From Mariniflexile gromovii (lineage in GTDB: Bacteria; Bacteroidota; Bacteroidia; Flavobacteriales; Flavobacteriaceae), in the NCBI RefSeq assembly GCF_017814435.1, contig NZ_JAGJCB010000029.1:1-34579 (forward strand): a stretch of 34,579 nt of DNA, given 5' to 3'. Every line of letters starts with the position of its first letter. Position 1 is the stretch's first letter. A program made the translations under genes and the position numbers. Below are positions 1-34,579 of the stretch, one piece after another. Under the pieces are notes generated by a model that was given only the letters and a program-made list of their open reading frames with translations, had not been told where the DNA came from and did not search any database.

Positions 1-66
1 CAAAAATAAAATGTCTGTGTTAAACGCCGTGAGAAATAAAATCATTCACCGTATTTTTGCTGTAAT

Positions 67-104
67 AAAAAACCAAACTATTTATAAAAATAATTTGGTT
101 TTAT
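67..104 (-). terminator. Rho-independent terminator of the Lrp-family gene
   Basis: An AAAACCAAA / TTTGGTTTT stem extends inward through a second A/T stretch (TATTT/AAATA). Read on the minus strand the stem is followed by a T run. It lies about 70 bp past the minus-strand stop at 176, so it probably ends that transcript. The other strand also has a short T run, so it may act on both strands. Confidence 0.6.
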
Positions 105-175
105 CATAGAAATCAATATGACAATTAGTACAAAATTGGCTGTTATAATAATTATACCCAACGGGTTAATAAAGA

Positions 176-619
176 CTACTTTAAAGGCTTCACTTCTTTA
201 TAGCGTGTTACGTGCGATAGCACTATTTGCGTCTTGGTTTCACCATAAATAATAAGCTCATCTATAAAAGTTTCCAGATGTTTTTGATTTTTTAACAACA
301 CTTCCATAACAATGTTTTCGTTGCCTGTAATCCTATAGCAATTCAACACTTCGTCATAAGTTTTTACTTTCTCTAAAAATGGTTTTAATTTACCAATAAA
401 CGCATGCAACGTAATAATGGCTTTTAACTGATAGCCCATATCCAATGGCGACACTACGGTTTTGTAACCCAATATAATACCTGCATCTTCCATTCGTTTT
501 ATACGCTCTGAAACAGCTGGCGAACTAATGCCCACTCGCCTACCTATTTCGGCATTGGAAAGACGTGCATTTTCTTGCAAACACTTCAAAATCTTCCAGT
601 TAAGATTATCTAAATTCAT
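176..619 (-). CDS. Lrp/AsnC family transcriptional regulator
   Basis: This 147-aa protein has the usual length and order of the Lrp/AsnC family. An N-terminal winged helix-turn-helix covers about residues 5-55 (LDNLNWKILKCLQENARLSN, then GRRVGISSPAVSERIKRMED), followed by a C-terminal RAM/ACT-like ligand-sensing and oligomerisation domain at about 65-140. The family binds amino acids or related effectors and controls amino-acid metabolism or transport genes as dimers to octamers. The effector cannot be told from sequence. It is transcribed divergently from the small gene at 745, and a perfect inverted repeat (654-679) lies between them, which fits autoregulation. The family assignment is firm; the regulon is unknown. 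Confidence 0.95.
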   Translation of the reverse strand: MNLDNLNWKILKCLQENARLSNAEIGRRVGISSPAVSERIKRMEDAGIILGYKTVVSPLDMGYQLKAIITLHAFIGKLKPFLEKVKTYDEVLNCYRITGNENIVMEVLLKNQKHLETFIDELIIYGETKTQIVLSHVTRYKEVKPLK

Positions 620-653
620 TTTAAAAGAATTTTAACTTCAATAAATTAATATC

Positions 654-679
654 TAAAGTAAATATACAATTTTACTTTA
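654..679. promoter_or_regulatory. Palindromic operator candidate between the Lrp-like gene and the divergent gene
   Basis: A perfect 9-bp inverted repeat, TAAAGTAAA (654-662) and TTTACTTTA (671-679), is separated by 8 nt. It lies about 35 bp upstream of the Lrp-like start and 66 bp upstream of the divergent gene. Lrp-family proteins usually bind palindromic A/T-rich sites near their own promoter. Binding here is inferred. Confidence 0.45.
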
Positions 680-744
680 AAATAAAAAGCTGATTGTTAA
701 TTCTTGTGAGTAATTTTGATACAGTTGCTAAGAAAAAGAAAAAA

Positions 745-1140
745 ATGTCACTTAATACCCCATCAAACCTATCGGAATTACCGATATATAAAAAAGCTAT
801 TGAGATATTCGCCTTATCCCAAAGCATTTCTATGTATTTAAATCATGATTTATCTGCATTGAAAAATGATGGAACCGAAGATAGTAACATTTATTTTTCT
901 GGTGATATTGTTCAACAATCTGTTTCTTTAGCTCCAGAGATTGTTAATGCAGAATTGGAACGTTATACCGACAGAAAGCACAAACACATTGCCTCTTTAA
1001 GACGTTTAACCAACAAGCTTTATAAAAATTCGTATCGCTTAGAAAACTCTAACAGCAATGGAAAAGACTTCTTACCTATTTTACGTAGCGAATTAAAAAA
1101 GTTTAAACAATTGCAGCGCAGTTGGATGTTAACTTTATAA
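745..1140 (+). CDS. Small helical hypothetical protein
   Basis: This encodes 131 aa if translation begins at the ATG at 745. That start is preferred over the GTG-type start at 694 because it is preceded by an A/G-rich stretch (aagaaaaagaaaaa) and removes an odd N-terminal extension. The protein is predicted mostly helical (LPIYKKAIEIFALSQSISMY near the start; RHKHIASLRRLTNKLYKNSY later) and has no signal peptide. The layout faintly resembles divergent four-helix-bundle proteins related to the rRNA-intervening-sequence family, but no diagnostic motif is visible. It is divergent from the Lrp-like regulator and may be its target. Function unknown. Confidence 0.75.
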   Translation: MSLNTPSNLSELPIYKKAIEIFALSQSISMYLNHDLSALKNDGTEDSNIYFSGDIVQQSVSLAPEIVNAELERYTDRKHKHIASLRRLTNKLYKNSYRLENSNSNGKDFLPILRSELKKFKQLQRSWMLTL

Positions 1141-1170
1141 TAAGTTATCAAAATCCTTATTTTTAAGACA

Positions 1171-1203
1171 AAAAAAAAATCCTTGTATCTAAATACAAGG
1201 ATT
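1171..1203 (-). terminator. Terminator of the 46-aa gene
   Basis: A perfect 11-bp stem, AATCCTTGTAT (1178-1188) and ATACAAGGATT (1193-1203), has a 4-nt loop. On the minus strand it is followed by an uninterrupted T run (the A run at 1171-1179). It sits 27 bp past the minus-strand stop at 1231 and could also help to end the convergent gene at 1140. Confidence 0.8.
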
Positions 1204-1230
1204 ATAAAAAACAACTGAGAGTCTTGTTTT

Positions 1231-1371
1231 TTAGTCTATAAACAGTGTGCTATTATTGCTTAATAAGGATGCTTCTATTTCTGAATATTTTTCAGATTTA
1301 ATAATGTTTATTAACCAATCTAAATGATTTTTTGATTGGCGTTTAAAGCTGTATGTAAGTGTTGTTTTCAT
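1231..1371 (-). CDS. 46-aa hypothetical protein
   Basis: A minus-strand ORF runs from the ATG at 1371 to the TAA at 1231. It starts MKTTLTYSFKRQSKNHLDWL and ends NNSTLFID. It has codon use like its neighbours, a strong terminator 27 bp downstream (1171-1203) and a promoter-like element upstream (1428-1455), which together argue that it is transcribed. It is amphipathic-helical with no signal peptide or Cys. The family is not recognised. It may be a small regulatory or toxin/antitoxin-type protein, but no partner gene is visible. Confidence 0.55.
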   Translation of the reverse strand: MKTTLTYSFKRQSKNHLDWLINIIKSEKYSEIEASLLSNNSTLFID

Positions 1372-1427
1372 AAGTATAAGATTTAATTATTTGGGTAAAT
1401 TGCGTTTGATAATTAACTTAAACAGGA

Positions 1428-1455
1428 TAAATTTACACTGGGCATTGGTAATCAA
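1428..1455 (-). promoter_or_regulatory. Possible promoter of the 46-aa gene
   Basis: On the minus strand TTG (1453-1455), 17 nt, then TAAATTTA (1428-1435). This differs from the Flavobacterium consensus TTG-N17-23-TAnnTTTG only in the last base. It lies 57 bp upstream of the ATG at 1371. Confidence 0.35.
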
Positions 1456-1517
1456 AAAATTTATTAAAGAATATTAGTTCAAGGGTTTACATACATCCAT
1501 AACTGGTTTTTATTTGC

Positions 1518-1562
1518 AAAAAAAAGCGATGAAAAACTCTGTTAAAAAAGTTTTTTCATCGC
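1518..1562 (-). terminator. Terminator of the sigZ-like gene
   Basis: An inverted repeat pairs GCGATGAAAAACT (1526-1538) with AGTTTTTTCATCGC (1549-1562), with one bulge. On the minus strand the stem is followed by eight T. It lies 59 bp past the stop at 1621. Confidence 0.8.
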
Positions 1563-1620
1563 ATTGATTATTGAATAATAAAAATTTGTATTTGTAGTTT
1601 AATCTAACAGAATTAAATTT

Positions 1621-2160
1621 TTAATGGCACATTTTGCAATCCTTTTTATCTTTAATCTCACCCACTAAATAACCGGCATCATTCACTTTAAAATCGCAAC
1701 AATCCATAAAACCTTGTGCTATTAGCTTTCTGCCGCGTTGTATTTGAGATTTGATAGTTGGCAATGGAACATGTAATTGTTCTGATATTTGAGTTTGTTT
1801 TATTCCTTTAATATCAGATAAAAATAGCGGATCTCTATACTTCTTTGGCAAACTTATAATAATGCCCCTTAAACAGTCTTCTTTGGTATGTTCTAATTTT
1901 TGGTCATCAAAAGTCATATCAACTTCTGAAACTTCATAAGTGATGTTATTATTTCTGAAATAATCTAGAACGGTATATCTAGCAATGGCGAACAACCACG
2001 ACTTTAATTTACCGGCATCTTTTAAAGTATCTAGCTTTGTATGTACTGTAATGAAGGTTTCCTGAAGCAAATCGTCTGCAACAACGGCATCCTTCACTTT
2101 ACTTAATATAAAGTGTTTTATATCAATTGAATAGGTGTTCCAAATATCTTGGGTTTGCAT
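1621..2160 (-). CDS. sigZ: SigZ-like ECF RNA polymerase sigma factor
   Basis: The 179-aa protein has sigma region 2 at about residues 8-75 (DDLLQETFITVH, GKLKSWLFAIARYTVLDYFR) and sigma region 4 at about 100-150 (LPKKYRDPLFLSDIKGIKQT, then QISEQLHVPLPTIKSQIQRG). The C-terminal tail after region 4 carries MDCCDF and ends CKMCH, so four Cys and a His are available for metal binding. This arrangement matches SigZ-type sigma factors. No anti-sigma factor lies beside it. In CorE-type ECF sigma factors a C-terminal Cys-rich tail senses metal directly, and the same may apply here (inference). A 33-aa Cys-rich peptide gene lies 74 bp upstream on the same strand. Confidence 0.9.
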   Translation of the reverse strand: MQTQDIWNTYSIDIKHFILSKVKDAVVADDLLQETFITVHTKLDTLKDAGKLKSWLFAIARYTVLDYFRNNNITYEVSEVDMTFDDQKLEHTKEDCLRGIIISLPKKYRDPLFLSDIKGIKQTQISEQLHVPLPTIKSQIQRGRKLIAQGFMDCCDFKVNDAGYLVGEIKDKKDCKMCH

Positions 2161-2169
2161 AACTACAAA

Positions 2170-2213
2170 AACAGTGTTTACTTCAGTATAAAGTTACTAA
2201 AATAAACACCGTT
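2170..2213. promoter_or_regulatory. Inverted repeat between the Cys-rich peptide gene and sigZ
   Basis: AACAGTGTTTA (2170-2180) and TAAACACCGTT (2203-2213) pair over 10 of 11 bases, separated by 22 nt, just upstream of the sigZ ATG. On the minus strand the second arm runs into TTTTT, so it could be an operator or a weak attenuator that lowers sigZ expression relative to the peptide. Only the repeat itself is seen. Confidence 0.35.
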
Positions 2214-2234
2214 GCTTTTCAAATTAAAATAAAC

Positions 2235-2336
2235 TTAACAGTTACAATTACTGCAAGTACAGTTTTCGCATGTACAATTTTCGCATTGTCCGTTTTGGCA
2301 ACCATCACAGTTGCAAGTGCATTCTTTATTTTTCAT
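2235..2336 (-). CDS. 33-aa Cys-rich metallothionein-like peptide
   Basis: A minus-strand ORF from the ATG at 2336 to the TAA at 2235 encodes 33 aa, of which 11 are Cys (positions 6, 8, 10, 13, 18, 21, 23, 26, 28, 31, 33). They are arranged as CxC and CxxC, and there is no aromatic residue. The C-terminal half is three near-copies of a pentapeptide (ENCTC, ENCTC, SNCNC) encoded by a 15-nt tandem repeat. Such spacing is typical of soft-metal thiolate clusters (Cu, Zn, Cd), and there is no signal peptide, so a cytoplasmic metal-binding role is likely (inference). The sigZ gene follows 74 bp downstream on the same strand. No named family is recognised. Confidence 0.65.
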   Translation of the reverse strand: MKNKECTCNCDGCQNGQCENCTCENCTCSNCNC

Positions 2337-2438
2337 AATATCTATTTTTAATGTTCATATAATAGACGTACAAATGTTTAAAAAGATGCATTTTTTTAAA
2401 AGAATTTTATTTTTAAAATAGTCACTTCTAAAGAAAGC

Positions 2439-2458
2439 CCCTTCAACTCCGCTCAGGG
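2439..2458. repeat. Short dispersed palindromic repeat (CGCTCAGG type)
   Basis: CCCTTCAACTCCGCTCAGGG has CCCT/AGGG ends. A related copy, ATCCTTCGTCTACGCTCAGGAT, is at 22063-22084. Elements of this kind are scattered between genes in Flavobacteriaceae. A separate 9-bp hairpin (CATTTTTTG 2472-2480 / CAAAAAATG 2487-2495) follows, just past the icmF stop. Confidence 0.5.
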
Positions 2459-2504
2459 TAAGCGATTCACACATTTTTTGATAAAGCAAAAAATGGTTCA
2501 CTGC

Positions 2505-5500
2505 TTACATATTTCTACGGTACTGACCGCCAACTTCAAACAAAGCGTTTGTAATTTGCCCTAAAGAACACACTTTACAAACTTCCATTAAAGCTTCAAA
2601 AATGTTTTCATTTTGGATGGCTTTCTGCTGAAGCGCTTTTAAAAGTGCCGTTGTATCGTGTGCTTTATGAAGATTTTCTAAAGTTTTTATTTGAAACTGT
2701 TTTTCTTCTTCGGTGGCTCGAATTACTTCCGCAGGCAACACCGTTGGAGAACCTTTACTGCTTAAAAAGGTATTCACACCTATAATGGGGAATGCACCGT
2801 TATGTTTCAAGGTTTCATAATACAAACTTTCTTCCTGTATCTTACTGCGTTGGTACATGGTTTCCATAGCGCCTAAAACACCGCCGCGTTCGGTAATTCT
2901 ATCAAACTCCAAAAGAACAGCTTCTTCCACCAAATCGGTTAATTCTTCAATAATGAACGACCCTTGAATAGGATTTTCATTCTTGGCCAAACCTAATTCT
3001 TTATTGATAATAAGTTGAATGGCCATAGCACGTCTAACCGACTCCTCCGTTGGCGTGGTTATCGCTTCATCGTAAGCATTCGTGTGCAAAGAATTGCAAT
3101 TATCGTAAATCGCATACAACGCCTGTAACGTGGTTCGGATATCGTTAAAATCGATTTCCTGCGCATGTAAGCTTCTACCTGATGTTTGAATATGGTATTT
3201 AAGCATTTGAGCGCGCTCATTAGCACCATACTTAAGCTTCATGGCTTTTGACCAAACTTTTCGTGCTACACGACCAATTACCGCATACTCTGGGTCGATG
3301 CCATTTGAAAAGAAGAAGGATAAATTGGGTCCGAATTTATTAATGTCCATACCGCGACTTAAATAATATTCCACATAGGTGAAACCATTAGATAAGGTTA
3401 ACGCCAATTGGGTAATGGGGTTGGCACCAGCCTCTGCAATATGATAGCCAGAAATAGACACCGAATAAAAATTACGCACATTGTTTTCAATGAAATATTC
3501 TTGTACATCGCCCATTAAACGCAGTGCAAATTCCGTTGAAAATATACAGGTATTTTGTGCTTGGTCTTCTTTTAAAATATCGGCTTGTACCGTGCCGCGA
3601 ACCTGCGACATGGTGTTTACCTTTATGGTTTGATAAACTTCTTTTGGCAGTACTTGGTCGCCCGTAACCCCCAAAAGCATCAAACCCAAACCATTATTCC
3701 CCTCGGGTAATTGACCATTATATTTTGGTCGTTCTTTACCTTTGTATAAAGTCGCTATTTTAGCTTCTACTTCTTTTTCTAAACCATGTTCCTTTATATA
3801 AATTTCACATTGTTGGTCGATGGCAGCGTTCATAAAATACCCTAACAGCATGGGAGCGGGCCCGTTAATCGTCATACTAACCGAAGTCACAACATGTGCC
3901 AAATCAAATCCGGAATAGAGTTTTTTAGCATCATCCAAACAACAAATACTAACGCCTGCATTTCCTATTTTACCGTAAATATCGGGGCGTAAATCGGGGT
4001 CGTTTCCATAAAGCGTTACACTATCAAAAGCGGTAGACAAGCGTTTTGCTGGCAAACCGGCACTTACATAATGGAAACGTTTATTGGTACGCTCCGGACT
4101 TCCTTCACCAGCAAACATACGCGCTGGGTCTTCGCCTGTACGCTTAAACGGGTACAATCCTGAAGTGTATGGAAATTCCCCAGGTACATTTTCTTGCAGC
4201 ACCCATTTTAAAATATCGCCCCAAGCTTGGTACTTTGGCAATGCCACTTTAGGGATTTGCACATGTGAAAGCGATTCTGAATGGGTTTCTATTTTAATGT
4301 CTTTATTGCGGACTTTAAATGTATAAACCGGGTTTTTATATGTGTTAACTTTTTCATCCCAACCTGTTATTATGTCCCAGTTGTAGGTGTCTAGATTTCG
4401 TTTTACACGGTCGAATTCGGCAACTAACAATCTGATAAAATCTTTACTATCACCGGGTGTTTGTTTCAGGATGGCTTCGTGGTTTAAACCATTTTTATCA
4501 AGAAGAGATTGCTTCGTTTCACTCGCAATGACGTTTAAAACCGACTCCATCGTTTTAAAAATGCCATACAATTTTTGGGCTACTTCAACTTGCTCTATGG
4601 CTTTAGAATCGTAAGCACGATTGTTTTCGGCAATTTCAGATAAATAACGGGTTCTAGATGGTGGAATGACAAAAATCTTTTCGCTCATTTCATCTGAAAT
4701 GGAAAAAGTGGATTTTAAATCTGCCGATGCTTTTTCAACCAATTTATATATAACCGCCTTGTAAAGTGTGTTCATGCCTGGGTCGTTAAACTGCGAAGCA
4801 ATCGTTCCAAAAACAGGCAAATTTTCTTGTGGTGTATCCCAAAGGTTGTTGTTACGCATGTATTGTTTTTTCACATCGCGCAAGGCATCTAACGCACCTC
4901 GTTTATCAAATTTATTTATAGCTACCAAATCAGCAAAATCGAGCATATCTATTTTTTCCAATTGGGTTGCAGCTCCAAATTCGGGCGTCATCACGTATAA
5001 CGACACATCACTGTGTTCTATAATTTCGGTATCCGACTGCCCTATTCCCGAAGTTTCCAAAACAATTAAATCGTATTCGGCGGCTTTCAACACCTCAATA
5101 GCTTCATGCACATTTTTTGACAAAGCTAAATTAGATTGACGTGTTGCCAAACTACGCATATAAACTCTTGGGTTGTTTATGGCGTTCATTCTAATTCTAT
5201 CGCCCAAAAGCGCGCCACCCGTTTTACGCTTGGAGGGATCTACCGAAATAATACCAACTGTTTTTTCTGGAAAATCGATTAAAAATCGGCGTACCAACTC
5301 ATCTACCAATGATGATTTTCCTGCGCCTCCTGTACCTGTAATTCCGAGAACGGGAGCCGCTGCCAACCTCCTCGAAGAGGAGGAACCCTCAGTCTTCTGA
5401 ACAAATAAATTTTCAAAAGCCTTATGATTATTTTCTGCCAATGAAATTAACCTAGCAATGGTATTAACATCTTTATTTTTTAAATTTTCTAAAACCTTAT

Positions 5501-6020
5501 CGTTTCCTAATTTCAATAACCAAGAATCATCTTCATTACAAATTTTTCCAGACTGCTGATTCTCCCCGTTGGGGAGACTAAGAGGGGTGTCCGATTGTGC
5601 TACCAAATCATTAATCATGCCTTGCAACCCAAGTTCACGACCATCATCTGGCGAATAAATTCGGGCAATACCGTAGGCCATTAAATCTTTAATTTCAGAA
5701 GGTAAAATAACACCGCCACCGCCGCCAAAAATTTTAATATGCTGTGCGCCCTTCTCCTTCAACAAATCGTACATATATTTAAAATACTCGTTATGGCCAC
5801 CTTGATATGAGGTTAAACAAATAGCATTTACATCTTCTTGAATGGCTGTATTTACCACTTCTTCCACACTTCTGTCATGGCCCAAATGAATCACCTCCAC
5901 ACCCGTAGCTTGAATAATTCGGCGCATGATATTTATAGAGGCATCATGACCATCAAACAAAGATGCTGCGGTTACTATTCTAATTTTATGTTTTGGCTTA
6001 TATGGCGATATGTGCATCAT
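2505..6020 (-). CDS. icmF: Fused isobutyryl-CoA mutase (B12-dependent)
   Basis: This is a single-chain acyl-CoA mutase that interconverts isobutyryl-CoA and n-butyryl-CoA (and sometimes related branched acyl-CoAs) using adenosylcobalamin. Domain order is typical of IcmF: a B12-binding domain at about residues 10-140 with DGHDAS (His25, the lower cobalt ligand); a MeaB-type GTPase with Walker [10 protein letters not shown] near 230, which loads and protects the cofactor; then the TIM-barrel mutase from about 530 to the end. The ATG pair at 6020/6017 is chosen because the upstream extension to 6080 is hydrophobic and unlike the family, giving 1171 aa. Three palindromic repeats are inserted in frame in the linkers (see separate entries). 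The neighbour purU is divergent. Family certain; substrate inferred. Confidence 0.93.
4506..4533. repeat. In-frame palindromic repeat inside icmF (GTCATTGCGAG type)
   Basis: On the coding strand GTCATTGCGAG...GAAGCAATCT encodes [10 protein letters not shown] at about residues 496-505, between the GTPase and mutase domains. The arms ATTGC/GCAAT pair. This matches a widespread repeat that is often found translated in unrelated proteins as a VIAxExKQS peptide. It keeps the reading frame. Confidence 0.75.
5367..5383. repeat. In-frame palindromic repeat inside icmF (CCTCCTC-GAA-GAGGAGG)
   Basis: A perfect 7-bp hairpin with a GAA loop encodes part of [10 protein letters not shown] (about residues 210-220), just before the GTPase Walker A motif. 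The surrounding bases (gagggttcctcctcttcgaggaggttgg on the coding strand) look like intergenic repeats of this group rather than conserved protein sequence. Confidence 0.65.
5561..5577. repeat. In-frame palindromic repeat inside icmF (TCTCCCC-GTT-GGGGAGA)
   Basis: A perfect 7-bp hairpin with a GTT loop, followed by ctaagaggggtgt, encodes [13 protein letters not shown] (about residues 142-154) in the linker between the B12-binding and GTPase domains. The layout matches a common flavobacterial intergenic repeat. Confidence 0.7.
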
Positions 6021-6136
6021 TCTAAAATAAATTAATTTAATAGGGTGTAAATTTACGAAATGCTCAAAAAAAATAAGCATTTACAAACGATTATCTAAAA
6101 TTATAATCTTATAATATGCATCAATAATTTTTAGGT

Positions 6137-6144
6137 TAATTTTG
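6137..6144 (+). promoter_or_regulatory. -7 element of purU promoter
   Basis: TAATTTTG matches TAnnTTTG exactly, 22 bp upstream of the purU ATG. No clear TTG -33 element is seen at the usual distance. Confidence 0.45.
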
Positions 6145-6166
6145 AACTTAAATCATTTTAATTCAA

Positions 6167-7021
6167 ATGCAAAAGATTACCATTTTAATTCATTGTAAAG
6201 ACCGTCCGAATATTATTGCTACCGTCACCAATTTTATCGCCCAAAAAGATGGCAATATTGTGTACATAGACCAGCATGTTGATAGGGAGCAAAACATATT
6301 TTTTATGCGATTGGAAAGCGAGTTTACCAAAGAATCGTTTTCTGCCGATGTTTTTAGAGATGCTTTTAAAAACACATTGGCTGAAGCTTTTGATATGAAA
6401 TGGCGCATTTACTCCTCAGCCAGAAAACCTAAAATGGCATTGTTTATTTCTAAGTACGACCACTGTTTATACGATTTATTAGGACGCTATAATTCTGGGG
6501 AACTTAATTTAGAAATCCCTTTCATTATTAGTAACCACTTAGATTTAAAACCGATTGCCGATAGTTTTAAAATCCCGTTTTTCCACGTTCCCGTTACTAA
6601 AGACACCAAGAAAGAAGCGGAACAAAAACAATTGGAACTTCTTGAAGAATACCAAATTGATTTTATTGTATTGGCAAGGTACATGCAAATTATTTCACCT
6701 AAATTAATTGAAAGATACCCGAACAAAATCATTAACATCCACCATTCATTTTTACCAGCTTTTGTGGGCGCAAAACCTTACCATTCGGCTTTTAAACGCG
6801 GGGTTAAAATTATAGGAGCCACCAGTCATTATGTGACCGAAGAATTAGATGCGGGTCCTATTATAGACCAAGGTGTTACCCGTGTATCCCATTCGCATTC
6901 TATTGAAGATTTAATTGCAAAAGGACGCGATTTAGAAAAAATAGTATTGGCAAATGCCGTAAAATTACATACCAACAGAAAAGTAATGGTTTATAACAAT
7001 AAAACCGTAATCTTTTCTTAA
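6167..7021 (+). CDS. purU: Formyltetrahydrofolate deformylase
   Basis: PurU hydrolyses 10-formyl-tetrahydrofolate to formate and tetrahydrofolate, balancing one-carbon pools and supplying formate for purine synthesis. The 284-aa length is normal. An N-terminal ACT domain spans about residues 1-80 (ITILIHCKDRPNIIATVTNF). The C-terminal formyltransferase fold covers about 88-284, with the catalytic Asn-His-Asp set in NIHHSFLPAFVGAKPYH and EELDAGPIIDQ. It is divergent from icmF and has its own -7 element. The DUF4197 lipoprotein gene follows 42 bp downstream and may be cotranscribed. Confidence 0.95.
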   Translation: MQKITILIHCKDRPNIIATVTNFIAQKDGNIVYIDQHVDREQNIFFMRLESEFTKESFSADVFRDAFKNTLAEAFDMKWRIYSSARKPKMALFISKYDHCLYDLLGRYNSGELNLEIPFIISNHLDLKPIADSFKIPFFHVPVTKDTKKEAEQKQLELLEEYQIDFIVLARYMQIISPKLIERYPNKIINIHHSFLPAFVGAKPYHSAFKRGVKIIGATSHYVTEELDAGPIIDQGVTRVSHSHSIEDLIAKGRDLEKIVLANAVKLHTNRKVMVYNNKTVIFS

Positions 7022-7063
7022 ATACCTATATTTACCATTATTTAAACCCCAAACATAAAAATC

Positions 7064-7771
7064 ATGATTCGTAAAATTTTAGTATTTCTTTTAGTTTTAA
7101 ACTTTACTGCCTGCGCAGAATTACAACAAGTTGTTAACCAATTACCTCAAGGAACCGTTAGTATTGGAAACGATGAAATTGCATCTGGTTTAAGACAAGC
7201 CTTAGACTTAGGTATTGAAAAGCAAGTAAGCAAACTAACGCAAACCGATGGTTTTTATAAAAATGAATTGGTTAAAATTTTATTACCTGCTGAATTACAA
7301 AAAGTAGATAAAGGCCTTAGAGATATTGGTTTAAGCAAATTAGCTGATGAAGGCTTAAAAGCACTGAATAGAGCTGCAGAAGACGCCGTAAAAGAAGCAA
7401 CACCCATTTTTGTTGACGCTGTAAAAGGTATTACGTTTGCCGATGCTAAAAACATATTAATAGGCAATGATGACGCTGCAACCCAATACCTAAACGGAAA
7501 AACACAAACCGCTTTATATGCTAAATTCAATCCTGTTATAAAAAATTCGTTTAGCAAAGTGGGTGCCGATGAAGTTTGGAGCAACCTTATTAATAAGTAT
7601 AACAGCATTCCTTTTACTAGTGATGTGAATCCTGACTTAACAGATTATGTTACCAACGAAGCCCTAAAAGGTGTTTTTACAATGATTGCTGTGGAAGAAA
7701 AAGAGATACGCAACAACATAGGCTCTAGAACTACCGATTTATTAAGAAAAGTGTTCGCTTTACAAGACTAA
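7064..7771 (+). CDS. DUF4197 family lipoprotein
   Basis: The 235-aa protein begins with a lipoprotein signal peptide (MIRKILVFLLVLNFTAC, predicted lipidated Cys17), so it should sit on the outer membrane facing the periplasm. The rest is helical and matches the DUF4197 family in order: GLRQALDLGIEKQVSKL near the start, KLADEGLKALNRAAEDAVKE, then TQTALYAKFNPVIKNSFSKV in the second half. The function of the family is unknown. It follows purU closely. Confidence 0.85.
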   Translation: MIRKILVFLLVLNFTACAELQQVVNQLPQGTVSIGNDEIASGLRQALDLGIEKQVSKLTQTDGFYKNELVKILLPAELQKVDKGLRDIGLSKLADEGLKALNRAAEDAVKEATPIFVDAVKGITFADAKNILIGNDDAATQYLNGKTQTALYAKFNPVIKNSFSKVGADEVWSNLINKYNSIPFTSDVNPDLTDYVTNEALKGVFTMIAVEEKEIRNNIGSRTTDLLRKVFALQD

Positions 7772-7882
7772 AATCAAGCTTAATTCATAATTATTTTATG
7801 GTGGTTGAAAAATAAATTAAATATTTTTTTTCATTTATAAATAAAAAATGTATATTTAATTATCTGTTATTCAGTCACCTAT

Positions 7883-8074
7883 ATGAGCATCAATGATATC
7901 ATAAAAAAGCGTCAAAAAAAACTCAATGAGCAATATAAAGAGCTGATGGAGCAGGCGTATAATTTCCGTCAAACGGATTCTGAACTTAGCGACCTTGCTG
8001 AATTTAGAGCCATGCGACTACTAAACAAGTTAAATACCCTTCGATATTTCTCTAGAAATCAAGTGAAATCTTAA
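7883..8074 (+). CDS. Small coiled-coil protein, Lacal_2735-like
   Basis: This is a 63-aa, charged, helical protein with no signal peptide. The core KLNEQYKELMEQAYNFRQTD followed by a second helix (AMRLLNKLNTL) resembles the Lacal_2735 family of small flavobacterial proteins of unknown function. The upstream TATATTTA (7851-7858) is one base from the -7 consensus, about 25 bp before the ATG. Family assignment is tentative; coding status is likely. Confidence 0.6.
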   Translation: MSINDIIKKRQKKLNEQYKELMEQAYNFRQTDSELSDLAEFRAMRLLNKLNTLRYFSRNQVKS

Positions 8075-8160
8075 TTTCATTTTTTTTATTAATTCTTTAA
8101 CTTTTTGGTTACATCCAAAAGGTATAAACTTCCGTACTTTATATAAAAAAAAAAGACGTT

Positions 8161-8301
8161 ATGAGTACACATTTTTGTAAAGTTGGAAAAATTAAACCTA
8201 ATTTGGATAAGTTGATGAGTTTAAAAGAATTTGAAAAAAGAATTTCAAATTTTGTTGAAGACATTAGTAAAGTTGATTACCCAAAAACTATAAACGGGTA
8301 A
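8161..8301 (+). CDS. 46-aa hypothetical protein
   Basis: The ORF runs from the ATG at 8161 to the TAA at 8301. It starts MSTHFCKVGKIKPNLDKLMS and ends DYPKTING. It follows an A-rich, AT-rich leader (ttatataaaaaaaaaagacgtt) typical of starts in this group. It converges on pyrF with only 3 bp between the stop codons. It is charged and helical, with no membrane segment. No family recognised. Confidence 0.5.
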   Translation: MSTHFCKVGKIKPNLDKLMSLKEFEKRISNFVEDISKVDYPKTING

Positions 8302-8304
8302 ATT

Positions 8305-9120
8305 CTATTTCGATAAAATAAGTTGCATTTCCTGTTGAAGCTCTTTAGCTTTTTCAGCTGCTACTTGCGCAAAATCTTCTTTATTTGAAGCATAAATGAT
8401 GCCTCTAGAAGAATTTATCAGCAAACCAACATTATTGGTCATTCCATATTTACAAACATCTTGTAAATTACCACCTTGTGCCCCAACCCCAGGTACAAGT
8501 AAAAAACTATCTGGAATAATATTTCTAATATCAGCTAAATATTCTGCTTTGGTTGCCCCTACCACATACATCAAGTTTTGAGAATTTTTCCAAGTTTTTG
8601 AAGTTTCCAAAACTTGTTTATACAACTCTTTACCCTCAACCGTTTTCGTTTGAAAATCGAAGGCACCTTGATTGGATGTTAATGCCAATAAAATGGTGTG
8701 CTTGTTTTCAAATGCTAAGAAAGGCTCTACCGAATCTTTACCCATATAAGGCGCCACAGTAACCGAATCGAAGGCTAAATCTTCAAAAAAAGCTTTAGCA
8801 TACATAGTACTCGTATTCCCAATATCGCCACGTTTTGCATCGGCAATCGTGAAAATATCTGGATGGTTTTCGTTTAAATATTTGATGGTTTTCTCCAATG
8901 CTTTCCACCCTTTTAAACCATAAGCTTCATAAAATGCCGTATTGGGTTTGTATGATACGCATAAGTGGTGCGTAGCATCAATAATAGCTTTGTTGAAAGC
9001 AAAAATAGGATCTTCTTCTTTTAAAAGATGCTGCGGGATTTTATTTAAATCAACATCCAACCCTATGCATAGAAAGGATTTCTTTTTTTGGATTTCAGTG
9101 ATTAGTTGGTTTTGGGTCAT
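8305..9120 (-). CDS. pyrF: Orotidine-5'-phosphate decarboxylase
   Basis: PyrF decarboxylates OMP to UMP, the last step of de novo pyrimidine synthesis. The 271-aa length and layout fit the longer type-2 family. The catalytic Lys-Asp set is in [19 protein letters not shown] (about residues 90-108), and phosphate-binding parts are VPGVGAQGG and [11 protein letters not shown] near the C terminus. The start MTQNQLITE lies beside the left inverted repeat of the four-helix-bundle cassette; prfA is further upstream on the same strand. Confidence 0.95.
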
Positions 9121-9121
9121 A

Positions 9122-9540
9122 GGTTTTTGGTGTTAGTATCTATGCATCAAATACTAGTACTTGCTTTTAGAATATTTAATCAATGCATTTATCCTTTTCT
9201 GAAGCGTATTCAACTTTTCATTTAATATTTTTTCTTCTTCTAAAGTAATAAAAGATAATTCTCTACATATTACAAAATGAGTTTCCAATTCAAATGCAGA
9301 ACCCAAACTTATTTGAAGGAATCTTACAAAATCTTTTTGCGAATCTTTAGCACAACCCTCAGCTATATTTGAAGGAATGGAAACAACACATCTGGACATT
9401 TGGGACTTTAATCCAAAATTTTCCGAATCTGGTAATTTTTCAATTAACAAGTAAACTTCTTTTACAATAGATATTGAATCTTTCCATATATCTAAATCTC
9501 TAAAGTTTCTCATCCATTATAATTTCTAATACCCAAAACC
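9122..9540. mobile_element. Putative cassette: four-helix-bundle gene flanked by inverted repeats
   Basis: GGTTTTTGGTGTTAG (9122-9136) and CTAATACCCAAAACC (9526-9540) are imperfect inverted repeats, 13 of 15 bases matching. They enclose exactly one gene, the four-helix-bundle protein, between prfA and pyrF. More degenerate copies (CCCAATACCTAAAATCCAATA) extend past the right arm. No transposase is inside, so movement would need help in trans. The cassette interpretation is inferred. Confidence 0.45.
9154..9513 (-). CDS. Four-helix-bundle protein (23S rRNA-intervening-sequence family)
   Basis: This 119-aa protein has the TIGR02436-type features: FRDLDIWKDSISIVKEVYLL in helix 1, GLKSQMSRCVVSIPSNIAEG in helix 2, FLQISLGSAFELETHFVI in helix 3 and a C-terminal helix. 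Members were first seen in 23S rRNA intervening sequences but are common as stand-alone chromosomal genes in Bacteroidota; the function is unknown. The gene sits between prfA and pyrF, bounded by inverted repeats. Confidence 0.9.
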   Translation of the reverse strand: MRNFRDLDIWKDSISIVKEVYLLIEKLPDSENFGLKSQMSRCVVSIPSNIAEGCAKDSQKDFVRFLQISLGSAFELETHFVICRELSFITLEEEKILNEKLNTLQKRINALIKYSKSKY

Positions 9541-9560
9541 CAATACCTAAAATCCAATAT

Positions 9561-10637
9561 TTAAATCACATCACTATTAGCTTTCAACTTTTCGGTGTTT
9601 TCAGCTAATTGTAATTCGTCTATAATTCTTTGGATATCGCCATTAACGATGTTCGACAAATCGTAAAGTGTTAAACCAATTCTATGGTCGGTTACACGTC
9701 CTTGTGGGTAATTATATGTTCTAATTTTCGCACTTCTATCACCCGAAGTTACCATCGAACCACGCTTTGCAGCATCTGCTTCATTTTTCTTGGCCAACTC
9801 CATTTCGTATAAACGAGAACGTAATACTTTAAATGCTTTCTCTTTATTTTTATGCTGTGATTTTTGGTCTTGACATTGCGCCACCAACCCTGTTGGTATA
9901 TGCGTTAATCGCACCGCCGAATAGGTTGTATTTACAGACTGACCACCTGGACCCGAAGAACAGAAAAAATCTATTCGTACTTCTTTTGGGTTGATTTCCA
10001 CATCAAACTCTTCAGCTTCGGGAAACACCATAACGGTTGCTGCACTGGTATGCACACGCCCTTGGGTTTCTGTTTGTGGTACACGTTGCACACGGTGCAC
10101 ACCTGCTTCAAACTTTAAAGTTCCATAAACATCTTCACCAGAAACTTCAAACTGGATTTCTTTAAAACCACCGTTTGTTCCTTCGCTAAAATCTACCGTA
10201 TCAACCTTCCAGCCTTTACTTTCGCAATATTTGGTGTACATTCTAAACAAATCGCCTGCAAAAATACTCGCCTCATCTCCACCTGTTCCTGCACGTAATT
10301 CTACTACGGCGTTTTTAGAATCTTCCGGATCTTTTGGTATTAAAAGAAATTTGATTTCATCTTCCAATTTAGGGATGCGTTCTTTGGCTTCTTCATACTG
10401 CATTTTAGCCATATCAACCATTTCAGGATCACCGCCTTCAGAAATAATCTCTTCAGCCTCCGCCAAATTATTGGTTACTTCAATATATTCATCGCGCTTT
10501 CCAATAAGAACTTTAAGATCTTTATATTCTTTATTTAAAGCAATGTAACGTTTTTGGTCGGTCATAATATCCGGTTGGATGATTAAATCGCTTACCTCAT
10601 CAAAACGCTGTTTTACTATTTGTAATTTGTCTAACAT
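9561..10637 (-). CDS. prfA: Peptide chain release factor 1
   Basis: RF1 recognises UAA and UAG stop codons and triggers peptide release. At 358 aa it is the normal length. The GGQ catalytic motif is in [20 protein letters not shown] (about residue 230), and the codon-recognition PxT tripeptide appears as PQT in [18 protein letters not shown], which marks RF1 rather than RF2. It has a -7 element 22 bp upstream (10659-10666). The prfA-pyrF pair may once have been closer, before the cassette inserted. Confidence 0.96.
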
Positions 10638-10658
10638 TTACTTATTTAAATTGTGGTG

Positions 10659-10666
10659 CAAAAATA
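10659..10666 (-). promoter_or_regulatory. -7 element of prfA promoter
   Basis: On the minus strand TATTTTTG matches TAnnTTTG exactly, 22 bp before the prfA ATG. No TTG is seen at the expected distance. Confidence 0.4.
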
Positions 10667-10855
10667 CGATAATTTATGAATTTTTAATAGTCGGCACACG
10701 AGTATTAAAAACTTAGTTAATTATACTACCTCATGGGAAACTTAAAATTATTTATAGTGCTTTGAAGTGTGATAAAAAAAGTTGAACTTCGCTTAACTTC
10801 TGAAATTAAATTAAAACCATTTGAAATCAGACGCTAAGCACTAAACGAATAAAGC

Positions 10856-12790
10856 ATGCCACTAAAAACAAAGCCTAAATACACCACATTTATTGCTCTT
10901 ATTTTATTTACAATTCTTTTAAATTCTTGTGCCAATAAACGTGCCGCCAATTACAAAATAGCCCCATCCCTCCCACCTAATAAATTACAAACCACCGAAG
11001 CAAAAGTGTATTGGGATTTGGCGAATGGCAATAAAAACATGGATTGGACAAGGTTGGATACCACATTGGAATTTATAAAAAACGAATACGATTGTTCCGA
11101 TTTTAGATTGGTAAACCTTATTCGAATTATGTATGAATATGGTGATGCCATACCCAACGATTATAAAAAGAAAATAGAAGATGTGCTTTTTAATTTTCGT
11201 TATTGGATGGATGAACCAGGTGAGAACTCCATGTGCTATTGGAGTGAAAACCATCAAATACTTTTTGCTTCAGCAGAATTTCTAATTGGGCAGAAATACC
11301 CAAATGCCGTTTTTCCAAATAGCGGATTAACAGGTAGCCAACATATGGAAAAATCAAAAACCCGTATACGCGATTGGCTATTGATACGATGGAATTACGG
11401 CTTTACCGAATTTTATTCCAATGTGTATTACAAAGAAGATGTTGGCGCATTAATCAACTTAATTGATTATGCCGAAAACGAAGAAATTTCAAAAAAAAGC
11501 CAAATAATTTTAGATTTACTTTTTTATGACGTAGCCACACAAAGCTCAAAAAACATGTTTATTTCTACCAGCGGACGTGCTTATGAACGTAACCGAAAAG
11601 GCGGACCAGATTACACATTTGGCGGCGTTACTGAGTATTATTGGGGCAACGGAGAAGCTATTGATGCTGGTATGATGTACGGTTTGGTAACCAGCAAAAA
11701 ATACAAAACCCCACCCATACTAACCAAAATAGCCCAAGACAGCTCTAATGTCATCATCAAACAAAATAACGGACTTGATATTTCCGAACTAAAAAAGGAA
11801 GGTTATTATGGCAAAGATATGCGCAGTTTAATGATGCAATGGGGCATGGAAGCTTTTATAAACCCAAGCGTGGTGAGAAACTCTTTGTACCATATTAGAA
11901 AATACAATATGTTTTCCAATGAATTCCTAAAAGATTTTAGAAACCTAGATATTGGCATTATAAAATCCCTTCATTTGGAACCTCTTGCCATAAAGCTTTT
12001 AAACCCGCAATATTTAGGGTCTGCCATTCAAAAAGGGAATACCTATACCTATAGAACAAAAGATTACTCCATTTATACTGCACAAAACCACCAACCAGGA
12101 GATTATGGGAGTCAGCATCATATTTCCGGCATGAATATTAGCAACCACTTTGCCATTTATCATTGCCATCCTGCCGTTGAAAAAGATGTTAAAATGCACT
12201 CGCCTAATTATTGGGTGGGATATGGGCATCTACCACATTCGGTACAAGATAAAAACGTGAACCTTTCCATTTATAATATTCCAAAGAAAAAAGGAACGAT
12301 GGAAAAAGCTTTGTTAGATTATACCCACGCCTATTTTCCAAAGGAAAAATTTGATAGTATTTTGTTGATTAACAACTACATTTTCGGAAAAAAGGGTGAA
12401 ACCTATTGTGCTTTTGTTGGTGCCAATACTTTAAATTTCAGAGAAGGCACCACCGACGATGTGATTCAAAAAGGAAAAAACGTGTTTTGGATTACGGAAG
12501 CTGGTTCAAAAACCCAAGATGGTTCTTTTGAAGCATTTGTACAGCGCATTAAAAGTAATAAAATTGAATTTGACGAAAGGAAACTGAAGCTTAATTATAT
12601 CTCTAACAACAACACCTACGAATTGAAATTTGATTCCGATTTTAAGCTTAACGGACAGATTATAGACACAGAATACCTTCGTTTTGATTCTCCTTATATA
12701 AAATCTGACAAAAAAGCTGAAACCTATAAGTTCATAATGGATGATGAGTATCTCTTCCTTGATTTTAATAATTTAATTCGAGAATATTGA
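10856..12790 (+). CDS. Large lipoprotein, probable carbohydrate-active toroid protein
   Basis: The 644-aa protein has a lipoprotein signal peptide (FIALILFTILLNSCANKRA, Cys about residue 25). Residues 50-390 are helical with conserved-looking aromatic and His/Asn patches: MCYWSENHQILFASAEFLIG, RDWLLIRWNYGFTEFYSNVY, GGVTEYYWGNGEAID. Residues 400-644 are beta-rich (GDYGSQHHISGMNISNHFAI, HSPNYWVGYGHLPHS). A helical toroid followed by a beta-sandwich is the layout of several polysaccharide lyase and heparinase-type families, and a GH43 gene follows, but I do not recognise a named family. A scar of a paralogue's 3' end is at 14722-14775. Surface or periplasmic location is inferred. Confidence 0.8.
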   Translation: MPLKTKPKYTTFIALILFTILLNSCANKRAANYKIAPSLPPNKLQTTEAKVYWDLANGNKNMDWTRLDTTLEFIKNEYDCSDFRLVNLIRIMYEYGDAIPNDYKKKIEDVLFNFRYWMDEPGENSMCYWSENHQILFASAEFLIGQKYPNAVFPNSGLTGSQHMEKSKTRIRDWLLIRWNYGFTEFYSNVYYKEDVGALINLIDYAENEEISKKSQIILDLLFYDVATQSSKNMFISTSGRAYERNRKGGPDYTFGGVTEYYWGNGEAIDAGMMYGLVTSKKYKTPPILTKIAQDSSNVIIKQNNGLDISELKKEGYYGKDMRSLMMQWGMEAFINPSVVRNSLYHIRKYNMFSNEFLKDFRNLDIGIIKSLHLEPLAIKLLNPQYLGSAIQKGNTYTYRTKDYSIYTAQNHQPGDYGSQHHISGMNISNHFAIYHCHPAVEKDVKMHSPNYWVGYGHLPHSVQDKNVNLSIYNIPKKKGTMEKALLDYTHAYFPKEKFDSILLINNYIFGKKGETYCAFVGANTLNFREGTTDDVIQKGKNVFWITEAGSKTQDGSFEAFVQRIKSNKIEFDERKLKLNYISNNNTYELKFDSDFKLNGQIIDTEYLRFDSPYIKSDKKAETYKFIMDDEYLFLDFNNLIREY

Positions 12791-12798
12791 AAATTTTA

Positions 12799-12870
12799 AT
12801 GAAAAAATATAACTTCGTTTACCTAGTAATATGTATAACTTTTTCAGTTTTAAGCTTATCCTGTTCCTAA
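12799..12870 (+). pseudogene. Orphan lipoprotein signal peptide (deletion remnant)
   Basis: A 23-codon ORF starts MKKYNFVYLV and ends SVLSLSCS, then stops. This is a complete lipoprotein signal peptide with lipobox LSLSC and nothing after it. The next gene starts 26 bp on with its own signal peptide. The likely reading is that the mature part of a lipoprotein gene was deleted, leaving only the 5' end. A functional micro-peptide cannot be excluded. Confidence 0.5.
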
Positions 12871-12896
12871 TCATTACACAACTAAAATAAATATAT

Positions 12897-13835
12897 ATGA
12901 AATATTTCACCACCTTTTTTTTAACATTGACAATCGGAAGTATCAGTTTAGCTCAAAATCCATTTATTACACATATGTACACCGCCGACCCATCGGCTCG
13001 TGTATTCAACGATACGCTTTATGTTTACCCTTCGCACGATCCCGATAATGCTGATTGGTTCGATATGGTAGATTGGCATGTGTTTTCAACTACCGATATG
13101 GTAAACTGGACCGACCATGGTGTTGCTTTAGATATTAAAGATGTGAAATGGGCCGAAAAATACGCATGGGCACCAGATTGTATACAAGCAAACGGGAAGT
13201 ATTATTTCTATTTCCCAACCGATCAATTTCATATAGGTGTTGCCGTAGGCGATAAACCAACCGGCCCTTTTGTTGACCCTCTTCGGAAACCGCTAATTTC
13301 TATGAACACCAAAGGCGTTGTTTGCAACAGGGATTTTATTGACCCGGGTGTATTTATAGACGATGATGGGCAAGCCTATTTATATATGGGTCAACTGGTT
13401 GTAAACGCCATTAAGCTTAATAAAGATATGATTTCATACGATGGCAAAGTTCACCTACTGGAAGGAACCGATGATTTTTTTGAAGCTTCATGGATGCATA
13501 AATACAAGGGAAAATATTATTTATCGTATGTTGGAACAAGCGGCGAAATAAAATATTGCATGTCCGATAACCCTTTAGGTCCTTTTGAATATAAAGGCGT
13601 TATTTTAGAAAAAATGAACAGCGGCACAAACCACCATTCCATAGTTGAATACCAAGGGCAATGGTACATGTTTTATCACAATTCAGACTTATATTATAGA
13701 AACCACCCTGAAGTAGAAGAAAAATTTGGATGGGGACATGAAGGTAGTCCGCACCCATTTCGCAGGTCCATATGTTTCGATACATTATATTACAATGAAG
13801 ACGGCACCATTCAACAAGTAATTCCTACTAAGTAG
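12897..13835 (+). CDS. Glycoside hydrolase family 43 protein
   Basis: A secreted 312-aa five-bladed beta-propeller enzyme with an N-terminal signal peptide (MKYFTTFFLTLTIGSISLAQ). The GH43 catalytic triad is visible: base Asp in TADPSARVFNDTLYVYPSHD (about residue 32), pKa-modulating Asp in RDFIDPGVFIDDDGQAYLYM (about 148), and acid Glu in FFEASWMHKYKGKYYLSY (about 200). Members usually act on arabinose-, xylose- or galactose-containing side chains; the substrate is not predictable here. No SusC/SusD pair lies in the window, so this is not a complete polysaccharide utilisation locus. Confidence 0.9.
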   Translation: MKYFTTFFLTLTIGSISLAQNPFITHMYTADPSARVFNDTLYVYPSHDPDNADWFDMVDWHVFSTTDMVNWTDHGVALDIKDVKWAEKYAWAPDCIQANGKYYFYFPTDQFHIGVAVGDKPTGPFVDPLRKPLISMNTKGVVCNRDFIDPGVFIDDDGQAYLYMGQLVVNAIKLNKDMISYDGKVHLLEGTDDFFEASWMHKYKGKYYLSYVGTSGEIKYCMSDNPLGPFEYKGVILEKMNSGTNHHSIVEYQGQWYMFYHNSDLYYRNHPEVEEKFGWGHEGSPHPFRRSICFDTLYYNEDGTIQQVIPTK

Positions 13836-13860
13836 CACAAGGCACTTGTTTTTAGACCTA

Positions 13861-13891
13861 TTGACAATGTGTGAAAAATTAACTAAATTTG
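13861..13891 (+). promoter_or_regulatory. Promoter of the duplicated-domain secreted protein gene
   Basis: TTG (13861-13863), 20 nt, TAAATTTG (13884-13891) matches the Flavobacterium consensus fully. The predicted leader is about 60 nt, and the gene starts at 13960. Confidence 0.6.
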
Positions 13892-13959
13892 ATTGATTAC
13901 CACATAGTTAATTAATTAAAATTCAAAAAGTTAAACCTTATTATGATAACATACAAGCT

Positions 13960-14670
13960 ATGAAAACAACCATTACATTGCTCATTGTCACCTTGTTCTC
14001 ATTGGGAAGTCAAGCACAAAATCCAATCGGCGCTTGGGAATCTTTTTCTACTTCTGAAAGCGGAGACAAACTAAAAAACGTGGTTATTATTGCTGATGGA
14101 TACCAAGTGATGACTACCTACAACGCTACAACAGGAAAGTTTATTAGCACCAATGGGGGCTCATGGCAATTAGATGGTGATATGGTAACGGGAAAAGCTG
14201 AATTTGATACCGCCAACCCTGAGCTTGTAGGCAAAGAAATTAAATTTAAAGTGAAAATCAGCGATAACAACATTGAAATTGTGAACAGTGGCATGAAATT
14301 CCAACGAATAGACAGCGGTACACCCGGTAAGCTACAAGGCGCTTGGTTAATGTCTGGCAGAATAAGAGACGGCAAAACGGAATTACGCAATACAAGTGGC
14401 CCAAGAAAGACCATGAAAATTTTATCGGGCACTCGCTTTCAATGGATCGCTTACAATACAGAAACAAAACAATTTATGGGCACTGGCGGAGGCACCTACA
14501 CAACCATAAATGGTGAATACACCGAAAATATTGAATTCTTTTCAAGAGACGACTCTAAAGCTGGACTTAGCTTAAAATTTAATTACGAGCTGATTGATGG
14601 CAATTGGCACCACTCAGGTCTGTCCAGTAAAGGCGACCCTATCCATGAAATATGGAGTTTAAGGGAATGA
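13960..14670 (+). CDS. Secreted protein with two lipocalin-like repeats
   Basis: The 236-aa protein has a signal peptide (MKTTITLLIVTLFSLGSQAQ). The mature part is two similar beta-barrel-like halves: PIGAWESFSTSESGDKLKN with NATTGKFISTNGGSW, then LQGAWLMSGRIRDGKTELRN with NTETKQFMGTGGGTY. Each begins with a GAW motif and has a later G(K/Q)F-x-(G/S)T-GG turn, so the gene arose by internal duplication. It resembles DUF4488-like or lipocalin-like 'membrane or secreted' proteins of Bacteroidota, but the match is tentative. It has its own promoter and lies beside the GH43 gene, so it may bind a carbohydrate or another small ligand. Confidence 0.75.
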   Translation: MKTTITLLIVTLFSLGSQAQNPIGAWESFSTSESGDKLKNVVIIADGYQVMTTYNATTGKFISTNGGSWQLDGDMVTGKAEFDTANPELVGKEIKFKVKISDNNIEIVNSGMKFQRIDSGTPGKLQGAWLMSGRIRDGKTELRNTSGPRKTMKILSGTRFQWIAYNTETKQFMGTGGGTYTTINGEYTENIEFFSRDDSKAGLSLKFNYELIDGNWHHSGLSSKGDPIHEIWSLRE

Positions 14671-14721
14671 TGTATATACTATAAAAGTCCTTAAAAAGAG
14701 GTTGAGATTTATAAAATCACC

Positions 14722-14775
14722 CTAAACATGAAGCCTCTTTACCTTGATTTTAATAATTTGTTCAGAAAACATTAA
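14722..14775 (+). pseudogene. 3'-end remnant of a paralogue of the 644-aa lipoprotein gene
   Basis: The frame ending at the TAA at 14773 reads LNMKPLYLDFNNLFRKH. This aligns with the C terminus of the 644-aa protein (EYLFLDFNNLIREY), including 18 identical nucleotides (14742-14759 versus 12757-12774). Nothing upstream continues the match, so only the last codons of a second copy survive. Confidence 0.5.
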
Positions 14776-14790
14776 TAACTAGGTAAAGAG
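14735..14790. repeat. 10-bp inverted repeat overlapping the paralogue scar
   Basis: CTCTTTACCT (14735-14744) and AGGTAAAGAG (14781-14790) are perfectly complementary with a 36-nt loop. AAAGAGG at 14695-14701 could pair instead with CCTCTTT (14734-14740), so two exclusive hairpins are possible. There is no T run, so it is not an ordinary terminator. Confidence 0.35.
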
Positions 14791-14854
14791 ACATATATTC
14801 CATACTAAGATATTTTGTTAACATATGTGTAATATGAAAACACAAAATATCCTA

Positions 14855-16006
14855 TTAGTAAAGCTCCTTTCTTCTAATATTGATACGCATGGCATTTTCT
14901 ATGGGTTTTTCTGAAACCAATATTAAATAACCACCACCACCAGCACCAGCTAATTTCCATGCCAATGCTTGATCTTTATATTTATCAATCTCTGCTTGGA
15001 TTCTCTCATTAACCATAGCTGGAAACATGGTTGTTTGCGCTTTAAATGACTTTAGAAAACCTTCAGCAAATTTTTTCAAATCTTTGTTTTTAATAGCCTC
15101 CCAAACTTCTTCAGCTGCACTAGCTAATGGTTTCACGTTATCTTTATTGATGTAGGTTTCTGTTAAAAGATCTAAACCTTGTTCCCTTGGCCATAAAAGA
15201 ACCATATATATATGCTCTTCAAGCCATGACAAAGTCTCTTCATCATGCATAGACTCAAACTTTAATGGCCAATAAGCATTATCGTAATAATGTCTTACTA
15301 AACCCGGCATACAAATACCAATGGCATCTTGAGCTCCAGATATCATTGTAGAACCAGGCGTATTTTCATATTTAAAAAGAATTTCAGCTAACTTTTCTGG
15401 TTTCTCTAAAGGTAAATAATACGGCCAAATTTTCTTTGCTGCATTTCGGGTAGATGTACTCATACCGCAACGCTCATTATATTCAATAACAGGCTCTAGC
15501 GATAATGTAATAGCCCATCCAGGGTGGTATTTTGATACATAAGGCTGGTCAATCCATGTTCCTGCCAAGTCAATTCTGTAAGGTAAAGAACAATTTCCTG
15601 CCGTTCTTATTGCTGTCGTGGAGCGTTCTGGAAGACCTGCATCTGGAATTCTTTTAAGATTTTTTAATTCTATATTAAGCTCTCTACATAACTCTTCTTT
15701 TCCAGGAGAAAAACCATCTTCGTTTACAACAAAGTAATCGGGTTTTAATTCTATGAGATCATCTTTAAAATCCAAAATGCCCGAACCACTATTTACAAAG
15801 GCTTTTTTAACGTGCTTAATGGCACTTATCATATACAGCCTTTCTTGTTCTGAATTTATAGTTTGGCGGCCTTTTAATTCTGCAATGGTGGCATCAGAAC
15901 CAATTCCCACATACAAATCACCATACGAAGACGCCTCTTTAAAAAAAGCAATATGCCCACTGTGTAGCATATCAAAACAACCTGATACAAATACCTTTTT
16001 ATTCAT
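14855..16006 (-). CDS. Cytidylyltransferase-GHMP kinase-like fusion protein
   Basis: Residues 1-130 form a nucleotidyltransferase domain with the HxGH motif in VSGCFDMLHSGHIAFFKEAS and ERSTTAIR as the second signature. Residues 140-383 resemble a GHMP sugar kinase: motif 1 as LPYRIDLAGTWIDQP and motif 3 as KLAGAGGGGYLILVS. The usual ATP-binding motif 2 (PxxxGLxSSA) is not seen; STMISGAQDAIGIC stands in its place. The fusion suggests activation of a sugar or sugar phosphate to an NDP form for cell-surface glycans, like FKP or HldE in principle. The kinase half may be altered or inactive. The gene stands alone. Substrate unknown. Confidence 0.75.
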   Translation of the reverse strand: MNKKVFVSGCFDMLHSGHIAFFKEASSYGDLYVGIGSDATIAELKGRQTINSEQERLYMISAIKHVKKAFVNSGSGILDFKDDLIELKPDYFVVNEDGFSPGKEELCRELNIELKNLKRIPDAGLPERSTTAIRTAGNCSLPYRIDLAGTWIDQPYVSKYHPGWAITLSLEPVIEYNERCGMSTSTRNAAKKIWPYYLPLEKPEKLAEILFKYENTPGSTMISGAQDAIGICMPGLVRHYYDNAYWPLKFESMHDEETLSWLEEHIYMVLLWPREQGLDLLTETYINKDNVKPLASAAEEVWEAIKNKDLKKFAEGFLKSFKAQTTMFPAMVNERIQAEIDKYKDQALAWKLAGAGGGGYLILVSEKPIENAMRINIRRKELY

Positions 16007-16373
16007 TTAATTATTTTATTAATTTACTGAAATGGATTGAACTTATCATTTATAGGGCATTTAAATCCCAATGGCAAGCAAGGTATTTCATTTGTAAAAA
16101 CCTGACAAATAATGTCGGATAAATGGTTATTTATGGGTTAAAGTGTTAAAACCTTCGTTATTGCCAGATGAGTTTAAGTTTTGTAGTTTCATATTTTATT
16201 AAATAAGCTAAGTCAATTTATAGTACACGTAGGATTTACATACTTTTTTACAAGAATCAGTTTGTTTTTACGGTTTAAATTTATTCAAGAAAGCTTAGTC
16301 TTTTAACATGAGGCACAAACATTTAAACGCAACCTTTTTGCTTTTTTTACATCTTTTAAATAAAACCGTGTTT
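16007..16373. other. Intergenic region with no recognisable feature
   Basis: This 367-bp A/T-rich stretch separates two divergent genes and should hold both promoters, but no full TTG...TAnnTTTG match was found on either strand. The in-frame ATG at 16308 would add 22 unlikely residues before a clear lipoprotein start. Confidence 0.5.
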
Positions 16374-16754
16374 ATGAAAAAATTTCTAATTTTAATTATT
16401 TCAATTTCAACACTATTTAGTTGTTCAAGTGATAACAATAATATTTCAGAAGTGAATATTCGATTGTCTAATGTTAGTCAATATAATTTCAAGAACATTG
16501 TTGTTAACACTAGTACCGGGAATACCAATTTCGAAAACATGAGCTCTCAAGAAACGACTAACTATAAGGCATTTGAAACTGCATATAGATATGCTTTTGT
16601 GGAATTAGAAATTGATGGAAAAACATATACTTTACAACCAATAGATTACGTTGGAGAAACACCTCTTAAAAACGGAAATTACACTTATCAAATTGATGCA
16701 AATGACTCCCAAGAACAATACGGAAAATTGAGCTTGACATTAATTGATGAATAA
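16374..16754 (+). CDS. Small hypothetical lipoprotein
   Basis: This encodes 126 aa from the ATG at 16374, chosen because it begins a textbook lipoprotein signal peptide (MKKFLILIISISTLFSCSSD, Cys17). The mature part is a short beta-rich domain (NIRLSNVSQYNFKNIVVNTS, YAFVELEIDGKTYTLQPIDY). No family recognised. Its terminator is shared with the convergent nrdJ. Confidence 0.75.
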   Translation: MKKFLILIISISTLFSCSSDNNNISEVNIRLSNVSQYNFKNIVVNTSTGNTNFENMSSQETTNYKAFETAYRYAFVELEIDGKTYTLQPIDYVGETPLKNGNYTYQIDANDSQEQYGKLSLTLIDE

Positions 16755-16854
16755 TATGATTTGCTAATAAACAACAGTGCTTAGAATATTAAAAAGAAAG
16801 AAGATTCTTAAGAAAGGCGCTAAACAAAAACACCAATAAATTTTTAAAAAAAAC

Positions 16855-16890
16855 AAAAAAGGAAGTCAACAACCATCAACTTCCTTTTTT
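16855..16890. terminator. Bidirectional terminator between the lipoprotein gene and nrdJ
   Basis: AAAAAAGGAAGT (16855-16866) pairs with ACTTCCTTTTTT (16879-16890), loop 12 nt. T runs follow on both strands. It lies between convergent stops at 16754 and 16910. Confidence 0.85.
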
Positions 16891-16909
16891 ATTTGATTAA
16901 AAGAACTTA

Positions 16910-19462
16910 TTACCCACACTTAGAAGACCCGCAATCTTTACAAGTTAAGCAGCCTTCTTGGTATATTAAATTTTCAGATTTACAATTATCGCATTGGTAA
17001 CCTTTAGCTTGCGTACCATCTTCCACATAACGTTTTAAAGCACGTCCCACACCGTTTTTCCATGTGTTGATAGAAGCACTATCGAGTTGCAGACTATTAA
17101 TTAAATCGACAATTTTATCAATAGGCATGCCATGGCGCAAGGTACTTGAAATAAGTTTCGCATAGTTCCAAAATTCTGGGTTAAACTTATGCGATAAACC
17201 TTCAATAGTTGTTTTATAACCCCGGGTGTTTTTATACTGAAAATCGTAACGCGATGTACCATCTTCATTTCTATTTTTGATGATAACGCCTTCATTAACC
17301 CAACGTGGTATTAAAATACCATCCTCATCATCGGCCAATCCAGTGAAAATTTCATACGGTCTGCCATCAATTAACCCTATAAATGCAATCCATTTTTCTT
17401 TACTATTTTGAAAACGAACCACATCTGCTTCCAAAGTTTGCGGACGTTTTATGGGGAATGCCGTTAAACCATCTTGTGTTTTTTCTTCCTTTTCTTCATT
17501 TGAAATCAAAACACCAGAACGCGAACCATCTCTATATACAGTTACGCCTTTACAACCTACTTCCCAAGCTTTTAGATATAAATCTCCAACCAATTCTTCG
17601 GTAGCATCGTTAGGCAAATTGATGGTTACACTTATAGAATGATCTACCCATTTTTGAATAGCACCCTGCATACTTACTTTACTCATCCAATCTACATCGT
17701 TGGAGGTCGCTTTGTGATAAGGTGATTTTTTGATGAGTTTATCAATTTCCTTTTGCGTATAATTTTTAGATGTATCCATCCCGTTTACTTCCATCCATTG
17801 TTTAAAACGATGATGAAACACGACGTATTCTTCCCAAGAATCACCCAATTCATCCACAAAATCCACACGCACTTCTTTATCGTTTGGATTCACCTTTCTT
17901 CTGCGCTTGTAAACCGGCAAAAATACAGGCTCTATACCCGATGTTGTTTGCGTCATTAAACTGGTAGTTCCTGTTGGCGCAATGGTTAATAAAGCAATGT
18001 TTCTTCTACCGTATTCCAACATTTCATAATACAGTTTACTATCGGCTTCTTTTAAACGTTGAATAAACGGGTTATTTTTTTCGCGTTCAGCATTAAAAAC
18101 CAAAAACGCTCCCCGTTCTTTCGCCAAATGCACCGAGCTCCTGTATGCTTCAATAGCAATGGTTTTATGCACTTCCAACGAAAACGCATTACCTGCCTCA
18201 CTACCATATTGAATACCTAAGGCCGCCAACATATCACCTTCTGCCGTAATACCTACACCCGTTCTTCTACCCTCTTCAGCTTTCTTTCTAATGTTAATCC
18301 ATAGAGTGCGCTCGGTTGCCTTTACTTCATCCAACTCTGGATCTTCATTTATTTTAAGAAGAATATTATCAATTTTTTCTAATTCCAAATCGATAATATC
18401 ATCCATAATACGCTGTGCTGCTGCTACGTGTTTTTTGAATAATTCGAAATTGAAACTCACTTTTTCAGTAAATGGATTTTCAACATACGAAAATAAGTTG
18501 ATAGCCAACAATCTGCAAGAATCATATGGGCACAACGGGATTTCACCACATGGGTTGGTTGAAACGGTTTTATAACCTAAATCGGCATAACAATCTGGTA
18601 CCGATTCATTAATAATAGTATCCCAAAACAGAATACCAGGTTCCGCAGATTTCCATGCGTTGTGAACTATTTTTTTCCACAATTTATTGGCATCCATCGT
18701 TTTGGACACTTTGGGATCCTTACTGAAAATAGGATATTTTTGAGTGTATTCGGTTCCGCTTTTAACCGCTTGCATAAATGCATCGTCTATTCGAACGGAC
18801 ACATTTGCGCCTGTAACTTTACCTTGTTCCAATTTCGCATTTATAAAATCTTCAGAATCAGGATGATTAATAGAAACCGACAACATAAGCGCTCCTCGCC
18901 TACCATCTTGCGCAACCTCTCTTGTAGAGTTAGAATAACGCTCCATAAAAGGCACAATACCTGTAGATGTTAATGCAGAATTTTTTACCGCAGAACCTTT
19001 TGGACGAATGTGGGAGAGATCATGACCAACACCACCACGACGTTTCATAAGTTGCACTTGTTCTTGATCCACCTTCATAATACCTCCATAAGAATCCGAT
19101 TCTCCCGAATTTCCTATAACAAAACAATTTGAAAGTGATGCTATTTGGTATGGGTTGCCAATTCCTGCCATGGGACTTCCCTGTGGAACGATGTATTTGA
19201 AATCTTTTATTAAATCGAAAATCTCATCTTCAGAAAATGGATTTGCATACTTTTTTTCAACTCTTGCCAACTCTTTAGCGATACGACGGTGCATATCGTT
19301 TGGCGTTAACTCATAAATATTGCCTTCAGAATCCTTTAAGGCATATTTATTTAACCAAACACGGGCAGCAAGATCATCTTGTTTGAAATATTGCAAAGAA
19401 GCATTGAAAGCTTCATCTTGAGAATAGGTTTTTGGAGGGGTTTTGGTAAGTTCAGGATTCAT
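16910..19462 (-). CDS. nrdJ: B12-dependent (class II) ribonucleotide reductase
   Basis: NrdJ reduces ribonucleotides to deoxyribonucleotides with an adenosylcobalamin-derived radical and works with or without oxygen. The 850-aa length fits the long class II form. Redox Cys113 is in SLSNCFVIGNSG and the radical site is in NPCGEIPL (Cys305). A large C-terminal region contains VTVYRDGSRSGV and ends in a Cys-rich zinc-type motif (YQCDNCKSENL, EGCLTCKDCGSSKCG) that includes the Cys pair able to re-reduce the active site. It is the second B12 enzyme in the window, after icmF. No B12 riboswitch was recognised upstream. Confidence 0.95.
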   Translation of the reverse strand: MNPELTKTPPKTYSQDEAFNASLQYFKQDDLAARVWLNKYALKDSEGNIYELTPNDMHRRIAKELARVEKKYANPFSEDEIFDLIKDFKYIVPQGSPMAGIGNPYQIASLSNCFVIGNSGESDSYGGIMKVDQEQVQLMKRRGGVGHDLSHIRPKGSAVKNSALTSTGIVPFMERYSNSTREVAQDGRRGALMLSVSINHPDSEDFINAKLEQGKVTGANVSVRIDDAFMQAVKSGTEYTQKYPIFSKDPKVSKTMDANKLWKKIVHNAWKSAEPGILFWDTIINESVPDCYADLGYKTVSTNPCGEIPLCPYDSCRLLAINLFSYVENPFTEKVSFNFELFKKHVAAAQRIMDDIIDLELEKIDNILLKINEDPELDEVKATERTLWINIRKKAEEGRRTGVGITAEGDMLAALGIQYGSEAGNAFSLEVHKTIAIEAYRSSVHLAKERGAFLVFNAEREKNNPFIQRLKEADSKLYYEMLEYGRRNIALLTIAPTGTTSLMTQTTSGIEPVFLPVYKRRRKVNPNDKEVRVDFVDELGDSWEEYVVFHHRFKQWMEVNGMDTSKNYTQKEIDKLIKKSPYHKATSNDVDWMSKVSMQGAIQKWVDHSISVTINLPNDATEELVGDLYLKAWEVGCKGVTVYRDGSRSGVLISNEEKEEKTQDGLTAFPIKRPQTLEADVVRFQNSKEKWIAFIGLIDGRPYEIFTGLADDEDGILIPRWVNEGVIIKNRNEDGTSRYDFQYKNTRGYKTTIEGLSHKFNPEFWNYAKLISSTLRHGMPIDKIVDLINSLQLDSASINTWKNGVGRALKRYVEDGTQAKGYQCDNCKSENLIYQEGCLTCKDCGSSKCG

Positions 19463-19646
19463 GTGTTGTTATAATTTACGGTTTTTAAATTCAAACCATA
19501 AAATAACAAAAAAAATAACACTTAAAACATGACTTAAATCATAAAGTTTACAACAAAAACATGTTAATAAATTGATTTTAAAGTGTTTAAAAATTTATCA
19601 ACACAAAAAAGTTAACAAATATTTTCAATCTTAATAGAATAATGAA

Positions 19647-20606
19647 TTAAAAATCTACGGCAAAACCAATTCCTAAAAATTGCTTCCATTGTACCTTAGC
19701 TCCAGCTTCATCTGTTTCTCCTTCAATCGCAGATGGTTTTGTTGTTTTTACATCATCATCGTATATTAAATGAGAACCCAGAGTGGCTTTTACAAAGCTA
19801 TTCACTTTAAAATCGAAGTCCAACCTCCAATCTACATCTACATTTCCAAAATTATTGATATAATCAGAATAAAGACTAACCTGTTGCTTGACTTTAATGT
19901 TTTTTGCAACTTCCATCTCATAGCTATTATTGATTAGTATCCCTAATTCTTTTCTAACACGATCTCCTGGAACAACCACATTACCTTCACTATCAAGAAC
20001 CGCTGGCGTTACACCAAACTTACCTGCATTTGCCAGATCTTCATCCAATACAAATGTTGCTTTTAGGGTTAACGGCGAAAAGTAAAAAGACAGTTTGTCG
20101 ATATTTTTTCCGTACTCCATTCCACCACCAAAAAACAAATAACCTGGAGCCATCAACGTTGAAATAGGTGTATCTCTATTTGGATACTTATAACCATTTG
20201 CCATTTGTGTTTTAAAATTAAGCTTTGCGGAGTAATACCAATTAGAAACACTATCTGGCTTAAAACCAATATCGGAATTCAATTCAAACAAATCATCGGT
20301 TTTTCGTAATTCCCTATCTTGCTGCTTATTGACACCGTAACGAACCAAAATATTGTTTCGCCATGAAAAATACTTATCGGTATAATTAGCCGAAGATTCT
20401 ATTCCCAAAAGACCAGAAATGGAATTACTACCCCCAGCATTCCAGTTAACAAAAGAAACTTCGTTTAAATTTACAGAAGCTTTATTTTTTTGAATCCACT
20501 CCGGACCATCATACTTTGCAGGTTTTGTTTTTAAAAACAAGGTGTCTGGTTGAGATTGTGCAAGCTGAAAAAAGAAACAAACAGCTATCAATAAAACATA
20601 CTTCAT
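19647..20606 (-). CDS. DUF3078 family outer-membrane-type protein
   Basis: This 319-aa protein has a signal peptide (MKYVLLIAVCFFFQLAQSQ) and a body of alternating beta strands ending in Phe (GIGFAVDF), as in outer-membrane beta-barrels. The start of the mature region (ASVNLNEVSFVNWNAGGSNS) is characteristic of DUF3078 proteins of Bacteroidota, whose role is unknown. It lies 78 bp downstream of purM on the same strand and may share its transcript. Confidence 0.88.
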   Translation of the reverse strand: MKYVLLIAVCFFFQLAQSQPDTLFLKTKPAKYDGPEWIQKNKASVNLNEVSFVNWNAGGSNSISGLLGIESSANYTDKYFSWRNNILVRYGVNKQQDRELRKTDDLFELNSDIGFKPDSVSNWYYSAKLNFKTQMANGYKYPNRDTPISTLMAPGYLFFGGGMEYGKNIDKLSFYFSPLTLKATFVLDEDLANAGKFGVTPAVLDSEGNVVVPGDRVRKELGILINNSYEMEVAKNIKVKQQVSLYSDYINNFGNVDVDWRLDFDFKVNSFVKATLGSHLIYDDDVKTTKPSAIEGETDEAGAKVQWKQFLGIGFAVDF

Positions 20607-20684
20607 AATACTATTAAGGTTGGTTTTTGATAAATTACGTTTTTAATCAATAATCGTTCCGTTTTAATGAAAAAAAGCGAAAAT

Positions 20685-21863
20685 TTAATAAGTAAACTCC
20701 CCAAACTCACTTTTTATTGTAAGCTTTTTAGTTTTTGATGCTTCAACACGACCAATAATTTTAGCATCAACATTGAATTCTTTAGAAATATTGATAATAT
20801 TTTCTGCAATATCCGGTGTTACATACAGTTCCATTCTGTGCCCACAGTTAAATACTTGGTACATTTCTTTCCAATCGGTTTTTGATTGCTCTTGTATTAG
20901 CCTAAACAGCGGAGGAATTGGGAACATATTATCTTTTACAATATGAAACTCATCAACAAAATGAAGAATTTTAGTTTGCGCACCACCAGAACAATGCACC
21001 ATACCATGTACTTTATCACTTTTATACTCAGATAGAATCTTCTTTATAATGGGCGCATAGGTACGCGTAGGCGACAACACTAATTTACCCGCATCAATTG
21101 GAGAATCTTTTACGGCATCTGTTAGTTTTACATTTCCAGAATATACCAAATCTTCAGGCACAGAGGCATCGAAACTCTCAGGGTATTTATCGGCCAAATA
21201 GGTGTTAAAAACATCGTGACGCGCCGAAGTTAATCCGTTACTACCCATACCGCCGTTATAAGATTTCTCATAAGAAGCCTGTCCAGAACTTTCTAAGCCC
21301 ACAATAACATCGCCTGCTTTAATGTTGGCATTATCAACAACATCGCTGCGTTTCATACGTGCCGTAACGGTAGAATCTACAATAATGGTACGAACCAAAT
21401 CGCCCACATCGGCGGTTTCACCACCTGTTGAATGAATGGTTACACCGAAATTTTTCAATTCTGAAATCAATTCTTCGGTTCCGTTAATAATGGCAGAAAG
21501 CACTTCACCGGGAATCAAATTTTTATTTCTTCCGATGGTCGAAGACAGCATGATATTATCGGTGGCCCCTACACACAACAAATCGTCTATATTCATTATC
21601 AAGGCATCTTGTGCAATACCTTTCCAAACTGAAATATCACCCGTTTCTTTCCAATACATATAGGCTAAAGAAGATTTTGTACCTGCGCCATCGGCATGCA
21701 TGATTAAACAATAATCGCCATCATTTGTTAAATAATCTGGAACTATTTTACAGAATGCTTTTGGAAATAATCCTTTATCGATGTTTTTAATGGCATTGTG
21801 AACATCTTCTTTTGATGCAGAAACGCCACGTTGCGCATAGCGTTTAGAAACTTCTTGACCCAT
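20685..21863 (-). CDS. purM: Phosphoribosylformylglycinamidine cyclo-ligase (AIR synthetase)
   Basis: PurM closes the imidazole ring of FGAM with ATP to give AIR in purine synthesis. The 392-aa protein is the long form typical of Bacteroidota. The start KRYAQRGVSASKEDV and the ATP/metal-binding loop HADGAGTKSSLAY (about residues 55-67) with NIDDLLCVGA are diagnostic. GGETADVGDLVRTI and the C-terminal FNCGHRMEL support it. A -7 element lies just upstream (21881-21888) and a terminator isolates it from glnN. Confidence 0.95.
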   Translation of the reverse strand: MGQEVSKRYAQRGVSASKEDVHNAIKNIDKGLFPKAFCKIVPDYLTNDGDYCLIMHADGAGTKSSLAYMYWKETGDISVWKGIAQDALIMNIDDLLCVGATDNIMLSSTIGRNKNLIPGEVLSAIINGTEELISELKNFGVTIHSTGGETADVGDLVRTIIVDSTVTARMKRSDVVDNANIKAGDVIVGLESSGQASYEKSYNGGMGSNGLTSARHDVFNTYLADKYPESFDASVPEDLVYSGNVKLTDAVKDSPIDAGKLVLSPTRTYAPIIKKILSEYKSDKVHGMVHCSGGAQTKILHFVDEFHIVKDNMFPIPPLFRLIQEQSKTDWKEMYQVFNCGHRMELYVTPDIAENIINISKEFNVDAKIIGRVEASKTKKLTIKSEFGEFTY

Positions 21864-21880
21864 AGTATTGTATTGAGCTG

Positions 21881-21888
21881 CAAAGTTA
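21881..21888 (-). promoter_or_regulatory. -7 element of purM promoter
   Basis: On the minus strand TAACTTTG matches TAnnTTTG, 17 bp before the ATG at 21863, which implies a very short leader. No matching TTG lies at the standard distance. Confidence 0.4.
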
Positions 21889-21895
21889 ATTTTTT

Positions 21896-21930
21896 GAATT
21901 AAAAAATCCCGCTTTTTACAACGGGATTTT
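21896..21930 (-). terminator. Terminator downstream of glnN
   Basis: AAAATCCCG (21903-21911) pairs with CGGGATTTT (21922-21930), loop 10 nt. On the minus strand it is followed by six T. It separates the glnN transcript and its 3' repeat from purM. Confidence 0.75.
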
Positions 21931-21960
21931 ATTAATTGTTACTCGCCTTGATGTTGGGTA

Positions 21961-22116
21961 GCGTTAGGGATTACTCATACATACTATTTTTAAGTCAATG
22001 AAATCGTGAATGCTAAGCATTTACAGTGGAAATCCTTTTTGAGGGACGAAAAAAAGATTGCAATCCTTCGTCTACGCTCAGGATAAACTACAAACCCGAC
22101 CCTTGTGGTAACGCCC
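21961..22116. repeat. Dispersed repeat element, copy 1 (GCGTTAGGG...GGTAACGCCC)
   Basis: The 156-bp element starts GCGTTAGGG and ends GGTAACGCCC, edges that form a partial inverted repeat (GCGTTA/TAACGC). The last 28 nt (22092-22119) are identical to 26806-26833 in copy 2. A smaller CGCTCAGG palindrome (22063-22084) is nested inside. It sits directly after the glnN stop. Confidence 0.75.
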
Positions 22117-22120
22117 AAAT

Positions 22121-24307
22121 TTATCTTGTGAATAAGAGTTCGCGGTATTTTGTTAATGGCCAAATTTCATCGTCAACCAATAATTCCAATTTATCGCAGT
22201 GTTTTCTAATATCATCGAATAAGGGCTTCACTTTATGGCAGTAAGCCAGTGCCTTTTCTTCAATGTTTTCAATGGCGTTTGCTTTTCTACGTTCGTCCGT
22301 CATTCTAGTAACATTGGCATTTATTCCTTTAATATGACTTGAAATTTCTTCGATTAAATTTATTTGCTCTTGCGATACCGCTTTGTAATTTTCATCAAAA
22401 ATCTCTTTTAACCCTTTAACATTTTCGATTAAAATATTTTGGTATTTAACTGCGGTTGGCACAATGTGGTTACGTGCAATATCACCCAATACACGGCCTT
22501 CAATTTGAATGTGCATGATGTAAGCTTCCATTTCAATTTCATAGCGTGCTTGCGACTCTATTTTGCTCATCACATTCATTTCTTCAAATAATGCGATGGT
22601 TTTTTTTGAAATTTTAGCCTTTAGAGCCTCTGGGGTGCTTTTGTTGTTGCTTAAACCTCGTTTTTTTGCCTCTTCTTCCCATTCTTTTCCATAGCCATTG
22701 CCTTCAAATAAAATAGCTTTGGTGGATTTGATGTATTCCCTTAGCACATTAAAAACCGCTTCGTCTTTTTTAAGTCCTTTTTTATCAATTAAAAGGTCTA
22801 CTTCTTTTTTGAAATCTATTAATTGTTTTGCAACAATAGTGTTTAAAACCGTCATTGGGTTTCCACAATTTGCCAAAGACCCCACAGCTCTGAACTCAAA
22901 TTTATTACCTGTGAATGCAAAAGGAGAGGTTCTGTTTCTATCTGTATTATCAAGCAAAACATCTGGTATTTTACCAACTACATTAAGCTTAAGTTCGGTT
23001 TTTTCTTCGGGAGAAAGCTTTCCTTTGGTAACGCCTTCCAACTCTTCTAAAACCTTAGTTAATTGCTGACCAATAAATACTGAAATAATAGCAGGAGGCG
23101 CTTCATTTGCACCTAACCTATGGTCGTTACTTGCCGAAGCTATACATGCCCTTAACAGTTCTTCGTTTTCCTGAACCGCTTTAATTGTATTGATAAAAAA
23201 AGTTAAAAACTGAAGATTGCTCATAGGTGTTTTTCCTGGCGCCAATAAATTAACACCGGTATCTGTTGAAAGCGACCAGTTATTATGTTTCCCCGAACCA
23301 TTGATGCCTGCAAATGGCTTTTCGTGGAATAACACTTTGAAATTATGGCGCGATGCGATACGCCCCATAATATCCATTAATAGCGAATTATGATCGACCG
23401 CCAAATTAGCTTCTTCAAAAATGGGTGCCAATTCAAATTGATTGGGCGCCACTTCGTTATGGCGTGTTTTTGCAGGAATACCCAAAAGCATGCATTCGGT
23501 TTCCAATTCGCGCATAAAATTTAAAGCTCTGTTAGGTATGGAACCAAAATAATGGTCATCTAGCTGTTGCCCTTTGGCGGATGAATGCCCTAAAAGCGTT
23601 CTTCCTGTTAAAGAAATATCGGGTCTGCTAGACGCTAACATTTTATCAATTAAAAAGTATTCCTGTTCCCAACCTAAAGACGAGGTTACTTTTTTCACAT
23701 TTTTATCAAAGTATTTACAAACATCGGTTGCGGCGTTATCAACCGCATTCAACGCTCTTAACAGTGGTGTTTTATAATCTAAAGCCTCACCTGTGTAAGC
23801 AACAAATATAGTGGGAATACAAAGCGTAGTCCCATATATAAATGCTGGCGATGTTGGGTCCCAAGCCGTGTAGCCTCTTGCTTCAAACGTATTTCTAATA
23901 CCTCCACTGGGGAAACTAGACGCATCCGGTTCTTGCTGTACTAATTGGCTTCCCCCAAATTTTTCAATAGCCATACCATTACCTATGGTTTCAAAAAAGG
24001 CGTCGTGTTTTTCGGCCGTAGTTCCTGTTAATGGCTGAAACCAATGTGTATAATGTGTCACACCTTTAGATAGTGCCCAATCTTTCATGGAAGATGACAC
24101 TTGATCTGCAATATTTCTATCAATTTTTTTACCGAATTGAATGGCATTTGTAACACCAATAAAAGCATCTTTGGTTAAATATTGACGCATGGTATTTTCA
24201 TTAAAAACGTTTTTTCCGAACAAATCCGAACGCCGTTCTTTCTCTTCAACCAATACTGGTTTATTACCCAATGATTCTTTTATAGCATGAAATCTTAAAG
24301 TAGACAT
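22121..24307 (-). CDS. glnN: Glutamine synthetase type III
   Basis: GSIII makes glutamine from glutamate, ammonia and ATP. The 728-aa length is right for the dodecameric type III family. The N-terminal region holds MRQYLTKDAFIGVTNAIQFG and THYTHWFQPLTG. The central active-site motifs are GWEQEYFLID, RHNEVAPNQFELAPIFE and KPFAGINGSGKHNNWSLSTD. The C-terminal half is the long helical extension of GSIII. It is head to head with a type II enzyme at 24566, and a 156-bp repeat abuts its stop. Confidence 0.96.
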   Translation of the reverse strand: MSTLRFHAIKESLGNKPVLVEEKERRSDLFGKNVFNENTMRQYLTKDAFIGVTNAIQFGKKIDRNIADQVSSSMKDWALSKGVTHYTHWFQPLTGTTAEKHDAFFETIGNGMAIEKFGGSQLVQQEPDASSFPSGGIRNTFEARGYTAWDPTSPAFIYGTTLCIPTIFVAYTGEALDYKTPLLRALNAVDNAATDVCKYFDKNVKKVTSSLGWEQEYFLIDKMLASSRPDISLTGRTLLGHSSAKGQQLDDHYFGSIPNRALNFMRELETECMLLGIPAKTRHNEVAPNQFELAPIFEEANLAVDHNSLLMDIMGRIASRHNFKVLFHEKPFAGINGSGKHNNWSLSTDTGVNLLAPGKTPMSNLQFLTFFINTIKAVQENEELLRACIASASNDHRLGANEAPPAIISVFIGQQLTKVLEELEGVTKGKLSPEEKTELKLNVVGKIPDVLLDNTDRNRTSPFAFTGNKFEFRAVGSLANCGNPMTVLNTIVAKQLIDFKKEVDLLIDKKGLKKDEAVFNVLREYIKSTKAILFEGNGYGKEWEEEAKKRGLSNNKSTPEALKAKISKKTIALFEEMNVMSKIESQARYEIEMEAYIMHIQIEGRVLGDIARNHIVPTAVKYQNILIENVKGLKEIFDENYKAVSQEQINLIEEISSHIKGINANVTRMTDERRKANAIENIEEKALAYCHKVKPLFDDIRKHCDKLELLVDDEIWPLTKYRELLFTR

Positions 24308-24339
24308 GGTTCTATTGAATTAAATTATTATTTTTATTA

Positions 24340-24347
24340 CAAAAGTA
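24340..24347 (-). promoter_or_regulatory. -7 element of glnN promoter
   Basis: On the minus strand TACTTTTG matches TAnnTTTG, with TTG 24 nt further upstream (24372-24374). A second exact -7 match, TATATTTG, is at 24357-24364. Either could serve the glnN start at 24307. Confidence 0.45.
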
Positions 24348-24524
24348 AGAATAACGCAAATATAACATAAACAAAATGTTTTCTCTGTGTTAAGAATTTT
24401 TCGTTTTTTAAATAAAAAAATATGCTTTTTTTAATAGATGCCTTAAAAAAATAGGGTATAAATAAAAATAACTCAAGTTTTTAGATTAACACCCCTGTAA
24501 ATGTGCAGAGTCTTAATAAAAATA

Positions 24525-24532
24525 TATATTTG
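24525..24532 (+). promoter_or_regulatory. -7 element of the type II glutamine synthetase promoter
   Basis: TATATTTG matches TAnnTTTG, 33 bp before the ATG at 24566. The -33 region holds only a weak match (TGTG at 24502-24505), which could mean activator dependence. Confidence 0.5.
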
Positions 24533-24565
24533 TTGAAACATTATTAATTTCTCATTATAAAAATT

Positions 24566-25588
24566 ATGGCAAAAATTAAATTAGAATACATTTGGTTAGA
24601 CGGTTATTACCCAACTCAAAACATGAGAAGCAAAACCAAAGTAGAAGAACATGAAAACTTTAAAGGAACTCTTGAAGAAATAGGAAATTGGTCTTTCGAC
24701 GGGTCTTCTACAAGACAAGCAGAAGGTGGATCTTCAGACTGTTTATTAGTGCCTGTAGCTATTTACCCAGATCCAGAGCGTATCAATGGTTATTTAGTAA
24801 TGACTGAAGTTATGAATGCTGATGGAACACCTCACGAATCTAACGGAAGAGCTACTATTGATGATGACAATGATGATTTCTGGTTTGGTTTTGAGCAAGA
24901 ATATTTTATAATGGATACTGCAACACAATTACCACTTGGTTTCCCTGTTGGTGGATATCCAAAACCACAAGGTATGTACTACTGTTCAGTTGGTGGATTA
25001 AATACTCATGGTAGAGATTTAGTTGAAGAGCATGCCGATTTATGTATTCAAGCTGGTTTAAACTTTGAAGGAATTAACCAAGAAGTTGCTTGTGGACAAT
25101 GGGAATTCCAATTGTTTGCTAAAGGTGCAAAATTAGCTGGTGATGAACTTTGGATTGCTAGATATTTATTGGACAGATTAACTGAAAAATACGGTTACTT
25201 TATTGAATACCATCCAAAACCACTTGGAAAAGACATGGATTGGAATGGTTCTGGTATGCACGCAAACTTCTCTAACTCAACTTTAAGAACTTGTGGAGAC
25301 AAAGACGTTTATGCTAAAATTTGTGAAGCTTTCCGTCCTGTAGTAAAAGAACATATTGAAGTTTATGGTGAGTTTAACGACCAACGTTTAACTGGTAAAC
25401 ACGAAACTGCTTCCATTGATGATTTCTCTTGGGGTGTATCTGACAGAGGTGCTTCAATACGTATTCCATTAATCGCAGTTAACAAAGGCTGGAAAGGTTG
25501 GTTAGAAGACAGACGTCCTGCTTCAAACGGTGACCCATACAAAATTGCTGCAAGAATTATTAAAACTGTTAAATCTGCTAAGGTTTAA
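24566..25588 (+). CDS. glnII: Glutamine synthetase type II
   Basis: This 340-aa enzyme is the short, eukaryote-like GSII form. The N-terminal beta-grasp region is KLEYIWLDGYYPTQNMRSKT, with WSFDGSSTRQAEGGSSDCLL after it. The catalytic part has FGFEQEYFIMD, WEFQLF, WNGSGMHANFSNS and RLTGKHETASIDDFSWGVSD with the C-terminal ATP/glutamate loop RGASIRIP. GSII forms are typical of eukaryotes and also occur in rhizobia, actinobacteria and many Flavobacteriaceae. It is transcribed divergently from glnN. The codons look like those of a highly expressed gene. Confidence 0.95.
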   Translation: MAKIKLEYIWLDGYYPTQNMRSKTKVEEHENFKGTLEEIGNWSFDGSSTRQAEGGSSDCLLVPVAIYPDPERINGYLVMTEVMNADGTPHESNGRATIDDDNDDFWFGFEQEYFIMDTATQLPLGFPVGGYPKPQGMYYCSVGGLNTHGRDLVEEHADLCIQAGLNFEGINQEVACGQWEFQLFAKGAKLAGDELWIARYLLDRLTEKYGYFIEYHPKPLGKDMDWNGSGMHANFSNSTLRTCGDKDVYAKICEAFRPVVKEHIEVYGEFNDQRLTGKHETASIDDFSWGVSDRGASIRIPLIAVNKGWKGWLEDRRPASNGDPYKIAARIIKTVKSAKV

Positions 25589-25607
25589 TTTTAAATACAA
25601 TATTCAT

Positions 25608-25641
25608 AAAAAAGGGTTTGCAAATTGCAAACCCTTTTTTT
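25608..25641. terminator. Bidirectional terminator between glnII and the antiporter gene
   Basis: AAAAAAGGGTTTGC (25608-25621) pairs with GCAAACCCTTTTTT (25627-25640), loop AAATT. T runs lie on both strands, between convergent stops at 25588 and 25663. Confidence 0.9.
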
Positions 25642-25662
25642 ATTCAATAAACTTTGTAAAAG

Positions 25663-26610
25663 TTATTTTCCAGCCGTGAAAAGTAGGAACATAAAAACAC
25701 CATAAACAAAAACCAAGAAGAAGCCTTTAGCACGGTTAATTTCAAACTTTTTGCGTAACATTACTAAAGGAAACAATACGAAAGCAAAACCTAGCATCCA
25801 GAAAATATCGCTGGTTAAAATCAACGGTTCTGTAACAGGAATCGGCTTAATAATAGCCGTTAAGCCTAAAACAGATGCAATATTAAAAATATTGGAACCT
25901 ATTAAATTTCCTAAAGAAATGGCTTTTTCTTGTTTGGCAGCCGCAATTATAGATGCCGCTAATTCTGGCACACTGGTTCCTATGGCAATTAAAGACACAC
26001 CAATTACCGCTTCGCTTACTCCAACGGATAATGCAATGGCTTTGGCACCATCTACCAACCATTCGCTTCCAAAATATAAGGAGGTAGCGCCTATTAATAA
26101 CCATGTGCCAATTTTAAAATTTGAAACGACGGCTAAGGTTTCATCTACTTCTTCAACTACAGCATTGCTTTTGGTGCTTCTGATTAAAATTACCAAAAAC
26201 AATACAAGACCTAAAAAAAGGATGATGCCCTCGAAAGCAGAAAGCACATTATCATTTTTAAGGAAATAATAAAGCACGATAGAAAACACCATCATAACCG
26301 GCCAATTGAGTCTGTAAAAAGATTTATCGACCGCAATGGTACTTACCATGGCCGTAACCCCCAACACCAAACCAATATTGGCTATATTAGAACCTATTAC
26401 ATTGGTTATGGCTATAGCTGGAGAACCCGACAATGCCGCTTGCAGACTTACCAATAGTTCGGGGGCCGATGTTGCAAACGATACCACCGTCATACCAATC
26501 ACCATTTTAGATATATTAAATTTAAATGACAGTGCTACCGAAGACCTAACAAGAAACTCACCACCTACTACCAATAATGTAAACCCTAAAACAACCCAAA
26601 CAATACTCAT
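25663..26610 (-). CDS. Calcium/sodium antiporter (CaCA family)
   Basis: This 315-aa inner-membrane exchanger of the YrbG type has about ten hydrophobic segments in two inverted halves. Each half carries the CaCA alpha-repeat ion-binding motif: VVSFATSAPELLVSLQAA in the first and LIAIGTSVPELAASIIAA in the second, each followed by an N-(V/L)-IGSNI-(A/F)-NI segment. The start at 26610 puts hydrophobic residues at the N terminus as usual. It is monocistronic, divergent from blaI. Confidence 0.93.
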   Translation of the reverse strand: MSIVWVVLGFTLLVVGGEFLVRSSVALSFKFNISKMVIGMTVVSFATSAPELLVSLQAALSGSPAIAITNVIGSNIANIGLVLGVTAMVSTIAVDKSFYRLNWPVMMVFSIVLYYFLKNDNVLSAFEGIILFLGLVLFLVILIRSTKSNAVVEEVDETLAVVSNFKIGTWLLIGATSLYFGSEWLVDGAKAIALSVGVSEAVIGVSLIAIGTSVPELAASIIAAAKQEKAISLGNLIGSNIFNIASVLGLTAIIKPIPVTEPLILTSDIFWMLGFAFVLFPLVMLRKKFEINRAKGFFLVFVYGVFMFLLFTAGK

Positions 26611-26639
26611 CCTTTTTATTTTTTGCGAAGATAAATGAA

Positions 26640-26667
26640 AGTTAAAAGTTAAAAGTGTGAAGTTAAA
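26640..26667. repeat. 7-bp tandem repeat (AGTTAAA)
   Basis: Four consecutive heptamers read AGTTAAA, AGTTAAA, AGTGTGA, AGTTAAA. They lie 30 bp upstream of the antiporter start and 23 bp before the BlaI operator array, whose TAGTTA half-sites they partly resemble. Confidence 0.5.
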
Positions 26668-26689
26668 AGTTTTTTGAAAACTTAATTTT

Positions 26690-26743
26690 TAGTTAAATAA
26701 CTATATATTTAGTTGTATAACTATAAAAATAGTTATAGGTTTG
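26690..26743 (+). promoter_or_regulatory. BlaI-type operator array over the blaI promoter
   Basis: Two palindromes, TAGTTAAATAACTA (26690-26703) and TAGTTGTATAACTA (26710-26723), and a third half-site TAGTT at 26730 repeat with a period of exactly 20 bp. AACTATAAAAATAGTT also forms a palindrome across 26719-26734. The promoter TTG (26713-26715), 20 nt, TAGGTTTG (26736-26743) fits the flavobacterial consensus fully and is embedded in the sites. Repression by the BlaI-family product 100 bp downstream is the natural reading. Confidence 0.65.
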
Positions 26744-26747
26744 TATT

Positions 26748-26830
26748 GCGTTAGGGGTTGCAGCGGAAAGCCCACAGCGAGGTACGAGCGAGGACTTGCA
26801 GCGAAAAACCCGACCCTTGTGGTAACGCCC
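26748..26830. repeat. Dispersed repeat element, copy 2, in the blaI leader
   Basis: The 83-bp element starts GCGTTAGGG and ends GGTAACGCCC like copy 1 at 21961, and shares 28 identical nt at the right side (26806-26833). The interior carries ttgcagcggaaagccc and acttgcagcgaaaa, a partial internal repeat. It would lie in the transcribed leader of blaI. Confidence 0.75.
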
Positions 26831-26843
26831 AAAAAAATTTTAT

Positions 26844-27203
26844 ATGGAAAAGTTAACAAACAAAGAGGAGGAAATTATGCACATATTATGGAAGCTTGAA
26901 AAGGCTTTTGTAAAAGATGTTTTGGCTGAAATTAAAGATGAAAAACCGCACTATAACACGCTTTCTACCATTATTAGAAACCTTGAGGACAAAGGCTATG
27001 TGAGCTATAATGCCTACGGAAAAACCCACCAATACTACCCTATTGTGAGTAAGGAAGATTATAAAAAACGGTTTATGACCTTGGCCATTGATAACTATTT
27101 TAATAATTCGTATAAAAATGTGGTGTCTTTTTTTGCTAAGGAAGAAAAGATAAGTGTAGCCGATTTAAAAGAAATAATTGCCTTAATTGAAAAAGATAAA
27201 TAA
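26844..27203 (+). CDS. BlaI/MecI/CopY family repressor
   Basis: A 119-aa winged-helix repressor. The start KLTNKEEEIMHILWKLEKAF and the recognition region HYNTLSTIIRNLEDKGYVSY (about residues 38-57) are typical of the family, followed by a C-terminal dimerisation helix pair. BlaI proteins bind palindromes as dimers and are inactivated by proteolysis triggered by the partner M56 sensor protein. That partner begins 2 bp after the stop here, and an operator array lies upstream. No beta-lactamase gene is in the window, so the regulon lies elsewhere or is the pair itself. Confidence 0.95.
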   Translation: MEKLTNKEEEIMHILWKLEKAFVKDVLAEIKDEKPHYNTLSTIIRNLEDKGYVSYNAYGKTHQYYPIVSKEDYKKRFMTLAIDNYFNNSYKNVVSFFAKEEKISVADLKEIIALIEKDK

Positions 27204-27205
27204 TT

Positions 27206-29161
27206 ATGGAATATCTACTAAAAGTAAGCGCAGTTGTAGTTATTTTTTATTTAAGCTATAAGATATTCTTGCAGCGGGAAACCTTTTTTGAACAAAACAG
27301 ATGGTTTTTGTTAATGGGTTTAATTACTGCGTTTTTATTGCCTTTTTTAGTGATTCCTGTATATGTTGAGGCTACCCCAGTAGATTTTTCCAATTATATT
27401 TTTGAAACTGCAATAACTGTCGAGAACCCTGAAAAACCATTTAACATACTAGATTATTTACCTGTGGTTTATGGTTTGGGTGTTTTGTTTTTTTCTGTTC
27501 GATTTTTAGTCCAATTCACCTCATTAACACTCGTGATTTTTAAAAACAAAGCAGAAAAAATAAGTGGTTTTAGATATATTATAACAGCCCATAAAGTATC
27601 GCCATTTTCATTTTTTAAATGGATTGTTTACAACCCTGAACAATTTAGCAGCAGCGAATTGGAGCAAATTATAACCCATGAGAAAGTACATGCAAACCAA
27701 CTTCATTCTTTTGATATTTTATTAACCCATCTTGGTTGTATTGCACTTTGGTTCAATCCTTTTATATGGCTATACAACAAAGATTTAAAGCAAAACCTGG
27801 AATTTATTGCCGATAACATTGCTGCTACCAAAACCGACTGCAAAAAAAACTACCAATATACCTTACTTAAAACAAGCATGCCATCTCATCAAATGGCTTT
27901 AAGTAATCCTTTTTATAATTCATTAATCAAAAAACGAATCGTTATGTTACACAAATCAAAATCAAAAAAAATCAATCTTATTAAGTATGCTTTGGTAATG
28001 CCGCTTCTTGCTGCTTTTCTAATGAGTTTTAATACTGAAGAAGTTTATGTTGAACAGCAAAAACCTTCTCCTGAAGCTTCCACAGAAAATGATGTGATAA
28101 AAGTTATTATTTCCAAGGAATTCACTGAAGCCGATTTAGAAAATCTCCAAAAAGAACTAAAACTCGAAGGTTACACCGCAAAATTTAAGGGCATAAAGCG
28201 TAATAATAAGAATGAAATTACTGCTATTAAAATTGAAGTAACTTCTAAATCTTCAAATGCCAATTATAGCATTGATGGAGATGAGGCTATAAGTCCTATA
28301 AAAATAAGTTTGAACAATAACAATATCTCGATAGGCAATGGCAACATGATGAAAGAAAAACATGTGGTTATTATTTCTGACGAAGAAGAAGATGAAGAAG
28401 ATAAAATTGTTCATACTGGCCGTGAAAAAAAGGTCATTGTAATTTCATCTGACGATGACGATGATACTATTGTAAAAGAAGAAATTATTATTAAAAACGG
28501 AGACACCATTAAACATAATAAAAATTCAGGCAACGATTTAAAAACTTGGAAAATAACCGTTGGAAAAAATGCCGCTTCAGATACTATAAGTTTTCACCCT
28601 TCTAATTCTCAGCCTTCTAAAAAAAGGGTTGGTTTAAATTGGGTTTCAGATGAAGACAAAAAGGTTAGTTTTCATACTAAAAGTGAGTCTAAAGTAAAGA
28701 TTCTTACATCGGGAGATAAAGAGCCTTTATTTATTGTAGACGGTAAAGAAATAACAAAAGAGGAATTTCAATCGTTAGACCAAAATGACATTGGGACAAT
28801 AACTCTTTTAACAGATACAAATGCCACTAAAGCTTACGGTGACAGAGGTAAAGATGGAGTTTTTATACTTACAACAAAAAAAGAATACAAAATCGAAATG
28901 AACAACGGTAGCAAAGTTAACAAAGCAACCTCAATGAAAGAAGGAAATCTAACTTCTTATGACGGTAATGCCATTCTCAAAGTTAAAAACGAAGGAACCT
29001 TAGTATTTATTGATGGTAAAGAAAAAACTTTAAAAGAAGCAGAACAGCTTTCCCCAGAAAATATAGAAACTATTAATGTACTCAAAAGGAAAGAAGCAAC
29101 TAAAAAATTTGGAGAAAAAGCAAAAAATGGCGTTGTTGAAATAACGACTAAAAAGAAGTGA
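27206..29161 (+). CDS. M56 (BlaR1-type) membrane metallopeptidase with TonB-plug-like repeats
   Basis: The 651-aa protein has membrane segments at about 3-22, 33-54, 84-112 and 260-274. The M56 zinc site is HEKVH (158-162) with a third ligand in the later EFIAD motif (Glu199). After the last membrane segment comes a long extracytoplasmic part with acidic runs (DEEEDEED, DDDDD) and no penicillin-binding domain. Two C-terminal repeats (about 508-558 and 598-650) each read xFI(V/D)GKE...I..I.(V/L)L...A(T/K)..(Y/F)G...(K)(D/N)GV..(I/L)TTKK, a TonB-receptor plug-like fold. The protein likely senses an envelope signal and cleaves or releases BlaI. The signal is unknown. Confidence 0.9.
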   Translation: MEYLLKVSAVVVIFYLSYKIFLQRETFFEQNRWFLLMGLITAFLLPFLVIPVYVEATPVDFSNYIFETAITVENPEKPFNILDYLPVVYGLGVLFFSVRFLVQFTSLTLVIFKNKAEKISGFRYIITAHKVSPFSFFKWIVYNPEQFSSSELEQIITHEKVHANQLHSFDILLTHLGCIALWFNPFIWLYNKDLKQNLEFIADNIAATKTDCKKNYQYTLLKTSMPSHQMALSNPFYNSLIKKRIVMLHKSKSKKINLIKYALVMPLLAAFLMSFNTEEVYVEQQKPSPEASTENDVIKVIISKEFTEADLENLQKELKLEGYTAKFKGIKRNNKNEITAIKIEVTSKSSNANYSIDGDEAISPIKISLNNNNISIGNGNMMKEKHVVIISDEEEDEEDKIVHTGREKKVIVISSDDDDDTIVKEEIIIKNGDTIKHNKNSGNDLKTWKITVGKNAASDTISFHPSNSQPSKKRVGLNWVSDEDKKVSFHTKSESKVKILTSGDKEPLFIVDGKEITKEEFQSLDQNDIGTITLLTDTNATKAYGDRGKDGVFILTTKKEYKIEMNNGSKVNKATSMKEGNLTSYDGNAILKVKNEGTLVFIDGKEKTLKEAEQLSPENIETINVLKRKEATKKFGEKAKNGVVEITTKKK

Positions 29162-29179
29162 TTTCCCTTTAGAATATGA

Positions 29180-29215
29180 GACCTCACAGGTTTTTGAAAC
29201 CTGTGAGGTCTTTTT
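29180..29215 (+). terminator. Strong terminator after the M56 peptidase gene
   Basis: A perfect 14-bp stem, GACCTCACAGGTTT (29180-29193) and AAACCTGTGAGGTC (29197-29210), has a TTG loop and a five-T tail. The same hairpin sequence is familiar as a dispersed repeat in Flavobacteriaceae genomes, so it may be a mobile palindrome used as a terminator. Confidence 0.85.
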
Positions 29216-29225
29216 GTTTATACCA

Positions 29226-31189
29226 CTAATTAACCACTAATTTATGTGTTTTGGTGTTGCCTTCATAATTTACATGAAGCAAATACATACCGCTTGATAC
29301 ATCCAAATCTATTTCAGAATTGGCATTTATTATAAAGGTTTTCAATTTTCTGCCATCCAAAGAAAACACTTCTACAGTACTTTCATTTTTTATACCATTT
29401 ATAAAAACAGTGCCAGCTGAAGGGTTTGGGAATATTTTAATGGAAGATGCTTTTTCATCTTGCACGCTTAACGCCTGACTCCAGACTTGCCCAACACTAT
29501 TTCCCCATAAATATTCAACCAAATCGGGGTAATCTATAAACGGGTTTCTGTTGAATTGCCAAGTATAAACCACGTTGTTTCTGTTCATTTCAAAATCGTC
29601 TGGTGGGTCGTTTCTATGCCAATCTAAAAGCGTTGCTAAATCTCCAAATTGTCCTGTGACACCTTCGGGGTAACCGTTCACTATTTCCAATCCGTATAAC
29701 GTACCGCCATATAAAATACACTTCTGGCAACATCGCCTTTAAATTTTCCCAAAGTTCCTGATGGCCCATTGTACTGTCCGTAAAACTGATTGCCCCTACT
29801 ACTATTTTCAGGTCCATCGGCAGCTCTTAAAGCATGCGCATCGGAGTTTCCGTGGCGTAAAGAATCGGCTGTGGTGTTCCAAAACACATCCTTTCCATCT
29901 ACAATATCATCTAAATCGATGCTGTAAAATCCACCTCGCGAACGCGGAAATGTATGCTCTCTATTCCACTTACCCGTACTTGTAGAGGTGGTTTGAAAAT
30001 CGAGTTTTGCACGTCCAATTTCTTTATAAACCAACCAAACCTGATTACTGTTTGCGGGGTTTTGGTCGGCTTCCTTTAAAATATCAATAACATCATTATA
30101 AGTTTGCGCCCGTACAACACCTTCTTCTGCAATAATATCTTGCATAGCTTGACGCAAAACACTACCAGATTTTCCATCTAAATTATTATAATAGCCCGTT
30201 GGTTGAGTGCTTGCTACGTTTTCATAAGTTGGATTGATAGGTGTTCCAAATGACGCCACTTGAAAATCGTTATCTACCACCCGGATTCGTAAATTGTTGT
30301 TTAAGGAATAATTTGGCGATACCAAACCAGACAATTTCATAAGCATTTCTTCATCGCCTTCGTCAAAAGCATCATCTACCAATGTTATGCTTGTTGATGC
30401 TGTATTTGAACCATTAGGTATGGTTATAGATGTATTTCCTATGAAATCTGAAGTATTAAAAGTACCGTTATTAAATGCTATTGAAAAATTAATATCGGAA
30501 GTTACGGTTTGTTCTGAGGTGAAAACAACATCAAACGTATCGCCTTCATTATAACTTGTTTCAGCAACCGTTATTAATATACCGTTTAAAACAATACCGC
30601 TTCCATCGTTCAATTGTCTGGGAGTTGGTGCTTTTACCGTGTAAGAACCATCATTGTTTCTTTGAATTGAATTGGTATTGTTGGTTGTTCCTTCGGTAAT
30701 TATACTAATTGAAGGATTAAAAGCTGAAAATATGGAAACAAATTCTACACCATCTGATTGTGTGGTTCTGTAAATTAATACATCTATAAGTGTGTCGTCT
30801 ACATAGGCTTTTACGGGTTCTTCAAAATCCAAATCATCTGCCCTATAGATAGCTACAGCATCTACGCCATTCTGTATAACATTTGCAGGAATTACATATT
30901 GTGGAAACGGTGATACATTTGTACTACCTATTAAGAGTACCCCATTAATATCAGTCTCATATCCATCTAAATCTAAAGCCATATAGCTTTTGTGTTGCCC
31001 GTTTGTTGAACCATTAAAAAACACAACAACATAGCCATCTAACGGAAAATTTGGCGTTTCGGAAAGTAATTCTATAAATTCTAGATCATCTGTTCCAGGT
31101 GTATCGCAATCCAATTCATTGATGACTATTTGACTTAAAGCTACTTGAGAAACTAAAAAGAAAAGAAATAAAATGGTGTTTTTGGTCAT
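29226..31189 (-). pseudogene. Secreted endonuclease I with T9SS domain, frameshifted
   Basis: The intact reading would be a single protein of about 650 aa. It has a signal peptide (MTKNTILFLFFLVSQVALSQ, start 31189), a lamin-tail-like domain (IVINELDCDTPGTDDLEFIE), a Calx-beta domain, and an endonuclease I nuclease domain with NREHTFPRS and SRGNQFYG. A C-terminal type IX sorting domain follows (IKIFPNPSAGTVFING, ending KTHKLVVN). The frame breaks near 29690: the first part ends GDVARSVFYMAVRYTDWK, and the next frame continues YGLEIVNGYPEGVTGQFGD. A single-base deletion explains it and removes the end of the nuclease and the secretion signal. It may be a real lesion or a sequence error; there is no homopolymer at the site. 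Confidence 0.85.
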
Positions 31190-31204
31190 AAAGCTGCATT
31201 TTGG

Positions 31205-31212
31205 CAAAGGTA
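31205..31212 (-). promoter_or_regulatory. -7 element of the endonuclease gene promoter
   Basis: On the minus strand TACCTTTG matches TAnnTTTG, 15 bp before the preferred ATG at 31189. No -33 TTG is seen. The short distance also supports this start over the one at 31207. Confidence 0.4.
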
Positions 31213-31253
31213 CCGATCTTAAATTAGTTTATAAATTTCTATTTAAAACTTTA

Positions 31254-31334
31254 ACTAAACTTAATATACGATTACCTTTAATCGATAAAATAAAGATTCA
31301 TTTTCTTAAAAATAAAATTCTAACTAAGTTTAGT
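31254..31334. promoter_or_regulatory. 10-bp inverted repeat in the divergent intergenic region
   Basis: ACTAAACTTA (31254-31263) and TAAGTTTAGT (31325-31334) are perfectly complementary and 61 nt apart, between the divergent endonuclease and 50-aa genes. The right arm touches a -7-like TATTTTTG (31334-31341). A looped operator is possible; chance is also possible in A/T-rich DNA. Confidence 0.3.
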
Positions 31335-31345
31335 ATTTTTGTAAT

Positions 31346-31498
31346 ATGAGGAAGCAAATATTCAAATTTTTAGCAAAGCTTAATAAAACCATTTTACCAA
31401 GTTATTCTAAAAAACAATTGGATTTGGCCAAAGCCACCAAACTCCAAATGGCCATAATTGGTTGGAGGTGGTTTGTAACAAAAAATGCATTGGATTGA
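31346..31498 (+). CDS. 50-aa conserved-type small basic protein
   Basis: The ORF from the ATG at 31346 to the TGA at 31498 starts MRKQIFKFLAKLNKTILPSY and ends GWRWFVTKNALD. Short basic proteins with the pattern LPS(Y/F)...LDL.KA.K.Q....GWR..VT.NALD are common in Flavobacteriaceae and are sometimes labelled SsrA-binding protein, though they lack the SmpB fold. I treat it as a conserved small protein of unknown function. A -7-like TATTTTTG sits only 4 bp before the ATG, so the real promoter may be elsewhere. Confidence 0.7.
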   Translation: MRKQIFKFLAKLNKTILPSYSKKQLDLAKATKLQMAIIGWRWFVTKNALD

Positions 31499-31506
31499 AC
31501 CTACAA

Positions 31507-31527
31507 CTTAAAAATATTATTTTTAAG
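31507..31527 (+). terminator. Weak A/T-rich hairpin after the 50-aa gene
   Basis: CTTAAAAATA and TATTTTTAAG form a perfect 10-bp inverted repeat around one central base, 8 bp past the TGA. The stem is nearly all A/T, so strength is doubtful. Confidence 0.35.
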
Positions 31528-31549
31528 ACTATTAATGGATAGGGCGGGC

Positions 31550-31611
31550 AAAGTGAACCACTTGCGGCGGATGAAAGTGAGCATAGCAAAGTAAGCGCTC
31601 AAAATCGATTC
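31550..31611. repeat. IS21 left-end terminal repeats
   Basis: From outside in: AAAGTGAACCACT (31550-31562), TGCGGCGGATGAAAGTGAGC at 31563-31582 continuing ATAG to 31586, then AAAATCGATTC (31601-31611). The same modules recur inverted at the right end, but the outer two exchange their tails. Confidence 0.8.
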
Positions 31612-31625
31612 ATTTGTGGTTAAAT

Positions 31626-32357
31626 TTAGTATTTATTTTTCAATTTTTTACGCATGGACTCTCCTTTAATATCTATTCTATGTGCATTATGCACAAGGCG
31701 GTCTAAAATGGCATCTGCGATGGTTTGTTCCCCTATAATTTCATGCCATGCTTCCACGGGTAATTGGGAGGCTATAATGATACTGTGTTCGCTATGTCTA
31801 TCTTCTATGATTTCCATAAAAGAATGTCTGTTTATGGCATCTAAAGCTTTAAGTCCGAAGTCATCAATAATAAGCAGGTCCTGTTTTTATAGTTTATTGA
31901 TTTGTTTTAGACAAGATCCATCAGCTTTTGAGGTTTTAAGCATGGTAAAAAGTTTGTTCGTGTTAAAATACATAACCTTATACCCTAATGAGCATGCTTG
32001 GTGACCAATGGCCGATGCCATATAGCTTTTGCCAGCACCCGTACTTCCTGTATCAAGTATATCCTGCTTGTGCTTTATAAAATCACAGCTGGCAAAGCGT
32101 TGGATTTGATTTTTATCTAATTCTCTAGAGGGGTCAAAATCTATAGCTTCCATAACGGCGCTGTACCTAAAGCGTGCTGCTTTTGTTAACCGTTCTATTT
32201 TTCGATCTTGGCGGTCATCCCATTCGCTTTGGATGAGATATGCTACAAGTTCATCACTGATATAGTTTATACTTTGTGGCGATAAACTGCTGTTAAAGGC
32301 TCTGTACATACCGTATAGCCTTAGTTGTTTCATGTGTTCCAATGTCTGTTTATTCAT
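31626..32357 (-). pseudogene. istB: IstB-like ATPase of IS21, premature stop
   Basis: IstB is the AAA+ helper ATPase of IS21 transposition. The full frame would be 243 aa, the normal size. Walker A is GSTGAGKSYMASAIGHQA and Walker B is DLLIIDDFGL. One in-frame TAA at 31887-31889 splits it (QINKL, stop, KQDLLIID); a single base change from a Lys codon (AAA) would give it. The frame is open on both sides. It begins 17 bp after the istA stop. Confidence 0.9.
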
Positions 32358-32374
32358 TGTTTTTTGGTTTTAAT

Positions 32375-33918
32375 TTATTTGTAATAATGGCTTCCTCTAA
32401 TGTTATTGTGATTTGGGACCTCAAGTTGGTCTTCAATGTCTTCATCTAAAGTGTCCCAGCCGTTTTTAAGGATACGCTCAATAATATTGTAGTTTGCGCA
32501 CCATAATCCAAGGCGCGTTTGCAGGCATTATCCAGTCGTGTATTACCTACCTTTTTTGTGAAGTGTAATATGCCCAGACACGATTTATAGGATTGCTCTG
32601 GGTGTTGTTTCTTTTCTAGTATATTAATGATTAGTGCCTTGCAATGGTCACCTATCTGCGCAGCCCAGGCAATGAACTTTTCACTGCTCCACTCGCTGAT
32701 AAAGCGGTGGTGGGAAGGCATGTGCTCCTTTATGGTGCTATATCCATATTTTTGCTTGGTTCTTGGATGTACCGTAAGTAGTTCCTGCTGATGGTAAATC
32801 TCTACTGCGCTATCTGAGTAAACCACTTTGACGCGCTTGCCTATATGATGATAGGGCAAACTATAATAGTGTTTGTCCTTGCTAAAATAAATATGGCTGT
32901 TTTTATGGACCGTTGCATTGGCATAGCGCTTGATCTCATAGCGTTTGGCTGGCAATGGTTTAAGCTGATGTTTTTCGATCTCTTCAAATAACGAATAGCG
33001 GGAGTATTCACGTCCTCTAAAAGACATACTATTATGCGAGGGTAGCAGTTCTAATATAGCTTTGTTAAGTTCAGACCTAGTATGAAAGGTTTGGTTGCGC
33101 AAGGGCGCAAATACGCGTGTATATATGATGCGTACAGCATTTTCAACAATGGCTTTGTCCCTGAGTCTGTAAGCTCTGGTTGGAAGTACTGCCGTTTCAT
33201 AATGCTCAGCAAAATCTACAAAAGTTTCATTTACCTTAGGTTCATATCGACTGCTTTTGGTTACTGCCGCCCTCAAATTATCGGGCACTAAAGCCTGTGG
33301 AACACCGCCATAAAACCAAAGCGCGTTTTCTATACAAGCGATAAAGTCTTCTTTTTTTTGACTCTCACACGCCTCAACATATGTATATTGACTACTGCCC
33401 AATACACATACAAAGACCTCTAAATCTTGTATCTCTCCTGTGTAGCGATCCACTATAGAAAGCTTTTTGCCCGTAAAATCGATGAAAAGTTTATCGCCAG
33501 CTTTATGTGTAAAATGCATAACCGGAGAGACTTCTTTGACCCACTCTCTGTACCAATACCTAAACTGGGAAAGTCTGTAGCCATCTGGATGTTTGGTGAG
33601 GTACTCTTGCCAGAGTAGCTCCTTGGTCACCCCTGTTTTGCGCAGTTCTTTATCAAAATAGGGAAAATACTTTTCTAGGGTTAATAGCTGTTGGCTCTTG
33701 CCTTTTTGGTCGGTTTTAAAAAGCCTGTTCAGCTCCTCAAGTGTCATGGCGGACACTTCGTAACTCGTCAGTTGGTACCGCTTAAAAAAATCTATATATT
33801 TAGTGATGGTATTGCGTGATAATCCTAACTGTAGGGTTATTTGACGCTTGCTGACTCCTTCACTTTAAAGTTTGAAAATCTGTTTTATTTTTCGCATATC
33901 TATTTGTTTGTTGTCCAT
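32375..33918 (-). pseudogene. istA: IstA-like transposase of IS21, premature stop and frameshift
   Basis: The intact reading is about 514 aa from the ATG at 33918. The N-terminal helix-turn-helix reads MDNKQIDMRKIKQIFKL, then an in-frame TAA, then SEGVSKRQITLQLGLSRNTI. The rve/DDE core has GDKLFIDFTGKKLSIVD, VPDNLRAAV and a later Glu in the IVENAVRIIYTRVF region. Near the end a 1-nt deletion shifts the frame: the expected tail NIIERILKNGWDTLDEDIED...HYYK is in the next frame and ends at 32375. The element is therefore doubly inactivated here. Confidence 0.9.
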
Positions 33919-33940
33919 AATATCTTTTATAAAAGATATT
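33919..33940. repeat. Perfect palindrome directly before istA
   Basis: An uninterrupted 22-bp palindrome (AATATCTTTTA and its complement) ends one base before the istA ATG. It could be a repressor operator, or an mRNA hairpin that blocks translation from outside transcripts, a known IS strategy. Role inferred. Confidence 0.6.
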
Positions 33941-33956
33941 TAAAGCTTTACGAATA

Positions 33957-34012
33957 GAATCGATTTTTAGTGGTTCACTTTCACCCGCCGCACTATGCTC
34001 ACTTTAATCCGC
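33957..34012. repeat. IS21 right-end terminal repeats
   Basis: Read on the minus strand from outside in: GCGGATTAAAGTGAGCATAG (33993-34012), TGCGGCGGGTGAAAGTGAAC continuing CACT (33969-33992), then AAAATCGATTC (33957-33967). The outer unit matches 19 of 20 bases with left-end positions 31567-31586. Confidence 0.8.
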
Positions 34013-34015
34013 TGT

Positions 34016-34315
34016 GGGTGGTATACTATGCCCCTTTTTTGCATCGTTGCCATCTCCATAGGTTATAATGGCTTCACAGCCCTGCTCCTCCTGTTCGGCT
34101 TTGGAAAGGTGTTTAAAATCGATGGTTATAAAATAGCTTCTGTCCATCAGGCTCTTGGCAATGACCGAGGCATCGGTCACCAACCAAAAACAGACTGCCT
34201 TTTCCGCTAAATAGTGAACGCCGTCGGTAAAGCGTGTTTGGATGAGCGGTAATTGAAAAAACCGTGTGCTGCCACAAAATTGTTGCAGGCTTTCCCGTAA
34301 TGTTATAATTTGGTG
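34016..34315 (-). pseudogene. DUF6876-like gene, truncated by IS21
   Basis: The minus-strand frame reads LRESLQQFCGSTRFFQLPLI, then TRFTDGVHYLAEKAVCFWLV, then TIDFKHLSKAEQEEQGCEAI and ends YGDGNDAKKGHSI at the IS21 edge. The LQQF-GS/T and TDGV-YLAEKA-WL pattern resembles DUF6876 proteins, small accessory proteins of Bacteroidota conjugative elements. No ATG lies between the upstream stop (34316-34318) and the conserved start, so the 5' end is also damaged or uses a rare start. The C-terminal part is missing and does not reappear left of the IS21. Confidence 0.65.
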
Positions 34316-34316
34316 T

Positions 34317-34354
34317 TAAAAAGAGGGCGCTAGGTAAAAGGGAGCGCCCTCTTT
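34317..34354 (-). terminator. Terminator after the ssb fragment
   Basis: AAAGAGGGCGCT (34320-34331) and AGCGCCCTCTTT (34343-34354) form a perfect 12-bp stem, loop 11 nt. On the minus strand a T run follows. It lies 17 bp past the ssb stop. Confidence 0.85.
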
Positions 34355-34370
34355 ATTTTCCATGGTCGGA

Positions 34371-34461
34371 CTATTGATTTCCTCCCAACAAAAGGATTTC
34401 ACCCACTACCACTTCGGTCACATAACGTTTTGCGCCGTCCTTGTCCTCGTAACTTCTAGAG
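34371..34461 (-). pseudogene. ssb: C-terminal fragment of a single-stranded DNA-binding protein gene
   Basis: The minus-strand frame reads SRSYEDKDGAKRYVTEVVVG then EILLLGGNQ and stops at 34371. This is the last part of the SSB OB-fold (RSYEDKDGxKRYVTEVV) without the usual acidic tail, as in SSBs of conjugative elements. The gene is cut at about 34461 by the end of an IS3-family element. Confidence 0.8.
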
Positions 34462-34579
34462 TGAACCCAAAAGGTTAGACAAATTTATAATTAATTTTGA
34501 TAATAATGAGCTCGATATTCAGTCGGGCTCATACCTTCTAAATTTAGTTTAATTCTTTCATTATTATAATACTTTATAT
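34462..34579 (-). mobile_element. IS3-family insertion sequence, one end only
   Basis: The end TGAACCCAAAAGGTTAGACA (from 34462) has the look of IS3-family termini in Flavobacteriaceae, immediately interrupting ssb. The transposase tail follows 29 bp inside. The rest lies beyond the window. Confidence 0.75.
34491..34577 (-). CDS. IS3-family transposase, C-terminal end (partial at window edge)
   Basis: The visible 28 residues (IKYYNNERIKLNLEGMSP, then TEYRAHYYQN) are the standard C terminus of IS3-family OrfB integrases, after the DDE core. The frame is open to the window edge. Whether the element is intact cannot be judged. Confidence 0.85.
   Translation of the reverse strand: MKYYNNERIKLNLEGMSPTEYRAHYYQN

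Follow-up and report, generated by a model that had tools for sequence, protein, structure and literature searches.

Why should a gene for a 33-residue peptide with 11 cysteines stand directly in front of a gene for an ECF sigma factor, and do the two belong together? The question is raised by a contig of Mariniflexile gromovii (C22; 34,579 nucleotides of a 4.28 Mb genome), the whole of which is called the window in the following. Both genes lie on the minus strand, the peptide gene (2235..2336, starting with ATG) upstream and the sigZ-like gene (1621..2160, encoding 179 aa) downstream, at a spacing of 74 bp; they are regarded as genes 1 and 2 of a presumed operon, and the coordinates confirm the arrangement described in the original prediction. 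The pair, together with the neighbours and promoters of SigZ relatives elsewhere, suggests, judged from sequence, a possible system for the sensing of toxic metals. The upstream neighbour of the pair is icmF, and sigZ is followed by a 46-aa ORF, a 131-aa ORF and a gene for an Lrp-type regulator. No match to an anti-sigma family appeared among the neighbours of sigZ in the scans made, the contig ending about 1.6 kb beyond this gene, in agreement with the earlier statement that SigZ has no anti-sigma factor at its side. An Rfam search over positions 1400-2600 gave nothing above the gathering score, its single match being at chance level (E 0.97). By eye, an inverted repeat gcgatgaaaaact...agttttttcatcgc was noticed at 1526-1562, about 60 nt past the sigZ stop codon, in a segment which the terminator scan did not flag; it is perhaps the end of the peptide-sigZ operon. 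Near the end of the contig (31887-33756), genes resembling IstB/IstA by eye presumably belong to an insertion element, the IstB-like ORF of which looks cut.

A survey of 299 genomes of the family (SigZ match cut-off E <= 1e-25) supports the view that the two genes form a genuine unit which has been conserved. SigZ matches were obtained in 56 of these genomes, with a clear score gap between 149 and 116 bits; close orthologues, defined as those above the gap, occur in 36, and all 36 genomes carry the 11-Cys peptide. The original prediction had named the conservation of the Cys-rich ORF beside sigZ as one test of its pairing claim, which holds on this count. Within the genus, SigZ was found in three of six genomes, which adds two genomes and brings the set to 38 loci; in every one the peptide gene lies directly upstream of sigZ on the same strand. 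Both genes are broken in G188, and the remaining 37 loci are intact. At the cut-offs used, SigZ is absent from 243 of the 299 family genomes and from three of the six genus genomes, and the unit is therefore dispensable. A profile of the peptide matched 48 of the 299 family genomes, with a single copy in each, namely the 36 with a close SigZ orthologue and 12 others. In a second SigZ group within the family, the same position is taken by a 14-Cys peptide of 37-41 aa. It could be argued that the two genes are neighbours by chance and travel together with icmF and lrp, as icmF and/or the downstream genes (the 131-aa ORF and lrp) flank many copies of the pair. They do not flank all of them, however, and the pair is kept at loci where these neighbours were not found in at least 1.5 kb of DNA on each side. 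Such hitch-hiking, which would also leave the shared promoter and the unrelated peptides of other lineages unexplained, was rejected on the grounds that the pair persists where the flanking genes differ, and it is extremely improbable.

The peptide of the window consists of cysteine to one third, contains CxC and CxxC motifs and is devoid of aromatic residues. All 11 cysteines are invariant in an alignment of 37 copies (A1, with the broken copy L035 excluded), and their spacing is nearly fixed. Over the last 29 codons of the gene the mean pS is 0.78 and the mean pN 0.23, the synonymous sites being far diverged; pN/pS amounts to 0.29 overall and to 0.57 at the non-Cys codons, values which indicate that the peptide protein itself is under selection. 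Very short, Cys-rich proteins with CxC/CxxC motifs and no aromatic residues are also found among the bacterial metallothioneins, for instance SmtA/BmtA and MymT. Unlike these, the window peptide gave no match up to E = 1 in Pfam and NCBIfam, nor did its 37-row profile among PDB chains, and its control would be exerted by a sigma factor. The peptide may accordingly be described as metallothionein-like by composition, not by family, and is presumed to bind metal.

How the two genes might be read is suggested by the DNA on either side of the peptide gene, whose promoter and hairpin, like the broader pattern among SigZ relatives, are absent from the original prediction. A putative SigZ-type promoter (2363..2390, minus strand) consists of TGCATC (2385-2390), a 16-nt spacer and CGTCTA (2363-2368), and ends 26 nt before the ATG of the peptide. 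The arrangement TGCATC-N16/17-(C)GTCTW, with a T-run after TGCATC, lies upstream of the peptide in 37 of the 37 intact 11-Cys loci, a few of which differ by one base, and the distance from the end of the promoter to the ATG is 24-33 nt in 36 loci and 65 nt in one. Genome-wide patterns were run with the spacer fixed at 16 nt and would miss other spacers, such as those of the arsM loci; with this setting the peptide promoter is the only exact match in the window genome. An exact match was found in 29 of the 299 family genomes, never more than once per genome; in 24 it belongs to the peptide locus (including the broken G188 copy), and in the other five (G118, G163, G177, G230 and G248), which are without a close SigZ orthologue, no Cys-rich ORF was seen after the site. 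When up to two mismatches were allowed, the window genome contained 18 sites including the peptide promoter, compared with 23 for the reversed pattern; a larger SigZ regulon in this genome was rejected, as the site counts do not exceed the control. At up to one mismatch, 37 genomes contain 70 sites, of which 37 are the peptide promoter, and the remaining 33 compare with 28 for the reversed control. Nine of these 33 were fetched, two preceding CDF genes and seven lying inside ORFs; two more, in the window genome, were also inspected, one being located within a 443-aa ORF. The promoter of the 14-Cys type (TGTATC...GTCTAC) was only partly caught by the regular expressions.

Between the peptide gene and sigZ, a terminator-like stem-loop of 19 pairs with a T-rich tail (2170..2213, minus strand) reaches a z-score of -5.2 against dinucleotide shuffles. 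Mononucleotide shuffles were used for the full set of peptide-sigZ gaps, and here z was at or below -3 in 43 of the 44 folded, the gaps of 3-4 nt (L044, L059) standing outside this set; the stem-loop sequences differ between loci. With a single promoter for both genes, the hairpin would presumably shift the yield towards the peptide and away from SigZ. On the other hand, the order of short Cys-rich ORF, terminator-like hairpin and regulator gene is also that of a leader-peptide attenuator, in which translation of the 11 Cys codons would report the cysteine supply and control the hairpin in front of sigZ.

The 12 family genomes that have the peptide gene without a close SigZ bear on this point. 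There is no sigZ beside the peptide in any of them, and the peptide is intact in nine; completeness is below 90% in eight of the 12, yet the DNA adjoining the peptide is present, without sigZ. ECF matches in these genomes do not exceed 84 bits, and the best ones stop before the tail. In G062, G059, G088 and G221, weaker matches to the SigZ profile, none above 81 bits, extend further in the direction of the tail but contain internal stop codons; they are possibly old SigZ remnants elsewhere in the genome. In G088, G221 and G059, the 131-aa ORF and lrp are found downstream of the SigZ-less peptide, which suggests that these are the same locus after loss of sigZ. The 12 SigZ-less loci have promoter scores of at most 11/14, with a median of 8 that equals random DNA and a highest value that belongs to a decayed remnant in G088; none of the 37 loci with SigZ scores below 12/14. 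Since the promoter is lost where SigZ is missing, in genomes that keep the peptide gene, it probably belongs to SigZ, which would recognize it. As the peptide is kept when both SigZ and the promoter are gone, it appears to work alone, and it can hardly be a leader. Along these lines, the Cys-rich ORF lies downstream of sigZ in other lineages, or on the opposite strand with its own promoter, and neither the nearly fixed cysteine spacing nor the constraint on the non-Cys codons is what an attenuator calls for; on the basis of the SigZ-less peptides and the other gene orders this reading was rejected, and its probability is very small. The peptide could also be a protein partner of SigZ, be it an anti-sigma factor or a metal donor, rather than a sink. 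The constancy of the pairing among the close SigZ orthologues, and the decay of both genes together in G188, would fit such a role; the maintenance of peptides without SigZ, and the replacement of the peptide elsewhere by unrelated peptides or by arsM, weigh against it and make it improbable. As a separate observation by eye, the SigZ-less 11-Cys peptides of L289 (G272) and L292 (G052) are situated a few hundred bp upstream of carbonic anhydrase-like and SulP-type transporter-like genes.

The sigma factor of the window contains the domains of sigma regions 2 and 4, and among the NCBIfam models it scores best with those for SigZ, NF007215 (171 bits, cut-off 212) and TIGR02959 (155 bits, cut-off 168.65). 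B. subtilis SigZ, to which these models belong and which was compared through them, is thus the best-matching named family, with the window protein below both curated equivalog cut-offs; NF007215 also finds its match in the B. subtilis control genome. The table of a 2023 review lists SigZ as an ECF sigma factor only, with no function (PMC10141391). The tail of the window protein, CCDFKVNDAGYLVGEIKDKKDCKMCH, comprises a thiol-rich stretch of the form CC-x19-C-x2-C-H (residues 154-179; 1624..1701, minus strand), which had been singled out in the original prediction; a further cysteine that had gone unnoticed there, Cys96 (codon 1873..1875, minus strand), stands at the start of the sigma4 region. 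SigZ relatives were gathered by sigma-factor similarity only, from surveys of the family, genus, class and phylum and from named genomes, and after merging of identical sigma cores, and with exclusion of promoter-pattern loci (L061-L106, L296-L304) and SigZ-less peptide loci, 132 SigZ and 58 control loci were compared, related species among them not being independent. Cys96 is present in 111 of the 132 SigZ proteins and in one of the 58 other ECFs, Cys154 in 127 and one, Cys155 in 124 and two, Cys175 in 113 and none, and Cys178 in 121 and none, respectively. These five cysteines mark SigZ against other ECFs, being typical of the former and rare in the latter. In an AlphaFold model (pTM 0.44), C96 belongs to the first helix of sigma4; the CC pair is located where the last long helix ends, and a short strand-strand-helix tail follows it. 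The SigZ alignment (A2) holds 48 of 51 rows, L018, L024 and L025 being omitted as close relatives of retained rows, and L035 and L044, broken or cut by a contig end, lie outside it; the fold alignment (A4) combines the window with 25 of the 30 candidates, 26 rows in total (L156, L158, L159, L161 and L163 omitted).

Metal-responsive ECF sigma factors with a short C-terminal Cys-rich extension are represented by CorE (Cu) and CorE2 (Cd, Zn) of Myxococcus xanthus, which belong to a group formerly named ECF44 and now ECF238 and have no linked anti-sigma factor (PMC3107203, PMC8999054). SigZ shares with them the Cys-rich C terminus and, in the window, the lack of a linked anti-sigma factor. The Cys-rich domain of CorE, however, has four invariant cysteines at positions 181, 184, 192 and 194 (PMC3107203), spaced C-x2-C-x7-C-x-C as opposed to CC-x19-C-x2-C in SigZ, and the CXC of the sigma2-sigma4 linker of CorE is missing from 131 of the 132 SigZ proteins, that of the window included; most ECF238 members are reported to be without this linker CXC as well (PMC8999054). 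SigZ differs further in the additional C96 and in its coupling to Cys-rich peptides or arsenic genes. The CorE-type likeness put forward earlier may therefore be retained for a possible mode of action, by analogy; in terms of family it falls away, SigZ standing outside the CorE family in view of the linker CXC and the cysteine spacing. Among the titles and abstracts of the matches listed in the open-licence literature, none connected SigZ with arsenic or with a Cys-rich peptide.

Outside the window's clade, the neighbours of SigZ point to arsenic. In a comparison that was not blind and favours SigZ, the arsenic queries having been taken from SigZ neighbours and the promoter and Cys criteria having been set on SigZ loci, Cys-rich peptides were found at 86 of the 132 distinct SigZ loci (48 with 11 Cys, 18 with 14 Cys and 20 with another Cys-rich ORF) and at none of the 58 other ECF loci; tblastn searches with arsM, arsI, arsC, acr3, aquaporin and DUF2703 queries placed an arsenic-type gene within 1.5 kb at 22 of the 132 compared with one of the 58, an ArsI match; and the promoter type occurs within 700 bp at 89 SigZ loci (102 sites) and at no control locus, the reversed pattern giving one site. 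At least one of the two gene types accompanies 105 of the 132 SigZ loci, neither was seen at 27 (including the broken G188 copy), and the motif is missing nearby at 43. A narrower promoter pattern, applied to a range of 1.5 kb, detected 66 sites, spread over 56 of the 132 SigZ loci, against two in the 58 controls and none for the reversed pattern. Within 110 nt upstream of a gene it precedes sigZ itself (13 sites), arsM in L060, L239, L144, L148, L149 and L156 (five phyla by titles and lineage), ArsI/CadI in L159 and L261 (one exceeding the NCBIfam cut-off, the other falling slightly short of it), and Cys-rich peptides unlike that of the window in L236, L160, L258, L260, L216, L250, L264 and L132, all of which belong to the window's phylum; a DUF2703 gene, one of several genes of doubtful fit, is also preceded by it. 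Arsenite methyltransferase above the NCBIfam cut-off stands beside SigZ in records from Rhodospirillales, Syntrophomonadaceae and Ignavibacteriales, which are MAGs, and from Ktedonobacter, which is not, and in the window's class and family as well (L123, L239, L060). ACR3 was recognized by NCBIfam beside SigZ in one record of the Bacillota; the ArsC-type reductase of L112 stayed below its cut-off. G121 has a unit of each kind, SigZ being paired with the peptide in one and with arsM in the other. The most direct tie of a Cys-rich peptide/SigZ pair to arsenic is L050 (G160), where sigZ is preceded at 45 bp by a 14-Cys peptide and, on its own strand, at 289 bp by the end of a match to an ACR3 arsenite exporter; near the 11-Cys loci no arsenic-type genes were found.

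In a tree of 131 of the 132 SigZ rows and eight of the 58 controls, the bootstrap of which had not settled, the 11-Cys loci are united in a single group (support 94/89), and the controls L278 and L164 fell inside the SigZ part. The arsenic-linked loci are scattered, with 18 changes, little better than the 20.8 of shuffled labels, and from this scatter it appears that the outputs of SigZ may have been swapped often. SigZ-type promoters were also seen before genes for a MATE exporter, PAP2-like proteins, an aminotransferase (by eye) and an unassigned 116-aa protein ending in CC (L238, L251, L127, L161, L255), which are possible further outputs. Downstream of sigZ in L218 (2979-3104) and L057, related peptides of about 42-46 aa that end in FGA[YH]RR[FY]C and have few cysteines lie behind SigZ-type promoter sequences; they are possibly a different kind of peptide product.

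The best explanation of the locus, which we consider probable, is an autoregulated, thiol-tailed ECF sigma factor that drives a metallothionein-like sink, metal binding and direct sensing being part of the proposal. The two genes would form a self-activating operon: RNA polymerase carrying SigZ would start at TGCATC-N16-CGTCTA and read the peptide gene first, and when the leaky terminator-like hairpin is passed, sigZ would be co-transcribed. The peptide would act as a thiolate sink and SigZ as a one-component sensor, whose activity would change upon binding of a soft metal or metalloid at C96, CC154-155, C175 and C178. Presumably the switch is towards activity, such that metal in excess of the peptide pool would load the SigZ tail, SigZ would fire and more peptide would be made, whose chelation of the metal would then close the loop. 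In other lineages the same SigZ and promoter type would serve arsM, arsI, other Cys-rich peptides and, in a few genomes, CDF exporters. If this holds, a widespread sigma factor family to which the review table assigns no role (PMC10141391) would acquire a function, together with a regulon and a consensus for its promoter, and the metallothionein-like peptides of bacteria would be extended by new families whose small size makes them easy to overlook. The promoter alone was enough to lead to exporters, to arsenic genes and to Cys-rich peptides of unrelated kinds, and thus offers a route to finding more.

The same cysteines permit another reading, as cysteine pairs serve also as redox switches. 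The SigZ cysteines might sense disulfide or electrophile stress, with the peptide, a third of it Cys, as a thiol buffer and metals in a secondary role. Some of the SigZ-type promoters precede genes without an obvious metal role (the PAP2-like, MATE and aminotransferase genes above), and in L160 a gene recognized by eye as that of a DsbA-like oxidoreductase (2104-2928) terminates a short distance before sigZ. The recognizable targets and neighbours, with redox genes noted by eye, are however mostly metal(loid) genes (arsM, arsI, arsC, acr3, CDF), and a thiol or redox stress unit is judged unlikely. Returning to the metal-responsive sigma factor, we lean slightly towards a generalization across phyla, in which SigZ proteins would be one-component, thiol-based metal(loid)-responsive sigma factors that have kept the five cysteines and the promoter TGCRTC-YTTT-N-CGTCTW and have swapped their outputs among unrelated metallothionein-like peptides, arsenite methyltransferase, ArsI/CadI and CDF exporters; the window would then be the most reduced form, with one tiny peptide.

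As to which metal is involved in the window's clade, the promoter provides some guidance. It lies 23 and 17 nt before CDF exporter genes in G083 and G131, respectively, two genomes of this clade, the closest named model for these exporters being the zinc transporter ZitB, below its cut-off. A degenerate promoter (11.5/14) precedes a CDF gene in G119; the other 27 of the 30 fetched CDF loci score at most 10/14, and the window genome's own CDF gene (L319), with a best score of 7.5/14, has no such promoter. G136, which lacks SigZ, has a CDF gene upstream of the peptide, the two being separated by a single gene. On account of these CDF links in G083, G131, G119 and G136, zinc or cadmium, as soft divalent metals, are favoured in a first guess held with low confidence, and arsenite, copper and others are candidates too. 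As regards the minimal metal-response unit of the original prediction, a tie of the SigZ family to metal(loid) defence is supported by neighbours and promoter (arsM, arsI, acr3, arsC, CDF exporters). Elsewhere among the SigZ loci, SelU/SelD-like genes were noticed by eye near that of L145 (about 5095-6533).
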